The notes under the pieces: generated by a model
Database searches by the model: none
Told to the model about the DNA's origin: nothing
The model's input: the letters and a program-made list of their open reading frames with translations, nothing else
Shown here: one piece after another, positions 1 to 64,000 of the stretch
Numbering within the stretch: position 1 is the first letter of the stretch
How the letters are laid out: the number at the start of each line of letters is the position of its first letter
Assembly: GCF_900177485.1 (NCBI RefSeq)
Contig: NZ_LT840186.1
Coordinates: forward strand, 1,054,001-1,118,000
DNA: 64,000 bases
DNA from: Candidatus Pelagibacter sp. HIMB1321
GTDB lineage: Bacteria > Pseudomonadota > Alphaproteobacteria > Pelagibacterales > Pelagibacteraceae
Direction: 5' to 3'
Program-made: the position numbers and the translations under genes

Positions 1-185
1 ATCCATAGAGATTTGAAATCTCTCTTTTTATTTCTTCTATCTCGGTATGCATACTGCATAGCCTTCTCCATTGCTTGCTTTGCAACTCTTATAGTATTTT
101 TTCTTCTGCCCCATTGACCCTTAACAGCTTTTAAGACTTTTTTATGTTTAGCTCGGCTAGTTACACCTCTTTTAACTCTTGCCAT
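1..185 (-). CDS. rplT: 50S ribosomal protein L20 (N-terminal part; gene runs off the window)
   Basis: The reverse strand starting at the ATG at 185 encodes [18 protein letters not shown] and continues with a very basic sequence typical of L20, which binds 23S rRNA early in 50S assembly. About 61 residues are visible; the rest (the family is usually near 118 residues) lies before base 1. It follows rpmI with one base between the rpmI stop and this ATG, the classic infC-rpmI-rplT order. In enteric bacteria L20 represses its own operon by binding the mRNA; whether that happens here cannot be seen. Confidence 0.96.
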
Positions 186-186
186 T

Positions 187-393
187 TTATCCTCTTAAAC
201 TGTAAGGCATGTACGATTTTACAATTTTTCCATCTTGTTTTGACATCGCAGTTGTGCCTCTTAATTTTCTAATTTGTGAATTTGTTCTTTTGATCATACC
301 ATGTCTTTTACCAGCTTGGGCTGTAATAACTTTACCCTTTGCAGATATCTTAAATCTTTTTTTTGCTGAGCTTTTTGTTTTAAGTTTTGGCAT
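187..393 (-). CDS. rpmI: 50S ribosomal protein L35
   Basis: Encodes a 68-residue basic protein beginning [17 protein letters not shown], the diagnostic start of bacterial L35, with the family core [15 protein letters not shown] following. L35 is a small structural protein of the large ribosomal subunit. It lies between infC (53 bases upstream) and rplT (one base downstream), so all three are almost certainly one transcript. The length is normal for the family. The spacer on the infC side contains a 12-base palindrome (see rejected items) but no obvious terminator. Confidence 0.97.
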
Positions 394-446
394 AATTCTG
401 CGAGGTTATACAAAGAATGATTTAAATTTACAACCTTAATTAAGGC

Positions 447-992
447 CTATAAAGGCTGAATTACCATTATCATTTGCTTGCCATCAAATTTTGGATGCAA
501 TTCGACTTTTCCAACTTCCTTCATGTCTTCCTTGATCTTGGTCATCAATTCATTTCCAAGGTGTGAGTGCTGTAATTCTCTTCCTTTAAATCTGATCGTA
601 AATTTTACTTTATCACCTTTTGATATAAATTTTTTTGCGTTCTTTACTTTAAATTCATAATCATGAGTTTCAGTTACTGGACGCATTTTTATTTCCTTAA
701 GTAAAACTATTTTTTGCTTCTTCTTTGCAAGGTTAGCTTTTTTTTGTGCATCATATTTAAATTTACCCATATCCATAATTTTACAGACCGGTGGGTTAGC
801 ATTAGGTGCAATTTCAATTAAATCTAATCCCTGATTTTTTGCCATTGATATAGCTTCATTGGTGCTTATAACCCCTAAGTTTTCTCCATCACTTGCTATA
901 ACTTGAACCTCAGGTGATGAAATTCTATTATTAGATCTTGGACCACGATCTTTGGTTCTACGCTGAAAATAGTTTTGTTTAAAATCTGCCAC
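447..992 (-). CDS. infC: Translation initiation factor IF-3, GTG start
   Basis: A 181-residue protein with the N-terminal IF-3 domain (roughly residues 22-90), a lysine-rich linker with KKANLAKKKQKIV and the C-terminal domain with KEIKMRPVTETHDYEFK, which binds the 30S platform and checks the initiator tRNA. The start is a GTG at 990-992 directly against the thrS stop codon, so the spacing is zero bases. Many bacteria use a rare AUU start for infC to allow autoregulation; here GTG gives a milder non-ATG start, which may serve the same purpose. Neighbours thrS, rpmI and rplT give the standard translation operon. Confidence 0.96.
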   Translation of the reverse strand: MADFKQNYFQRRTKDRGPRSNNRISSPEVQVIASDGENLGVISTNEAISMAKNQGLDLIEIAPNANPPVCKIMDMGKFKYDAQKKANLAKKKQKIVLLKEIKMRPVTETHDYEFKVKNAKKFISKGDKVKFTIRFKGRELQHSHLGNELMTKIKEDMKEVGKVELHPKFDGKQMIMVIQPL

Positions 993-2909
993 TTAGTTTG
1001 AGGATGCTTTGTTTAAAGCAGAGAATGTTTTTAAGAATAAGTCTAAATCCATATTTTCTTGTTTATTAGAGTCTAATCTTCTAATCGTTACTGAGTTACT
1101 GTCAACTTCTTTTTTACCACAAATTAATAATAAAGGTATTTTTGCCAGCGAGTGATCTCTAATTTTATAATTAAGATTATGTTTTTTTAGATCAACATAA
1201 GAACTCATGCCAGCTTGTTTAATTTTTTTTGAAACTTGAATGGCATAATCATCAAACTCTTCTGTAATTGGAATTACAACAGTTTGAAGCGGAGAAATCC
1301 AAAAAGGAAATTTGCCTGCATAGTGTTCAATTAAAATTCCTATAAACCTTTCAAGAGATCCAAATAAAGCTCTATGTAACATCACTGGAACTTTTTTTGT
1401 TCCATCTTTATCTACATATGAAGCATCAAGTCTTCCTGGTAAATTTAAATCCACTTGCAGCGTTCCACATTGCCAATCCCTACCAATTGCATCTCTTAAA
1501 ACAAATTCTATCTTTGGGCCATAGAAAGCACCTTCACCTTTATTAATACTATATTCCAGTTTTGAAGCTTTTACTGCTTCAAGTAGAGATGCTTCTGCTT
1601 TATCCCAAACTTCGTCATCTCCAACTCTAACTTCTGGCCTATCTGCATATTTTAAAATTACATTTTCAAAACCTAGATCTTTGTAAATGTCTAGAATTAG
1701 ATTAGTTACATTTAAACACTCACTTGTTATTTGATCTTCTGAACAAAATATGTGTGCATCATCTTGAGTAAATGCTCTAACTCTTAACAAGCCATGCAAG
1801 GCCCCAGAAGGCTCATATCGATGTACTTTACCAAACTCAGTTATTCTTAAAGGAAGATCTCTATAACTTTTTAAACCTTGGTTAAAAACTTGAATATGAC
1901 CAGGACAATTCATCGGTTTGATTGCAAAAACTTTTTCATCAGGCGTTTCAGAGGTATACATATTTTCTCCATATTTTTCCCAATGACCTGACTTTTCCCA
2001 CAACAAACGATCTAAAACTTCTGGTGTATTTACTTCCTTGTAACCTGCAGCATCTTGGCGAGCTCTCATATAATTAATTAACTTTTGAAATAGAGCCCAT
2101 CCCTTTTCATGCCAAAATACGGATCCTGGGCTTTCTTCTCTAAAATGAAATAAATCCATTTCTCTGCCTAGTTTCCTATGGTCTCTTTTTTCAGCTTCTT
2201 CGAGTCTTCTTAAATATGCATCTAGATCTTTTTGAGTGGCCCAACTTGTTCCATAAATTCTTTGAAGCATCTCGTTATTTGAATCTCCTCTCCAATATGC
2301 ACCTGAAACTCTCATTAATTTAAAATATTTTCCAATTTTGCCAGTAGAAGATAAATGCGGCCCTCGGCACAGATCGTGCCAATCTCCATGAAAATATATT
2401 GAAACTTCCTCTCCTTGAGGAATGCTCTCAATTAATTCAGCTTTGTAGATTTCACCTTTTTTTTTAAAATGCTCAATTGCCTTTTCTCTTGACCAAACCT
2501 CTCTTTTTGTAACAACATCTCTGTCAACAATCTCTTTCATTTTGTCTTCAATTTTTTTTAAGTCATCTTCAGTAAATGGTTCTTTCCTAGCAAAATCATA
2601 ATAAAAACCATTTTCAATTACTGGCCCTATTGTAACTTGTGTACCAGGAAATAATTCTTGCACAGCCATTGCTAATATATGAGCAGTGTCATGCCTTATA
2701 GTCTCTAAACCTTCTTTATTTTTTGAAGTAAGTATTTTTATAGAACAATCTTTATCAATTATATAATCTAAATCTTTCAATTGCCCATCTACAGCCACTA
2801 TCATAGCTTGCTTAGCTAATGACTTGCTAATTTTTTCAGCAACTTCTAATCCTGTTATCTTATTTGAAAACTCTAAATTGTTTCCATCTGGTAATGTTAT
2901 AGTAGGCAT
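993..2909 (-). CDS. thrS: Threonyl-tRNA synthetase
   Basis: Charges tRNA-Thr with threonine in the cytoplasm. The 638-residue length is typical. It opens with a TGS domain (about 1-62, [10 protein letters not shown]), followed by the editing domain with HDTAH (H73 and H77) and [13 protein letters not shown], then the class II catalytic core with the zinc site in [12 protein letters not shown] and motif 3 near [13 protein letters not shown], and a C-terminal anticodon-binding domain. It is directly abutted by infC downstream and by a glycosyltransferase gene upstream, with no spacer on either side, so expression of all of these is probably linked. Confidence 0.98.
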
Positions 2910-4064
2910 TTAATTTATTAATTTTTTGTATTCTGAATAAGTAGAAAAGCACATTTTTTCAACATTAAATTTGCTTACAATATTTTTTCTTCCTTCAATA
3001 CCAATTGTTTTTATCGTTGTTTCATCTAAATTTAACACTTTTAGAATTTTATCAGATAATGATTTTGCATTTCCAGATTCAAATAGATAACCAGTTTTTT
3101 CATTAATTACTGTTTCATTTGATCCACCAATATCACTTGCAATTATTACTTTTTGCATAGATTGTGCTTCAACTGCTACTCTTCCAAAAGCTTCTGGTTC
3201 TATCGATGATGAAACAATAATATCAGAGACTTTATAAGCTAATGCCATATCTTTACAGTGATCTATAAACTTTACCTGTTTAGTCATTCTGTATTGTTCG
3301 CTCAGTCTAATAAGTTTTTTTTTATATAAATCACGGCCTTGTTCACTTCCAAGAATAACTGCATAAAAAGCCTCGTAACCAAGTTGAATATTCACCATAT
3401 TTAAGGCTTCTAAAAATAGCTCTTGGCCCTTCCATGAGGTTAATCTGCCTGGCAATAAAATTATTTTTTTATTTTCTTCGATACCCCAACTTTTTAATAG
3501 TTTTTTTTCTTCTACTTCTGTTTTTGTTGTGTGATCAAAATAATCTACGTTTATACCTCTAAAAATTACTAGAAGTTTATTCTTAATATCTAAATAATCT
3601 GCATAATTATTTTTAATGTGTGAAAAAATAAAATTTGATCCAGCAATGATTAAGTTAGATTTTACCATGACTGAATTATAAAATCTTTTTAATTTGTTAT
3701 TAAAGTTATATGTTCCATGAAATGTTGTTACAAATTTTCTCCTAGTAATTTTGGTTGCAAATAAGCAGGACCATGCAGGCGCTCTACTTCTTGCATGTAC
3801 AATAGTGATATTATTAAAAATTATAATAAAAATGAGAGCTAGCGCATTTAATAAAATTAATAATGGATTTTTACTGTGTACTGGTAATTTAATTAGCTTA
3901 ACCTTTTCTTTATTTATAAATTTTGTTAAATCACCACCACTTGTGACTATAAAAGATTTACATCCATTCTCAGGCAAATAATGTGCAATATCATAACAAC
4001 CTGTTTCTGCACCTCCATATCCTAATTTTGGAATAACTTGCAAAACTTTTAAATTAGATGACAT
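2910..4064 (-). CDS. Glycosyltransferase family 4 (GT-B fold), acceptor unknown
   Basis: A 384-residue protein with a glycine-rich N-terminal loop in KLGYGGAETGCYD and a C-terminal nucleotide-sugar domain containing LLPGRLTSWKGQELFLEA and the EX7E-type motif within EPEAFGRVAVEAQ, as in GT4 retaining transferases that build lipopolysaccharide or surface polysaccharide. One hydrophobic stretch near residues 80-100 (LILLNALALIFIIIF) may touch the membrane. It is the first gene of the thrS transcript, with zero bases between its stop and the thrS start, an odd partner for a tRNA synthetase. The sugar and acceptor cannot be told from sequence. Confidence 0.88.
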   Translation of the reverse strand: MSSNLKVLQVIPKLGYGGAETGCYDIAHYLPENGCKSFIVTSGGDLTKFINKEKVKLIKLPVHSKNPLLILLNALALIFIIIFNNITIVHARSRAPAWSCLFATKITRRKFVTTFHGTYNFNNKLKRFYNSVMVKSNLIIAGSNFIFSHIKNNYADYLDIKNKLLVIFRGINVDYFDHTTKTEVEEKKLLKSWGIEENKKIILLPGRLTSWKGQELFLEALNMVNIQLGYEAFYAVILGSEQGRDLYKKKLIRLSEQYRMTKQVKFIDHCKDMALAYKVSDIIVSSSIEPEAFGRVAVEAQSMQKVIIASDIGGSNETVINEKTGYLFESGNAKSLSDKILKVLNLDETTIKTIGIEGRKNIVSKFNVEKMCFSTYSEYKKLIN

Positions 4065-4106
4065 TTGATATGGTTATATATTAATAGAATTAACTATTAA
4101 ACTTTA

Positions 4107-4850
4107 ATGATGAAATACAAATATTATAATTTATCAAAATCAAAAAAAATTCGCTATTTAATACACGAAAAAAAGAATAGACCTTATATTGTATTCTTGC
4201 ATGGTTTTATGTCAGATCTTGAAGGAAAAAAACCTAAACATTTTTTAAAGTTTGCAGTTAAAAAAAATTACAGTTTTTTAGCTTTAGAATATTCAGGTCA
4301 TGGAAAGTCTTCAGGAAAATTTACTAGTGGAAATATAAGTAAGTGGACTAATGAAACCTCCATACTCATAAAAAAAATCATAAAGAAAAATAATTTCATA
4401 TTAATTGGATCAAGTATGGGAGCCTGGATTTCTCTCAATCAATTTAAAATTTTTAAAAATCAAATTAAAGGTTTTCTTGGAATAGGATCAGCTCCTGAAT
4501 TTTTAGAAAATTTAATGTGGAAAAAATTTACTAAAAATATGAAAAAAGAAATTACTGGAGAAGGAGTAATAAATTTAAAACATGGAAAATATGAATATCC
4601 GATCACATTACAATTGATAAAAGATGGTCGAAAAAATAAAATTTTAAAAAAAATTATTAATCAAAAGCTAAACATTACCATGGTGCATGGTGAAAAAGAT
4701 GAGTCTGTACCAGTTACATATTCAAGAAAAGTTTTAAAACTATTTAAAAAAGCTCAAAAAAAATTAGTTATCGTTAAAAATGGAGATCATAGTTTATCTT
4801 CAAAGAAATGGTTAAAAATGCTAACTAAAGAGTTGAATTTAATTCTCTAA
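4107..4850 (+). CDS. Alpha/beta hydrolase, likely serine esterase
   Basis: A 247-residue alpha/beta-hydrolase fold protein. The oxyanion region is FLHGFMSDLEGKK (about residues 31-43), the nucleophile elbow is GSSMGAW (near residue 100, Ser nucleophile), and the acid and His are probably in HGEKDESVP and GDHSL near the C terminus. There is no signal peptide, so it should be cytoplasmic. The substrate is not known. Two in-frame ATGs stand side by side at the start and either may be used. It is divergent from the glycosyltransferase gene and overlaps the gltB end by four bases tail to tail. Confidence 0.85.
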   Translation: MMKYKYYNLSKSKKIRYLIHEKKNRPYIVFLHGFMSDLEGKKPKHFLKFAVKKNYSFLALEYSGHGKSSGKFTSGNISKWTNETSILIKKIIKKNNFILIGSSMGAWISLNQFKIFKNQIKGFLGIGSAPEFLENLMWKKFTKNMKKEITGEGVINLKHGKYEYPITLQLIKDGRKNKILKKIINQKLNITMVHGEKDESVPVTYSRKVLKLFKKAQKKLVIVKNGDHSLSSKKWLKMLTKELNLIL

Positions 4851-7800
4851 CTTACTTCTTTAATAGTTTTTTTAAAAGTAATAGGATTGCTTAGTTTATC
4901 TAGCATTTCTTTAGGGCATACTTGAATAAAGTTTTCAATTTCGTTTTCAAAGTTACTTATTATTTTTTTAGATAACTCAGAGTTAGTCTCTAATGCATGT
5001 TCAGCTACGAGTTTTTTTAAACTGTTTGACCAAAATTCTGTTTCTATTTTTTGCCATACAACAGAATCTGGATTAACTTTTTTTTCAAAATCGTTTGAAA
5101 TGTCATATACAAATGCCATTCCCCCTGTCATTCCTGCTGCAAAGTTATCTCCGACATTTCCTAATATTACTACTGTCCCACCCGTCATATACTCACAACC
5201 ATTTGAGTCGCAACCTTCGATAACTGTTGTTGCTCCTGAATTTCTTACTGCAAATCTCTCTCCTGCCTGACCTGCTGCAAACAATCTTCCTGAAGTTGCT
5301 CCATATAAAACTGTATTCCCAATTATTGTATTTTCATTTGAAATTAAATTGCTCTCTTCTGAAAGTTTAATGGAAATAATCCCGCCTGAAAGTCCTTTTC
5401 CAACATAATCGTTAGCATCTCCTTCTAGTACCAACTTCAAACCTTTTGTAGCAAATGCTCCAAATGATTGACCAGCTGAACCTTTGAAGTTAAGTGATAA
5501 AAAACCATCCTCTAATTTCTCATAACCAAATTTTTTGTACAAATGATGACTTATTCTAGTTCCAACAGCTCTATTTGTGTTTTTTATAATATATTTTTTA
5601 TCAATTGTTTTTGACTGGTCTAATGCATTTTCAATCTCTGGCCATATCTCTTGATCAAGAGTATCTGGTACAGAGTTTATCTCAGAGTTTTCACAATATC
5701 TTTTATTATCTCCTGCATCCGCTTGAACGAATAAAGGGTTTAAATCTAAATCATCTAAGTTTGCTGATGCTTTGCTAACCTGCATTAATAAATCTGTTCG
5801 TCCGATGATTTCATTTAAAGATTTAAATCCAAGTTTAGCTAAAATCTCTCTTACTTCTGAAGCTATGAAAGTGAATAAATTTACAACCTTATCAGGTGTA
5901 CCAGTAAATTTTTCTCTTAATTTTTCATCTTGGGTACACACTCCTACCGGACAAGTATTTGAGTGACATTGTCTAACCATAATACATCCCATGGCAACTA
6001 AAGCTGTTGTTGCAACACCATATTCTTCTGCTCCCATCATTGCAGCAATTACAACATCTCTTCCAGTTTTAATTCCACCATCAGTTCTTAGGGTAACTTT
6101 ATGTCTTAAATTATTTAACGTCAGAACTTGATTGGCTTCTGTTAGTCCCATCTCCCATGGTATACCAACATATTTTACACTTGTCTGTGGTGTGGCTCCT
6201 GTGCCTCCATTATGTCCTGAAATTAAAATTATATCAGCTTTTGCTTTAGCTACACCGGCTGCAATTGTGCCTACTCCAGATGATGCAACTAATTTTACAC
6301 CAATTCTTGCTTTAGGATTAATTTGTTTTAGATCATAAATTAATTGGGTCAAATCTTCGATTGAATAAATATCGTGATGAGGTGGAGGTGAAATCAAAGT
6401 AACCCCAGGTGTAGAGTGTCTTAGCTTTGCAATTTCTTCTGTAACTTTAAATCCTGGTAACTGACCACCTTCTCCAGGTTTCGCACCTTGTGCAATTTTT
6501 ATTTCTATCTCATTACAATTGTTTAAATAATTTATTGTCACTCCAAATCTTGCTGAAGCAATTTGCTTTACTCTTGAATTTGCACTATCGCCACTTTCTA
6601 AAACTTTAAATCTCTTTTCATCTTCACCACCTTCACCACTACATGATGCACCTTTAATTCTATTCATCCCCATCGCTAAAGTCTCGTGTGCTTCTTTTGA
6701 TAAAGCTCCATGAGACATACTTCCACTACCAAATCTTTTTAAAATATTCTTAATTGGTTCAACTTCAGAAATATCAATTGAGGGTCCTAATTTTCTTTTT
6801 CTAAAATCAATTAAATCTCTTAGATTAATTGGGGGTAAGTTATAAATTCCCTCAGCATATTTTTTGTATGCATCATAAGAATTAGATCCTACTGCACTTT
6901 GTAAGAGGTGTATCAATTTTCCTTGATATTGGTGTGTTTCACCATTTTTTCTGTAACGGTAAATTCCGCCTATAGGCAAAACTGTATCTGAATTTTCATA
7001 GGCCTCTTTATGATTAGCTCTTATTTTTTTTTCAATCCCAAGTAAACCTATTCCAGAAATTTTTGAAACTACACCTGGAAAATAATCAGCAACAATTGTT
7101 CTACTTAAGCCTACTGTCTCAAAATTGCACCCGCCTCTATATGAGCTTAAAACAGAAATCCCCATCTTGGACATAATTTTCAAAAGACCAGCGTTAACAG
7201 ATTTAATATATCTCTCAACACACTCATCAAAACTAAATTGACCAAATAATTTTTTTTCGAATCTCTGGTACAAACTATCAAAGGCTAAATAAGGATTTAC
7301 CGTTGTTGCACCAACCCCTATTAAAGTTGCAAATGAATGGGTGTCTAATGCTTCTCCAGATTGAACATTTATTGACACATATCCTCTTAATTTTTTCTGA
7401 ATTAAAAATGAATTTATTGCCCCAACACATAACAACATTGGCATCGGCAGATTATTAGATGATAAATTTTTATCACTTAAAATTATTTGGGTAACCCCTT
7501 GTCTTACTGAAATTTCAGCTTCTTTTTGAATTCTATCAATGGCGGATGATAAAGTTTCCTCACTTAAGAAAGTACAATCGATGACCGTGGAATTTTTTCC
7601 AAAGAAATTTATGAATTTATCAAATTGTGAATTAGACAAGATTGGACTGTTAAGCACATAAATATTTTCTTTAGTTAAAGTGTCAAAATCTAAAATATTT
7701 CCTAAATTTCCAAATCTAGTCTTTAAACTCATGACTTTATTTTCTCTCAACGAGTCAATTGGTGGGTTTGTAACTTGACTAAAATTTTGCCTGAAAAAAT

Positions 7801-9355
7801 GATATAAAGGTCTATATTTATCAGATAAAACAGCTAGAGGAGTATCGTCTCCCATTGATCCGGTCGCTTCTTTTGCATCTTCAGCCATTGGATGCAATAT
7901 AAGTTCTAAGTCTTCTAAACTTATTCCAAAAGTATGCTGTTTTCTTCTTAGCTCTTCACCAGAAAATGTATTTTTTTCGTTCGAGATTACTAACTTGTCA
8001 TCTAAGTCTATAATTTGAGAATTAAAATGTTTGTATTCTTTTGCTAAAAAATCCTTAATTTTTTCATTTGTAAATACTTTTCCTTTTTCTATTCTTACAC
8101 CAATTATCTCTCCAGGCCCTAATCTTCCCTTGGACAGAATCTTTTTCTCATTTAACTCAATCATACCTGTCTCAGAACCTGCAAATAAGAGTTTGTCTTT
8201 AGTGATTGCATATCTAAGAGGTCTCAAACCATTTCTATCATTAGCAACTATAACCCATTCATTGTCTGTTGCTGCTATTGCTGCTGGACCATCCCATGGC
8301 TCCATTGTGCTATTTAAAAAGTTAAATAATTGTTGATGATCCTTAGGTAAGGTTTTACTTTTTTTTGACCAAGCATCTGGCACCAACATTAATTTTGCAA
8401 GTGGAGCAGGTTGGCCAGAGATATTTAATAATTCAAAAACATTATCTAAAGCAGCAGAGTCAGATGCCCCCTTTTGAATTACTGGTTTCAAGTTATTTAC
8501 ATCGTCAAAAAGAGGACTATTCATTTCCTCTTCATGTACTCTCATCCAGTTTTTATTGCCCCTATATGTATTAATTTCTCCATTATGAGCTATTGCTCTA
8601 AAAGGTTGAGCTAAATTCCAGCTTGGTGCAGTGTTAGTTGAAAATCGTTGATGAAATATTGCATATCTTGAAATAAATCTTTCATCTTTTAAATCCAAAT
8701 AAAAATCAGAAATTCCCTCAGCTAGGAACATTCCTTTATAAATTATTGACTTTGAACTCATTGAACAAATATAAAAATTATTCAACGATGAGCTAAAAGC
8801 ACTATTTTCAATTTTTCTTCTCGTCTCGTAAATTTTTCTCTCTAAATTTTTATTTAGTAAATCTTTGTCATTTGATTTAAATAAAACCTGAATAATTTCT
8901 GGCATTGTTTGAAATGCTTTTTCTCCTAGAACTTTTGGATTTACTGGCACTTGCCTCCAACCATAAATATTAAAATTATTTTTGGTTAACTCACTCTCTA
9001 CGATTGTTTTACAATTTTCTTGAGAAGCATAATCATTTCTTGGTAGAAAAATCATTCCTACGCAAATTTCTGCGTTATCATACTTGTGTCCAGTAACTTC
9101 AATCTTTTCTATGAAAAAATCTTTGGGTATTTCTAAGTGAATACCTGCTCCATCGCCAGTTTTTCCATCTGCATCAACAGCTCCTCTATGCCAAACCGCT
9201 TTTAATGCCTCAATGCCATATTCAACAATCTGACGTGATTTTTTTCCCTCTGTTGAAGCAATCAAACCGACACCACAAGCGTCATGTTCCATTTCCTTCG
9301 AATAGACGTGATTTCTTTCTAATAATTCAACGTTTTTTTTATAATTGTTCATCAC
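4847..9355 (-). CDS. gltB: Glutamate synthase (NADPH) large subunit
   Basis: Makes two glutamates from glutamine and 2-oxoglutarate, with GltD supplying electrons. At 1502 residues it has full length. The N-terminal glutaminase nucleophile should be Cys27 in HDACGVGLIAS after removal of a short propeptide; the amidotransferase domain reaches to about 430. The FMN synthase domain (about 830-1200) carries SCSGEGGEDEKRF and the 3Fe-4S cysteines in CHSNTCPVGVC; a GXGXG beta-helix domain (about 1270-1460) closes the protein. Its ATG overlaps the gltD stop by four bases, so the two subunits are translationally coupled. Confidence 0.98.
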   Translation of the reverse strand: MMNNYKKNVELLERNHVYSKEMEHDACGVGLIASTEGKKSRQIVEYGIEALKAVWHRGAVDADGKTGDGAGIHLEIPKDFFIEKIEVTGHKYDNAEICVGMIFLPRNDYASQENCKTIVESELTKNNFNIYGWRQVPVNPKVLGEKAFQTMPEIIQVLFKSNDKDLLNKNLERKIYETRRKIENSAFSSSLNNFYICSMSSKSIIYKGMFLAEGISDFYLDLKDERFISRYAIFHQRFSTNTAPSWNLAQPFRAIAHNGEINTYRGNKNWMRVHEEEMNSPLFDDVNNLKPVIQKGASDSAALDNVFELLNISGQPAPLAKLMLVPDAWSKKSKTLPKDHQQLFNFLNSTMEPWDGPAAIAATDNEWVIVANDRNGLRPLRYAITKDKLLFAGSETGMIELNEKKILSKGRLGPGEIIGVRIEKGKVFTNEKIKDFLAKEYKHFNSQIIDLDDKLVISNEKNTFSGEELRRKQHTFGISLEDLELILHPMAEDAKEATGSMGDDTPLAVLSDKYRPLYHFFRQNFSQVTNPPIDSLRENKVMSLKTRFGNLGNILDFDTLTKENIYVLNSPILSNSQFDKFINFFGKNSTVIDCTFLSEETLSSAIDRIQKEAEISVRQGVTQIILSDKNLSSNNLPMPMLLCVGAINSFLIQKKLRGYVSINVQSGEALDTHSFATLIGVGATTVNPYLAFDSLYQRFEKKLFGQFSFDECVERYIKSVNAGLLKIMSKMGISVLSSYRGGCNFETVGLSRTIVADYFPGVVSKISGIGLLGIEKKIRANHKEAYENSDTVLPIGGIYRYRKNGETHQYQGKLIHLLQSAVGSNSYDAYKKYAEGIYNLPPINLRDLIDFRKRKLGPSIDISEVEPIKNILKRFGSGSMSHGALSKEAHETLAMGMNRIKGASCSGEGGEDEKRFKVLESGDSANSRVKQIASARFGVTINYLNNCNEIEIKIAQGAKPGEGGQLPGFKVTEEIAKLRHSTPGVTLISPPPHHDIYSIEDLTQLIYDLKQINPKARIGVKLVASSGVGTIAAGVAKAKADIILISGHNGGTGATPQTSVKYVGIPWEMGLTEANQVLTLNNLRHKVTLRTDGGIKTGRDVVIAAMMGAEEYGVATTALVAMGCIMVRQCHSNTCPVGVCTQDEKLREKFTGTPDKVVNLFTFIASEVREILAKLGFKSLNEIIGRTDLLMQVSKASANLDDLDLNPLFVQADAGDNKRYCENSEINSVPDTLDQEIWPEIENALDQSKTIDKKYIIKNTNRAVGTRISHHLYKKFGYEKLEDGFLSLNFKGSAGQSFGAFATKGLKLVLEGDANDYVGKGLSGGIISIKLSEESNLISNENTIIGNTVLYGATSGRLFAAGQAGERFAVRNSGATTVIEGCDSNGCEYMTGGTVVILGNVGDNFAAGMTGGMAFVYDISNDFEKKVNPDSVVWQKIETEFWSNSLKKLVAEHALETNSELSKKIISNFENEIENFIQVCPKEMLDKLSNPITFKKTIKEVS

Positions 9356-10791
9356 GCGACTTTGGATTGTTTGATCTCTTTACTTTCTAAATATTTCTTT
9401 ATTGAAGTTGCTGCATCTCTACCATCTTTAATTGCCCAAACCACTAATGAAGCTCCTCTAACAATATCTCCTGCTGCAAAAACACCTTTTAAGTTTGTTT
9501 CCATGGTATCAAAATCAGTTTTAATAGTTCCCCATTTTGAAATTGAAAGTTCCGGTGCATCAAATAATGTTGGTAAATTTTCTGGATCAAAACCTAATGC
9601 TTTTATTACCATATCTGCCTTGATCTCAAATTCAGATCCAATTTTAATTTCAGGTCTTCTTCTTCCTGAATCATCAGGCTCTCCTAATTGAATTTGATCA
9701 ACTATAACTTTTTCAATTTTACTCAAACCTTTAAATTCTTTAGGGCTTGATAACCAAACAAATTCCACACCTTCTTCTTCAGCATTAGCTACTTCTCTTG
9801 CTGAACCTGGCATATTTTGTTTATCTCTTCTATATAAACATTTAACTGATTTAGCATTTTGTCTAATTGATGTCCTTACACAGTCCATTGCAGTATCTCC
9901 ACCTCCTATGACTACGACATCTTTGCCTTCGGCATTTAGAACTCCCTTATCAAATAAATCTACCTTATCACCTAAACCCTTTCTATTTGATGCAGTTAAA
10001 AATTCCATTGCAGGAAAAATATTATTTAAATCGTTTCCTGATAAATCTATCTCTCTTGCTTTGTAAACACCCGTTGCAATAAGCAACGCATCGTGTTTTT
10101 TTCTTAACTGGTCCAATGTTGAGTCTTTCCCAACTTCAAAGTTCTGAATAAATTTAATTCCACTCTCTTTCAGTAAATTAGTTCTTCTCTCAACAACAAA
10201 TTTTTCTAGTTTAAAATTAGGGATTCCATAAATCAATAGTCCACCAGGTCGATCATATCTATCATATACTGTGATTTTATAACCTTGTTTTCTTAATTGT
10301 TCGGCAGCTGCAAGTCCTGCTGGACCTGCTCCAATTATTCCAATGCTTTGATTTTTTTCACTTTGGATTTTAATAGGTTTTACCCAGCCTTGTTCCCACG
10401 CTGTATCTGTAATATATTTTTCCATAGAGCCAATTGTTACAGTTCCATGACCTGATTGTTCTATGACACAATTACCTTCACATAATCTATCTTGAGGACA
10501 AATACGTCCACATACCTCCGGCATATTATTAGTACTTTGTGATAACTCATATGCTTCTTTAACTCTTCCTTCTGCAGTCAATTTTAGCCAGTCTGGAATA
10601 TTGTTACTAAGAGGGCAGTGTACTTGACAAAACGGAACTCCACATTGTGAACATCTGCTTGCTTGCTCCTTTGCTTTTTCAGTTATAAATTCGTCATAAA
10701 TCTCATTAAAATCAGACTTTCTTTTGTCCACCTCTCTTTTAGGTGGGTTTTGTTGACCTATTTGAGTGAATTTTAGCATTTTATCAGTCAT
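9352..10791 (-). CDS. gltD: Glutamate synthase (NADPH) small subunit
   Basis: A 479-residue flavoprotein that passes electrons from NADPH to GltB. N-terminal cysteine motifs CSQCGVPFCQVHC and CGRICPQDRLCEGNC hold the two 4Fe-4S clusters. The FAD site is GIIGAGPAGLAAAEQL (about 150-165), the NADPH site VVIGGGDTAMDC (about 293-304), and the second FAD site ends in GVFAAGDIVRGASLV. It is the first gene of the gltDB pair; the 182-base gap to the divergent uppP gene should hold its promoter, though I cannot point to convincing -35/-10 boxes. Confidence 0.97.
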   Translation of the reverse strand: MTDKMLKFTQIGQQNPPKREVDKRKSDFNEIYDEFITEKAKEQASRCSQCGVPFCQVHCPLSNNIPDWLKLTAEGRVKEAYELSQSTNNMPEVCGRICPQDRLCEGNCVIEQSGHGTVTIGSMEKYITDTAWEQGWVKPIKIQSEKNQSIGIIGAGPAGLAAAEQLRKQGYKITVYDRYDRPGGLLIYGIPNFKLEKFVVERRTNLLKESGIKFIQNFEVGKDSTLDQLRKKHDALLIATGVYKAREIDLSGNDLNNIFPAMEFLTASNRKGLGDKVDLFDKGVLNAEGKDVVVIGGGDTAMDCVRTSIRQNAKSVKCLYRRDKQNMPGSAREVANAEEEGVEFVWLSSPKEFKGLSKIEKVIVDQIQLGEPDDSGRRRPEIKIGSEFEIKADMVIKALGFDPENLPTLFDAPELSISKWGTIKTDFDTMETNLKGVFAAGDIVRGASLVVWAIKDGRDAATSIKKYLESKEIKQSKVA

Positions 10792-10973
10792 AAAATTTTT
10801 AGAATTTAAGCAAATTATACATAGTTTTTAATAGTTAAAGCTAAAAAAGAGACAGTAATATTGACCTATAATTTTAATATAATAGCAATTTTAATGGCTA
10901 ATACCACTATTGCATATCTAATATGCTTAAATCGAATTGTTTAAAAAAAAAATTTATAAGCTACGACGTTGTT

Positions 10974-11738
10974 ATGTTTCAAAATATTATAGAAATTTTT
11001 ATTCTTTCTTTAATACAAGGTGTGTCTGAGTTTTTGCCTATAAGCTCTTCAGCTCATTTAATTATTGTTTCAACTTTATATGAATTTCATTCTAGTTCGC
11101 TATTAATTGATACAAGTCTTCATTTAGGATCTCTCTTAGCAATAATATTTTTTTTTAAGCGAGAATTATTTGACCTTAAAAATAATCAGAGAATTTTGTT
11201 ATTAATATTTTTTGGATCATTTCCATTAATTATCGTGGGTTATTTTATATTCAAAACAGGATTAATTGATTTATTGAGAAATATAGAAGTTATAGCTTGG
11301 ACTACTTTTATTTTTGCTATTATTCTTTTTTTTGCTGATAAGAGTAGATTTGATAATAAAATTTCAACCAATTTAAATCTAAAAACAATATTGATAATTG
11401 GATTATTTCAAATATTGTCATTAATACCTGGGGTAAGTAGAGCTGGTATTACAATTACTGCAGCAAGGATTTTAAAATTTAATAGAGTAGACTCTAGTAA
11501 AATTTCATTTTTACTTTCAATTCCAGCTTTAGCTGGTGCTAGTTTTCTTAGTTTAAGTGATCTGACTTTGGAACAAATTAATTTTAACCTTCAAGTGTTA
11601 ATGGCTATAATTTTATCTTTTATTTTTTCTTATATTACAGTTAAGTACTTTCTAATTTATATTAACAAATTTTCTATGAATGCATTTGTAATTTATAGGA
11701 TATTGATTTCATTTTTGTTGTTCTATCTAATATACTAA
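10974..11738 (+). CDS. uppP: Undecaprenyl-diphosphate phosphatase
   Basis: An integral membrane protein that recycles the lipid carrier undecaprenyl phosphate for peptidoglycan and surface polysaccharide synthesis. It shows the two family signatures, GVSEFLPISSSAHL near the N terminus and SLIPGVSRAGITI in the second half, among about eight hydrophobic segments. I choose the ATG at 10974 (MFQNIIEIF, 254 residues) because it matches the usual family start; an in-frame ATG at 10923 would add 17 basic residues with no family match. It overlaps the next, convergent gene by four bases. Confidence 0.95.
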   Translation: MFQNIIEIFILSLIQGVSEFLPISSSAHLIIVSTLYEFHSSSLLIDTSLHLGSLLAIIFFFKRELFDLKNNQRILLLIFFGSFPLIIVGYFIFKTGLIDLLRNIEVIAWTTFIFAIILFFADKSRFDNKISTNLNLKTILIIGLFQILSLIPGVSRAGITITAARILKFNRVDSSKISFLLSIPALAGASFLSLSDLTLEQINFNLQVLMAIILSFIFSYITVKYFLIYINKFSMNAFVIYRILISFLLFYLIY

Positions 11739-12628
11739 AGTTTTTTATTCTTAACTAATGGTAAAAGTTGAGATAGCAGAACTCCACTCAAGATAAAGAT
11801 ACATCCTAAAACATTATTGATATCTAAAATTTGATTTAACAAAAACCATGCAGCTATAGTTGCAAATACGCCTTCCAAAGAAAATATAATTGCAGCTGGA
11901 GCTGGAGTGATGTTTTTTTGTGCATAAATCTGTAGAACAAAAGCTAAACCTCCTGACAAAACACCTGCGTACAAAATTTCAATTTTTTCTTGTAAAATAT
12001 TTTCTAAAATTAATTCTTCAAATATTAATGCTATAATTAAAGATAGTATTGCCACTATAAATGTCTGGATTGCTCCAATTGTAAGAGGATAATTATATTT
12101 TTTTATGATCATCCCAGTAAAAATTATATGAGTGCTCCAAAAAAAAGCTCCTAAAATAACTAGGCCATCACCAATTCTCACCGTTGTATCGTAAAAATTT
12201 GTGAGTAAATAACCACCAATTACACATAAAATTACTGAAGGCCAAACACTCCAATGTATTTCTCTCTTATGAAGAAAAAAAACTATTATTGGAACCATTG
12301 GCACATAAAAAATAGTAAAAAAGGCAGCATTTGCTACATCAGTATAAATTAAAGCCACTTGTTGTAGTGCAGAACCTAAAAATAAAGATAAACCGATTAA
12401 AGTCACAAGATATAAAAAAAGTTTTTTATTTACCTGAAAAGAGGATCTAAAGTTTTTAAACTCAAAAATATAAGCAAGAGGAACTATCGCGAAACATCCC
12501 ACAAAAAAGCGTATTGAGTTAAAAGTAAATGGACCTATTTCATCCATTCCTGTTTCTTGAGCTATAAAGGTAGTTCCCCAAATGAAAGTGCATAGCAAAG
12601 CACTTAATAAGGACATGGTCTTAGACAT
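11735..12628 (-). CDS. EamA/DMT-family transporter
   Basis: A 297-residue membrane protein with about ten hydrophobic helices arranged as two EamA repeats. The first repeat opens with ALLCTFIWGTTFIAQETGMDEIGPFTFNSIRFF, split by a charged loop, and the second ends with SLEGVFATIAAWFLLNQ, both typical of drug/metabolite transporters that export amino acids or other small metabolites. The substrate cannot be assigned. It is separated by two bases from the aceF stop, so it may be co-transcribed with the pyruvate dehydrogenase genes upstream, and it meets uppP tail to tail. Confidence 0.9.
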   Translation of the reverse strand: MSKTMSLLSALLCTFIWGTTFIAQETGMDEIGPFTFNSIRFFVGCFAIVPLAYIFEFKNFRSSFQVNKKLFLYLVTLIGLSLFLGSALQQVALIYTDVANAAFFTIFYVPMVPIIVFFLHKREIHWSVWPSVILCVIGGYLLTNFYDTTVRIGDGLVILGAFFWSTHIIFTGMIIKKYNYPLTIGAIQTFIVAILSLIIALIFEELILENILQEKIEILYAGVLSGGLAFVLQIYAQKNITPAPAAIIFSLEGVFATIAAWFLLNQILDINNVLGCIFILSGVLLSQLLPLVKNKKL

Positions 12629-12630
12629 TA

Positions 12631-13920
12631 TTAGACTGCTAGTTTATATGCAAAATTTTTACCAAGATTGTCTTTTAAATCATTATTAAATCTTGCAGCT
12701 TCAGCTCCATCTATAATTCGATGATCATATGATAAAGAAATTGGTAACATGGTGCGTGTTACAAATTTATTATTCATAAAAATTTGTTTTTTTTGACTTT
12801 TACCAACACCAAGAATAGCAACTTCAGGATAATTGATTATTGGTGTAAAAAATGATCCACCAATGCCTCCTAGACTTGTTATTGTCATTGAGCCACCAAA
12901 TAATTCTTTTTTATCAATTTTAAGATTTCGACATAACTCGCTTACTTGTTTTAAATCTTTACTAATTACAGAAATATTTTTGTTATTAGCATCTCTAATT
13001 TTTGGAACCATTAATCCATGAGGGGTATCTACCGCAATTCCAATATGATAATACTTTTTCAAGGTCATTTTTCCATCCTCAATTTCGTCTATCGAAGAAT
13101 TAAAGCTTGGAAATTTTTTTAATGATGCAACTAAAGCTTTAATAATGAACGCTAAAGGAGTAATTTTTTTTTTCTCCCCAGTATAAATATCTGTAAGTGA
13201 ATTTCTAAAATTTTCTAGTTCTGTAATATCAATTTCATCGTGATTAGTAACATGAGGAATATTTGACCAAGAATTCATCAAATATGTTGAGGCTAATTTC
13301 TTTACTCTCGGCATATCTTTTGTTTCAACTTCACCAAATTCTGAATGTGAGTATTCTAAATTAATTTTTTTTGGTAATTTTTCCTCTTGATAATCAACAG
13401 GTGCATTTTGCTTATTTGAAATATAATTCTTTATATCTGCTTCTGTCACTCTACCTTGTCTTTCACTTCCGTATAAGCTGTTGATGTTTACACCCAATTC
13501 TCTTGCAAATTTTCTTACTTTGGGTGATGCAAGAGCAAGTAAATTATTGTTAGATCTTATGGTGCTAACATTTTGACTTGGAACAACTTGACTTGGAGTA
13601 TCTTCTATTTTGACATCTATTTCAGATAATGACTGTTCTTGATTTTTGATAGTTTCATTTGATTTAACTGCATCACTTGATTTACTTACTTCAATTTCTA
13701 AAATCTTTGATCCCTCAGAAATCTTATCTCCAACCTTTACTATAACATTTATAACTTTACCCTCTTCAATACTAGGGATTTCAACACTAGATTTGTCGCT
13801 TTCTATAGTAATTAATGGATCATTTTTTTTTATAGATTGTCCTTCTGAAACAAGAACTTCAATTACTTCCACATCTTTAAATTCTCCAATATTTGGTACT
13901 TTTAAATCAATAAGAGACAT
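12631..13920 (-). CDS. aceF: Pyruvate dehydrogenase complex E2, dihydrolipoamide acetyltransferase
   Basis: Core subunit that moves the acetyl group to CoA. From the ATG at 13920 the protein (429 residues) begins MSLIDLKVPNIGEF and has a single lipoyl domain (about 1-80, lipoyl-lysine K43 in ESDKSSVEIPS), a linker, an E1/E3-binding domain containing SPKVRKFARELGV, and a catalytic domain ending with SYDHRIIDGAEAARF, which holds the active-site His. An upstream in-frame ATG at 13962 would add 14 residues inside aceE and is less likely. It follows aceE by seven bases. One lipoyl domain is fewer than the two or three of many gammaproteobacterial AceF proteins. No E3 (lpd) gene lies next to it. 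Confidence 0.95.
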   Translation of the reverse strand: MSLIDLKVPNIGEFKDVEVIEVLVSEGQSIKKNDPLITIESDKSSVEIPSIEEGKVINVIVKVGDKISEGSKILEIEVSKSSDAVKSNETIKNQEQSLSEIDVKIEDTPSQVVPSQNVSTIRSNNNLLALASPKVRKFARELGVNINSLYGSERQGRVTEADIKNYISNKQNAPVDYQEEKLPKKINLEYSHSEFGEVETKDMPRVKKLASTYLMNSWSNIPHVTNHDEIDITELENFRNSLTDIYTGEKKKITPLAFIIKALVASLKKFPSFNSSIDEIEDGKMTLKKYYHIGIAVDTPHGLMVPKIRDANNKNISVISKDLKQVSELCRNLKIDKKELFGGSMTITSLGGIGGSFFTPIINYPEVAILGVGKSQKKQIFMNNKFVTRTMLPISLSYDHRIIDGAEAARFNNDLKDNLGKNFAYKLAV

Positions 13921-13927
13921 GCTTTCT

Positions 13928-16900
13928 TTATAATTTGGTAGGCATTGGCTTGTTTGGATCAATTTTAAATTTCTTCATCGCCTCTGTGGCGTATTTTGAG
14001 GCAATTAGTTGCTCTTTAGATAAAATACTTAAACCATAAGCAACGATGTGTTCTTTATCAACTTCAAAAAAATTTCTTAAACTTTTTCTAGTATCACTTC
14101 TACCAAATCCATCTGTACCTAAAGAGTAAAAACTTTTTTCAACATATGGCCTAATTTGATCAGAGTTAATTCTCATATAATCAGAGGCAGCCATGATTGG
14201 CCCCTCTGTTTTTCCCAAACATTCCTCAACATAAGATTTTTTTTGTTCTTTGTTTGGATTTAGAAGATTGTATCGCTCAACTTCCATTCCATCTCTTCTT
14301 AATTCATTAAAACTTGTCACGCTCCAAACTTCACTATCAATTTGATATTCATTTTGTAAAATCTCTGCACCTTTAATCATTTCTCTTAAAATAGTACCAG
14401 ATCCAAGAAATTGAATTTTTGTTTTTTTATTTTTATTAAAGTCTCTTATTTTGTACATCCCTTTTAAAATACCTTCTTCACACTTTTTATCTTTCGGCAT
14501 TTCAGGGTGAGAGTAATTTTCATTCATTGTAGTAATATAATAAAAAATATTTTCTCTTTTTTCATGCATTCTTCTTAATCCTTCTCTAAAGATTACAGCT
14601 AATTCATAATGAAATGTTGGATCATAACTTATGCAGTTTGGAATAGTTGAGGCCAATATATGACTATGTCCATCTTGATGCTGTAAACCTTCTCCCGCAA
14701 GTGTAGTTCTTCCGGCTGTTGCACCAATTAGAAAACCTCTAGATTGACTGTCTGCGCCGGCCCAAGCCAAATCTCCAATTCTTTGAAAGCCAAACATTGA
14801 ATAAAACAGATAAATTGGGATCATTTCAATATCATGATTTGTGTATGATGTTCCTGCCGCAATCCAAGATGACATTGCACCAGCTTCGTTAATACCTTCC
14901 TCTAAAACTTGTCCTTTCTTATCTTCCCTATATGAACTTAATTGAGCAGAATCTTCTGGTTCATATTTTTGTCCTTCATGAGCATAAATACCTATCTTTT
15001 GAAAAAATCCCTCCATACCAAAAGTTCTAGCCTCATCTGGTATTATTGGAACTAATCTTGGAGCAACATTTTTATCTCTTAATAAATTTGTTAACATTCT
15101 TACCAAGGCCATTGTTGTCGACATTTCTTTTTCACCTGTAGAAACTTTCATATTGTCAAATATATCTTTTGGAGGAACTTTAATAGGTTTAGCAAATGTA
15201 CTTCTTTCAGGAATAAATCCACCTAACTTAAGTCTTCTTTCTTTTAAGTATTTTATTTCAACAGAATTTTCATCTGGCTTATAATATTCAATATTTTTTA
15301 CTTGCTCATCAGTTAAAGGTACATCAAATCGATCTCGATAATACATAAGATCATCAATATCTAATTTTTTAGTTTGATGAGTAGTATTCACACTTTCACC
15401 GGTTTTACCCATCCCATATCCTTTAATAGTTTTGGCGATTACAACCGTTGGACTTCCTATATTTTTTGTTGCTCTATCATAAGCAGCAAACACTTTGTGG
15501 GGATCATGACCTCCTCTATTTAATCTCCAAATATCTTTGTCTGATAAACTCGATACTAGTTCTCTTGTTTCTGGGAATTTACCAAAAAATTTTTCTCTAA
15601 CATAAGCTCCATCTCTCGCTTTCATTGCTTGATATTCACCATCTACTGTTTCATTCATTGCTTTTACTAAGTGTCCAGTCTTATCATTTGCTAATAATGG
15701 GTCCCAATATGAACCCCAAATTACTTTGATTACATTCCAGCCTGCTCCTCTAAAACTTCCTTCAAGTTCTTGAATAATTTTTCCATTACCTCGAACAGGT
15801 CCATCCAGTCTTTGTAAATTGCAGTTAACTACAAAAATTAAATTATCTAATTTTTCTCTTGCTGCTAAACCAATTGCACCTAAAGACTCTGGTTCATCCA
15901 TTTCACCATCACCTAAAAATGCCCAAACTTTTCTACCTTCATCTTTAATTAAACCTCTATTGATTAAATATTTCATGTATCTTGCTTGATAGATTGCAAG
16001 CATGGGACCAAGCCCCATGGAAACAGTTGGGAATTGCCAAAAGTTAGGCATCAACCATGGATGAGGATATGATGATAAGCCTCCAGGCTTAACTTCTTGT
16101 CTAAAATTGTCTAATTGTTTTTCGTTTAATCTTCCTTCTAAATACGCTCTCGCATACATTCCTGGAGCACTATGACCTTGAAAATAAACTAAGTCTCCAC
16201 CGAATTTATTATTTTTTGCCCTGAAAAAATGATTAATTCCCACATCGTATAAAGTTGCAGCTGATGCAAATGTTCCTATATGTCCACCTAATTCTGGAAA
16301 TTTTTTATTAGCTCTAACAACCATTGCTGCTGCATTCCATCTAATAAATGATCGAATTCTTCTTTCGATATTCTGGTCCCCGGTAGATTTTTTTTCCTCA
16401 TCAGCTGGAATGGTATTTATATAAGGGGTATTTTGAGTGTAGGGAATATTCACTCCCTGCATATATGCCTTATTTATAAGTTCCTTAATTAGATAATGAG
16501 CTCTGTGATTTCCATCTTTATCAATTACTGCAGATAAAGACTCTAACCATTCTTGGGTTTCTAAAGGATCTATATCACCTTGATTTACAACTTGAATAAT
16601 TTCAGGTTTTTCTGGGGTGACAATCTTATTAGTTTGAACAACATTTTCTTTTTCTTTTAATGCTTGTTCTGCCTCCCTAATTAAATTTTCAGTATCTTTA
16701 GGAATTATTTTTTCATCTTTGCTAGACGTATTTTCAGAAGCAACTGTTAAAATTAAATCATCTTTTGAAACTTTATCTCCAACTTTAATATTTAGGCTCT
16801 CGATTTTTCCATCTAATGTAGAAGGAATCTCCACACTTGATTTATCACTTTCAATAGTAATTACAGGATCACCAGGCTTAATTTCATCACCCTCTTTAAC

Positions 16901-16966
16901 TAAAACTTCTATTACTTCAACTTTTTCGAAATCTCCTATGTCTGGGACTAATAATTTAGAGCTCAT
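13928..16966 (-). CDS. aceE: Pyruvate dehydrogenase E1, homodimeric type, with N-terminal lipoyl domain
   Basis: Decarboxylates pyruvate with thiamine diphosphate. At 1012 residues it is about 120 longer than usual AceE proteins (near 890). The extra part is an N-terminal lipoyl domain (residues 1-80) beginning MSSKLLVPDIGDFEKVEV with lipoyl-lysine K42 in ESDKSSVEIPS, followed by a charged linker rich in Lys, Glu and Thr. The E1 body starts near residue 128 (DIDPLETQEWLESL) and carries the diphosphate-binding motif from GDGEMDEPES to VNCN. aceF follows seven bases downstream. Many alphaproteobacteria use an alpha/beta E1 in which the beta subunit bears a lipoyl domain; here a homodimeric E1 has one. 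Confidence 0.95.
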   Translation of the reverse strand: MSSKLLVPDIGDFEKVEVIEVLVKEGDEIKPGDPVITIESDKSSVEIPSTLDGKIESLNIKVGDKVSKDDLILTVASENTSSKDEKIIPKDTENLIREAEQALKEKENVVQTNKIVTPEKPEIIQVVNQGDIDPLETQEWLESLSAVIDKDGNHRAHYLIKELINKAYMQGVNIPYTQNTPYINTIPADEEKKSTGDQNIERRIRSFIRWNAAAMVVRANKKFPELGGHIGTFASAATLYDVGINHFFRAKNNKFGGDLVYFQGHSAPGMYARAYLEGRLNEKQLDNFRQEVKPGGLSSYPHPWLMPNFWQFPTVSMGLGPMLAIYQARYMKYLINRGLIKDEGRKVWAFLGDGEMDEPESLGAIGLAAREKLDNLIFVVNCNLQRLDGPVRGNGKIIQELEGSFRGAGWNVIKVIWGSYWDPLLANDKTGHLVKAMNETVDGEYQAMKARDGAYVREKFFGKFPETRELVSSLSDKDIWRLNRGGHDPHKVFAAYDRATKNIGSPTVVIAKTIKGYGMGKTGESVNTTHQTKKLDIDDLMYYRDRFDVPLTDEQVKNIEYYKPDENSVEIKYLKERRLKLGGFIPERSTFAKPIKVPPKDIFDNMKVSTGEKEMSTTMALVRMLTNLLRDKNVAPRLVPIIPDEARTFGMEGFFQKIGIYAHEGQKYEPEDSAQLSSYREDKKGQVLEEGINEAGAMSSWIAAGTSYTNHDIEMIPIYLFYSMFGFQRIGDLAWAGADSQSRGFLIGATAGRTTLAGEGLQHQDGHSHILASTIPNCISYDPTFHYELAVIFREGLRRMHEKRENIFYYITTMNENYSHPEMPKDKKCEEGILKGMYKIRDFNKNKKTKIQFLGSGTILREMIKGAEILQNEYQIDSEVWSVTSFNELRRDGMEVERYNLLNPNKEQKKSYVEECLGKTEGPIMAASDYMRINSDQIRPYVEKSFYSLGTDGFGRSDTRKSLRNFFEVDKEHIVAYGLSILSKEQLIASKYATEAMKKFKIDPNKPMPTKL

Positions 16967-17064
16967 TTTTTTAAGAACTTATACACTAAAAAATAGATAA
17001 TTATTCTTAATTTTAGACACATTTTGTGCAAATTTTTAACAATCTTAGATGAAAAATTTTAAAT

Positions 17065-17181
17065 ATGATAAAAAAATTAATATTTAAAATTTTAAAAAAC
17101 AAGAATTTTAATCCACTTGATAGTCAAATTTGGATTCAAAAAATTATTTTAGAAGAAAAATTTAATAAAACTAATTTTTAG
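17065..17181 (+). CDS. Possible 38-residue hypothetical protein
   Basis: An ATG at 17065 opens a 38-codon frame starting MIKKLIFKILKNKN and ending with a more protein-like stretch around PLDSQIWIQKIILEEKF. No function can be assigned. No ribosome binding site is visible. In favour of it, its TAG overlaps the thiolase stop by exactly four bases tail to tail, as at six well-supported convergent ends in this window. Against it, the region is very A+T rich and short frames arise by chance; it also lies in the 5' region of aceE on the opposite strand. Confidence 0.3.
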   Translation: MIKKLIFKILKNKNFNPLDSQIWIQKIILEEKFNKTNF

Positions 17182-18353
17182 ATTTTTTCTATACAAATTG
17201 CTATACCCATTCCACCCCCAATACAAAGTGTAGCGCAACCTTTGGCTTTGTTTTGCCTTAACATCTCATAAATTAATGTCACTAAAATTCTTGTTCCAGA
17301 CGCACCAATTGGGTGTCCTAATGCTATTGCGCCTCCATTAACATTAACTTTATTTTTATCAATATTTAGCTCTCTGATAACTGCAATACTTTGAGCAGCA
17401 AAAGCTTCATTAATTTCAAATAAATCAACATCATCTATTTTCCAATTAGTTTTTTTTAAAGCCATTCTAACCGCTTCTATTGGACCTAAACCCATTAATG
17501 ATGGATCAACTCCAACAGATGCCCAAGATGTAATTTTTACAAGAGGCTTTAAATATTTCTGTTTAGCCTCTTCCAAAGTTGTAAGAACAACTGCTGCTGC
17601 ACCATCGTTAATTCCAGATGAATTACCAGGTGTAACTGTTCCATTTTCTTTAAAAACTGTTTTTAATTTTTTTAAATCTTCAATCTTTAAGTCTTTTCTA
17701 GGATGTTCATCATTTTCTAATAAAACATTTTCTGTGTCCACTTTTATGATCTCATCACTAAATTTATTTTGCTCTAAACTTTTTTGAGCCTTATTTTGTG
17801 AGTTTAAAGCAAAGTCATCTTGTTCTTCTCTTGAAATCTTATACTTCTCTGCAATATTTTCAGCGGTTACGCCCATATGGTAATTATTAAATGCATCAAT
17901 TAAACCATCAAAAACCATAGTGTCTTTTAATCTGTCTTCAGATAATAACTTCTCATTTCTGTAAGATAGTGAGTGAGGTGCTAATGACATATTCTCTTGA
18001 CCTCCACAAATTACATATTTTGCCTCATTAAGCTTTAAGGATTGAAAGCCAGATATTACCGACCTTAAACCAGAACCACAAACTTGATTGACTAAATAAG
18101 CAGGTATTGATTTTGATATCCCTGCGTTAATTGCAGCTTGTCTTGCAGGATTTTGCCCTGCACCAGCAGTTAAAACCTGACCCATAATTACTTCATTCAC
18201 TTCATTTTTATCGATACCAGATCGATTAATAACTTCTTTAATAACTAACGAACCTAACTGATCAGCCTTAATATCTTTTAATGAACCTTTGTACGCACCA
18301 ATAGGAGTTCTCACAGCAGCTACTATTACTACTTCATTTAGTTTATTATTCAT
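17178..18353 (-). CDS. Acetyl-CoA C-acetyltransferase (thiolase)
   Basis: A 391-residue thiolase II family enzyme that condenses two acetyl-CoA or cleaves acetoacetyl-CoA. The acyl-carrying nucleophile is Cys92 in NQVCGSGLRS, followed by the family motifs NEAFAAQ, GGAIALGHPIGASGTR (catalytic His) and CIGGGMG with the second catalytic Cys upstream of it. Length and motif order fit atoB/phaA-type enzymes, but no polyhydroxyalkanoate synthase or reductase is nearby, so its pathway (acetoacetate use, fatty acid or other) is open. It sits alone on the minus strand, divergent from tRNA-Arg. Confidence 0.95.
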   Translation of the reverse strand: MNNKLNEVVIVAAVRTPIGAYKGSLKDIKADQLGSLVIKEVINRSGIDKNEVNEVIMGQVLTAGAGQNPARQAAINAGISKSIPAYLVNQVCGSGLRSVISGFQSLKLNEAKYVICGGQENMSLAPHSLSYRNEKLLSEDRLKDTMVFDGLIDAFNNYHMGVTAENIAEKYKISREEQDDFALNSQNKAQKSLEQNKFSDEIIKVDTENVLLENDEHPRKDLKIEDLKKLKTVFKENGTVTPGNSSGINDGAAAVVLTTLEEAKQKYLKPLVKITSWASVGVDPSLMGLGPIEAVRMALKKTNWKIDDVDLFEINEAFAAQSIAVIRELNIDKNKVNVNGGAIALGHPIGASGTRILVTLIYEMLRQNKAKGCATLCIGGGMGIAICIEKI

Positions 18354-18369
18354 TTTTAGAATATGATTT

Positions 18370-18397
18370 TTAACAAATTACATTAAAAAGTGATAAT
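18370..18397 (+). promoter_or_regulatory. Candidate promoter for tRNA-Arg
   Basis: TTAACA at 18370-18375 and GATAAT at 18392-18397 are separated by 16 bases, near the sigma-70 spacing. The predicted start would fall about 20 bases before the tRNA 5' end. In such A+T-rich DNA matches like this arise by chance, so the support is the position rather than the match. Confidence 0.35.
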
Positions 18398-18426
18398 ACT
18401 ATATTAATAAAAACTATTAACAATCA

Positions 18427-18503
18427 GCACCTCTAGCTCAATTGGATAGAGCGGCTGACTACGGATCAGCAGGTTGAGGGTTCGACTCCTTCGAGGTGCG
18501 CCA
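18427..18503 (+). tRNA. tRNA-Arg (anticodon ACG), CCA encoded
   Basis: A 77-base cloverleaf. The acceptor stem pairs GCACCTC (18427-18433) with GAGGTGC (18493-18499), the discriminator is G and CCA is encoded. The anticodon stem-loop is CTGACTACGGATCAG, giving anticodon ACG, and the T arm has GGGTTCGACTCC. ACG, read as inosine-CG after deamination, decodes CGU, CGC and CGA. TadA, needed for that editing, is not in this window. Confidence 0.97.
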
Positions 18504-18513
18504 TAAAATTAAA

Positions 18514-18612
18514 ATGATAAAAAAACTTTTAAAATCCTCATTACAAAACTCAGTTGTTATTTTTTTTGCTTTTATTTTATTTATTTTATTAATTCTAACA
18601 TTTGTTCTTTAG
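18514..18612 (+). CDS. Possible 32-residue single-pass membrane peptide
   Basis: A 32-residue frame starting MIKKLLKSSLQNS followed by about 18 hydrophobic residues (VVIFFAFILFILLILTF), so a short positively charged head and one membrane helix, predicted to sit in the inner membrane with its N terminus inside. It begins ten bases after the tRNA-Arg CCA end and stops four bases before the thioesterase ATG, filling the spacer. No homologue is recognised. Hydrophobic frames are common by chance in A+T-rich DNA, so this is only a candidate. Confidence 0.4.
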   Translation: MIKKLLKSSLQNSVVIFFAFILFILLILTFVL

Positions 18613-18616
18613 GCTT

Positions 18617-19042
18617 ATGGAAAATAAATATGAACAAATAAGTTTAAAACCAGGGTTCATGAAACATAATGGTGGCTTATTGTTTAGAAATATATCAGAA
18701 ACTGAATATGAATTTAAATCAACAATTAATGAAAATCATCTTAATGCAGCAGGTATAACTCATGGTGGTTATATTGCTGCTCTAATTGATGCTGGTGCTG
18801 GAACATCTGCTCATCGATCTGCAAATGGTGCTCCGTGTGTAACTATTTCTTTAGATTTAAAATTTATAGGTGCTTCAAAAACTAATGATGAAATCATTGG
18901 TAGAACAAAAATACTAAAAAAAACAAACACTTTAATATTTTTATTTTGTGAACTTTTTTGTAATGACAAAATTATAGCTTCTGCATCAGGAATATGGAAA
19001 ATTTTAAAAGTAAAACAGTCTAATTTTGGGCCAGGTGGCTAA
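18617..19042 (+). CDS. PaaI-family hotdog thioesterase
   Basis: From the ATG at 18617 (MENKYEQISLKPGF) this is a 141-residue hotdog-fold protein. The central helix motif HGGYIAALIDAGAGTSAH and the following strand VTISLDLKFIGASK match PaaI/YbgC-like thioesterases, which hydrolyse CoA thioesters; the exact substrate is unknown. A TTG at 18602 would give a slightly longer form, but it lies within the upstream small frame and ATG is preferred. It follows tRNA-Arg and may share its transcript. Its stop overlaps the TRAP permease stop by four bases. Confidence 0.86.
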   Translation: MENKYEQISLKPGFMKHNGGLLFRNISETEYEFKSTINENHLNAAGITHGGYIAALIDAGAGTSAHRSANGAPCVTISLDLKFIGASKTNDEIIGRTKILKKTNTLIFLFCELFCNDKIIASASGIWKILKVKQSNFGPGG

Positions 19043-21048
19043 ACTTTTTTAAAAAACTGAAAATAAATTGTAGGCGATATTGCGATTAAACCAACAATCA
19101 TTGAATTTAAACCTGGTGCAACAAATAATAAAGCTGCCAAACCTAAAAACCACTGTTCAAAAGTTTTCAAAGGTTTTATCCAATATCCAGTAAAGGCAAT
19201 CCCAATTAAACCAATACCCATTAGAGTGCCCAAAACTGTTACAGTTAGTTTAATCAAATCGAAATCATTAGTGATTAAAAGCAATGATGGAGAATAAACA
19301 AAAACAAAAGGAACTAACGCCTTAGCAATTCCCAATCTAAAGGCAGTATTACCAGTTTTAAATGGGTTTGATTTTGCAATTCCAGATGCCGCATATGCTG
19401 CAAGCGCAACTGGCGGTGTAATATCAGCCAACACACCATAATAAAACACAAAAAAATGTGCAACTAATGGTTCAATATTTAATTGAGCAAGAGCAGGTGC
19501 TGCAACTGCAACTAAAATGATATATGTGGCTGTTGTTGGTATTCCAGCTCCCATAACTATGCAGGAGATTGCTATTAAAACTAGTGAAAAAAATAATTTT
19601 AATTGATCAAAACTAAAATACGAAATTGGCCAGATATTAGAAAAAAAATTTCCTATATCTCCTGCTGTTTGTAAAACAACAAATCCCAACCTGAAACCAA
19701 CACCAGTTAAAGTAACTACTCCAACAATTATTCCAACACATGTTGCGGCTGCGCCAACCGCAAGAGTATTTTTAGCTCCTGAAGCTAGACAGTTCCATAG
19801 ATCAATAAAGTTAAGTTTATTTTTTGGTTTTAATATTCCAACAACTACACAAGCAATAATACCATATATTGCTGCAAAATCAGGAGTTCTTCCTGCTAAG
19901 ATAAAATAAACTAATACTATTAATGGTAGCAATGATAACCAGTTATCTTTCATAATTTCAAAAAACTTGGGAAGTTCTTTCTGATTTAAACCCCTTAAGC
20001 CAAGTTTTTTTGCCTCCAAATGAACCATTATAAAAATTCCAAAATAATGAAATAAAGCTGGCAATAAAGCAGCTGCTAAAATATCTTTTAATGGTAATCC
20101 CAAATACTCAACCATAATGAATGCTGCTGCTCCAAGTATTGGTGGTGTAATTTGTCCACCAGTAGAGGAAGCTGCCTCAACAGCTCCTGAAAAATGTGAT
20201 GGATATCCAATTTTTTTCATTGCAGGAATAGTTAATGAACCCGTGGTCACAGTATTTGCAATTGATGAACCTGAAATTGTACCCATAAATGCTGAGGAGA
20301 AAATTGCAACTTTAGCTGGCCCACCAGAATACCTGCCCGCAAGCAACATTGCTAAATCAATGAATAATTTGCCAAGACCTACTCTTGTTGCTAACACTCC
20401 AAATAAAATAAATAAAAATACATACTGCGCCATAACTCCAACAGCTATTCCATAAACACCTTGGTTAGTAATATAGATATGATTCACGAAGCCTAACCAG
20501 CTCGTACCTCCATGTTTCAATGCTCCTGGCGCATACGGTCCAAATATAGCAAATAAGATAAATATTATGCTAATAATTGGAAGTGTTGGACCAACAGATC
20601 TTCGAGCAGCCTCTAAAGTTAGCAAAATTAATACTGATCCCATAGCAACATCGATTAACTCTGGGTTTCCAACTCTTGCTGCTAAAATTTCTGAAGGAAG
20701 CAAAGGAAGGTATAAAGCAGATGTAACTGTTAAAATTGCAAATATATAATCTAGGACAGAAACATTTTGAAAAGAAAACAAGGTTTTATTTGTTTCATTC
20801 TCAGTATTTTTTTTCCAGCTAAAAACAATAAAAACTAATCCGATAACATAAGCAATATGAATGCCTCTATGTAAAACTTCTCGAACTAAACCAAAACCAG
20901 ATGCCCAAAAATGATAAAGCGACATTGAAACTAAAATGGTAGTGACAATAATTGATAATTTTGGTCCTAATTTTCTAAATGATAACTGAGGATCATATTT
21001 TTCCTCAAATTTTTTTAAATCTTCAATTGATGTTGAATTTTTTTCCAT
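19039..21048 (-). CDS. TRAP transporter fused permease (TAXI-associated, 4TM/12TM fusion)
   Basis: A 669-residue inner-membrane protein joining the small (DctQ-like, about residues 30-150) and large (DctM-like) TRAP permease parts in one chain, as usual for TAXI-type systems. Recognisable large-subunit stretches include FSSAFMGTISGSSIANTVTTG, GGQITPPILGAAAFIM and IVMGAGIPTTATYIILVA, plus a second pseudo-repeat TPPVALAAYAASGIA. Uptake is driven by an ion gradient. It lies downstream of its binding-protein gene with a strong hairpin between them, so it is probably made at a lower level. The likely cargo is an organic acid or glutamate-like compound; this cannot be settled here. Confidence 0.94.
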   Translation of the reverse strand: MEKNSTSIEDLKKFEEKYDPQLSFRKLGPKLSIIVTTILVSMSLYHFWASGFGLVREVLHRGIHIAYVIGLVFIVFSWKKNTENETNKTLFSFQNVSVLDYIFAILTVTSALYLPLLPSEILAARVGNPELIDVAMGSVLILLTLEAARRSVGPTLPIISIIFILFAIFGPYAPGALKHGGTSWLGFVNHIYITNQGVYGIAVGVMAQYVFLFILFGVLATRVGLGKLFIDLAMLLAGRYSGGPAKVAIFSSAFMGTISGSSIANTVTTGSLTIPAMKKIGYPSHFSGAVEAASSTGGQITPPILGAAAFIMVEYLGLPLKDILAAALLPALFHYFGIFIMVHLEAKKLGLRGLNQKELPKFFEIMKDNWLSLLPLIVLVYFILAGRTPDFAAIYGIIACVVVGILKPKNKLNFIDLWNCLASGAKNTLAVGAAATCVGIIVGVVTLTGVGFRLGFVVLQTAGDIGNFFSNIWPISYFSFDQLKLFFSLVLIAISCIVMGAGIPTTATYIILVAVAAPALAQLNIEPLVAHFFVFYYGVLADITPPVALAAYAASGIAKSNPFKTGNTAFRLGIAKALVPFVFVYSPSLLLITNDFDLIKLTVTVLGTLMGIGLIGIAFTGYWIKPLKTFEQWFLGLAALLFVAPGLNSMIVGLIAISPTIYFQFFKKV

Positions 21049-21052
21049 AAAA

Positions 21053-21083
21053 AAACCCTGGATTAATTAGAAATCCAGGGTTT
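21053..21083 (-). terminator. Hairpin between binding-protein and permease genes
   Basis: Perfect 12-base inverted repeat AAACCCTGGATT / AATCCAGGGTTT with a 7-base loop. It lies between the TAXI binding-protein stop at 21097 and the permease start at 21048, and read on the minus strand the second arm runs into TTTTTTT. It should act as a partial terminator or 3' mRNA stabiliser that keeps binding protein above permease levels. Confidence 0.8.
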
Positions 21084-21096
21084 GTTTTTATCTTAG

Positions 21097-22104
21097 TTAT
21101 TTTATTAAGCCAGCCTCTTTATAAAAACGCTCTGCTCCAGGATGCAAAGGAACCCCAACTCCAGATAATGCAGTATCTGGTGTAATAGTTTTTCCTTTTG
21201 CATGACCTACATCCATAAGTTTTCTTGATTCCTTATTCCATAATGCTTTAGTAATATTATAGATTAAGTCATCATCTTCTTTTGCAGATGTAAACCACTG
21301 TGCACCAACTGCTACCGTGTTTGTAGTTCCAACATTTTCATATGTTCCACTAGGAATAGCACTTTGTGAGAAGAAGCCATACTTGTCAGTTAATTTTTTA
21401 GCACCTGCTCCATCAATTGGAACAAGTTTAATATCAACTGCTGATGCTAATTCAACGATAGCACCTGTTGGATAACCAGCAACAACAAATATTGCATCAA
21501 CTTTACCATTTCTTAAAGCATCTGTTGCAGCATTTCCTTTTAGAGCTTCCGCTTTCACATCTTTTTCTGAAAGTCCATTAGCCTCTAAAATTAATAATGC
21601 ATCAACATATGTACCAGAACCTGGTTCATCTAGGGATACTCTTTTACCTTTAAGATCTTTAACAGAATTAATCTTATTTTTTTTAAGAGTTACTAGGTGA
21701 ATATGTTCTTCAAATAAAGCTGCAATTGTTCTTAAATCTTTCGCAGGTTCTTTACCTTCCATTGTTCCAGTGCCTGTGTAAGCCCAATAAGCAACATCTG
21801 ATTGAGCAAAACCTGAATTTCTTAGACCTGATAAGATTGCATTAACATTATCAACAGATCCTCTTGATGAAACTGCAGAAGCAATCAACCCTTCAACTCC
21901 ACAACTTCCACCTTTACCACACTCTCTAGATCCTGGTGGTTTAGATATTGCATTCGCAATCATCCCTCCGACTGGATAATATGTATAAGCTGTTCCACCT
22001 GTTCCAATTGTGAAAAAGGTTAAATCAGCACTATAAGCTTTACCAAAAATTGAACTTGATAAAAATAAAACAAGTCCAAAACTTTTTAATATCTTTTTAA
22101 ACAT
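21097..22104 (-). CDS. TAXI-family TRAP transporter substrate-binding protein
   Basis: A 335-residue periplasmic binding protein. It begins with a clear signal peptide (KKILKSFGLVLFLSSSIFG, likely cut after AYSA at about residue 26). The mature part starts DLTFFTIGTGGTAYTYYPVGG, the hallmark of the TAXI (TRAP-associated extracytoplasmic immunogenic) family, and contains GKRVSLDEPGSGTYVDA. Two cysteines in RECGKGGSCGVEG may form a disulfide. It delivers substrate to the permease encoded after it. An AAGGA ribosome binding site stands 5-9 bases before the ATG. A 208-base divergent gap separates it from the helicase gene. Confidence 0.95.
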   Translation of the reverse strand: MFKKILKSFGLVLFLSSSIFGKAYSADLTFFTIGTGGTAYTYYPVGGMIANAISKPPGSRECGKGGSCGVEGLIASAVSSRGSVDNVNAILSGLRNSGFAQSDVAYWAYTGTGTMEGKEPAKDLRTIAALFEEHIHLVTLKKNKINSVKDLKGKRVSLDEPGSGTYVDALLILEANGLSEKDVKAEALKGNAATDALRNGKVDAIFVVAGYPTGAIVELASAVDIKLVPIDGAGAKKLTDKYGFFSQSAIPSGTYENVGTTNTVAVGAQWFTSAKEDDDLIYNITKALWNKESRKLMDVGHAKGKTITPDTALSGVGVPLHPGAERFYKEAGLIK

Positions 22105-22312
22105 CTTTATTCCTTCTTATTGTTAATTTAAAAAATTAATTTTAACATTTATTCATTAAAACAAGTATGAAAGAATGTACGCATATAATTTATTTAATTA
22201 GAGCAAAAATGAGAACATTTAACAGGGCGATTCGGACATGTTTTAGTCTATTTTTGTTCTTTAACGGTAACAATATCTAGTATTAGAAAAAAAAGATATA
22301 CCAATCATAGAT

Positions 22313-24793
22313 ATGACAAAAGATAAAATCACAGCAGTTCTTGGACCAACTAACACTGGAAAAACTCACTTAGCAATAGACACTATGCTTTCATTTGATA
22401 GTGGAATGATTGGTTTTCCCTTAAGATTATTGGCACGAGAAGTTTATGACAAGGTAATTAAAAAAATAAGCCTGGATAAAGTTGCTTTGATAACAGGTGA
22501 AGAAAAAATAATTCCATCTAACGCAAAGTATTTCTTATGCACTGTTGAATCAATGCCAATTGATAAAGATTTAGAGTTTGTTGGTGTTGATGAAATTCAA
22601 ATGTGTGCTGATCATGAACGTGGGCATATCTTTACTGATCGATTGTTAAACATGAGAGGCACCAAATTAACAATGTTAATGGGATCAAGTACTATAAAAA
22701 AAATTATTTCTAAATTAGATGATGATATTGAATTTATAAATCGCGAACGACTATCAAAGCTTACTTATGCAGGTCATAAAAAAATTTCAAGAATAAATAG
22801 AAAAACTGCAATTATAGCTTTTTCAGCTGAGGAAGTTTATGCAATAGCAGAATTAATTAGAAGGCAGAAGGGTGGTGCTGCAATTGTTATGGGATCCCTT
22901 AGTCCAAAAACTAGAAATGCCCAAGTTGAATTATATCAATCAGGAGATGTAGATTTTTTAGTTGCAACCGATGCCATAGGAATGGGTATCAACATGGATT
23001 TGGATTATGTATATTTTTCAAATTTAAAGAAGTTTGACGGAAGAAAACTTAGAAAACTTAACTTATCTGAAATAGGACAAATTGCAGGTAGAGCTGGCAG
23101 ATATCTTAATGATGGAAGCTTTGGAATTACGGGAGATTGTAAGGAAATAAATGCTGAAGAAGTAGATTTATTAGAAAACCATAAATTTGAAGAGATAAGA
23201 ACTTTATTTTGGAGAAATTCAAATCTGAATTTTAACAATCCTCGAAGTTTAATAAAATCTTTAGAAGAAAAACCTCAAAGAGAATGGTTAAGAAAAATTC
23301 ATGAATGTGAAGATGAAAAAGCTTTAAAATTTTTTCTAAGAGATAAAAATCTTGAAAATATAGATTTCGATAGCAAAAAACTCAGTCTCCTTTGGGAATG
23401 TTGTCAGATACCAGATTTTGTTAAAAAAACTTACGGAAATCATTATGAGGTAATTGAAAATGTTTTTAAATTTTTATCTAGTGAAAAAGGCAAAATATCT
23501 GATGAATTTATGAGATTGCAGCTTATGAAATTGGATAAATTAGAGGGAAATGTAGATTCTTTATCAAATAGAATTGCAAATGTAAGAACTTGGTCTTATG
23601 TTTCGAATAAAAATAATTGGATCGAAAATCAAGAATATTGGATAGAAAAAACAAAACTCTTAGAAGATAGACTTTCAGATAGACTTCATGAAGAACTTAC
23701 AAAAACTTTTATTGATAAAAGAGCAAGTATTCTTGCAAGAGGTTTAAAACAAGATATGGAATTTAAAACTGAGATATTAGAAAATAATGATGTCAAAATA
23801 GATGGTCAATTCATTGGTAAAATTAATGGATTGAAACTTGAGCTTGATCTCAAAAAAGGTGCTCTTGAAACTGATATAAAATCTCTAAAAAAAGCAGCAA
23901 GACAATCTATAGGACCAGAGTTAGAAAAAAGAATTCAAAACATAATTGATACTGGGTTAATTGAGCTTAAAGATGATTTCAAAATCTATTGGAATAATTT
24001 TGTAATAGCTAAACTTACATCTGGTCATGATTATTTAAGCCCAAATATTGATTTAATTGTTGATGATATTCTTGAACAAGACCAAAAACAAAAACTAAAT
24101 TTGTTTATTAAAAAATGGTTAAAAAATAAAATTGATACAGTTTTACAGAGTTTAGTAGATTTAAAAAATCTTAAAGAAAAAAAATCTTCAATAAAAGCAC
24201 TAGCTTATCAATTGTATGAAAATAATGGTGTATTAAAAAGAGAGAATGTATCTGATTATTTAAAAAATTTGGAACAAGTTGATAGAAAAATTTTAAGAGA
24301 TTTAGGTGTCAAATTTGGAAGATATCATATTTTTTTATATAAATTGATTAAACCTGAGCCTGTAACTATTCGAACTTTGTTATGGAAAAATTATCATCAA
24401 AAATATTTTAAACTTAAACCTCCAACCTTTGGATTAAATTTCATTGATGACAATGATAATAAAAATAAAAATTTTATGCTATTATGTGGTTTTGAGAAGT
24501 TTGATAACTTTTTTGTAAGAATTGATATTTTGGAGAGATTATTTATGCAAATAATTAATTCTGGATCTGAGGAGAGTAAAGAAATTAAATTAGTACCAGA
24601 AATGCTAAATCTTCTAGGATGTAGTAAAGATAATTTCAAAAAATTAATCATAAAAATGAACTATAGAGTCACAGAAAAAGAAGGTGAAATATTTTTTAGA
24701 TATTTGCCTAAGAAAAAATTTAAAAAAACAAAAGATCAAAAAATAAAGAAAGAAAATCCATTTGGGGTACTTAAAGATTTAAATTTAAATTAG
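22313..24793 (+). CDS. SUV3-like DEAD/DEAH-type RNA helicase
   Basis: An 826-residue superfamily 2 helicase of the mitochondrial SUV3 type found across alphaproteobacteria. Walker A is GPTNTGKT (residues 11-18), the DExH-like box is DEIQ (93-96), and motif VI reads QIAGRAGRY, all in the first 300 residues. The long C-terminal half is rich in charged residues and helices and has no family I recognise beyond the SUV3-type C-terminal region. Mitochondrial SUV3 works with polynucleotide phosphorylase in RNA decay, and pnp is also in this window, so a role in RNA turnover is plausible but inferred. TerB-like, ferredoxin and CarD genes follow closely. Confidence 0.9.
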   Translation: MTKDKITAVLGPTNTGKTHLAIDTMLSFDSGMIGFPLRLLAREVYDKVIKKISLDKVALITGEEKIIPSNAKYFLCTVESMPIDKDLEFVGVDEIQMCADHERGHIFTDRLLNMRGTKLTMLMGSSTIKKIISKLDDDIEFINRERLSKLTYAGHKKISRINRKTAIIAFSAEEVYAIAELIRRQKGGAAIVMGSLSPKTRNAQVELYQSGDVDFLVATDAIGMGINMDLDYVYFSNLKKFDGRKLRKLNLSEIGQIAGRAGRYLNDGSFGITGDCKEINAEEVDLLENHKFEEIRTLFWRNSNLNFNNPRSLIKSLEEKPQREWLRKIHECEDEKALKFFLRDKNLENIDFDSKKLSLLWECCQIPDFVKKTYGNHYEVIENVFKFLSSEKGKISDEFMRLQLMKLDKLEGNVDSLSNRIANVRTWSYVSNKNNWIENQEYWIEKTKLLEDRLSDRLHEELTKTFIDKRASILARGLKQDMEFKTEILENNDVKIDGQFIGKINGLKLELDLKKGALETDIKSLKKAARQSIGPELEKRIQNIIDTGLIELKDDFKIYWNNFVIAKLTSGHDYLSPNIDLIVDDILEQDQKQKLNLFIKKWLKNKIDTVLQSLVDLKNLKEKKSSIKALAYQLYENNGVLKRENVSDYLKNLEQVDRKILRDLGVKFGRYHIFLYKLIKPEPVTIRTLLWKNYHQKYFKLKPPTFGLNFIDDNDNKNKNFMLLCGFEKFDNFFVRIDILERLFMQIINSGSEESKEIKLVPEMLNLLGCSKDNFKKLIIKMNYRVTEKEGEIFFRYLPKKKFKKTKDQKIKKENPFGVLKDLNLN

Positions 24794-24795
24794 AA

Positions 24796-25209
24796 ATGTT
24801 TTTTAACAAAAAAGATAAACAAGAAAATTCTACTAATTTAATAAAGGTTGGTGCGCTACTTATCCATACTGCTAAAATAGATGAAAATTATTCTGCTGAA
24901 GAAGAAGAAATCATCAAGAAAACTCTGATTGAACTTGGAGCAGAAAGTAATGATTTAAATGAATTAATAACTAAAGCAAAACAATATGAAGAGAACTCTA
25001 ATCAAATATTAGACTTTACAAGAGAGATAAAAAATCTTGAAGAAACTGATAAAATTAAGATTATAAAATCACTTTGGAAGATCATTTACTCAAATAAAGA
25101 CGCTGATATTTATGAAACAAATTTAATGAGAAGACTTGCGGGGTTGCTTTACATTGATAGTAAAGTAATGGGGGATATTAAAGAAGAAATTAAAAAAGAA
25201 AATTTGTAA
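24796..25209 (+). CDS. TerB-like (TerB/DjlA domain) protein
   Basis: A 137-residue helical, acidic protein matching the TerB-like fold: [24 protein letters not shown] in the first third (the acidic DENYSAEE helix hairpin) and [19 protein letters not shown] near the end. TerB-like proteins are linked with metal or membrane stress, but the single-domain alphaproteobacterial forms have no defined role. It starts two bases after the helicase stop and its stop overlaps the ferredoxin ATG by one base, so it belongs to that operon. In several relatives I recall a small S4 RNA-binding protein gene in this place instead. Confidence 0.8.
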
Positions 25210-25535
25210 TGACTTATATCGTAAACGACAAATGTATAAAATGTAAATTAATGGATTGTGTTGAAGTCTGTCCAGTTGATTGCTTTTATGAAGGTAAAAA
25301 TATGCTTGTAATTAAACCGGATGAGTGTATAGATTGTGGCGTTTGCGAGCCTGAATGTCCGGTTGATGCCATCACTGCTGATACTGAACCTGGTAGCGAA
25401 AAATGGTTAGAGATCAATAAACAATACTCTGAAATCTGGCCCAATATAAGTGAAAAAAAAGATCCACCATCGGATCATGAAAAATTTAAAAATGAGCAAA
25501 ATAAGTTTGAAAAATATTTTAAAGAAAACCTTTAA
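25209..25535 (+). CDS. fdxA: 7Fe ferredoxin (FdxA type)
   Basis: A 108-residue ferredoxin. The N-terminal half has [18 protein letters not shown] and the second cluster has [16 protein letters not shown], the cysteine pattern of [3Fe-4S][4Fe-4S] ferredoxins, followed by the conserved tail with [13 protein letters not shown]. It carries electrons in the cytoplasm; the partner is unknown. It overlaps the TerB-like gene by one base and the carD gene by 44 bases in another frame, so translation of the three is tightly linked. Confidence 0.96.
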
Positions 25536-26388
25536 AAAAGACTCTCCTAAAAAAAAAACTAAAAAAGTAACAAAAAAAGTCGCTAAAAAAGTTGCGAAAG
25601 CAAAAAAAGTTTTACCTAAGAAAACTGCAAACAAAACTACTAAAAAAAAAACTATATCTAAAACAAAAAAAGTTGAGAGTAAAAAAGTAGCTAATAATGT
25701 TACCCAGACCGCAGAGGTTAAAACAGATAATTTAAGAATTTCAAAAAGTAATGAAGTAAAACCTGAAATCAAAAAAGTTAAAAAGCAAGAAACTGAAAAA
25801 AAAGAATATAAAGTTAAAGATTACGTTGTTTATCCAAAGCATGGCGTAGGTCAAATTACTGAATTTAAAAAGATTAATATTGGTGGGATTGACGTCGAAA
25901 CTTATGTGATAAAATTTGAAAAAGATAAAGCTAATGGAATGGTTCCTGTGAATAAACAATCACATCTTAGACCTCTAGCTACAATCAACCAGGTTAATAA
26001 ATGTATTTCGATTTTAAAAAGTAAACCAAAAATCAAGAGATCAATGTGGAGTAGAAGAGCTCAAGAATATGAAGCAAAAATTTCCTCAGGAAAAATATAT
26101 GAATTAGCTGAAGTAGTAAGAGATCTTAATAAAGGTGATGATCTTATGGTTGATCAATCTTACAGTGAAAGACAATTGTTTGAAAAAGCTTATGAAAGAA
26201 TTTTATCAGAATTTCAAATTGTTCTCGGAGTTTCTTTAGAAGATACACAAAAAAAATTGGATAAAGCTCTTAAAAGAAATTTAGGTGGTACACCACAACC
26301 TGCTCCTGTAGCACCAAAGACGACTACAGAATTGCCAACAGAAGAGCCAATTGGTGACACTGAAGATACTGATCCTATAGACGAATAA
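25492..26388 (+). CDS. carD: CarD-family transcription regulator with lysine-rich N-terminal tail
   Basis: From the ATG at 25492 ([12 protein letters not shown]) this gives 298 residues. The first ~100 residues are an extreme Lys/Ala/Thr tail with repeated KKVAKKV-type units, like the tail of histone H1. The CarD/RNA-polymerase interacting domain begins near [16 protein letters not shown] and is followed by the helical DNA-binding part ending with [18 protein letters not shown]; the C terminus is acidic and Pro/Thr rich. CarD proteins bind the RNA polymerase beta subunit and stabilise open promoters. A GTG at 25450 would give a longer form; ATG is preferred. The gene ends at a shared terminator. 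Confidence 0.9.
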
Positions 26389-26391
26389 AAA

Positions 26392-26431
26392 AAAACGCCT
26401 CTCACACAAAAAGTTATGAGAAGCGTTTTTT
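26392..26431. terminator. Bidirectional terminator between carD and a small basic peptide gene
   Basis: Arms AAAACGCCTCTCA and TGAGAAGCGTTTT (one C/A mismatch) around a 12-base loop, with a poly-A run on the left and poly-T on the right. It ends carD on the plus strand and the convergent peptide gene at 26450-26539 on the minus strand. Confidence 0.88.
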
Positions 26432-26449
26432 GTAAAGATAACTAAGTGA

Positions 26450-26539
26450 CTATCTTCTTCTTTTTTTAGCCTTCTTTTTAGCTTTTTTCTTAGCTTTTTT
26501 CTTAGTTTTCTTTGCCGCTTTTTTTCTTTTCTTAGGCAT
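26450..26539 (-). CDS. 29-residue lysine/arginine-rich peptide, histone-tail-like
   Basis: An ATG at 26539 on the minus strand opens a 29-codon frame starting MPKKRKKAAKKTKKKAKKK and ending AKKRRR before TAG. All but a few residues are Lys, Arg or Ala, with KKKA repeated. A strong AAGGGAG ribosome binding site lies seven bases before the ATG, and a bidirectional terminator follows the stop, so this is likely a true gene although it is far below usual length limits. It should bind nucleic acid by charge alone; its role is unknown. A ribosomal-protein-like or nucleoid role is possible. Its composition matches the CarD N-terminal tail next door. Confidence 0.72.
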   Translation of the reverse strand: MPKKRKKAAKKTKKKAKKKAKKKAKKRRR

Positions 26540-26749
26540 CTTTAGCTCCCTTATTTAGTTAAACGAATCAAGTTGATTCGTTGTTAACTTATTTTTATTT
26601 TTTTAAACAAGTTATGTCAAATCATTAATTAAAAACAAAAATTTACAAAAATAAAAATAAAATTTAAAAAAAAATTAAATTTAACTTAATTCTCTTTGTT
26701 AAAAAAAGTTAATGTTTATGCGTTAAATAACTAATTATATTTTATTTTA

Positions 26750-28447
26750 TTAATAAAGATTTTCTAATTCTTTTTTATATTCTTTAATAATTTTAAATCT
26801 TTTTAATTTTAATGTGGGCGTCATATATCCATTTTCAATTGAAAATTGATTATCAATAATAAAAAATTTTTTTATTTTTTCTATTTTACTTAGTTGTTTA
26901 TTTATTTTTTCTATTTCTGCTTCAATAATTTTATTATCTATATTTTTAAAATTGTTATTGACTACTATTAGAGCAACTAAAAAAGGTTTGTTGTCACCAT
27001 AAACTAATGCTTGTTCTATAAATTCTATTTTTGTTAATTCACCCTCTATTTTAACAGGTGAAATATTATCTCCACCAGGGGTAATCAAAATATCTTTCTT
27101 TCTATCTGTAATTTTGAGAAATCCATCTTCCAATATCCCAATATCACCAGTGTGCAACCATCCATTTTTAATAACATTGTTTGTCTCTAAAGTATTATTC
27201 CAGTAACCCAACATTACATTTTCGCCCTTAACTAATATCTCACCGTCATCTGCAATTTTTACATCGTTTCCCTCAAATGGAGGGCCAACAGTGTCTATTC
27301 TAATGTCATTAATAGGATTGCAACTCACAACAGGTGATGTTTCTGTTAAACCATAACCTTGTAAAGTTGGTAATCCAATTGAATTTAAAAATACCCCAAC
27401 ATTATAATCTAGAGCACCCCCTCCAGATATAAATGCTTTTAAATTTCCACCAAATTGAGATTTTATTTTTTTTCTTACCAATTTATCACAAACTAAATTT
27501 ATAAATTTTTCATAGTTTGATAAATTTTCTTTTAAAAAATTTTTTCTTCCAATTTGTAAAGTTGAATTTATCAAAAATTTTTTTACACCTGTTGCTTTTT
27601 TAAAAGTTGAAGTTATTTTTTGATATAAATTTTGATAAAATCTTGGCACTGCTGTCATTATAATATCTGGATTACAATCATTCATATTCTTAACAAGTTT
27701 ATCTATACTTTCGGCATAAAAAATTCTTGCACCTACTGCTATTTGAACAAATTGTACTGTGTGTTCATATGAATGAGATAATGGCAGCCATGTAAGAAAC
27801 TTGGGTTTGGTAGTTATAATTTCTCGAAGTAGTTTTGACGAACCTTCACAATTATTAAGAATACCTCCATGACTTAGCATCACGCCTTTGGGGTTTCCTT
27901 GTGTGCCAGATGTATAAATTATACATGAAATATCTTTTCTACTTATATCAATCTCTTTTAAATTCTTTTCTTTCTTATATGTCCTTCTAAAAATTTCTTC
28001 TATATAAGTAACATTTTTATCTTCGATATTTTCAAAACTAATAACTTTTTTAATGAAAGAATATTTATTTATTAAATTATTAATTTTTTTAAATTGAATA
28101 GCATCAGAAACAATAACCACTGAAGGTTTACAATCTTCAATTAAAAATTCATAATCTCTTTCAACATAAGTTGTATAAGCAGGTACAGATATTCCTTTTG
28201 ATAACATTATGGCCAAGTCTGAAATCAACCACTCTGGTCTATTTTCTGAAATTAATAAACACCTATCATTATGACTAATATATTGATCAAGAAAAAATGA
28301 GAAATTTTGAATAGCATCAAATGTTTGTTTCCAAGTAAAATTTAGAGTTTGATTTTTAAGTGATTGTAAAAAAATTTCATTTTTATTTTCGACTTGATAT
28401 CGATCAAAAAATAACTCTAGAAGGTTGTTATAATTCTCTAATTTCAT
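26750..28447 (-). CDS. AMP-dependent acyl-CoA synthetase (long-chain fatty acid CoA ligase type)
   Basis: An adenylate-forming enzyme of 565 residues from the ATG at 28447 (MKLENYNNLLELF). The ATP-binding P-loop is YTSGTQGNPKGVMLSHGG, followed by the A5 motif GYGLTETSPVVS, the A7 motif GWLHTGDIG and DRKKDILITPGGDNISP. The pattern fits long-chain FadD-like ligases of the AMP-binding family that activate fatty acids with ATP and CoA; chain length cannot be read. A longer frame to 28483 runs into the tRNA-Leu gene and is rejected. It is preceded by tRNA-Leu only seven bases upstream. Confidence 0.92.
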   Translation of the reverse strand: MKLENYNNLLELFFDRYQVENKNEIFLQSLKNQTLNFTWKQTFDAIQNFSFFLDQYISHNDRCLLISENRPEWLISDLAIMLSKGISVPAYTTYVERDYEFLIEDCKPSVVIVSDAIQFKKINNLINKYSFIKKVISFENIEDKNVTYIEEIFRRTYKKEKNLKEIDISRKDISCIIYTSGTQGNPKGVMLSHGGILNNCEGSSKLLREIITTKPKFLTWLPLSHSYEHTVQFVQIAVGARIFYAESIDKLVKNMNDCNPDIIMTAVPRFYQNLYQKITSTFKKATGVKKFLINSTLQIGRKNFLKENLSNYEKFINLVCDKLVRKKIKSQFGGNLKAFISGGGALDYNVGVFLNSIGLPTLQGYGLTETSPVVSCNPINDIRIDTVGPPFEGNDVKIADDGEILVKGENVMLGYWNNTLETNNVIKNGWLHTGDIGILEDGFLKITDRKKDILITPGGDNISPVKIEGELTKIEFIEQALVYGDNKPFLVALIVVNNNFKNIDNKIIEAEIEKINKQLSKIEKIKKFFIIDNQFSIENGYMTPTLKLKRFKIIKEYKKELENLY

Positions 28448-28453
28448 AATTTT

Positions 28454-28538
28454 TGGTGGGCGAAGAGAGAATCGAACTCTCACTTCTTGCGAAACACGAT
28501 TTTGAGTCGTGCGCGTCTACCAGTTCCGCCATTCGCCC
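28454..28538 (-). tRNA. tRNA-Leu (anticodon CAA), CCA encoded
   Basis: On the minus strand an 85-base class II tRNA with a long variable arm. The acceptor stem pairs GGGCGAA with TTCGCCC, then A and CCA (28454-28457). The anticodon loop CTCAAAA gives CAA, decoding UUG. The D loop has GGTAGACG and the T arm GAGTTCGATTCTC. It is immediately upstream of the acyl-CoA synthetase gene and probably processed from a joint transcript. Confidence 0.96.
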
Positions 28539-28597
28539 TTATATAAAAATATAATTTAAATAGTATAAGAACTATAATTATATTAAAAAACAAAAAA

Positions 28598-29203
28598 ATG
28601 TTTACTCAACTTTATAATAAATGTCTTAAGTTAGCTGCTCATAAGAACTCTAACTATTTTTTAGGTATTATTTCTTTTATAGAAAGTTCTTTTTTTCCAA
28701 TCCCGCCAGATGTGATGATTGCACCCATGGCAGTTGCAAAAAAGAAAGATTTTTTAAGAATTTTTTTAATAGCAACTATTTTTTCAGTTTTAGGTGGGAT
28801 TTTTGGCTATGTGCTAGGTGCCTTTTTTTTTGATTTCGCAATGACTATTGTTGAGTTTTATAATTACCAAGAAAAAGTGAATAACATAAAAAATGCTTTA
28901 GCTGAGGGAACTGGATTTTATACATGGTTAGCTATTTTATTTTTAGCAGGATTTACTCCTCTACCTTATAAAGTTTTTACTATTACAAGTGGTTTGATCG
29001 GCTTTAATTTAATAGTTTTTATTTTTATAAGTCTTATTTCACGAGGACTCAGATTTTTTATAGTTTCCTACTTATCAGCAAAATTTGGCGATGCTTTTAC
29101 GGACTATATGAACAAACATGGACAAAAATGGTTTACTATAATTGGTATCATTATAGTAATTATTGGAGCAATAATTTATTTGTTAAAAAAATTTCATGTT
29201 TAG
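28598..29203 (+). CDS. DedA/YqaA-family membrane protein
   Basis: A 201-residue membrane protein of the SNARE-associated (DedA, YqaA subgroup) type. It has the family start LGIISFIESSFFPIPPDVMIAPMAV with the conserved proline and acidic pair at the first helix, and FLAGFTPLPYKVFTITSGLIG as the central re-entrant region, plus four or so membrane segments. DedA relatives move phospholipids or undecaprenyl phosphate across membranes; a precise role for YqaA forms is not established. It overlaps the dsbB start by eight bases. Confidence 0.9.
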   Translation: MFTQLYNKCLKLAAHKNSNYFLGIISFIESSFFPIPPDVMIAPMAVAKKKDFLRIFLIATIFSVLGGIFGYVLGAFFFDFAMTIVEFYNYQEKVNNIKNALAEGTGFYTWLAILFLAGFTPLPYKVFTITSGLIGFNLIVFIFISLISRGLRFFIVSYLSAKFGDAFTDYMNKHGQKWFTIIGIIIVIIGAIIYLLKKFHV

Positions 29204-29687
29204 TTTAACAAAACAACATTATTTACGAATTTTATTTACATTAAGCTGTTTAATTTTATTGTCGGCTTTAATTATTGAATATGTTCTTGGCTACCAACCT
29301 TGTAATTTATGTATAATTGAAAGAATTCCATATGGACTTGCTATAATCATTTTAATTTTAAATAATTTTTTTAAGAAAGATCAACTATTCCATAATATTC
29401 TATTGATATTAGTGTTTTCATTTTCAATCATCATTTCGGTATACCATTTTGGTATAGAGCAAGGTTTTGTGGAAGAATCCACTGTATGCGCATCACAAAA
29501 TATTGATTTGATGACTAGAGAGCAAATTTTAAATTCATTAAAAGAATTAAACATTAGCTGCAAAAATGTAGCATTTAGGATTTTTGGTTTATCACTTACA
29601 ACGTATAATTTATTTACTAGCGTATTAATGTTAATAATGTCACTTAAAATTTTATCACTTACTAATAATCATGATATCAAAAAATAA
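29196..29687 (+). CDS. dsbB: DsbB-family disulfide bond formation protein
   Basis: A 163-residue four-helix membrane protein that reoxidises periplasmic disulfide carriers and passes electrons to quinone. The first periplasmic loop has the CNLC redox pair in GYQPCNLCIIERIPYG, and the second loop has the second pair of cysteines (STVCASQ and NISCKNV). Hydrophobic segments flank both loops as expected. No dsbA is adjacent, but the ubiquinone gene coq7 overlaps its end, and DsbB uses ubiquinone as acceptor, a possible functional tie. Confidence 0.9.
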   Translation: MFSLTKQHYLRILFTLSCLILLSALIIEYVLGYQPCNLCIIERIPYGLAIIILILNNFFKKDQLFHNILLILVFSFSIIISVYHFGIEQGFVEESTVCASQNIDLMTREQILNSLKELNISCKNVAFRIFGLSLTTYNLFTSVLMLIMSLKILSLTNNHDIKK

Positions 29688-30198
29688 AATTGAAGAATTT
29701 ATTCGTGTAGATCACGCTGGTGAAAGGGGAGCTGTCAAAATATATGAAGGTCAACTTCTTGCTTTAAATACCTTAGTTAAAAACGAAAAATTAAAAAAGA
29801 TAATTGAGGAAATGAAAGTTCACGAAAAAGAACATTGTGAATTTTTTGAAAAGGAGATTAAGAAAAGAGATATTAAACCAACCAAACTTTTACCTTTATG
29901 GGATTTGCTAGGTGTTGCCCTGGGTTTTGGTTCCACAATTCTTGGAAAAAAAGCTGCAATGCTTTGTACTGCTTCAGTTGAGGAGGTGATTGATAAACAT
30001 TATCAAAGTCAAATAGATCAATTAGACAAAACAGAAAAAGAATTAAAAAAAAATATAACTAAGTTTAGAGAAGACGAACTGCATCATAAAGATATAGCCT
30101 ATGAAAAAGGTGCAACTAAAAAAGGCTGTTATTCAATTCTCGATAAAGTTATTAAAACTGGATCTAAAATTGCAATTAATATTTCTGAAAAAATCTAA
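29671..30198 (+). CDS. coq7: Demethoxyubiquinone hydroxylase
   Basis: A 175-residue di-iron enzyme that performs the late ring hydroxylation of ubiquinone synthesis. The ferritin-like diiron ligands are seen in RVDHAGERGAVKIYEGQ, EEMKVHEKEHCEFF, SVEEVIDKHYQ and FREDELHHKDIAYEKGA, matching the paired E and ExxH motifs of the Coq7 family. It overlaps dsbB by 17 bases. ubiE and ubiB, also in this window, work in the same pathway. The other ring hydroxylases are not seen here. Confidence 0.94.
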   Translation: MISKNKIEEFIRVDHAGERGAVKIYEGQLLALNTLVKNEKLKKIIEEMKVHEKEHCEFFEKEIKKRDIKPTKLLPLWDLLGVALGFGSTILGKKAAMLCTASVEEVIDKHYQSQIDQLDKTEKELKKNITKFREDELHHKDIAYEKGATKKGCYSILDKVIKTGSKIAINISEKI

Positions 30199-30204
30199 AC
30201 TTTT

Positions 30205-30774
30205 TTAATTTTCTAGCTCAACATCCCAATATAAATAATCCATCCAACTTTTATGCAAATAATTTGGGGGGAAATGTTTTCCATTCTTATGCAAGTCTTC
30301 TGTAGATGGTTGAAATGGATGTTGATTTAATTTCATTCCAGAAAACTTAAGAAGTTTTCCACCTTTTTTTACATTACAAGTAGAGCATGCTGTTACAACA
30401 TTATCCCAATTTGTTTCCCCACCTTTAGATCTCGGCAGCAGATGATCAAACGTTAACTCTTCTCCACTTCCGCAGTATTGGCATGAAAAACGATCTCTTA
30501 AAAATACATTAAATCTTGTAAAACTTGGTTTAGTTTGTGGAACTATATAACTTTTCAATGCTATGACACTTGGAAGCTTCATTTCAAAAGATGGACTTCT
30601 AATTTGTCTATCATAGTTACTAACAATAACTACACGATCTAAAAAAACAGATTTGACTGCATCCTGCCAAGACCAAAGAGAAAGTGGATAATAACTTAAA
30701 GGTCTATAATCTGCATTCAATACAAGTGCAGGACACTTTTCAAGTGAAACACTTTGCTCAATAAAATCATTCAT
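30205..30774 (-). CDS. HNH endonuclease family protein
   Basis: A 189-residue protein of the alphaproteobacterial HNH type. The core lies near residues 95-150, with zinc cysteines in CQYCGSG and CSTCNVKKGG around the HNH signature LTFDHLLPRSKGGETNWDNVVTAC. The N-terminal part starts with CPALVLNADYRPLSYYPLSLWSW, a conserved block in this chromosomal family whose role is unknown. It probably is a DNA-nicking or repair protein rather than a mobile-element endonuclease, because no intron or mobile DNA is beside it. Confidence 0.88.
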   Translation of the reverse strand: MNDFIEQSVSLEKCPALVLNADYRPLSYYPLSLWSWQDAVKSVFLDRVVIVSNYDRQIRSPSFEMKLPSVIALKSYIVPQTKPSFTRFNVFLRDRFSCQYCGSGEELTFDHLLPRSKGGETNWDNVVTACSTCNVKKGGKLLKFSGMKLNQHPFQPSTEDLHKNGKHFPPNYLHKSWMDYLYWDVELEN

Positions 30775-30822
30775 TAAAAAATCTTATAACAATTAAAAGC
30801 TGATATCAATATTACTAATGTG

Positions 30823-31473
30823 TTAAATATTTTTTAAAATATAATTTAAAGCTATGCTAGATGCTTCAATTGGAATGTGATGTGCACAATTTTTAATAAG
30901 ATGAGTTTCAACATTAACTTTCTCTCTCAGGAGAAAATCTTTTGCTTCTAATAAATAAGTAGGTGAAACAATATCATCTTGATCACCATGAAGCAAAAGA
31001 ACATTTGTATTATTTTTTTTTCTTAGTTTTAGATTTTCAGAATTAATTATCTTTCCTGAAAATCCAACAATACTACTAAAAGACTTCTCGGCTGTGAGAC
31101 CTACATTTATTGACATCATACATCCTTGACTAAATCCAGATAAACAAATTTGATTATTTTCAAGTTGATATTCTTCTTTAATTTCATCTAAAAATTTATT
31201 AATTTTTTTTTCCGCTTTTAAAGACTCATCCAAAATATATTTTGGATCATCTTTTGTTAAATCAAACCATTGGTAGCCAGATGGATTTATTGAACATTGT
31301 TCATGACCATTTGGACAAATAAAAACTGTGTTTGGTAAATGTCTTTTCCAATTTAGTGTAAGCATGCTTATGTCTTTACCGTCACCACCATATCCATGAA
31401 ATAAAACAACAATATTGTTAATATTATCATTTTTTTCTGGTTTTATAATTGTGCTTTCAAGACAAAATGTCAT
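30823..31473 (-). CDS. Carboxylesterase/phospholipase-like alpha/beta hydrolase
   Basis: From the ATG at 31473 (MTFCLESTIIKPEK) a 216-residue alpha/beta hydrolase. The oxyanion loop is VLFHGYGGDGKDI, the nucleophile elbow GFSQGCMMS, and the catalytic Asp and His are in HGDQDDIVSP and CAHHIPIEA. This order fits the carboxylesterase/acyl-protein thioesterase group. An ATG at 31509 would add 12 residues (MFIKIKNILNLF). The gene is divergent from the small HIG1-like gene. The substrate is unknown. Confidence 0.84.
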   Translation of the reverse strand: MTFCLESTIIKPEKNDNINNIVVLFHGYGGDGKDISMLTLNWKRHLPNTVFICPNGHEQCSINPSGYQWFDLTKDDPKYILDESLKAEKKINKFLDEIKEEYQLENNQICLSGFSQGCMMSINVGLTAEKSFSSIVGFSGKIINSENLKLRKKNNTNVLLLHGDQDDIVSPTYLLEAKDFLLREKVNVETHLIKNCAHHIPIEASSIALNYILKNI

Positions 31474-31523
31474 AAATAAATTTAATATGTTTTTTATTTT
31501 GATAAACACTTTACAATAAAATT

Positions 31524-31727
31524 ATGTTTACAGGAATATTTGTTAAAATTTTATCAATTGTCCTTTTGCTTGCAGTCGGCATAGTTCTCATTCTTGGAAT
31601 TGGCACATTGTTTAAGGGTGGGAGCACAAGTAAAAAATACTCCAATAAATTAATGCAGCTGAGGGTTCTATTGCAATTTATTGCGATAATTCTTCTAATA
31701 GTTTTCGCTTATTTTTTTAAAAATTAA
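31524..31727 (+). CDS. Twin-transmembrane HIG1-domain-like protein
   Basis: A 67-residue protein with two membrane helices (about residues 8-28 and 47-64) joined by a short basic loop GGSTSKKYSNKLMQLRVLLQ. This matches the small HIG1-domain or twin-transmembrane proteins of alphaproteobacteria, whose mitochondrial relatives associate with respiratory complexes. The role here is inferred only from that similarity. It starts 50 bases from the divergent esterase start and overlaps the TlpA-like gene by four bases tail to tail. Confidence 0.8.
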   Translation: MFTGIFVKILSIVLLLAVGIVLILGIGTLFKGGSTSKKYSNKLMQLRVLLQFIAIILLIVFAYFFKN

Positions 31728-32233
31728 TTATAATTTTTAATCCACTCAATAAATTCTTTATCTAAAAAATCTATCGAACCAATGACTCTTGCAAATTCCT
31801 CACCTTCTTTATTAAATAAAATTGTTGTTGGAACTCCCCGTAGACTTAAATCTTTGGCCAATGTTTTTGGATTATCAAAATAAATATTCAAATTTTTAAT
31901 ATCTAAATCTTTAAAAAATCGATCAGATTTTTTGAAACTATCTTTTCCTATATTAATAGGAAATATTTCAATATTACTCAGCTCTGGTGTCAATTTTAAT
32001 CCATCAAGTGAAGGCATTTCTTCTTTGCAAGGTGCGCACCAAGTAGCCCAAAAATTCAATAATACTAATTTTCCTCTTAATTCAGATAAATTTATAATTT
32101 TTTCATTAGCATCAAGGAAAGTAATATTTTCATACGTTTTTAATTCTTTATTGATGATAAGATTTTTGATTTTTGGAAAATCATCAGCTATTGCATGAGA
32201 AATAAAGAAAATAAAAATTACTAAAAATCTCAT
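31724..32233 (-). CDS. TlpA/ResA-like thiol-disulfide oxidoreductase
   Basis: From the ATG at 32233 the protein begins MRFLVIFIFFISHAIADD, a signal peptide, and has 169 residues. The thioredoxin active site is WATWCAPCKEEMPS, followed by the cis-proline loop RGVPTTILF, so it is exported to the periplasm and reduces disulfides, for instance in cytochrome c maturation. A longer frame to 32281 would cross the divergent argH start and lose the signal sequence, so it is not used. It is divergent from argH by only 24 bases. Confidence 0.9.
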   Translation of the reverse strand: MRFLVIFIFFISHAIADDFPKIKNLIINKELKTYENITFLDANEKIINLSELRGKLVLLNFWATWCAPCKEEMPSLDGLKLTPELSNIEIFPINIGKDSFKKSDRFFKDLDIKNLNIYFDNPKTLAKDLSLRGVPTTILFNKEGEEFARVIGSIDFLDKEFIEWIKNYN

Positions 32234-32257
32234 ATTTAATAGGTATAAGTAATTATC

Positions 32258-33649
32258 ATGGCTAAAAATAAAAACAACCAAGCAATTTGGAATACCAGAA
32301 TAAAGAAAAAAGCCTCTACACTTTTTGCTAAAGTTGGTAGCTCAATTGATATTGATAAAAGATTATACAAAGAAGATATCCGTGGCTCAATTGTCCATGT
32401 TGAAATGCTTTTCAAACAAAAAATAATATCTTTTAAGGTTAAAAATAAGATTATTTATGGATTGCAAAAAATAGAAAAGCAAATTTCAAAAAATAATTTT
32501 GAATTTAATAAAAAATATGAAGATATTCATATGAATATTGAGAAACAACTTTTTCAAATGATAGGAGAAGAGGCTGGCTATATTCATACTGCAAGATCAA
32601 GAAATGATCAGGTAATTACTGATTTTAAATTATGGATAAAGTCAGCTACCAAAGAAATTAATACAAATATCGAAAAAATTATTAAATCAACTCTAAAATT
32701 ATCAGAAAAAAATATTGAAACTATAATGCCTGGTTTTACTCATCTGAAAAATGCTCAACCAATTTCATTGGCACATTACTTCATGGCTTATGTGGAAATT
32801 TTTAAAAGAGATAAGAAAAGATTTACTAATAACCTAGACAATTTAAATGAATGTCCGCTCGGTGTAGCAGCACTTTCAGGGACTTCATTTAATATTGATA
32901 GGCATTATTCTTCAAACAAACTTGGTTTCAATCAACCAACTAATAATTCAATAGATACCGTATCAGATAGAGATTTTGTATTGGATTTCCTTTATTGTGT
33001 GTCTGTTTGTTCAATGCATATTTCGAGAATTGCAGAAGAATTAATCATTTGGAACTCAGATGGTTTTAATTTAATTCAACTATCAGATAAAGTCGTAACT
33101 GGGTCTTCTATAATGCCACAAAAAAAGAACCCTGATCTGCTTGAATATTTAAGAGGTAAATCTGGAATTTCATTTGGAAATTTATTTTCGATGTTAACAA
33201 TACTTAAGGGCTTACCCTTATCTTACTTCAAGGATATGCAGGATGATAAGGAAATAGTTTTTAAATCGTACGATACATTGATCAATTGTTTAATGATATT
33301 TGATGAAATTTTAAAAAATATCTCTCCTAATAAAAAGAAAATGTTAGAGTTGGCTAATTTAGGTTTTATTACAGCCACCGATCTAGCTGATTATTTGGTA
33401 AAAAATCATGCAATGTCTTTTAGAAAAGCATATCAAAAAACTGCAGAGATTGTGAATTATGCAGAAAAAAAGAAGAAGAAGTTAAATGATTTAAAAATTG
33501 AAGAATTAAAAAAAATTGAACCAAAATTAACAAGTGATGTTTTAAAAGTTTTTGACTTAAGAAATTCAATAAATTCAAAAAAATCTTATGGAGGAACATC
33601 TTTTGAAAACATAAAAAGAATGATAATGAAATACAAAAAGAATAAATGA
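32258..33649 (+). CDS. argH: Argininosuccinate lyase
   Basis: A 463-residue enzyme that splits argininosuccinate into arginine and fumarate, the last step of arginine synthesis. It has the fumarase/ASL superfamily signature TGSSIMPQKKNPD (catalytic Ser loop) and early conserved blocks HMNIEKQLFQMIG and HTARSRNDQV. It begins a plus-strand run in which each stop overlaps the next start by four bases (ATGA): argH, the LptM-like gene, lysA. This grouping is common in alphaproteobacteria. Confidence 0.97.
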   Translation: MAKNKNNQAIWNTRIKKKASTLFAKVGSSIDIDKRLYKEDIRGSIVHVEMLFKQKIISFKVKNKIIYGLQKIEKQISKNNFEFNKKYEDIHMNIEKQLFQMIGEEAGYIHTARSRNDQVITDFKLWIKSATKEINTNIEKIIKSTLKLSEKNIETIMPGFTHLKNAQPISLAHYFMAYVEIFKRDKKRFTNNLDNLNECPLGVAALSGTSFNIDRHYSSNKLGFNQPTNNSIDTVSDRDFVLDFLYCVSVCSMHISRIAEELIIWNSDGFNLIQLSDKVVTGSSIMPQKKNPDLLEYLRGKSGISFGNLFSMLTILKGLPLSYFKDMQDDKEIVFKSYDTLINCLMIFDEILKNISPNKKKMLELANLGFITATDLADYLVKNHAMSFRKAYQKTAEIVNYAEKKKKKLNDLKIEELKKIEPKLTSDVLKVFDLRNSINSKKSYGGTSFENIKRMIMKYKKNK

Positions 33650-33780
33650 TAAAAAAAATTTATATATTGCTGTTTATCTCTATTCTAATTTGTTCTTGTG
33701 GTAAAAAAGGAGACCCAGTTTACAAAGAAGATAATCAAAATGTAGAGAAGAAAAGTATCCAAATAACTACATTTTCATGA
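33646..33780 (+). CDS. lptM: Small LptM-like (YifL) lipoprotein
   Basis: A 44-residue frame starting MIKKIYILLFISILICSCGKK. It is a lipoprotein signal with the lipobox LICSC, and after the lipidated Cys comes GKKGDPVY, matching the CG-K-G-P-Y signature of LptM, the small lipoprotein that helps mature the LptD-LptE outer-membrane gate. Its start overlaps the argH stop (ATGA) and its stop overlaps the lysA start (ATGA), so it is clearly part of the operon. The family is found between argH and lysA in other alphaproteobacteria. It is much shorter than the enteric form (about 67). Confidence 0.85.
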   Translation: MIKKIYILLFISILICSCGKKGDPVYKEDNQNVEKKSIQITTFS

Positions 33781-34991
33781 TTTATAAAAAAAATAAACTT
33801 ACTATAGATCATTTAGATATAGGCAATATTGCAAAAAAATTTAAAACACCTATTTATTGTTATTCCCTAAAAACAATTGAAGCTAACATTAAAAATATTA
33901 AATCACATTTCAAAAGTATAAACCCTCTAATATGTTATGCAGTAAAAGCTAATTCTAATTTAGGAATTTTAAAAGAAATAAAAAAAAATAACCTTGGTGC
34001 AGATGTTGTATCAGTTGGTGAGCTAATGAAAGCTCTTAAAGCAGGAATTAGTCCTAAAAAGATTGTATTTTCTGGAGTTGGAAAAACTTATGAAGAAATT
34101 GAATATGCAATAAATAGAAACATACTTTTGATAAATACAGAGTCTAAAAGTGAAATATTGCAAATAGAAAAAATTGCTAAAAAGAAAAAAAAAATTGTTA
34201 ATATAGGGATCAGACTTAACCCAAATACAGACGCTAAAACTTTAAGCCAAATATCAACAGGTAAAAAAGAAAATAAGTTTGGTGTAGCTCAAAAAACATT
34301 TTTAAAATTAGTCAATATGGCAAAGAAATCTGAAATTCTTAATTTAAAATGTTTAAGCGTACACATTGGTAGTCAGATTCTTAGTCATAAACCATATCAA
34401 AAAATGCTAAGTGTAGTAAGTAAAGTAATAAAGCTGTCAAATTATAAGTTTGAATATGTTGATTTAGGAGGAGGAATGGGAATTGATTATAATCACGATC
34501 ATTCTAAATTAGATTTAAAAAAATACTCCATAGAAATAAAAAAATTTTTAAAGGCTAATAAATGTAAAATTATATTTGAACCTGGAAGATCTATAGTAGG
34601 AAATTCTAGTATTTTAATAACTAAGATTATTTATATCAAAGAGGGATTTAAAAAAGATTTTGTAATTTTAGACGCTGCCATGAATGATTTGATGAGACCT
34701 GCTTTGTATGGTGCAAAACATAAAATTATTCCTCTAAACAAAATTAAAAAAATATCAAAAAAAAGTTATGAATTTGTTGGCCCTGTATGTGAGAGCACTG
34801 ACACTTTTTCAACAATCAAAAGATATCAAAAATTGAATGAAAAAGATTATCTGGCTATTTGTGATGTTGGTGCTTATGGAATGTCTTTAGCTTCGAATTA
34901 TAACCTTAGACCAAAACCATTGGAAATTTTAATCAAAAATTCAAAAGTTCAGATTTTAAATAAGAGGCAAAAAATATCTGATCTAATATAA
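33777..34991 (+). CDS. lysA: Diaminopimelate decarboxylase
   Basis: Catalyses the last step of lysine synthesis with pyridoxal phosphate. The 404-residue protein has the PLP lysine in CYAVKANSNLGIL (about residues 57-69), the phosphate loop GGGMGIDY, EPGRSIVGNSS, and the substrate-side cysteine in GPVCESTDTF. Its ATG overlaps the lptM stop. plsC follows 11 bases after its stop and is probably in the same transcript. Confidence 0.96.
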   Translation: MIYKKNKLTIDHLDIGNIAKKFKTPIYCYSLKTIEANIKNIKSHFKSINPLICYAVKANSNLGILKEIKKNNLGADVVSVGELMKALKAGISPKKIVFSGVGKTYEEIEYAINRNILLINTESKSEILQIEKIAKKKKKIVNIGIRLNPNTDAKTLSQISTGKKENKFGVAQKTFLKLVNMAKKSEILNLKCLSVHIGSQILSHKPYQKMLSVVSKVIKLSNYKFEYVDLGGGMGIDYNHDHSKLDLKKYSIEIKKFLKANKCKIIFEPGRSIVGNSSILITKIIYIKEGFKKDFVILDAAMNDLMRPALYGAKHKIIPLNKIKKISKKSYEFVGPVCESTDTFSTIKRYQKLNEKDYLAICDVGAYGMSLASNYNLRPKPLEILIKNSKVQILNKRQKISDLI

Positions 34992-35002
34992 TATTCAAAA
35001 TA

Positions 35003-35704
35003 ATGTTAAGAAATATTATATTTTCTATAATTTTTTTTTCAGGAATTATTTTTATATCAATTGTATTCCTGCCAGCATTAATTTTGCCCCAAAAAATAAT
35101 TTTAATTGGAGGTAAATTAATGGGTTATTGGACAGGTTTTTGTCTCAAAAATATTTTATCAGTGAAAATAAAAATCCTAGGCTCAGAAAATATTATAGAT
35201 AACGAAAAATTTTTTATTGCAGCTTCTCATCAATCAATGTTTGAAACATTTTACTTACAAACAATTTTTAATTCACCTGTATTTATTTTAAAAAGAGAGC
35301 TTATTTTAATCCCTATTTTTGGATGGTATCTAAAAAAGATAGGATCAATTTCTATAAAAAGAAATAAGGTTACAAAAGATAATTTAAGTTTTTTTGAAGA
35401 TGTATCAAAAATAATAAATAAAAGTAAAAGACCTTTAATAATTTTTCCGCAAGGAACTAGGGTTAACCCAGAGGAAAGACCAGCTTTTAAAAAAGGTGTA
35501 GGCAGGATCTATGATGAGTTGAAAATATCTTGTCAACCAGTAGCAATAAACTCTGGTTATATTTGGCCCAAAAAAGGTTTAAAACAATCAAAAAAAGATA
35601 TTACAATATCTATATTACCTAAAATAACACTAGGAATGGATAAAAATGAATTTACGAGAGAATTAGAAAAAAAAATTTATAATGAATTAGATAGGGTTAA
35701 TTAA
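35003..35704 (+). CDS. plsC: 1-acyl-sn-glycerol-3-phosphate acyltransferase
   Basis: A 233-residue membrane-bound acyltransferase that adds the second fatty acid to lysophosphatidate. The N terminus is hydrophobic. The catalytic block is AASHQSMFETFY, in which the usual HX4D motif has Glu in place of Asp, a variant I recall in other alphaproteobacterial members, and the substrate-binding block is FPQGTRVNPEERPAFKKG. It meets dnaN tail to tail with a four-base overlap. Confidence 0.9.
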   Translation: MLRNIIFSIIFFSGIIFISIVFLPALILPQKIILIGGKLMGYWTGFCLKNILSVKIKILGSENIIDNEKFFIAASHQSMFETFYLQTIFNSPVFILKRELILIPIFGWYLKKIGSISIKRNKVTKDNLSFFEDVSKIINKSKRPLIIFPQGTRVNPEERPAFKKGVGRIYDELKISCQPVAINSGYIWPKKGLKQSKKDITISILPKITLGMDKNEFTRELEKKIYNELDRVN

Positions 35705-36813
35705 CCCTTCATAGGCATCACAACATAAATACTATCAAAATCTGAAGGATCTTTAATTAAAGCTGGTGATCCAGTATCATTGAAATAAATCTCAATTTTT
35801 TCACCATCTAATTGGGAGGCAACGTCAATTAGATATCTTGAATTAAAACTTATCTCTAAGTCATGGTCAAATTTTACACTAAGTGTTTCATTACCATCCC
35901 CACTGTTAGTATTATTTACTGAAAGATTTAATGCATCTTTTGTTAAGTTAAATTTAACACCATCTTTTTTGTCTAAAGATACTGAAGCTACACGATCAAC
36001 TGAACCTAAAAATGATTTTAAATCTATTTCAAGTTTTTTTTGATTATTCTTAGGAATTACTTGAATATAATTTGGAAATTTTCCATCAATTAATTTTGAA
36101 ATCAAAATACTATTATCTAGCTCAAATTTAATTTTAGATTTTACATTAGATATTTTAACATCACCATCATAGTTATCTAAAAGAGAAACCAGCTGAAATA
36201 TTGTTTTCTTTGGCAAAATAATTGGCTCAAAGTTTATTTTTTCATGGAGTCGTATCTTTGAAATAGACATTCTATGACTGTCTGTGGCAACTGATGTTAG
36301 GTAATTTTTATCTTCTACTTCAGTTTGATGAAAATATATCCCACTCAAATAATGTCTAGTTTCATCATTAGAAACTGAGAATTTACATTTATTAAGAAGT
36401 TTTAATAAACTTTTTGAATTAATTGAAAACTCATTTTCATTAAAATTTTCATCAGTAAGTGGAAATTCAGAGTGACTTATACAATTTAAATTAAAAATTG
36501 ATTTTTCAGATTCTAATTGCAATTTACTTGTATCTGACAACGATAAATTAATTTTTTTCCCCAAAGAAAATTTTCTCACAATATCATACATAATTGATGA
36601 TGTGGTTGTTGTCTTGCCTTCTTCAACTACTTCAATATTTTTAATTTGATGAATAAAAATTAAATCTAAGTCAGTTGCTGTAATAGTTAACTTCGAACTA
36701 CTTGCATCAAGTAAAACATTTGAAAGAATTGGAAGAGTGCTTCTTTTTTCTATGACACCTTGGCAATAACTTAGTGCTTGTTGTAGATCTTGCTGGTTTA
36801 CGTTAAATTTCAT
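35701..36813 (-). CDS. dnaN: DNA polymerase III beta subunit (sliding clamp)
   Basis: A 370-residue protein with the three repeated clamp domains, opening MKFNVNQQDLQQALSYCQGV and ending PSDFDSIYVVMPMKG, which match DnaN ends. The clamp rings DNA and holds polymerase III. The ATG lies within the dnaA 3' end by 11 bases, giving a dnaA-dnaN operon; recF and gyrB are not adjacent. The family length of about 370 is normal. Confidence 0.97.
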   Translation of the reverse strand: MKFNVNQQDLQQALSYCQGVIEKRSTLPILSNVLLDASSSKLTITATDLDLIFIHQIKNIEVVEEGKTTTTSSIMYDIVRKFSLGKKINLSLSDTSKLQLESEKSIFNLNCISHSEFPLTDENFNENEFSINSKSLLKLLNKCKFSVSNDETRHYLSGIYFHQTEVEDKNYLTSVATDSHRMSISKIRLHEKINFEPIILPKKTIFQLVSLLDNYDGDVKISNVKSKIKFELDNSILISKLIDGKFPNYIQVIPKNNQKKLEIDLKSFLGSVDRVASVSLDKKDGVKFNLTKDALNLSVNNTNSGDGNETLSVKFDHDLEISFNSRYLIDVASQLDGEKIEIYFNDTGSPALIKDPSDFDSIYVVMPMKG

Positions 36814-38224
36814 TATCTTTATTATTATATAATATTTGATTTTTTAACTTATTTATATTTTCTACCATCTCAGGATCTTTTTCTTTAAGCTTTTCTATCG
36901 TTTTAACAGAATGAATAATAGTTGTATGATCTCTGTTCGAAAACTCTCTTCCAATTTCAGGTAATGATTTTGAGGTTAAAATTTTAGTCAAATATATCGC
37001 TGTTTGTCTTGGTCTCACAAGATATCTTGATCTTCTAGAAGACAACATTTCATTTTTGCTTATTTTGAAAAACCTGCATACAAGTGTTTGTATTAAATCA
37101 ATTGTCACCTTGTTTTCAGATATATTTAAAAGGTCTTTTAGAACAACTTTTGTCTCAGCTAAATTTGGTGCTTTGTTGTAAATTCTAGAAAATGAAATTA
37201 TTCTATTTATTGCTCCAACAAGCTCTCTAATACTGGTAGTGATTTCAGTGCTTATATATTCTTGAATTTCTTTTGAAATATTAATCTGATCTGAATATAA
37301 TTTATTGAGTTCTTCTGTTTTTTGGATAACTATTTTTTTTCTTAATTCGTAATCTGGTTTTTGTATATCAATCACCAAACCTCCAGAGAATCTTGATTTT
37401 ATTCTCTCTTGAATTCTAGATAATTTGTTAGGCGCCCTGTCTGCAGAAACAATTATCTGTGATCCTTTATCAAGCAAAGCGTTAAAGGTATGAAAGAATT
37501 CTTCCTGCATTGCTTCTTTGCCATTCATAAATTGAATATCATCAATCAACAAAATATCAGTATTTCTGAAGTATTCTTTAAACTTTACCATGTCATTTGT
37601 TTTTATAGATTTAACAAATTGATACATAAATCTTTCAGCAGAAATAAACATTACCTTGTTATCTTTTTTTAATTCTAAACCAATTGAATTCAACAAATGA
37701 GTTTTTCCCATTCCTACACCGCCGTAAATATATAACGGATTATAATGAGATATATTTTCAGAAACTTTTATAGAGGCCTCATATGCTAATTTGTTGCTTG
37801 AACCAGTAAGAAAATTGTCAAATCTTTTATTTGGATCTATTCTATTATATTGAAGATACGAGTCTTTGATAAAAGAAACATTTTTATCATTAATTGTGTC
37901 TTTGGTGATCTCCTCGCCAACATCTTTCTTGCTTGATTTTAATTCTGCAATTTTAAATTCTATTCTAATTATATCTTTTTTATGGGCTTTAATAATCTGT
38001 AATATTTGATCTAAATACCTTGATGTAATCCAATCTCTAATAAATCTTGTTGGAACTGTTAACAGAATGTAATTATTAAACTCTTCAACAAAATTAATTT
38101 TTTTAAGCCAACTTTCATAAATCTCAACACCAAGTTTATTTTTCATTTGAGACTGAATTAAACTCCAGTCCAAATTATTTTGATTTAATGTTTCTATATT
38201 TTTATTTGTAGTTGTGTTGTTCAT
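36803..38224 (-). CDS. dnaA: Chromosomal replication initiator DnaA
   Basis: A 473-residue AAA+ protein. Domain I is residues 1-90, domain II is a short linker, domain III has Walker A GGVGMGKT (168-175) and Walker B ILLIDDIQF, and domain IV carries the DNA-binding signature around FSNRDHTTIIHSVKTIEKL. It opens DNA at the origin. rpsT and mutM lie upstream as in many alphaproteobacterial origin regions. The 277-base 5' spacer is one of the largest in the window. Confidence 0.97.
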   Translation of the reverse strand: MNNTTTNKNIETLNQNNLDWSLIQSQMKNKLGVEIYESWLKKINFVEEFNNYILLTVPTRFIRDWITSRYLDQILQIIKAHKKDIIRIEFKIAELKSSKKDVGEEITKDTINDKNVSFIKDSYLQYNRIDPNKRFDNFLTGSSNKLAYEASIKVSENISHYNPLYIYGGVGMGKTHLLNSIGLELKKDNKVMFISAERFMYQFVKSIKTNDMVKFKEYFRNTDILLIDDIQFMNGKEAMQEEFFHTFNALLDKGSQIIVSADRAPNKLSRIQERIKSRFSGGLVIDIQKPDYELRKKIVIQKTEELNKLYSDQINISKEIQEYISTEITTSIRELVGAINRIISFSRIYNKAPNLAETKVVLKDLLNISENKVTIDLIQTLVCRFFKISKNEMLSSRRSRYLVRPRQTAIYLTKILTSKSLPEIGREFSNRDHTTIIHSVKTIEKLKEKDPEMVENINKLKNQILYNNKDNEI

Positions 38225-38347
38225 TTCTTTTTTGGAAGAGACTCCACTTAGACCTATCTAAAAATATTTTCAAGATATAAATTTTTAAATTAAAAAATAA
38301 ATTAAATCTGAAAGTGTAGAGATTTTTGTCACATAAAAAAAATTCTT

Positions 38348-38455
38348 TTGACAATAATATTTTTATTATTCTAGTGGAAATAAAACTTCAGGTTGGATTT
38401 AAACTATTAATTTATTTACCAAATCTAAATATTGATTGAATGCTTCCATTCAATC
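38348..38455. other. Intergenic stem-loops between dnaA and rpsT (possible origin or leader elements)
   Basis: The 38225-38501 spacer holds two clean inverted repeats: AATAATA/TATTATT around TTTT at 38353-38370, and GATTGAATG/CATTCAATC around CTTC at 38434-38455. Neither is followed by a T run on either strand, so they are not plain terminators. No good DnaA box (TTATNCACA) is visible; TGGAAATAA near 38377 differs at two positions. The function is open. Confidence 0.4.
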
Positions 38456-38501
38456 TACATTAAGCGTGTTGTTAAAGTTGAATCAACTACAAGTTATAAA
38501 C

Positions 38502-38762
38502 TTATAGCGAGGATATTTTTTTAGTAATTCTAGAAACGTTTCTAGAGGCGTTTTGTTTTTTTATAATCCCAGATTTTGCAATTTTCATAAGCTCAGAATT
38601 CAATTTAGGCAAGAATTTAAGAGCCTCATCTTTTTTCTTATCTACAATCAGAAGGTTCATTTTCTTTAGAGCATTTCTATATCTGCTTTTTCTAGCTTTA
38701 TTAACTGCAGTTTGTTTGGAAATTCTTCTAATTCTTTTAATTGCTGATTTTGTGTTAGCCAT
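38502..38762 (-). CDS. rpsT: 30S ribosomal protein S20
   Basis: From the ATG at 38762 the protein is MANTKSAIKRIRRISKQT and continues to 86 residues, the typical S20 length and start. S20 binds 16S rRNA helices in 30S assembly. A frame to 38804 would add 14 residues with no family match. mutM lies upstream and the dnaA spacer lies downstream; rpsT beside dnaA is common in alphaproteobacteria. Confidence 0.96.
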   Translation of the reverse strand: MANTKSAIKRIRRISKQTAVNKARKSRYRNALKKMNLLIVDKKKDEALKFLPKLNSELMKIAKSGIIKKQNASRNVSRITKKISSL

Positions 38763-38812
38763 ATGCGCAGGGGTATAGCTTGAGAATTTATATCGGTCAA
38801 TCAAATAATTAT

Positions 38813-39676
38813 TTAAATTTGACAGTAATTACAAAAAAAAGTTGATCTGTTAGCGATTACTTTTTTTATTATTATTCCATCGCAATTAAATCTTTTACAA
38901 CACTCTCCTTCTCTTTGATAAACTTTAAAACTATCTTGAAAACCTCCTTTACTACCATCTGTGTTTTTAAAGTCTCTAATGCTAGAACCACCTTTATTAA
39001 TTGCATTCAAAAGAACTTTTTTAGAATTAGATATTATTTGATTACACTCTTTTTTGTTAAGAGATCTAATCTTTTTACTAGGGTTAACTCTACTTAAAAA
39101 TAAAATCTCACTTGCATAAATATTACCAATTCCTGAAACAAATTTTTGATCAATTAATAAATCTTTAATGGTTTTTAATTTATTTTGAATAAATTTTTGA
39201 AAATATTTTAAATTAAATTTATTATCAAATGGTTCTGGTCCTAGATGAATAAATCTTTTTTTTAAATCTCTATTGTTTTCAATTATTTGAAAAAAACCAA
39301 ATCTTCTTGGATCATTATAAATAACTTTGAAATTATCAAAAATAATTTCTACATGATTATGTTTTTTTGGTAAAAATGGTGAATTGTAAAAACTTAAGTT
39401 AGTAACATCTTTTTTATCCTTAAAATCAATTAAATGAATTGTACCTGACATCCCAAGATGAACTACACAAAATTGATTATTTGAGAGATAAATAATTAAA
39501 TATTTTGAAAACCTTGAAACTTTAACAATAGTTTTATTTTCCAAAAATTTCTCAAAACCTCTAGGGATTTTAAATCTTAAACTTCTATTTCTTATAATTA
39601 CTTTTTTTACCTTTTTTTTTTGAATCTTTTTATCTAGAGATTGTCTTACTATTTCTACTTCTGGTAATTCTGGCAT
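38813..39676 (-). CDS. mutM: Formamidopyrimidine-DNA glycosylase
   Basis: Removes oxidised guanine from DNA and cuts the abasic site. The 287-residue protein starts MPELPEVEIVRQSL with catalytic Pro2 and Glu3, has the helix-two-turn-helix in LLIDQKFVSGIGNIYASEILF, and ends in a zinc finger with cysteines in EGECCKRFNCDG and FFCNYCQ plus the conserved NRSTF. It is divergent from ubiE by 31 bases. Confidence 0.96.
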   Translation of the reverse strand: MPELPEVEIVRQSLDKKIQKKKVKKVIIRNRSLRFKIPRGFEKFLENKTIVKVSRFSKYLIIYLSNNQFCVVHLGMSGTIHLIDFKDKKDVTNLSFYNSPFLPKKHNHVEIIFDNFKVIYNDPRRFGFFQIIENNRDLKKRFIHLGPEPFDNKFNLKYFQKFIQNKLKTIKDLLIDQKFVSGIGNIYASEILFLSRVNPSKKIRSLNKKECNQIISNSKKVLLNAINKGGSSIRDFKNTDGSKGGFQDSFKVYQREGECCKRFNCDGIIIKKVIANRSTFFCNYCQI

Positions 39677-39707
39677 TTAATACTATATTGATTGTATAAA
39701 ATATTTT

Positions 39708-40412
39708 ATGCAACAATATCTCCAAAATAAAAAAGGGCTAGTCCAAAGTGTCTTTGACAAGGTGTATGATAAATATGATCTAATGAATGACTTTATGTCA
39801 TTAGGCGTTCATAGAGTGTGGAAAAAGAATTTGATTAATATGATGAATCCTTCTTTTAATAGCACCTTGATTGATGTTGCTTGCGGTACTGGTGATATTG
39901 GAAAATTATTTCTAGATAATACTAAATCTAACAATTTAATTTACTGTGTAGATCCCAATCAAAGCATGATTGCTAAAGGAAAAGGGAAATTAAAGAGTTA
40001 TAAAAACATTAAATGGGTAATTGCTCCAGCAGAAAATATACCTGTTCAAAAAAATTGTTTTGATTTTTATAGTATTAGTTTTGGCTTAAGAAACACAAAA
40101 AATATTAACAAGGCCCTGGCAGAAGCTCATAGGGTTTTAAAACCTGGTGGTAGATTTTTATGTTTAGAATTTTCAAAGATATTAAACTCTAATTTAGATT
40201 TTTTTTACAAAAATTATTCAAAACTTATTCCATTAGTCGGTGGTCTAGTCGTTGGTGAAAAAGAACCTTATGAATATTTAGTAAAAAGTATTGAAAATTT
40301 TATTAATCAAGAAGAATTAATTGCATTAATGGAACAAAATGGTTTTAAAAAGTGCTCATACCGTAATTTATCTGGAGGGATTGTTTCAATTCATAGTGGC
40401 TGGAAATACTAA
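39708..40412 (+). CDS. ubiE: Ubiquinone/menaquinone C-methyltransferase
   Basis: A 234-residue SAM-dependent methyltransferase. It has KYDLMNDFMSLGVHRVWK at the start, the SAM-binding motif LIDVACGTGDIGK, and the UbiE block SFGLRNTKNINKALAEAHRVLKPGG. It methylates the quinone ring carbon. Its stop overlaps the ubiB start, and ubiE-ubiB-coaBC-dut form a tight plus-strand run near the origin. Confidence 0.96.
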   Translation: MQQYLQNKKGLVQSVFDKVYDKYDLMNDFMSLGVHRVWKKNLINMMNPSFNSTLIDVACGTGDIGKLFLDNTKSNNLIYCVDPNQSMIAKGKGKLKSYKNIKWVIAPAENIPVQKNCFDFYSISFGLRNTKNINKALAEAHRVLKPGGRFLCLEFSKILNSNLDFFYKNYSKLIPLVGGLVVGEKEPYEYLVKSIENFINQEELIALMEQNGFKKCSYRNLSGGIVSIHSGWKY

Positions 40413-41980
40413 TGATAAAAAAATTAATCATACTTTTCAAGCTTGGAAGAAAAATTGCTAAATCAGATATTCTTAAAATTACATCAAAATTTAAAGAACC
40501 TCCCTTAGCAGTAAAAATTTTATTTAAAATTTTAGCGTTTTCTTTTTCGGAAAAAAAACATTCAAATATAGACCAAGATGAAGGTCAAAGATTATCAAGC
40601 TCATTAGAATCAATGGGCACAACTTTTATTAAACTTGGACAATTTTTAGCAACTAGACCTGATATAATTGGTGAAGAACTATCAAAAAAATTAGAAAATT
40701 TACAAGATAGACTTCCTCCGTTTTCAATCTATCAAGCTAAAGAAATTATAAAAAAAGATCTTGGTGAAGAAACCTATAATTCTATAATTAATTTAAGTGA
40801 GCCTGTAGCAGCAGCATCTATTGCACAAGTACACAAAGCGCAAATAGATGACAATGGAACTATTAAAGACGTTGCAATTAAAATCTTAAGACCAGATATT
40901 AAGAAAATCTTTAATGAAGAGATTGATGCAATGATGCTATTTGCTTTTTTAATTGAATCTATTGTAAAAAAAACCCAAAGGTTAAAGTTAGTTGAAGTTG
41001 TTTTTTTATTAAAGGAAATCACTAATTTAGAAATGGATCTTAGATTTGAAGCCGCAGCTGCGAATGAATACGCAGAAAATACAAAAAATGATGCTGGTTT
41101 TAGAGTACCTAAAATCTATTGGAATTTTACAAGTGAAAATGTAATGACATTAGATTGGATTGATGGTGTTTCAATCAGGGAGACTGATGAACTTAAAAAA
41201 CAAAATATTGATACAAATAAAATTGCTGAAGATATAATTCAACATTTTTTAAGACATGCTGTAAGAGATGGTTTTTTTCATGCAGATATGCATCAGGGAA
41301 ATATATTTGTAGATACTAACGGTCAAATTGTGCCTATTGATTTTGGAATAATGGGTCGTTTGGATAAAATGAGTAAAAGATTTTTGGCTGAAATCTTATT
41401 TGGTTTTATTCAGAGAGATTATAAAAAAGTTGCTGAAGTTCATTTAATTGCAGGCTTGGTACCTAAAGAAGTACCAATAGATGATCTGGCTCAGGCTTTA
41501 AGATCAATTGGAGAACCGATTTTTGGACAGGCTGTTAAAGACATTTCGGGTGGTAAACTTCTTAAGCAGTTGTTTGATGTTACTGAAAAATTTAATATGC
41601 AAACTCAACCGCAGTTATTAATGTTACAAAAGACAATGGTTGTAGTTGAGGGAGTTGCAAGGAAACTAAACCCAGAAACAAATATTTGGACAACCTCTAA
41701 GCCAGTTTTAGAAAGCTGGTTAAGAGAAACAAAAGATCCTTTGAATACAATTAATGAAACTCTTCAAAATACCTCTGAAGTAATTAAAAGATTGCCAGAC
41801 TTTCCTGAAATCATGGATAAGGCAAATCAAGCTCTAACGTATTTAGCAAGTGGACAAATACCTCAAAACTCAAATTCTTTTACGGCTTTAAATAATAAGA
41901 AGTCAGAAATGATGGCATTTAGAAATCAATCTGTTATTGGAATTTTAGCAGTTGTAATTATTGGTTTATTAGTATTTTAA
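40412..41980 (+). CDS. ubiB: UbiB-family atypical kinase for ubiquinone synthesis
   Basis: A 522-residue protein with the KxGQ-type N-terminal motif in FIKLGQFLATRPD, the nucleotide-binding AAASIAQVHKAQ, the kinase-like HADMHQGNIFVD and the metal motif VPIDFGIMGRL. One hydrophobic helix at the C terminus (SVIGILAVVIIGLLVF) should anchor it in the membrane. The family is needed for quinone synthesis and likely works in lipid extraction by ATP use. It overlaps ubiE by one base. Confidence 0.95.
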   Translation: MIKKLIILFKLGRKIAKSDILKITSKFKEPPLAVKILFKILAFSFSEKKHSNIDQDEGQRLSSSLESMGTTFIKLGQFLATRPDIIGEELSKKLENLQDRLPPFSIYQAKEIIKKDLGEETYNSIINLSEPVAAASIAQVHKAQIDDNGTIKDVAIKILRPDIKKIFNEEIDAMMLFAFLIESIVKKTQRLKLVEVVFLLKEITNLEMDLRFEAAAANEYAENTKNDAGFRVPKIYWNFTSENVMTLDWIDGVSIRETDELKKQNIDTNKIAEDIIQHFLRHAVRDGFFHADMHQGNIFVDTNGQIVPIDFGIMGRLDKMSKRFLAEILFGFIQRDYKKVAEVHLIAGLVPKEVPIDDLAQALRSIGEPIFGQAVKDISGGKLLKQLFDVTEKFNMQTQPQLLMLQKTMVVVEGVARKLNPETNIWTTSKPVLESWLRETKDPLNTINETLQNTSEVIKRLPDFPEIMDKANQALTYLASGQIPQNSNSFTALNNKKSEMMAFRNQSVIGILAVVIIGLLVF

Positions 41981-41988
41981 TTCCTTCG

Positions 41989-43188
41989 ATGAAAAATCTA
42001 AAAGATAAAAAAATATTATTAATCATTTGTGGTGGAATTTCAGCTTATAAAAGTCTTGAAACAATAAGAATTCTTAAAAGAAATGGTTGTGAAATTAAAA
42101 CAATACTGACTAAAAGTGCTAAAGAATTTGTAACACCGTTATCGGTAGCCTCATTATCTCAGGGAAAAGTTTATGAAGATTTGTTTAATGTAGAAAATGA
42201 AGCAGAAATGGATCACATTGCATTATCTAGATGGGCTGATCTAATTCTAGTAGAGCCTGCTACAGCAAATACAATTTCGAAACTTGCAAAAGGTTCATCT
42301 GAAGACTTGGCATCAACAGTAATTTTAGCCTCAAATAAACCAATTTTTTTATGCCCAGCAATGAATGTGAGAATGTGGGAACATCCTTCATTAAAAGAAA
42401 ACTTGGAAATTCTAAAGTTATATTCCTACAAAATAATTGGGCCTCAGATTGGAGAAATGGCCTGTGGAGAATACGGTGAAGGCAAAATGACTGAGCCAAT
42501 AGACATTGTTAACAAAATTAATGATTATTTGTATTTCATTAATAAGAATAAAAAACTTAAAGCATTAGTTACTGCAGGACCAACTCGTGAATATATAGAT
42601 CCAGTAAGATTTATCACTAATAAATCTAGTGGCAAACAAGGTTATGAGTTAGCAAAATCATTATCTAGAAATGGATATCAAACAACTTTAATCTCAGGTC
42701 CAACTAATCTTGAAATTGAGAGTGAAGTAAAAGTTATAAAAGTAGAGACTGCTGAAGAGATGTTTAAAGAAACTCAAAAAAACTTGCCAGTTGATGTAGC
42801 TATTTTTTCTGCTGCTGTAGCTGATTTTAAAGTCCATGAAAAAAGTAATTTGAAAATTAAAAAAAGCGATGAACTTACAATTAAATTAGAAAAAAATGTT
42901 GATATTTTGAATTATATTTCAAATCACAATTCAATGCGTCCTAAATTAGTGGTTGGCTTTGCTGCAGAAACTAACGATTTAGAAAAAAATGCAATACAAA
43001 AACTAAAAAGTAAAAATTGTGATATTATTATTGGCAATGACGTTTCTAACAAGAAAATAGGTTTTGATTCTAATTTAAATGAAGTAACAATCTTTTACAA
43101 AAACAATAAACAGGAAAAATTATTTGTTAAAAGCAAAACCTTAATATCTGAAGAAATAGTTGAAAGAATTAATAATCAATTAACTTAA
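41989..43188 (+). CDS. coaBC: Bifunctional phosphopantothenoylcysteine decarboxylase/synthetase
   Basis: A 399-residue fusion for coenzyme A synthesis. The N-terminal CoaC half (about 1-185) has the flavin site GGISAYKSLE, the catalytic His within HIALSRWADLILVEPATANT, the substrate clamp LCPAMNVRMWEHP and the active Cys in MACGEYGEGKM. The CoaB half carries AGPTREYIDPVRFITNKSSGKQG. The gene starts eight bases after ubiB and its stop overlaps the dut start by one base. Confidence 0.96.
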   Translation: MKNLKDKKILLIICGGISAYKSLETIRILKRNGCEIKTILTKSAKEFVTPLSVASLSQGKVYEDLFNVENEAEMDHIALSRWADLILVEPATANTISKLAKGSSEDLASTVILASNKPIFLCPAMNVRMWEHPSLKENLEILKLYSYKIIGPQIGEMACGEYGEGKMTEPIDIVNKINDYLYFINKNKKLKALVTAGPTREYIDPVRFITNKSSGKQGYELAKSLSRNGYQTTLISGPTNLEIESEVKVIKVETAEEMFKETQKNLPVDVAIFSAAVADFKVHEKSNLKIKKSDELTIKLEKNVDILNYISNHNSMRPKLVVGFAAETNDLEKNAIQKLKSKNCDIIIGNDVSNKKIGFDSNLNEVTIFYKNNKQEKLFVKSKTLISEEIVERINNQLT

Positions 43189-43625
43189 TGGTAAAAGTTT
43201 TAATTAAAAAACTCTCATCAGATGTAGAGCTGCCTTCATATAAAACTTCTGGTGCATCAGGTATGGATTTGATGGCTCACATCAAATCACCTATAATTAT
43301 TAGACCAAAAACATCGGAATTAATTCCAACTGGTTTATCAGTGGCGTTTTCTGAAGAATACGAAATACAAATAAGACCAAGATCCGGATTGGCGGCTAAA
43401 AACAATATAAGTGTGCTAAATACCCCTGGCACAATTGACAGCGATTATCGTGGAGAATTAAAGATTATTATTTACAACCATGGAAACGAAGATTTTACAG
43501 TTAACAACAGTGATCGTATTGCCCAAATGATTTTAACTCCTGTAGTAAAAATGGAGCTTCAGGAAACAGATGAACTACCTGAGACTTTAAGAGGTGAGGG
43601 CGGTTTTGGCTCAACAGGAAAATGA
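43188..43625 (+). CDS. dut: dUTP diphosphatase
   Basis: A 145-residue trimeric dUTPase that keeps uracil out of DNA and supplies dUMP. The five family motifs are present, including SGMDLMA, RPRSGLAAKNNIS, the active GTIDSDYRGELKII, DRIAQMIL and the C-terminal RGEGGFGSTGK. It overlaps coaBC by one base and the ThiF-type gene by four bases. Confidence 0.97.
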   Translation: MVKVLIKKLSSDVELPSYKTSGASGMDLMAHIKSPIIIRPKTSELIPTGLSVAFSEEYEIQIRPRSGLAAKNNISVLNTPGTIDSDYRGELKIIIYNHGNEDFTVNNSDRIAQMILTPVVKMELQETDELPETLRGEGGFGSTGK

Positions 43626-44374
43626 AAAAATCACTTAACAAAAGTGAAATTGAGAGATTTTCAAGACAAATAATACTCAAAGATATTGGTTCAAAAGGCC
43701 AAGAAAAAATAAAAGAAGCAAAAGTTTTTATTGTTGGTGCTGGTGGCTTAGGTTGCCCTGTAGCTGAATTTCTTACTAGAGCCGGTGTAGGAAAAATTGG
43801 AATTATTGATGATGATGTTGTTGATATTTCTAACATCCATCGTCAAAGCCTTTATGACATTAAGGATCTTAAAAATTCGAAAGTTAAATCTATTAAGGAA
43901 AAATTAAAAAAAATTAATCCTAATACGATTGTTAAAACTTTTAATTCAAAACTTAATGAAAAAAATGCTTTAAAAATAATCAAAGATTATGAATATGTTG
44001 TTGATGGAAGTGATAATTTTAAAACTAAATTTTTAGTTAATGATACTGCTTTAAAACTTAAAAAACACTTAGTAGTTGGCGCAATAAGTAAATTTGATGG
44101 GCATTTGTTTACTTATGATTTTAAAGCTAAAAAAACACCGTGCTTAAGATGTTTCTTTCAAGAAGATAAAATTTCTGATGATATCTTAAACTGTGAATAT
44201 GAAGGTGTGCTTGGAACTGTTGCTGGAATTTTGGGTACATTACAAGCTAATGAGGTTTTAAAACAAATATTGAATATTGGACAAAATCTTAATGGAAAAA
44301 TACTAATATTAGACTTATTAAATCTTAACTTCAGAAAAGCAAAAATTTTAAAACAAAAAAAATGTATATGTTAA
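43622..44374 (+). CDS. ThiF/MoeB-family adenylyltransferase (E1-like)
   Basis: A 250-residue E1-like enzyme. It starts SEIERFSRQIILKDIG, has the ATP site GAGGLGCPVAEFLTRAGVG with DDDVVDISNIHRQSLY, and the arginine and aspartate sites expected. It adenylates the C terminus of a ubiquitin-like sulfur carrier, either MoaD for molybdopterin or ThiS for thiamine. One CXXC is in CLRCFF and another pair is at the end (CIC) for zinc. Which carrier is used cannot be told; no moa or thi genes are adjacent. Confidence 0.88.
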   Translation: MKKSLNKSEIERFSRQIILKDIGSKGQEKIKEAKVFIVGAGGLGCPVAEFLTRAGVGKIGIIDDDVVDISNIHRQSLYDIKDLKNSKVKSIKEKLKKINPNTIVKTFNSKLNEKNALKIIKDYEYVVDGSDNFKTKFLVNDTALKLKKHLVVGAISKFDGHLFTYDFKAKKTPCLRCFFQEDKISDDILNCEYEGVLGTVAGILGTLQANEVLKQILNIGQNLNGKILILDLLNLNFRKAKILKQKKCIC

Positions 44375-44820
44375 AAAATAATTTCATTATTTTATTAATA
44401 ACATTTATTTTTTTTCAAATTTCTAACTTAGCGAGTGAAGAAAAGTTTTTGTCTTTAAAAAAGAGCAAAGTTAATGTTAGATATGGACCTAGTTTTGAAT
44501 CTCCCATAAAATTTATATATAAAAAAATTAATCTTCCCATCAAACAAATTGACGAAAAAGAAAATTTCAGAAGAATAATAGATTACAAAAAAAATAGTGG
44601 GTGGATACACGTATCTCAGTTAAAAAAAATCAATTCAGTAATTACAGCTAATGACAAAATATTATTTAAAAAACCTACAATTTTTTCAGAACCTATTGCT
44701 AATATAAAACAAGGTAGATTATTAATTGTCCAAAAATGTATGGGTGAGTGGTGTAATGTAAAAACTGATGATTTTAAAGGTTGGATTGATAAAAAAAATC
44801 TATGGGGCTATACTAACTAA
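44362..44820 (+). CDS. Exported bacterial SH3-domain protein
   Basis: A 152-residue protein beginning with a signal peptide (LKNNFIILLITFIFFQISNLA). The mature part has two SH3b-like segments, one near KVNVRYGPSFESP and the other near KQGRLLIVQKCMGEWCNVKTDDFKGWIDK. Such proteins bind cell-wall or surface ligands in the periplasm; the ligand is unknown. It overlaps the ThiF-type gene at its start (13 bases) and meets the DUF3501 gene tail to tail with an eight-base overlap. Confidence 0.82.
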   Translation: MYMLKNNFIILLITFIFFQISNLASEEKFLSLKKSKVNVRYGPSFESPIKFIYKKINLPIKQIDEKENFRRIIDYKKNSGWIHVSQLKKINSVITANDKILFKKPTIFSEPIANIKQGRLLIVQKCMGEWCNVKTDDFKGWIDKKNLWGYTN

Positions 44821-45409
44821 AGTCTGCAGATAAAGATTTTATTGTAACATCTGCTAATTTAGTTGTGTGTGAGTATTCGGCATGATCAATTCCCACTTCA
44901 ATTTCTGAGCTATTTTTAAATTTTGCAATCTGCTCATCAGTAAATTTAAAATGAATAAACTGAACTGAAGAAGCTTTACCTTCAGCAGAAGTTCTATCAA
45001 CATCTTCTTCTGGAACTGCTTTAATTTTTTCACCTTCTACTTTCATAAAAACTTTTTCTTCTATACCACCAACTTTTCCAAGAAAAGCTGCTCTTGAAAC
45101 TGGATTATCTATTTCAAACATTAAAGTTGCAGTTAGCTCTTTTCCATTTGGAACTAAAGGATTATATGCAGCAAGCTCATCTTTTAACTGCTCTTCACCA
45201 CCTTTTTCTATGTAAAGCATTTCTTGAACTTGCGCTAACATTGTTTCGTAACTTTCAAAATAAAATGTTGCGTATGGTCCAAGCGCAACTCTTCTATCTT
45301 TTTTAAAATCAACTATGTTCTTTCTTAGCTCTCTTCTATTTTTTGTGTAAACATCTAAGGGCATTATATCTTCTTTTGAAATTTCTCTTTTTTCTTTTGG
45401 CATAATCAT
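44813..45409 (-). CDS. DUF3501-family protein
   Basis: A 198-residue protein with the DUF3501 core: EISKEDIMPLDVYTKNRREL, RVALGPYATFYFESYETM and QVQEMLYIEKGGEEQLKDEL, then ATLMFEID and a C-terminal ligand-like HAEY. No activity is known. Its ATG at 45409 overlaps the stop of the Fe-S oxidoreductase by four bases (ATGA); a second ATG at 45403 also exists. The family is regularly found next to this Fe-S oxidoreductase and a rubrerythrin in other proteobacteria, which suggests a shared redox job. Confidence 0.88.
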   Translation of the reverse strand: MIMPKEKREISKEDIMPLDVYTKNRRELRKNIVDFKKDRRVALGPYATFYFESYETMLAQVQEMLYIEKGGEEQLKDELAAYNPLVPNGKELTATLMFEIDNPVSRAAFLGKVGGIEEKVFMKVEGEKIKAVPEEDVDRTSAEGKASSVQFIHFKFTDEQIAKFKNSSEIEVGIDHAEYSHTTKLADVTIKSLSADFS

Positions 45410-46737
45410 AACCTATAACTTTTTGCTACTAATTCGATAGGATGTAGTGCCTCATCATTTGCGATATTTGTATCAGCTTCAAGTTGTTTTAAATGTTTAC
45501 CAGCCAACGGACAATCTGACGCCATATATTTATTATTTTTAGTTTTGATTTGTCTTGCTGTTGGTCTGCCTACTTTTTTGGCAAGATCATGTGTATCTTT
45601 CATAACTCCAAAAGTTCCTCCATGACCTGCACATCTTTCCACTACATCAATCTTAATGTTTGGTATTAATTTAAGCATGTCTCTAGCTTTAATACCCATA
45701 TTCTGAGCTCTTGCATGGCATGCATGATGGACTGTTACGCCCCCATCAATTTCTTGAAGGCCATCAGCTAGACCCTCGTTATTTGCAATATCAACTACAT
45801 ATTCATCAATATCCATAACATTTTGAGATAATTTTTTAACCTTCTCATCATTTGGTAACAATAATGGCCATTCAAATTTTAACATCAAACCGCAACTGGC
45901 AGTTAAGGTTATCACCTTATACCCCTTATCAATCCAATGGATTAGATCATTAGAAACTTTTTTTGCTTGCTCAACAACTTTTGGTAAATCTGCTTGCTCT
46001 AAAAAAGGCATTCCACAGCAACCCGGGTAAGCTTCCTGAACCTCTACACCATTTTTTTTAAGTACTTTTAATGCTGCAACACCAGTATCTTTTTTATTAA
46101 AATTTACAAAACAAGTTGAATAAATAACAACTTTTCTATCTTTTGATGAAGTTTCATAAGTAATTTTATCTTTATTTTTTTTGAAAAAATTTGAAAACGT
46201 TTCTGAGTTATATTTTGGCAACTGAACTCTTTTATCTATTCCTGAAATTATTTCTAAAATTTTTCTAATAAATGTATTTTTAACATCAGATGCCCAGTTA
46301 ATTATTTTTGAAAATAAAACCCCAAATTTAGCATTTCTATCTATTTTAGCTAGCTGTGCAGGTACTGCTGAAAGTTTACCAAGTTTTTTTTGTGCTGTTC
46401 TATATCTCAACATCAAATGTGGAAAATCTAAATCAAATTGATGTGGAGGCACGTATGGGCACTTTGTCATAAAACACATGTCACACAAAGTACATGCATC
46501 TACTACTGGAGCAAATTGATTACTAGATAGACTATCTACATCCTCATTTTCTGACTCATCAATCATGTCAAATAACTTTGGAAAAGAATCACATAAGTTG
46601 AAACATCTTCTGCATCCATGGCAAATGTCAAAAGCTCTTCTCATTTCAGCATCTAGTTTTTCTGGGTTTAGAAAATCTGGATGCTCAAAATCTATTGGAT
46701 GCCTTATTGGTGCTTCTGTGCTTCCTTCTTTGCTCAT
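45406..46737 (-). CDS. GlpC/HdrD-like Fe-S oxidoreductase (CCG domains)
   Basis: A 443-residue protein. Two 4Fe-4S motifs are CHGCRRCFNLCDSFP and CTLCDMCFMTKCPYVPP near the N terminus. Two CCG-type cysteine domains follow, seen at YPGCCGMPFLEQADLP, ASCGLMLKFEWP, VHHACHARAQNMG and RCAGHGGTFGV. The layout fits GlpC or heterodisulfide-reductase D-like proteins, which pass electrons to or from flavin or quinone partners. It is the middle gene of an ATGA-linked trio with a small membrane peptide before it and DUF3501 after it. The peptide could be its membrane anchor. Confidence 0.9.
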   Translation of the reverse strand: MSKEGSTEAPIRHPIDFEHPDFLNPEKLDAEMRRAFDICHGCRRCFNLCDSFPKLFDMIDESENEDVDSLSSNQFAPVVDACTLCDMCFMTKCPYVPPHQFDLDFPHLMLRYRTAQKKLGKLSAVPAQLAKIDRNAKFGVLFSKIINWASDVKNTFIRKILEIISGIDKRVQLPKYNSETFSNFFKKNKDKITYETSSKDRKVVIYSTCFVNFNKKDTGVAALKVLKKNGVEVQEAYPGCCGMPFLEQADLPKVVEQAKKVSNDLIHWIDKGYKVITLTASCGLMLKFEWPLLLPNDEKVKKLSQNVMDIDEYVVDIANNEGLADGLQEIDGGVTVHHACHARAQNMGIKARDMLKLIPNIKIDVVERCAGHGGTFGVMKDTHDLAKKVGRPTARQIKTKNNKYMASDCPLAGKHLKQLEADTNIANDEALHPIELVAKSYRL

Positions 46738-46832
46738 ATAATTAAATTACCTACTATTAATAATGATAAAGAAACAATTAATACTGGTTCGTTTAACCAA
46801 TCTTTTAAAGTTTGTATAATTTGGTCTATCAT
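46734..46832 (-). CDS. 32-residue single-pass membrane peptide, first gene of the Fe-S oxidoreductase operon
   Basis: On the minus strand an ATG at 46832 opens a 32-codon frame: an amphipathic head MIDQIIQTLKDWLNEP and a hydrophobic helix VLIVSLSLLIVGNLII. Its TGA overlaps the oxidoreductase ATG as ATGA, the same overlap as between the oxidoreductase and DUF3501. The protein is too short for usual gene finding. A role as membrane anchor or regulator of the Fe-S protein is an inference from position. No homologue is recognised. Confidence 0.68.
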   Translation of the reverse strand: MIDQIIQTLKDWLNEPVLIVSLSLLIVGNLII

Positions 46833-46864
46833 TTTATAAATTATTAAGAATTTTGAAAATTTGA

Positions 46865-46892
46865 TTAGCGGGCAAGTAAATATGCCCGCTAA
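46865..46892 (-). terminator. Hairpin between rubrerythrin and the small-peptide operon
   Basis: Ten-base perfect arms TTAGCGGGCA / TGCCCGCTAA around AGTAAATA at 46865-46892, the most G+C-rich stem in this part. It lies just after the rubrerythrin stop. The T tract after it on the minus strand is weak, so read-through into the downstream peptide operon is possible. Confidence 0.7.
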
Positions 46893-46902
46893 AAAGAATT
46901 AA

Positions 46903-47319
46903 TTAGCTAATAGACTCTAAAGTTTTTTGGAATTTACCAGCATGAGATTTTTCAGCTTTTGCTAACGTTTCAAACCAATCAGCAATTTCTTCAAAACCCT
47001 CTTCTCTAGCAGTTTTAGCCATACCTGGGTACATGTCAGTGTACTCATGAGTTTCACCAGCTACTGCAGATTCTAAGTTTGCTTTAGTTTCACCAATTGG
47101 TTTACCAGTTGCTGGGTCACCAACTTGCTCTAAATACTCAAGGTGTCCGTGTGCGTGACCAGTTTCACCTTCTGCAGTTGATCTAAATACTGAAGCAACA
47201 TCATTGTATCCTTCGATGTCAGCTTTTTGTGCGAAATAAAGATATCTTCTGTTAGCTTGACTTTCACCAGCAAAAGCTTCTTTTAAGTTTTCTTCTGTTT
47301 TAGTTCCTTTTAATGACAT
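46903..47319 (-). CDS. Rubrerythrin-type diiron protein without rubredoxin domain
   Basis: A 138-residue ferritin-like protein. Two ExxH-type metal motifs are seen in [51 protein letters not shown] and [16 protein letters not shown]. Classic rubrerythrins have a C-terminal rubredoxin-like CxxC domain; here the protein ends after the four-helix bundle, so it needs an outside electron donor, perhaps the nearby Fe-S oxidoreductase. Family function is peroxide reduction. A strong AAGGAG site is seven bases before the ATG. Confidence 0.93.
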
Positions 47320-47347
47320 TTTTTTCTCCTTAATTTAATGTGTAGGA

Positions 47348-47375
47348 CATATAGTTGTTAAAACCATAATGTCAA
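47348..47375 (-). promoter_or_regulatory. Candidate rubrerythrin promoter
   Basis: On the minus strand TTGACA (47370-47375) and TATATG (47348-47353) are 16 bases apart, just before the rubrerythrin gene. The -35 matches the sigma-70 consensus fully. An Irr-like palindrome abuts its upstream side. Confidence 0.55.
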
Positions 47376-47378
47376 CAG

Positions 47379-47395
47379 TTTAGAATAATTATAAT
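47379..47395. promoter_or_regulatory. Irr/ICE-like palindrome upstream of rubrerythrin
   Basis: TTTAGAATAATTATAAT, a 7-3-7 imperfect palindrome with a perfect left half TTTAGAA as in iron control elements of alphaproteobacterial Irr. It lies three bases upstream of the -35 of the candidate rubrerythrin promoter. Its right half differs at two positions. In A+T-rich DNA half sites occur by chance. Confidence 0.45.
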
Positions 47396-47424
47396 GTAGA
47401 TTTTAAGTAATTGATTTTATTGAA

Positions 47425-47853
47425 TTATTTTTGATTTTGATAATCACTCGCAACTTTAACCAAAACTTCAACTGAGTTTATTTTTTTTCCCGTAATATTA
47501 TTTTTAATATTTACAGAATCAATGTCATCTTCACTACAATCAATCAATTCATTTGTATCTTCATCAAAAAAATGATGGTGAACAGAAGTGTTTGTATCAA
47601 AATAACTCTTATCACTATTGATTGAAATTTCTTTTAAATAGCCCTTTTTCTTAAAAGCATGGACAGTGTTATAGACAGTAGCAAGAGAAATTTTCTCATT
47701 AAGCTTCTCTTCAATTGTTTTTGCAAGGTCATTAATTGTAAAATGAAAAGTTCCATTTCTTTCAAACAGCACTTTGCAAATTTTTATCCTTTGCTTAGTG
47801 GGTCTAAGGCCAGAAGATCTTAATTTATCGATAAAATTACTGTTATTTATCAT
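47425..47853 (-). CDS. irr: Fur-family iron response regulator Irr
   Basis: A 142-residue winged-helix regulator. It has the DNA-binding part with [15 protein letters not shown] and [19 protein letters not shown], then [18 protein letters not shown] with the HHH motif that marks Irr within the Fur family and binds heme or metal. Irr senses iron through heme in alphaproteobacteria and controls heme, iron and peroxide genes. It is divergent from fabA-fabB-fabI, a neighbourhood shared with rhizobia, and next to rubrerythrin. Confidence 0.9.
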
Positions 47854-47858
47854 TATTG

Positions 47859-47875
47859 TTTATAATAGTTCTAAA
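47859..47875. promoter_or_regulatory. Irr/ICE-like palindrome at the irr start
   Basis: TTTATAATAGTTCTAAA, a 7-3-7 palindrome with a perfect right half TTCTAAA and one mismatch in the left half. It ends six bases from the irr start codon, where an autoregulatory operator or overlapping ribosome binding site would lie, and also sits upstream of fabA. Overlapping it is the perfect repeat ATAGTT-CTA-AACTAT at 47865-47879. Confidence 0.5.
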
Positions 47876-47927
47876 CTATATCTATATTATATTGCTTAAA
47901 AATCAAGTATTAAGGTTATTCAATTTT

Positions 47928-48428
47928 ATGAAAAAAAACTCCTTTGACTACAAAGAGCTAATAAGTTGTGGAAATGGTGAACTTTTTGGGCCTGGAAATG
48001 CAAAATTACCACTTCCTCCTATGCTCATGTTTGATAGAATTACTGAAATTAATGACAATAATGGTGCCTTTAAAAAAGGCTCAATAAAAGCTGAATTAGA
48101 CATCAAAAATGATCTGTGGTTTTTTGATTGTCATTTTAAAGGTGATCCGGTTATGCCAGGATGTCTAGGTCTAGACGCTATGTGGCAGTTAGTTGGATTT
48201 TATCTTGGTTGGCTTGGAAACCCTGGAAAAGGTAGGGCCTTAGGAGTTGGGACAGTAAAATTTACAGGCGAAGTTTTACAGAATGTAAAATTAGTTAAAT
48301 ATCTTATCGATATGAAAAAAATTATGTCACCAGGGGGAACAACTGTTGGACTTGCAAATGGTGTGGTTTTAGCTGATGATAAGAAAATTTATTCTGCAGA
48401 AAGTTTAAAAGTGGGGTTATTTAAATAA
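47928..48428 (+). CDS. fabA: Beta-hydroxydecanoyl-ACP dehydratase/isomerase
   Basis: From the ATG at 47928 ([13 protein letters not shown]) a 166-residue hotdog enzyme that makes the cis double bond for unsaturated fatty acids. It has the catalytic His in [25 protein letters not shown] and the following helix [10 protein letters not shown]. An upstream start at 47856 would place hydrophobic residues at the front and overlap the irr control region. Its stop overlaps the fabB start by one base, forming a fabA-fabB-fabI operon. Confidence 0.96.
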
Positions 48429-49639
48429 TGAGAAGAGTTGTAATAACAGGTCTTGGTGTTGTTTCGTGTTTGGGAAATAACCAAGAAGAGGTTTATCAAT
48501 CTTTACTAAATTCTAAATCAGGTATTTCTTTTGCTGAAGAGTATAAAGAGCATAATCTTAAAAGTAATATTCATGGCAAACCAAATATTAATTTGGCAGA
48601 TCATGTAGATAGAAAAACAATCAGATTTATGGGATCTGGATCAGCCTATAATTATATAGCAATGAAAGAAGCTATAACAGACTCTGGTCTTGAGGATAAA
48701 GATATTAGTAATTTTAAGACTGGAATAGTTATGGGGTCTGGTGGACCATCAATTGAAAATGTTGTTTTATCAGTCGATAAAACAAGAGCAAAAACACCAA
48801 AGCTTATGGGTCCATTTGTAGTTCCTAGAACTATGGCAAGTACTGCTTCGGCAACTCTTGCTGTGCCTTTTAAAATAAAAGGAGTGAACTATACAATGAG
48901 TTCTGCGTGTGCAACTAGTGGACATTGCATAGGCCATGCAAGTGAATTAATTCAAATGGGTAAACAAGACATTGTTTTTGCTGGTGGTAGTGAAGAATTA
49001 CATTGGGCTATGACTGCAATGTTTGATGCTATGACTGCTCTGTCTTCGAAATACAATGATGCACCTGAAAAAGCATCTAGAGCATATGATAAGACAAGAG
49101 ATGGTTTTGTGATCGCTGGAGGTGGAGGTGTTTTAGTTCTTGAAGAATATGAACACGCAAAAGCACGAGGTGCAAAAATTTATGCTGAATTAACAGGATA
49201 TGGGGCTACTTCTGATGGATATGATATGGTTGCACCATCTGGTGAAGGTGCTGTTAGATGTATGAAAATTGCACTATCAACAACTAAAAACAAAATTGAT
49301 TATATTAATACTCATGGAACTTCTACTCCTGTAGGAGATATTACTGAGCTTAATGCAATTAAAGAAACATTTGGATCAGATATTCCTAAAATTAGCTCAA
49401 CAAAACCTTTGTCGGGTCATCCTTTGGGTGCAGCTTCTGTCCACGAAGCAATTTATTGCTTAATCATGATGAAGAATAATTTTATTACTGGATCAGCAAA
49501 CATTACTGATATGGATGAAGATGCAAAGAATTTTCCAATTGTTACTAAAAATGAAAATGGCGCAACACTAAATACTGTTATGTCAAATAGCTTTGGTTTT
49601 GGTGGAACCAATGCTGCTTTAATTTTTGAAAAGGTTTAA
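48428..49639 (+). CDS. fabB: 3-oxoacyl-ACP synthase I
   Basis: A 403-residue condensing enzyme that extends the unsaturated chain after FabA. The catalytic Cys is in [16 protein letters not shown] and the two His residues in [14 protein letters not shown] and [14 protein letters not shown]. Pairing with fabA makes it FabB rather than FabF. The fabI start is two bases after its stop. Confidence 0.96.
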
Positions 49640-49641
49640 TT

Positions 49642-50427
49642 ATGGATTTAATGAAAGGTAAAAAAGGATTAATCATGGGAGTTGCCAATGAAAGATCGAT
49701 TGCTTGGGGAATTTCTCAAAAATTAGCTGAAGCAGGTGCTGAACTTGCTTTCACATATCTTGGCGATGCTTTGAAAAAAAGAGTTGTACCTTTAGCAGAA
49801 AAATTGAATTCAAAAGTAACATTTAGTTGTGATGTTGAAAAAAAAGAAGATGTGGTAAAATTATTTGAAGACGTAAAATCCAAGTGGAGTGAAATTGATT
49901 TTATAGTTCATGCAATCGCATTTTCAGATAAGTCAGAATTATCAGGCGAATACTTAAATACAACGAGAGAAAATTTCCAAAGGAGTATGTTAATCTCATG
50001 TTTCTCATTTACAGAAGTTGCGAAAGAAGCTTCTAAAGTGATGAAAGATGGTGGAAGTTTAATAACTTTAAGTTATGAAGCTAATAAAGCAATTCCAAAT
50101 TATAATGTCATGGGTGTCTGTAAAGCTGCATTAGAAGCTAGTGTTAAATATCTTGCTAGAGATTTAGGTGCTAAAGGCATTCGAGTGAATGCGATAAGCG
50201 CAGGACCAATTAAAACATTAGCAGCTTCTGCAATAGGGGATGCAAAATTTTTATACAAGTGGAATGAAGATCATTCACTATTAAAGAGAAATGTAGATAT
50301 TCATGATGTTGGAAATTCAGCATTATATCTACTAAGTGACCTTGCAAACGGTGTTACAGGTGAAATTCACTACGTAGATGCTGGGTATAATAAAGTGGGA
50401 ATGCCTGATCCAAAAAATATTTCTTAA
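49642..50427 (+). CDS. fabI: Enoyl-ACP reductase (NADH)
   Basis: A 261-residue short-chain dehydrogenase of the FabI group. It starts with the cofactor site KKGLIMGVANERSIAWGI, and the active YxxxxxxK lies in YNVMGVCKAALE with SYEANKAIPN before it. It completes each elongation cycle. The start at 49642 or the second ATG at 49651 may be used. It overlaps the FkbM gene end by four bases tail to tail. Confidence 0.96.
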   Translation: MDLMKGKKGLIMGVANERSIAWGISQKLAEAGAELAFTYLGDALKKRVVPLAEKLNSKVTFSCDVEKKEDVVKLFEDVKSKWSEIDFIVHAIAFSDKSELSGEYLNTTRENFQRSMLISCFSFTEVAKEASKVMKDGGSLITLSYEANKAIPNYNVMGVCKAALEASVKYLARDLGAKGIRVNAISAGPIKTLAASAIGDAKFLYKWNEDHSLLKRNVDIHDVGNSALYLLSDLANGVTGEIHYVDAGYNKVGMPDPKNIS

Positions 50428-51194
50428 AAAACAAATTCTTTTTTAAAACAAACTAAATCTCTGCCTATCTTCAAAAATTTATAATTAAATTTTTCTAATT
50501 TTTTTAGTAAAAGTCCAATTTCATTTTTTTCTGCGTGAATCCATTCAAATACAATCATAGGTCTTATATTTAATGTATCGACAAAGTTATTTATTAAATT
50601 TACATCATAACCTTCTGTATCAACAATTAATAAATCTAAATCATAATAATCATAATAATCAATAAGTTTAGAAAATGTTATACAACTAATTTCTTTAGAT
50701 ATTATATGTTTTTCTTTTATACCATGATTAATTAAATGTTTTTTGTTAAATGATGATAATACATTTAGCCAATCAACATTTATATTATTAAATTTTTTTT
50801 CATAATAATCAAAATACGTACTGCTAACTGAAAATATTTCTTTAGATCCATTCTGGATATCTATAGCTAAATTTAAACAATTTATCTTTGAATACTTTTC
50901 ATAATTCTTTTTTAATTTTAAAAAAGCATCATTAATTGGTTCTATTAAGATAGCGTTCAGATTATCATTTAAGCATTTATATAAAAAATCATCACTTTTA
51001 CCGTCATTGGCACCTACCTGAATGACTTTATTTATTTTTTTTTTATTAATAAGTGGTTGTATTATATCTTCAACTTTTAGTGAGAGATTATCTATAAATC
51101 TCTCTGTTTTTAAAGATTTTTTATCTACTAATTTATATCCTATTGAGCCAATGATTTTTTTAATAAATTTAAACTTTTTTAAATCATGGCTCAA
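50424..51194 (-). CDS. FkbM-family methyltransferase
   Basis: A 256-residue SAM-dependent methyltransferase. The SAM loop is VIQVGANDGKSDDFLYKCL, and the FkbM block is LLIVDTEGYDVNLINNF with ILIEPINDAFL. Such enzymes often methylate sugars of O-antigen or glycolipids. It follows pnp by 13 bases and its ends contain more Asn, Ile and Tyr than pnp, so it may be an added gene on the operon end. The true acceptor is unknown. Confidence 0.85.
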   Translation of the reverse strand: MSHDLKKFKFIKKIIGSIGYKLVDKKSLKTERFIDNLSLKVEDIIQPLINKKKINKVIQVGANDGKSDDFLYKCLNDNLNAILIEPINDAFLKLKKNYEKYSKINCLNLAIDIQNGSKEIFSVSSTYFDYYEKKFNNINVDWLNVLSSFNKKHLINHGIKEKHIISKEISCITFSKLIDYYDYYDLDLLIVDTEGYDVNLINNFVDTLNIRPMIVFEWIHAEKNEIGLLLKKLEKFNYKFLKIGRDLVCFKKEFVF

Positions 51195-51207
51195 TTTAGA
51201 TTACCAA

Positions 51208-53280
51208 CTAACTTTGAGCTTGTTTAATAGAAAGTTTAACTTTCCCTCTATCAAAACCAATTACTTTAACTTTAACTTCGTCACCTTCTTTAACCACATC
51301 AGTAACTTTAGCCACTCTTTTATCTGCCAGTTCTGAAATATGAACAAGTCCATCTTGCTTTCCAAGGAAATTTACAAACGCACCAAACTCCATAATTTTC
51401 ATAACTTTACCTGAGTAGATTTTATTCAATTCAGCTTTTGCAGTGATATCTTTGATCATTTGAAGTGCAATATTTCTAGACTCTTCATCTGGAGCAGCAA
51501 CTGTAACGATACCTTCATCGTTTACATCAACTTTTGCGCCTGATTTTTCAACAATTTCTCTAATCGTTGCACCACCTTTTCCAATTACAGCAGCAATGTC
51601 TTTTTTGTCTACATTTACTTGTTCCATTTTTGGAGTGTGTTTTCCAACATCAGATCTAGATGCTGATAAAGCTTTATTCATTTCACCTAAAATATGAACT
51701 CTTCCATCTTTTGCCTGGCTTAAAGCTTGCTCCATAATTTCAAATGTAATACCAGTAATTTTTATATCCATTTGAAGCGAAGTAATTCCATCTTTGGTAC
51801 CAGCAACTTTAAAGTCCATATCCCCTAAGTGATCTTCATCACCTAAAATATCTGATAAGACACTAAAATCGTCACCTTCTTTAATAAGTCCCATTGCAAT
51901 ACCTGCAACTGGCTCTTTAATTGGAACCCCGGCATCCATTAGCGCTAATGATGATCCACAAACAGTAGCCATTGAAGAAGATCCGTTAGACTCTGTGATC
52001 TCTGATACTATTCTAAATGTGTATGGAAATGCTTCTTTTGAAGGTAATGATGAATTAATAGCTCTCCAAGCTAATTTTCCATGACCTATTTCACGTCTTC
52101 CAGTTCCAATTCTTCCAGTTTCACCAACTGAAAAAGGAGGAAAATTATAATGAAGCATAAATCGCTCTCTTTGAAGACCATCTAAACTTTCAATTCTTTG
52201 TTCATCATCAGAAGTACCTAAAGTGGTCACAACAATTGCTTGTGTTTCTCCTCTAGTAAACAAGGCTGATCCATGGGCTCTTGGCAATATACCCACTTCA
52301 CACGAGATAGGTCTAACATCAGATAGTCCTCTACCATCAATTCTATTTTTGTTTTTAAGAATATCAGTTCTAACAATTTTCTTCTCTAGATTTTTAAGCT
52401 CTGAGTTAACATCAAGATCAGAATAATTCTCATTTTCTTCAAAAAGCTTTTTGGCTCTATCGGTAATTTCTGAAATTTGATTAGATCTATCTTGTTTGTC
52501 TCTGGTTGCAAAAGCTTTTTTGAGATCTTCAGTAAAAGTGTCCTCTAAAACTTTTTTTACTTCTGACAAATCTTTTTTTTCAACAGTCCATTCAGGTTTT
52601 CTACATTCTTTTGCCAGTTCTTCGATCATTTCGATCACTGGAACAAAACCCTCATGACCAAATTTAACTGCATTAAGCATTTCTTCTTCAGTTAAACCAT
52701 TCGCTTCAGACTCTACCATTAGCACAGCATCTTTTGTACCTGCAACAACAAGATCTAAACTTGATTTTTCAAGCTCTGTCTTGGAAGGGTTAAGAATATA
52801 CTTTCCATCAACAAAACCGACTCTAGAAGCTCCTACAGGGCCCATAAAAGGCATTCCTGAGATAGCTAGTGCTGCTGAAGAAGCAGTAATTGCTAATATA
52901 TCTGGTTGGTTTTCTTTATCATATGAGATTACAGTTGGTAATAATTGAACTTCATTTTTGAATGCATCTGGAAACAAAGGTCTGATTGGTCTATCAATTA
53001 ATCTTGAAATTAATGTTTCACTTTCTGTTGGTCTTGCTTCTCTTTTAAAATATCCACCAGGTATTTTTCCACCTGCATAATATTTTTCCTGGTAATTTAC
53101 AGATAGTGGAAAATAATCCATATCTGGATTAACTTTTTTTGCTCCTACTACTGTCGCTAAAATAACTGTTTCACCACATGAAGCGATGATTGCTCCGTCT
53201 GCTTGTCTTGCTACTTTACCTGTTTCTAAACTTATTTTCTTTCCTGCTACTTCTATTTCCTTCTTATATACTTTAAACAT
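51208..53280 (-). CDS. pnp: Polynucleotide phosphorylase
   Basis: A 690-residue 3'-to-5' RNA exonuclease. Two RNase PH domains (about 1-220 and 315-540) surround a helical linker, followed by a KH domain with [19 protein letters not shown] and an S1 domain from [19 protein letters not shown] to the end. It degrades mRNA and may join with RNase E or the SUV3-like helicase. rpsO lies upstream, the standard rpsO-pnp pair, with a repeat-rich 59-base spacer. Confidence 0.97.
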
Positions 53281-53317
53281 TTCATTTCCATTTCGTTTCG
53301 TTCGTTTCGTTCCATTC
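53281..53317 (-). repeat. Purine-rich short tandem repeat leader of pnp
   Basis: The plus strand reads a run of TTCGT and TTTCG-type units; on the coding strand it is GGAACGAAACGAACGAAACG followed by AAATGGAA before the ATG. The repeat units are AACGA/AACGAA. It lacks hairpins. Such low-complexity sequence is unusual for this otherwise compact window, and lies where pnp mRNA autoregulation occurs in enteric bacteria. Confidence 0.55.
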
Positions 53318-53339
53318 CGTTCTATCTATCTTGATCTTA

Positions 53340-53588
53340 TTATTTTCTTAAATTCAATTTCGACAGTACATTTTTGTAAGAGTCCATTTTGTTTTTCTTT
53401 AGGTACTCTAACAATTTCTTTCTTCTATTTACTGCTCTCAACAATCCTACTGAAGAATGCTTGTCTTTTTTAAATTGTTTGATGTGTTTTGAGAGAGTTT
53501 CTATCTTCTCAGTTAGCAATGCGATCTGAATCTCTGAAGATCCTGTATCTTTATCATGAATTGCTAATTCTTTTACCTTGCTGTTCAT
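53340..53588 (-). CDS. rpsO: 30S ribosomal protein S15
   Basis: An 82-residue S15, slightly shorter than the usual 89; the loss is at the N terminus, where the family has about seven more residues. It has the S15 core DTGSSEIQIALLTEKIETL and SSVGLLRAVNRRKKLLEYLKK. S15 binds the 16S rRNA central domain. rbfA is 12 bases upstream; the truB gene usually between rbfA and rpsO in alphaproteobacteria is absent here. Confidence 0.96.
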   Translation of the reverse strand: MNSKVKELAIHDKDTGSSEIQIALLTEKIETLSKHIKQFKKDKHSSVGLLRAVNRRKKLLEYLKKNKMDSYKNVLSKLNLRK

Positions 53589-53600
53589 GCTTTTTTTTCC

Positions 53601-53969
53601 TTATTTGTTTGTTTGTTTTATTAAGTTTTCTATTTTTTCCGCATACTCGAAAGACTCATCTTTTCTAAAGAGTAATTTAGGTAAAAATTTCATAAATACT
53701 TTTTTAGACAATATTTTTCTGATTAAAAAAGAATATTCTTTAAGTAATTTAACTACCTCATCTGCATTTTTTCCGCCTAATGGCATTACATATGCTTTTG
53801 CTATTTTTAAATCTTGGCTCATTTGAACTTCTGTAACTGTAATAGTGTTAGTTTCTAAATTTGGAACTTTCGCCTCATTTTTTATAAATATCATACTCAA
53901 AGACTGCTTAATCATTTCACCAACCCTCAATTGCCTTTGGGAAATTGGTTTTCCTATTCTATCAACCAT
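53601..53969 (-). CDS. rbfA: Ribosome-binding factor A
   Basis: A 122-residue KH-like protein. It starts VDRIGKPISQRQLRVGEMIKQ and has the family middle TITVTEVQMSQDLKIAKAYVMPLGG, then IRKILSKKVFMKFLPKLLFRKDESF. It aids late 30S assembly and 16S rRNA processing. It overlaps the infB stop by one base and precedes rpsO, so it is in the nusA-infB transcript. Confidence 0.93.
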   Translation of the reverse strand: MVDRIGKPISQRQLRVGEMIKQSLSMIFIKNEAKVPNLETNTITVTEVQMSQDLKIAKAYVMPLGGKNADEVVKLLKEYSFLIRKILSKKVFMKFLPKLLFRKDESFEYAEKIENLIKQTNK

Positions 53970-56188
53970 TATATTGTTCTCTCTGTTGAAGTAACATTAA
54001 ATGCCTCTATTGTGTCTCCTTTTTGAAAATCCATATAATCTTTTATCGTAATTCCACACTCCTGGCCATTGCTTACCTGTTTCACTTGATTTTTTTCTCT
54101 AAATAAAGTGCCGACTTTCCCAGTATAAATAATAGCCCCATCTCTAATTAATCTTACATCTGATGTACCTGTGATTTCACCTTCTGTAATTTTGCAACCG
54201 GCAACTTTGCCAGCTCCTGAAACTTTAAAAATTTCTAAGATTTGCGCAGTACCAGCAACTGTCTCTTGAACGTCTGGTGTTAATAAACCTGACATTTTTT
54301 GTTTTATAAAATCCAAAACTTCATAAATAATATTATAAGAAGAAATTTTAATATTTTCATTTTCAGCTAATTTTTTTGCTTCCTTGCTAGGTTTAACATT
54401 AAACGCTATTAGTAATGCTTTTGAAGCTTTAGCTAAAGTCACATCGGTTTCTGTAACCATACCAATATCAGATAAAATAATTTTTGGTTTTACTTCATCG
54501 TGTTTAATTTGACTGATTGCATTTTTAATAGCCTCTGAGGACCCATGGACATCTGATTTGATAATCAAATTTAATTCTTCTGCAGATTTATCTGAAAAAG
54601 CTGAGTCTTGAGTGGCAAATGATAAAGGATTTTTTCCATCTTTTGCTTCTTCTGCTCTATTTTCACTTAAAGTTTTTGCTTCTTTTTCATTATCCAAAAC
54701 AATAAAATCATCGCCTGCTTTTGCAGCACCATTTATACCTAAAATTTCTACTGGTGTTGATGGAGAAGCTTCATTTATATTTTTTCCTTTATCATTAATG
54801 ATTGCTCTAACTTTTCCCCACTTCAATCCACTAACAAAATAATCACCTTTTTTAAGCGTTCCTGTTGTAACAATTATTGTTGCAACAGGTCCTCTACCAA
54901 CATCAATTTTAGACTCTAAAACAACTCCAGTTGCTTTTGACTCAAAGTCAGTTTTTAAATCTAAAATTTCAGCTTGCAATATTATTGCTTCAACTAATTT
55001 ATCTAAATTCAATTTAGTTTTAGCAGAAATTTCAACCATTAATGTGTCACCGGATAAATCTTCTGCTATTAATTCATATTCTAATAATTGATTTTTGATT
55101 TTTTGAGGATCAGCTTCAGGAAGATCACATTTGTTTATTGCTACTACTATAGGAACATTTGCTGCTCTAGCATGTTTAATAGACTCAACTGTTTGAGGTT
55201 TTACACCATCATCTGCTGCAACTACTAATACTACAACATCAGTTAATTTAGATCCCCTAGCTCTCATCTCTGTGAAAGCTGCGTGACCAGGGGTATCAAT
55301 AAAAGTTAATTTGTTAGACTGACTTTCTATTTGATAAGCTCCAATATGTTGAGTAATACCTCCAAATTCGCCTGAGACTACATTTGCGCTTCTAAGCACA
55401 TCAAGCACAGAGGTTTTTCCGTGATCAACATGGCCCATTACAGTTACTATTGGCGGCCTATTTTTTAAATTTTCAACTCTGGTTGCTTTTATTTTTTGAA
55501 TTATTTCTTCAGCTTTTTCTTCACGGATTGGGTTGTGCCCAAACTCTTTAACTAAAAACTCTGCTGTATCAGCAGCTAATGTTTGATTTATTGTAACTGT
55601 AACTCCCATTCCAAAAAGATATTTAATTACATTGCTTGATTGCTCAGCCATTCTATTAGCGAGCTCCCTAACTGTTATAGCCTCTGGAATATTTACATCT
55701 CTTTTAATAGGTTTAGGATTTTCTTTGTTATCATCTTTGTTTAAATTTTTTTGCTCTTTTTCTCTGGCTCTTTTAACAGATGCCAAACTTCTCTCTCTCG
55801 CCTCAATTTCATCACTAAGTGCTCTTGAAACAGTAAGTTTAGTTTCTCTTTTTTTTGTACCAAGCTTGGTTTTCTTATTATCACTATCACCCTTTAGTCT
55901 TTTTGTAGCTCTTTGTTCTGCAAGCTTTCTTCTTTCAAAATCATTTGTAATTGGTGGAGTTTTTAACCCTATAGATGGCTTAAAGGGTGCTCCACGAGAA
56001 AAAGGTGAAGCTGGTTTTGTACCAGTGCTAGAGCCTGCTGATCTAAATGAACTACCTATTTTTACGAAACTATTTTTTGGCTTTTCGATTACAACTGAAT
56101 TTTTTCCTTGAGTTTTAGCAACCTCAATATTTTTGATCGATTTTTTGGCTGTGCCTGAAATTGTTAATTTTGTTTTTTTGTTTTCCAT
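53969..56188 (-). CDS. infB: Translation initiation factor IF-2
   Basis: A 739-residue GTPase that places initiator tRNA in the 30S P site. The first 160 residues are a charged low-complexity region, followed by an IF2_N domain (about 168-215). The G1 loop is GHVDHGKT (252-259), with G3 DTPGH and G4 NKCD, then domains II, III and the C2 domain. nusA is ten bases upstream; the small ylxR gene often between them is absent. Confidence 0.97.
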   Translation of the reverse strand: MENKKTKLTISGTAKKSIKNIEVAKTQGKNSVVIEKPKNSFVKIGSSFRSAGSSTGTKPASPFSRGAPFKPSIGLKTPPITNDFERRKLAEQRATKRLKGDSDNKKTKLGTKKRETKLTVSRALSDEIEARERSLASVKRAREKEQKNLNKDDNKENPKPIKRDVNIPEAITVRELANRMAEQSSNVIKYLFGMGVTVTINQTLAADTAEFLVKEFGHNPIREEKAEEIIQKIKATRVENLKNRPPIVTVMGHVDHGKTSVLDVLRSANVVSGEFGGITQHIGAYQIESQSNKLTFIDTPGHAAFTEMRARGSKLTDVVVLVVAADDGVKPQTVESIKHARAANVPIVVAINKCDLPEADPQKIKNQLLEYELIAEDLSGDTLMVEISAKTKLNLDKLVEAIILQAEILDLKTDFESKATGVVLESKIDVGRGPVATIIVTTGTLKKGDYFVSGLKWGKVRAIINDKGKNINEASPSTPVEILGINGAAKAGDDFIVLDNEKEAKTLSENRAEEAKDGKNPLSFATQDSAFSDKSAEELNLIIKSDVHGSSEAIKNAISQIKHDEVKPKIILSDIGMVTETDVTLAKASKALLIAFNVKPSKEAKKLAENENIKISSYNIIYEVLDFIKQKMSGLLTPDVQETVAGTAQILEIFKVSGAGKVAGCKITEGEITGTSDVRLIRDGAIIYTGKVGTLFREKNQVKQVSNGQECGITIKDYMDFQKGDTIEAFNVTSTERTI

Positions 56189-56198
56189 AACTCATCAC

Positions 56199-57752
56199 TC
56201 AATCTTTATAAACAATATTTCTTGCAGACATGATTAATTCATCTGCTTCTTCTTTTGATAGAGCAAAATCTTCTAAATAACCTTGAATTTTTACTCTCTC
56301 ACCTTTTACTACATCATAACCACCTGTTAATTCGTCAGATGCAAGATCTGCAAAATCTTCTAGAGTTAAAATTTTTTGCTCACCCAACGTAACCAACATT
56401 CCAGGTGTCAAACCTTTCAAATTAATTAATGCTTCTTCAAGACCTAAATCTTTTATTCTTTGAGAAATATCTTCCTGATCTTTTTCATAAAACTCTTTGG
56501 CTCTTTCAATTAATGCTTTTGCTGTATCCTCTTCAATACCCTCTATCTTTATTAAATTTTCTGCACTGCTATCTTTAATATCGTCTATTGTTGAAAAACC
56601 CTCGGCAACTAATAGTTGACCTAATGTTTCATCTAATTCTAAGTTTTTAACAAAATTATCTGTCTTTTCTTTGAACTCAAGTTGTCTTCTTTCAGAGTCT
56701 TCGGCGTCAGTCATTATGTTTATCTCATAATTTAATAACTTGGTTGCTAACCTAACATTTTGACCTCTTCTACCAATTGCTTTACTTAAATTTTCCTCGG
56801 TAAGGATTACATCTAGTTTTTTTCTTTCAGCATCAACATTAACTCTTTGCACTTCAGCAGGTGATAACGCATTTGAAACTAAAATTGCAGGGTCTTCAGA
56901 CCAATTAACAATATCAATTTTTTCTCCTTGAAGTTCATTGACTACAGCTTGAACTCTCGATCCTCTCATACCAACACAAGCTCCGACTGGATCTAATGAT
57001 GTATCCACTGCTTTTACACAAATTTTTGCTCTACTACCTGGATCTCTTGATGAAGATTTAATTTCAATTAAACCATCATAAATTTCTGGAACTTCCTGAA
57101 CAAATAATTTTTCCATAAATTTAGGATGAGCTCTAGACAAAAAGATTTGTTGGCCTCTTGGTTCTCTTCTCACATCATAGCAATATGCTTTAACTCTATC
57201 TCCTGCTTTGATGTTTTCTCTAGGTATCATTTCATTTTTTTGTATAATTGCTTCCGTTCTTCCAAGATCAACAATCACATTGCCAAATTCTAATCTCTTT
57301 ACAATTCCACTCAAAATTGAGTCTTTTTTATCTATAAAGTCATTAAATTGTCTTTCTCTCTCAGCCTCTCTCACATTTGTACTGATTACTTGCTTTGCAG
57401 TTTGTGCAGCTATTCTTCCAAAATCAAAAGATGGCAACGGTTGTAAAACCTCGTCTCCAACTTTTTTTTCCTTATTAATTTCATTCAAAGATATAGCATC
57501 CTCAAGTTTGATTTCTGTATTAGTGTTTTCAGGATTTTCTGAAATTATTAGTTTCCTAAAAAGTTCGATATCACCATTTTCTCTATTAATTAAAACTTTG
57601 ATTTCATTGTCTTGACCAAATTTTGATTTTGCTGCCTTAGCAATTCCAGTTTCCATAGAACTAATTATCAACTCTTTATCAATTGATTTTTCTAATGCTA
57701 CTGCTTCAGCAATTCTTAATAATTCTAGTTTATCCGCTCTTTTATTTAACAT
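56199..57752 (-). CDS. nusA: Transcription termination/antitermination factor NusA
   Basis: From the ATG at 57752 (MLNKRADKLELLRIAE) 517 residues: the N-terminal polymerase-binding domain (about 1-130), S1 (about 135-200), two KH domains with GACVGMRGSRVQAVVNEL and AIGRRGQNVRLATKLL, and C-terminal acidic repeats. A longer frame to 57791 begins in a terminator hairpin and is rejected. GGAG lies at the base of that hairpin. rimP, normally upstream of nusA, is replaced by metK here. Confidence 0.96.
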   Translation of the reverse strand: MLNKRADKLELLRIAEAVALEKSIDKELIISSMETGIAKAAKSKFGQDNEIKVLINRENGDIELFRKLIISENPENTNTEIKLEDAISLNEINKEKKVGDEVLQPLPSFDFGRIAAQTAKQVISTNVREAERERQFNDFIDKKDSILSGIVKRLEFGNVIVDLGRTEAIIQKNEMIPRENIKAGDRVKAYCYDVRREPRGQQIFLSRAHPKFMEKLFVQEVPEIYDGLIEIKSSSRDPGSRAKICVKAVDTSLDPVGACVGMRGSRVQAVVNELQGEKIDIVNWSEDPAILVSNALSPAEVQRVNVDAERKKLDVILTEENLSKAIGRRGQNVRLATKLLNYEINIMTDAEDSERRQLEFKEKTDNFVKNLELDETLGQLLVAEGFSTIDDIKDSSAENLIKIEGIEEDTAKALIERAKEFYEKDQEDISQRIKDLGLEEALINLKGLTPGMLVTLGEQKILTLEDFADLASDELTGGYDVVKGERVKIQGYLEDFALSKEEADELIMSARNIVYKD

Positions 57753-57763
57753 TTTTTTGTTTG

Positions 57764-57794
57764 CTCCAAAAAAAAATGGGCTAAAGCCCATTTT
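57764..57794 (-). terminator. Intrinsic terminator/attenuator directly before nusA
   Basis: Nine-base perfect stem AAAATGGGC / GCCCATTTT (57773-57781 and 57786-57794) with loop TAAA. On the minus strand the second arm runs into nine T, then at once the GGAG ribosome binding site of nusA and its ATG 14 bases later. It ends metK transcripts or attenuates nusA. Confidence 0.85.
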
Positions 57795-57850
57795 GTAAAT
57801 TCAATAATGTAAAGGTAATATATAAAAGTTTTTTTTTAATTCAATAAAAA

Positions 57851-59020
57851 CTATTTTAAAAAAACGTTTATTTTATCAGTTTTTTCCCAAGAAAATGCAC
57901 CATCACTTTCAGGGGATCTTCCAAAATGACCATAAGCTGCTGTTTTTTCATAAATTGGTTTGTTTAGATTTAGCATCTCTCTTATTCCTCTAGGACTCAA
58001 GTCAAAATTTTCTTTAATTTTTTCTTCCACAAATTTATTTTTTTCTAAATCATCATCAAACAAATCTACATAAATCGAAAGAGGTTTTGAAACGCCAATT
58101 GCATAAGCTAGTTGTATCAAACATTTATCTGCAATTTTCGAGGCAACTATATTTTTAGCTATATATCTTGATGCATACGCAGCAGACCTATCCACTTTAG
58201 TTGGATCTTTTCCTGAAAATGCCCCACCACCATGTGGTGCTGCACCACCATAAGTGTCAACAATAATTTTTCTTCCTGTTAAACCACAATCTCCATCCGG
58301 GCCACCTATAACAAAATTGCCTGTTGGGTTTACATAAAACTCCTCTTCATTAAATCCTTCTAAAAAATTTTTAGGTATAGAATTTAATAGATATGGTCTT
58401 AATAACTCTCTTACTTTTGCTTGATCAACATCAGCTGAATGTTGAGAAGATATAACGACTGATTTGACTTTAATTGGTTTTCCATTTTCGTATTCAAATG
58501 TAACTTGGCTTTTAGAGTCTGGTTCAATATTTTGTAATTTTCCAGATTTTCTATCAACTGCCATTAATCTTAAAATTTTATGTGAATAATAAATTGGAGC
58601 AGGCATTAATTCGTCAGTCTCGTTGCAAGCATATCCAAACATAATTCCTTGATCACCTGCACCCTCATCTTTATTGCCTGATGAGTCTACACCCATTGCA
58701 ATATCCGCTGATTGTGAGTGTAAGTGACTTTCTATTTTAGTTGCCTCTCTCCATGTAAAACCATCTTGATCATAACCAATATCTTTGATGCAATCTCTAA
58801 CTTTTTGAATTAACTCATCTTTTTTAATTTCAGGACCTCTAACTTCACCTGCTAAAACTACCTTATTGGTAGTTGTTAAGGTTTCACAAGCAACTCTTGA
58901 GAAAGGATCATTTGATAAATAGCTATCAACAACCATATCTGAAATTCTATCTGAAACTTTATCGGGATGACCTTCAGAAACAGACTCACTTGTAAATAGA
59001 TAGTTTTTTAAATTACTCAT
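57851..59020 (-). CDS. metK: S-adenosylmethionine synthetase
   Basis: A 389-residue enzyme that makes SAM from methionine and ATP. It opens [20 protein letters not shown], has the family signatures [12 protein letters not shown] and [22 protein letters not shown] feeds the methyltransferases ubiE, fkbM and miaB in this window. Its start overlaps the lnt stop by one base. No SAM riboswitch is seen in front of it because lnt abuts it. Confidence 0.97.
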
Positions 59021-60555
59021 TATGAAATTCTATTAAATGAAAATATTAAAAAAATATATAACAAAATTATAATTAAAAACATTTTATTCCCATATTTTGA
59101 AAAAACAGTTTCTTTAAAGATTTTTTTATCTTTAAAATCTATGTATCCAATTTGATCAAATTCAATTTTTTTTTCAATTTTACCGGTAGGATTTATTATT
59201 GCTGAAATTCCATTATTTGCTGATCTTAATAAGTATTTTCCACTTTCAATTGCCCTAAATATACTGTGTGCAAAATGTTGATGGGGCCCAATAGAGTTAC
59301 CAAACCAACCATCCTCGGAAATATTTACAATATAATCAAAATCAGAATTTGTAAAAATATTACCTGAATAAATTATCTCATAACAAATCAATGGTAAAAT
59401 TTTTAAATCAAAATTATTTTCATCGACTAATAGTATCTCTCTATGATCACCACTACTAAAAGATTGGTAGTTGTTAGTTAAAGATTTAAGACCCAGTTTT
59501 TTTAAGATTTTTTCAAAAGGTAAAAACTCACCAAATGGAACTAATTTCACTTTTTTATATTCATTAACAAGGTTTAACTTATGATCATAAAAAGAAAGTG
59601 TATTGTAATAATAATTCTTTATGTCAGTTTGTTCATAACTATTAATTCCAATTGCCAATAGATGATTTTCATTGAATTTTTCACTAAATAAAAATTCAAA
59701 CTCTTTTAATTGTTTTTGACTTACATTAGGTATAATCCCCTCAGGCCATAAAAAAACTGTCTTAGTATTTTTGTCAGGCTGGCTTATTTTAATTAACTCA
59801 TTGATTACTTCCGCTGTGTCTGAGTTACCGTAGAACCTATCAAGATTTATTTTTGTTCCAATCGTTCTAATCACATATTCGTTTTTAACACTTTTTGTTA
59901 ATTCAAAAGAACTAATGTTATTAGATCCAAGTTTAAAAAAGAAAATAGGTGATAATAAAAAAATTACACAAACTAAAATTTCTTTTTTATTTTGTCTTAA
60001 AATAAATATTGCAGGACTTGCAAAAAAAGAAATGCAAAGCATATTGAGACCATATGTTCCTAGAAAAGATAATACCTGCAATATCTCTAGGTTTTCTGAA
60101 AAACTGAATACAATTAAATTCCAAGGAAAACCTGTAAATATATTTCCCCTGATAAATTCAATTAAGCCAAACAAAAGTGAGAATAAAAAAAAGTTACTTA
60201 TTGATTTTTTCAAATCTATTTTAAAAAAAATATAAGTTGCAAGTCCATAAAAAGCTCCAAGAAATAATGGAATTAAAATCAAAGCAAAGGGAATTAAAAA
60301 ACTAAAATTCTCATCAAAAGTTAATGATATTGAAATCCAATATAAATTTGTTAAAAAATAACCAAATCCAAAAAGCCATCCATACAAAAAAGTATGTTTT
60401 TTTACATTCAATTTTTTTTTTTGAAAGATGTAGATGAAAAATAAACTAATAGTTAAAAAGTTGATAAGTAAATAATTGTAGGGTGGTAAGCTTAGAGATG
60501 TGAATGCACCAAGTGCTATTAAAAGAATAAATTCTAAATATTTTTTATTTTCCAA
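59020..60555 (-). CDS. lnt: Apolipoprotein N-acyltransferase
   Basis: A 511-residue inner-membrane protein that adds the third acyl chain to lipoproteins. About six N-terminal helices are followed by a nitrilase-like domain (about 230-480), with catalytic Glu in LWPEGIIP, Lys in [12 protein letters not shown] and Cys in [11 protein letters not shown]. Nearby lptM-like and other lipoproteins are potential substrates. It starts two bases after the ybeY stop. Confidence 0.94.
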
Positions 60556-60556
60556 A

Positions 60557-61018
60557 TTAATTAATTTTTTTAATTACTGACTGATAAATATTTTGCTCTT
60601 CTTTAAGCATTTTTCTATAATCCTTAAGTTTAATGTGGTCAAAACCTAATAAATGTAAAAATCCATGAATAAATGTTTTGACAACTTTTTCCTTAAATAG
60701 ACTTAAATTTTGACTTTTAGGTTTGTCCATAAAATCATAACTAATCACAATATCACCCAAATATAATTTTTTTATATTTTTTATTTTATTATCAAATGGA
60801 AACGACAATATATCTGTTGGTTTATTTTTATTTCTAAATTTTCTATTTAAAATTTTTATATTTTTATTATTAGACAATAATAATGTTAAAGAAAATTTTT
60901 TATTTAAAAAGCGATATTTTTTTGGGAAAAATTTACAAATACTTTGAAAAAAAAAATCTATTTTTTTAATCTTTTTTGACCACTTTTTTTCTTCTGATAC
61001 GACCTCAATCTTAATCAT
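60557..61018 (-). CDS. ybeY: Endoribonuclease YbeY
   Basis: From the ATG at 61018 (MIKIEVVSEEKKW) a 153-residue zinc RNase for 16S rRNA 3' end maturation and ribosome quality control. The metal signature is HGFLHLLGFDH near the C terminus and the middle has FRNKNKPTDILSFPF. An upstream ATG at 61042 would lie in phoH. It overlaps the phoH end by eight bases. The corC gene that often follows ybeY is absent; lnt follows instead. Confidence 0.94.
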   Translation of the reverse strand: MIKIEVVSEEKKWSKKIKKIDFFFQSICKFFPKKYRFLNKKFSLTLLLSNNKNIKILNRKFRNKNKPTDILSFPFDNKIKNIKKLYLGDIVISYDFMDKPKSQNLSLFKEKVVKTFIHGFLHLLGFDHIKLKDYRKMLKEEQNIYQSVIKKIN

Positions 61019-62009
61019 TATGATTGCTATAAGCATTAACAATCTTTGAGACTAATGGATGCCTTACTACATCTGAATGATCAAAATCTATTACTGAAAT
61101 CTCATTTAAATGAGCAAGTAGTTTTTTAGATCTATCAAGACCCGACATATTTTTATTTGGTAAATCTATTTGAGTAGGATCTCCATTTACAACTATCTTG
61201 GAATTTTCTCCAATTCTCGTTAAAAACATTTTTATTTGAGTGTCTGTTGCATTTTGAGCTTCATCTAAAATAGCAAATGAATTTTTTAAAGTTCTACCTC
61301 GCATAAATGCCAATGGTGCAATTTCAATGTCTCCAATTTCAATCATTCTCTGAATTTTTTCAAAATCAAATAAATCGTATAAAGAGTCGTATAAAGGTCT
61401 TAAGTAAGGATCAACTTTCTCTTTCATATCACCAGGTAAAAAACCCAATCTCTCACCAGCTTCAACTGCAGGCCTTGATAAAATTATTCTTTCAATTTTT
61501 TTTTCAAGCAACATTGTTAAGCCTACCGCTACAGCAAGAAAAGTTTTTCCAGTTCCTGCTGGTCCAGCAGAAATTACTATATCACTCTGTCTTAATGCCC
61601 TAACATATCCTTTTTGTTTTTCTGATCTTGGTATTATAGATTTTTTTGGGGTTTTAATGATATCTGTAATATTTTGATTTTTAACTTTTTCATTAATCAT
61701 AAATTTATCAATTGATGATAATATATCTTTATTTTCTATGCTTCCATTATTGATAAATTGATTTGCTAAAAATTGTATAGCATTTTTAACAATCTCATTT
61801 TTTTCAGAAGTTGATTTGATTAAAATAGAGTTTCCTCTTGAATATAAATTTGACTGAGTGATTTTTTCTAATTCTTTAAGATTTTTATTAAATTCACCAA
61901 CAACCCCCATCAACAGATCATTATCATGAAAAATAACACTTAGGGTATTGTTATCGGAATAAACAAACTTTAAATTTTTATCAAAATTTTTCTTTGTGCT
62001 GATATTCAA
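61011..62009 (-). CDS. ybeZ: PhoH-like ATPase (YbeZ)
   Basis: A 332-residue protein with an N-terminal KH-like part and a P-loop at SAGPAGTGKT (residues 147-156). Later motifs are LSRPAVEAGERLGFLPGD, FAILDEAQNAT and VNGDPTQIDLP. It is thought to be a helicase-like partner of YbeY in RNA processing. miaB lies three bases upstream, the standard miaB-ybeZ-ybeY order. Confidence 0.94.
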   Translation of the reverse strand: MNISTKKNFDKNLKFVYSDNNTLSVIFHDNDLLMGVVGEFNKNLKELEKITQSNLYSRGNSILIKSTSEKNEIVKNAIQFLANQFINNGSIENKDILSSIDKFMINEKVKNQNITDIIKTPKKSIIPRSEKQKGYVRALRQSDIVISAGPAGTGKTFLAVAVGLTMLLEKKIERIILSRPAVEAGERLGFLPGDMKEKVDPYLRPLYDSLYDLFDFEKIQRMIEIGDIEIAPLAFMRGRTLKNSFAILDEAQNATDTQIKMFLTRIGENSKIVVNGDPTQIDLPNKNMSGLDRSKKLLAHLNEISVIDFDHSDVVRHPLVSKIVNAYSNHND

Positions 62010-62012
62010 ATT

Positions 62013-63341
62013 TTAGGCTACTTTCTGATTCGATTGATTAACTAGATCACCAAATAAAGTGTTTTGATTACTTTTTTTAATTTTAACTTTCACAATTTTT
62101 CCAACTAAATCATCACTACCACTAAATAGTACAGAAGTCATGTATTCAGATCTGGCAAAAAGTTTAGATTTGTCGTCTGTTCTATTTTCAACAAGTACAT
62201 TTATTTGTTTACCTTCTAATTTTTTGTTCATATTTATTTGATTGCTAAATAGTTTTTGCTGAACAATCTCTAATCTTTCCATAGATCTTTTTTTATCTAT
62301 TAAAGGTAGATCTGCAGCAACTGTTCCTGGTCTTGGACTAAAAATAAATGAAAAAGAATTAATAAATTTAATTTCATCAATAAGTTTGATCGTATCTTCA
62401 AAGTCATTTTCTTCCTCACCTGGGTAAGCAATTATAAAATCACTTGAAAATTCAATATTTGAATTAATCTTTTTTAATTTATTAAAGATTTCAAGATAAG
62501 TTTTTATTGTATGCTTTCTATTCATTAAATCTAAAATTTTATCTGAACCACTTTGAACTGGTAAATGAACCAGTGGCATCAATTTTTTTGAGTTTTTATA
62601 AGTATCAATTAAATCTGTTGTCATATCTTTTGGATGAGAAGTTGTGTAACGAATACGCTCAATACCTGAGAGTTTTTCAAGTTCTAAAATTAAATTTGAT
62701 AATCGATAATTTTCAAAATTATATGCATTAACATTTTGTCCCAATAATATGATTTCTTTTGAACCATTATCGGCTAGTTGTTTCGCTTCATCCACAATCT
62801 GATTAAAAGGTCTCGAATATTCAGGCCCTCTAGTATAAGGCACTACGCAGAAGTGACAAAACTTATCACAACCTTCTTGAATTGTTAAAAATGAAGAGAT
62901 TTTTGAAGCTTGATTTTTAATTTTACTCAAATACTCAAACTTTGTTATTGCATCAAATTCAGTTTCTTCATGCTTACTTTTTTTTGATTGGTAATTAAGA
63001 ATTGTGTCGTTAATTTTATGATAGGCCTGAGGTCCAAGAACTAAATCAATATAGGGTTCTCTTTTTAACATTTCTTCATGTTCTGCTTGAGCAACACAAC
63101 CCACAACAATTACTAATGGCTTAGTTTTTGATCTAAATATTTTTTTAACTCTTCCAATTTCGTGATAAACTTTTTCTTTTGCTTTATCTCTTATGTGGCA
63201 AGTGTTTAGTAAATAACAATCAGCTTCGTTATATTTTTCAGTTTTAACAAAATCAATTTTTTTTACAGTGTCATATATTCGATTAGAGTCATACTCATTC
63301 ATCTGACATCCAAAAGTCTTTATAAAAATTTTCTGTGTCAT
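62013..63341 (-). CDS. miaB: tRNA-2-methylthio-N6-isopentenyladenosine synthase
   Basis: A 442-residue radical-SAM methylthiotransferase acting at position 37 of tRNAs that read UNN codons. The first cluster uses the Cys12 in KTFGCQMNEYDS with two further cysteines, and the radical-SAM cluster is EGCDKFCHFCVVPYTRG. The C-terminal TRAM domain ends near the chain end. fur lies two bases upstream. Confidence 0.96.
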   Translation of the reverse strand: MTQKIFIKTFGCQMNEYDSNRIYDTVKKIDFVKTEKYNEADCYLLNTCHIRDKAKEKVYHEIGRVKKIFRSKTKPLVIVVGCVAQAEHEEMLKREPYIDLVLGPQAYHKINDTILNYQSKKSKHEETEFDAITKFEYLSKIKNQASKISSFLTIQEGCDKFCHFCVVPYTRGPEYSRPFNQIVDEAKQLADNGSKEIILLGQNVNAYNFENYRLSNLILELEKLSGIERIRYTTSHPKDMTTDLIDTYKNSKKLMPLVHLPVQSGSDKILDLMNRKHTIKTYLEIFNKLKKINSNIEFSSDFIIAYPGEEENDFEDTIKLIDEIKFINSFSFIFSPRPGTVAADLPLIDKKRSMERLEIVQQKLFSNQINMNKKLEGKQINVLVENRTDDKSKLFARSEYMTSVLFSGSDDLVGKIVKVKIKKSNQNTLFGDLVNQSNQKVA

Positions 63342-63343
63342 TA

Positions 63344-63760
63344 TTATTTTTTAGACTTTTTTTTCACACCATATAATTCAAGTTTATGATCCACTAAAGT
63401 ATATCCATATTTTTCTGCAACTTTTTTTTGAAGTTTTTCTATCTCTTCATCAACAAATTCTATTATCTCTCCTGATTTAACATCTATTAAATGATCGTGA
63501 TGCCCCTCATTTAACTCTTCATATCTTGCTTTACCACCTTTGAACTCATGTTTGGTTAAAATGCCAGACTCCTCAAATAATTTTACTGTTCTATAAACAG
63601 TTGCAATGCTTATCTTTGAATCAATTTTTGAAACACGGTTATAAAGCTCATCGACATCTGGATGGTCAGTTGACTCAGACATTACTTTTGCAATAATTCT
63701 TCTCTGATCTGTTAATTTTACTCCTTTAGATAAACATTTAGACTCTATGGTTTCAGACAT
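63344..63760 (-). CDS. fur: Fur-family metal regulator (Fur/Mur type)
   Basis: A 138-residue winged-helix regulator with KLTDQRRIIAKVMSES and ISIATVYRTVKLFEESGIL for DNA binding and metal ligands in LNEGHHDHLIDVKSGEIIEF. Unlike Irr in this window it has the usual GHHDH motif. In alphaproteobacteria such proteins often sense manganese (Mur); which metal is used is not visible. It lies between tsaB and miaB; the rimI gene usually present before it is missing. Confidence 0.93.
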   Translation of the reverse strand: MSETIESKCLSKGVKLTDQRRIIAKVMSESTDHPDVDELYNRVSKIDSKISIATVYRTVKLFEESGILTKHEFKGGKARYEELNEGHHDHLIDVKSGEIIEFVDEEIEKLQKKVAEKYGYTLVDHKLELYGVKKKSKK

Positions 63761-63768
63761 ATTTAATT

Positions 63769-64000
63769 TTAACTTATATAAATTGGATTAATCAAATTTT
63801 TTTTAACATTAAATTTTTCACACAAACTTGGCACATTTTCATATTTACAATCATTAAAATCACCAAAATCATCAAAACTAAAACAATAATAATTAATCTT
63901 TTTTGCAACAAATATAGCTTTAACTACAGATAGAGAGTTTCTAATACCTGCAAAACTTCCTGGTCCTCGGTTAACATATAATTTTGAAATTTCATCAATT
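63769..64000 (-). CDS. tsaB: tRNA threonylcarbamoyladenosine factor TsaB (C-terminal part, shortened form)
   Basis: The last 76 codons of a gene running off the window. They include YVNRGPGSFAGIRNSLSVVKAI, the strongest TsaB motif, and end at NPIYIS before the TAA at 63769. In full-length TsaB about 130 or more residues follow that motif; here about 60 do, so the second lobe is largely lost. TsaB works with TsaD and TsaE in t6A synthesis of tRNA position 37. It is eight bases from fur. Confidence 0.85.
   Translation of the reverse strand, partial: IDEISKLYVNRGPGSFAGIRNSLSVVKAIFVAKKINYYCFSFDDFGDFNDCKYENVPSLCEKFNVKKNLINPIYIS

Follow-up and report, generated by a model that had tools for sequence, protein, structure and literature searches.

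A small, highly basic frame convergent with carD

The window, that is, the whole 64,000-nucleotide stretch of DNA analyzed here, carries the following features at the locus.

25492 to 26388, plus strand: carD, coding for a CarD/CdnL RNA-polymerase-binding protein (Pfam CarD_TRCF_RID, 2.6e-13; CarD_C, 2.2e-19), the convergent neighbor
26390 to 26431, both strands: shared terminator hairpin of 17 pairs with A/T tracts on both sides, giving T tracts on both strands, between the stop codons of carD (plus) and the peptide gene (minus)
26450 to 26539, minus strand: open reading frame of a 29-aa Lys/Arg/Ala peptide
26540 to 26552, minus strand: ribosome-binding site and spacer, AAGGGAGCTAAAG
26562 to 26582, no strand assigned: perfect palindrome AACGAATCAAsTTGATTCGTT, containing two TGATTCG (GANTC) sites in inverted orientation, whose bases also make up the stem of a hairpin in the predicted 5′ leader RNA
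26592 to 26620, minus strand: promoter with TTGACA (26620 to 26615), a 17-base spacer, and an AT-rich −10-like TAAAAA (26597 to 26592)

Translation of the minus-strand frame from 26539 to 26450 yielded MPKKRKKAAKKTKKKAKKKAKKKAKKRRR followed by a stop codon. The peptide contains 17 Lys, 4 Arg, and 5 Ala with no acidic residue and has a computed pI of about 12, in agreement with the original prediction of a 29-residue, almost purely Lys/Arg/Ala product. This is the sole ATG frame of at least 20 residues in the window that consists of at least 50% Lys plus Arg, and we infer that it is translated into a disordered polycation with 21 positive charges. The gene is located on the strand opposite to carD, directly beyond the 3′ end of the latter, such that the two genes converge, and their stop codons are 53 to 71 bases apart at the 58 intact genome-contig loci measured. 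Both the ribosome-binding site and the bidirectional terminator shared with carD, which had been proposed for this locus, were found at the expected places, the former reading AAGGGAG-CTAAAG-ATG. Downstream of the frame, a run of at least five T residues is present at 155 of the 156 loci identified below, with a mean folding energy of −22 kcal/mol.

A resemblance of the peptide to a KKVAKKV tail of CarD had also been proposed. The KKVAKKV segment belongs, however, to the extension at the N terminus of CarD (about 25550 to 25620), which is Lys-rich with a net charge of +27 across the first 70 residues, whereas the C terminus of the protein is acidic (net −8 across the last 32 residues). The supposed link between peptide and CarD comes down to shared composition. 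The CarD/CdnL loci fetched from other Alphaproteobacteria do not have the Lys-rich extension. CarD of the window's genome is loosely similar to Myxococcus CarD, in which a CdnL-like domain is combined with a basic, HMGA-like DNA-binding region. Elsewhere in the window (28430 to 28540), the GTG start of a 577-aa acyl-CoA-ligase-like frame falls inside an apparent minus-strand tRNA gene; the true start of the ligase is therefore probably further in, near MKLENYNN.

Distribution of the peptide gene in Pelagibacterales

The carD regions of relatives were fetched, and the strand opposite to carD was examined for the frame directly downstream of that gene. The frame was present at 156 loci, in all Pelagibacterales genera with a readable carD neighborhood except one. 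The exception (g12) is a genus represented by a single fragmentary genome (G422, about 83% complete; loci L113/L165), where a one-base shift in a run of eight A residues near the end of the frame makes it read into the terminator, with promoter, leader, and start codon intact; this could reflect either a mistake in the assembly or genuine loss of the gene. Frameshifts in close relatives had been named as a check on the prediction, and this apparent one stands against 156 intact loci.

In the genus of the window, the peptide is found at every locus free of a contig-end cut and measures 20 to 35 residues. Seven further genera of its family (g5 to g11) code for peptides of 21 to 58 residues, and the sister-family genera examined (g2, g3, g4, and g13) for peptides of 40 to 91 residues. 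The latter are histone-H1-like repeats, such as AAPKKKRKAAKRKPAKKK and MEELKVIFAKARKKAKKKAAPKKKRKAAKRKPAKKKAAPKKK, built of AAPKKK/KPAKKK units in variable copy number. The best-kept parts of the peptide are its Lys/Arg-rich start (MAKRRKKA/MPKKRKKA) and its Arg-rich end; across 73 distinct orthologous peptides, Lys plus Arg average 71%, and there are 20 acidic residues among all 73.

The ribosome-binding site is nearly invariant in the genus. Within the order, 236 of 397 genomes contained the DNA pattern comprising this site and the start codon; the window's genus accounts for 233 of these, and the reversed-pattern control gave 0 matches. Pattern-negative genomes include those in which no carD was found (G113, G159, and G185), those cut by a contig end (G004 and L023), and diverged copies (G169 and L164, MAAKRKAAKKSKKKAKKRSR). 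Beside carD in other Alphaproteobacteria, 20 loci were inspected and showed no small Lys-rich frame of a comparable kind. A stringent start-codon pattern run against 240 genomes of the class returned one Pelagibacterales orthologue (G081) and one unrelated match, a weak negative since this pattern misses Pro-2 forms such as that of the window. Carriage by phages was considered and rejected, as the pattern of ribosome-binding site and start had no match in viral contigs. The gene was not described in the literature within reach of our search on the SAR11 nucleoid, histones, and small open reading frames, most subscription papers being outside that reach.

The frame is under coding constraint

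To judge selection on the frame, we compared its orthologues. All 98 distinct frames, 20 to 91 aa long, are multiples of three, so that every size change involves whole codons. Among close pairs of equal length, 45, 169, and 358 substitutions were counted at codon positions 1, 2, and 3, respectively. The ratio of synonymous to nonsynonymous changes was 360:212, versus 175:397 when the substitutions were randomly relocated (Fisher P of about 4e-28, with pairs that are not independent). In addition, AAG accounts for 29% of the Lys codons in the orthologues versus 14% in genes of the window (6 of 17 in the window copy), and the longest A run has a mean length of 7.3 bases versus 10.5 in random synonymous recodings. 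The AAG enrichment together with the short A runs suggests selection against poly-A slippage.

Whole-codon lengths and the excess of third-position and synonymous changes indicated that selection acts on the protein, and the conservation across the order indicated that the frame is a gene. A chance frame in AT-rich DNA is ruled out by the same two lines of evidence, conservation and codon pattern. Thus, judged by its evolutionary record, the 29-aa frame is a genuine small-protein gene common to Pelagibacterales, which lends strong support to the earlier proposal that it is a true gene for a basic peptide, too short to be picked up by gene calling.

A conserved promoter and leader hairpin

Upstream of the gene we found a conserved promoter, leader hairpin, and GcrA/CcrM-type motif, all of which go beyond the original prediction. 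CGAATC is present in every readable leader (134/134 and 138/138 in two counts), nearly always as CGAATCA, and among 138 distinct leaders sampled throughout the order, 133 have TTGACA 38 to 42 bases ahead of it. Counted from the first base of TTGACA, CGAATCA begins about 40 bases downstream, close to the predicted +1, and standard promoter spacing would put the onset of transcription no more than a few bases from CGAATC.

The surroundings of CGAATC fold as a hairpin, with a mean z of −4.3 and 98% of the values below −2. In g8 and g9, the 3′ arm mostly reads GATTTG, by which the stem is kept through a G-U pair and the second GANTC is destroyed. In g5 to g7 and g11, other bases, located further in, form the stem instead, so that the C and G of CGAATC are unpaired; the second GANTC is lost in g5 to g7. 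CGAATC remains unchanged in all 10 leaders having its C and G unpaired. Since the stem is kept without the second GANTC and the motif is kept when unpaired, both the RNA stem and the CGAATC motif appear to be under selection.

With such a hairpin at the 5′ end of a short terminated transcript convergent with carD, one could argue that the RNA itself is functional, either as a regulatory small RNA or as a 3′ antisense controller of carD, and that the frame is incidental. This is very improbable in view of the whole-codon length changes, the synonymous excess, the conserved ribosome-binding site and start codon, and the terminator lying between carD and the peptide gene in nearly all loci; nor did any Rfam family reach threshold, which also disposes of a known RNA element. 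A survey of Pelagibacter RNAs names no element beside carD or fdxA (PMC2704228). A role of the frame as leader peptide for a downstream gene is ruled out by the terminator and the convergent gene that follows it.

In the leaders of several lineages (L151 to L162 and L184 of the sister family, L172 to L176, and L183), conserved CCTC/CTCC stretches could base-pair with the ribosome-binding site (for instance, ACCTCTAACTAAACCC...GGGGGGAG), which suggests translational control in these lineages.

A GcrA/CcrM-type motif at the predicted transcript start

Read on the opposite strand, CGAATCA becomes TGATTCG, which has been put forward as the CcrM-methylated sequence through which GcrA activates transcription in Caulobacter (PMC7987155). 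In the promoter region of the peptide gene, two inverted TGATTCG copies, which match the extended GANTC form YGAKTCK, are located at 26564 to 26580, 10 bp apart. Both proteins are encoded in the window's genome: GcrA with an E value of 7e-39 (PDB 7ye1 match, 1e-24), and CcrM with a PDB 6pbd match of 6e-140 over 344 residues. GcrA acts at sites near the −35 and −10 elements, whereas the site in the peptide leader is about 40 bases away from the −35, probably among the first bases to be transcribed, which speaks against GcrA control. The locus resembles Caulobacter GcrA/CcrM promoters in having a TGATTCG-type GANTC site beside a TTGACA promoter in a genome with both proteins, and differs from them in that the site is placed at the predicted transcript start, inside an RNA hairpin. 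A CcrM homologue in SAR11 has already been reported (PMC3973325). Few likely GcrA targets were found in Pelagibacter, a tally that could not include the peptide gene because it is unannotated, and GcrA activation in Brevundimonas needed no extended GANTC motif (PMC7987155).

In the 1.32-Mb genome, CGAATCA occurs 14 times versus 52 times for the reversed word, and two of the 14 copies are in the peptide leader. Eight of the 14 are intergenic, versus about 5% intergenic sequence in the window; after removal of the leader pair, 6 of 12 are still intergenic (P of about 2e-5). The six other intergenic CGAATCA/TGATTCG sites (G000:C1 388642, 389334, 138673, 128072, 708875, and 711681; L195, L196, L198, L201, and L202) precede genes read as clpP, clpX, recA, amt, and two envelope/pilus-type genes, which we consider a candidate SAR11 GcrA/CcrM regulon. 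The close pair CGAATCA...GATTCG was found at one place in the window's genome, the peptide leader. A looser pair, CGAATCA...GATTC, occurs at one place each in a further six genomes of the genus that are complete or nearly so, and likewise in one genome of the sister family, and this place is again the peptide leader in the genomes whose coordinates were compared.

We also counted GANTC sites by their central base. GAATC/GATTC is about fourfold rarer in the window than by dinucleotide expectation (36 versus about 136), and GACTC/GAGTC is not depleted (45 versus 44 expected), so that avoidance is limited to A/T-centered CcrM sites. At the ccrM locus itself (L190, reverse complement 1357 to 1405), the 65 bp upstream of ccrM, in the rnhB-ccrM gap, contain three GANTC sites. 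That gap is where the "babIM" RNA element, whose first stem does not vary, has been described (PMC2704228); the element may at least partly be a methylation-site cluster.

It could still be that the hairpin alone, acting in mRNA stability or translation control, accounts for the conservation of the leader and that the GANTC match is coincidental. The maintenance of the stem by G-U pairs in g8/g9 and its rebuilding in g5 to g7, where the second GANTC is lost, speak for such an explanation. Against it stand the invariance of CGAATC where its C and G are unpaired, the rarity of CGAATCA in the genome, and its intergenic concentration, including that before clpP, clpX, recA, and amt, and we regard the explanation as possible but doubtful.

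Comparison with known basic proteins

Neither Pfam (to E = 1) nor NCBIfam (to E = 5) gave a family match for the window peptide, and the long sister-family forms matched nothing in either up to E = 5. In a search of solved structures with the peptide, the best match was insignificant. A pure polycation carries no specific functional signature. The peptide shares with the H1-like proteins Hc1, Hc2, AlgP, and BpH1 a Lys/Ala/Pro-rich sequence of low complexity, few acidic residues, and in-frame gain and loss of repeats. Chlamydia Hc2 (HctB) and the Hc2-like proteins of Bordetella and Burkholderia are likewise of low complexity, with short repeats of Lys/Arg and Ala plus Val/Thr/Pro, and Hc2 also varies in length through in-frame repeat gain or loss (PMC2848022); at 165 to 237 aa, however, Hc2 is far longer than the peptide (20 to 35 aa in the genus, at most 91 aa in the sister family), the peptide has no Pfam match, and the likeness need not imply shared ancestry. 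The C-terminal KPAA domain of Pseudomonas AlgP/PhaF has a similar H1-tail-like Lys/Ala/Pro composition and predicted disorder, and AlgP binds DNA (PMC9239181). AlgP and PhaF possess an N-terminal domain, in contrast to the SAR11 peptide, which is the basic stretch alone. No folded or dimerizing N-terminal domain of the Hc1 or AlgP type was found in the forms of 20 to 58 aa, and the sister family shows only MEELKVIFA at this end. Lacking both a match to a curated model and an Hc1/AlgP-type N-terminal domain, the peptide was not assigned to these families. The HMGA-like tail of Myxococcus CarD is comparable as a disordered basic DNA-binding module tied to a CarD-type protein (PMC4374960), whereas the SAR11 peptide comes from a gene of its own, convergent with carD, and lacks RGRP AT-hooks.

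Two other partners were weighed for such a polycation. The main alternative is that the peptide acts on the ribosome or on RNA, as a tiny ribosome- or rRNA-associated protein and not in the nucleoid. Very small ribosomal proteins typically have such a size and charge, and the conservation of the Lys/Arg-rich start and the Arg-rich end would fit as well. The long AAPKKK/KPAKKK repeats of the sister family, with their variable copy number, are typical of H1-like proteins instead and resemble no fixed-length ribosomal protein known to us. Together with the insignificant structural match and the GcrA/CcrM type of the promoter motif, this makes a ribosomal partner rather unlikely. A general polycation that handles polyanions, for example, in polyphosphate granules or in polyamine-like charge buffering, would be in line with the Lys/Ala/Pro repeat composition shared with the C terminus of AlgP (PMC9239181), a protein tied to polyphosphate granules in Pseudomonas. 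The peptide locus is not linked to any polyphosphate-metabolism gene, though, and the N-terminal domain of AlgP is missing from the peptide, such that we hold this function to be improbable.

Discussion

It is an even call, in our estimate, that this genuine gene codes for a size-reduced histone-H1-like polycation that coats nucleic acid and is probably controlled by the cell cycle. The original prediction left open a minimal nucleoid peptide or a ribosome-associated one; both are plausible, and the nucleoid is favored as the likeliest partner by the H1-like repeats seen in the longer forms of the sister family. In the model that we propose from these comparisons, an mRNA with a predicted length of about 200 nt would be made as an independent transcript from the TTGACA promoter, beginning with the 5′ hairpin and stopping at the terminator common to carD. 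Once translated, the disordered polycation would most likely bind nucleic acid through its charge and help to condense or coat the nucleoid. The three HU/IHF-type genes also present in the window's genome imply that the peptide would be an addition and not a replacement.

The CGAATCA/TGATTCG element at the transcript start would most likely be a CcrM methylation site read by GcrA, and if GcrA does read the methylated site, expression of the peptide should follow chromosome replication. A more specific scenario, to which we give clearly less credence, is that CcrM methylation and GcrA time the synthesis of an order-wide minimal H1-like peptide in step with replication, and that genome streamlining trimmed this peptide to 20 to 35 residues in the genus of the window.

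SAR11 bacteria rank among the most abundant cells on the planet, with only a small number of regulators known, and the peptide gene is a candidate target of GcrA/CcrM control in these organisms. A gene present across the order that is likely invisible both to gene callers, for its length, and to trypsin-based proteomics, in which its product would be cut to scraps, would represent a real gap in a model of minimal life. Such genes can be found via promoter, ribosome-binding site, and position rather than via sequence similarity. The peptide is possibly the smallest H1-like protein on record, and the natural length series of 20 to 91 residues offers a test of how short a working polycation can be.
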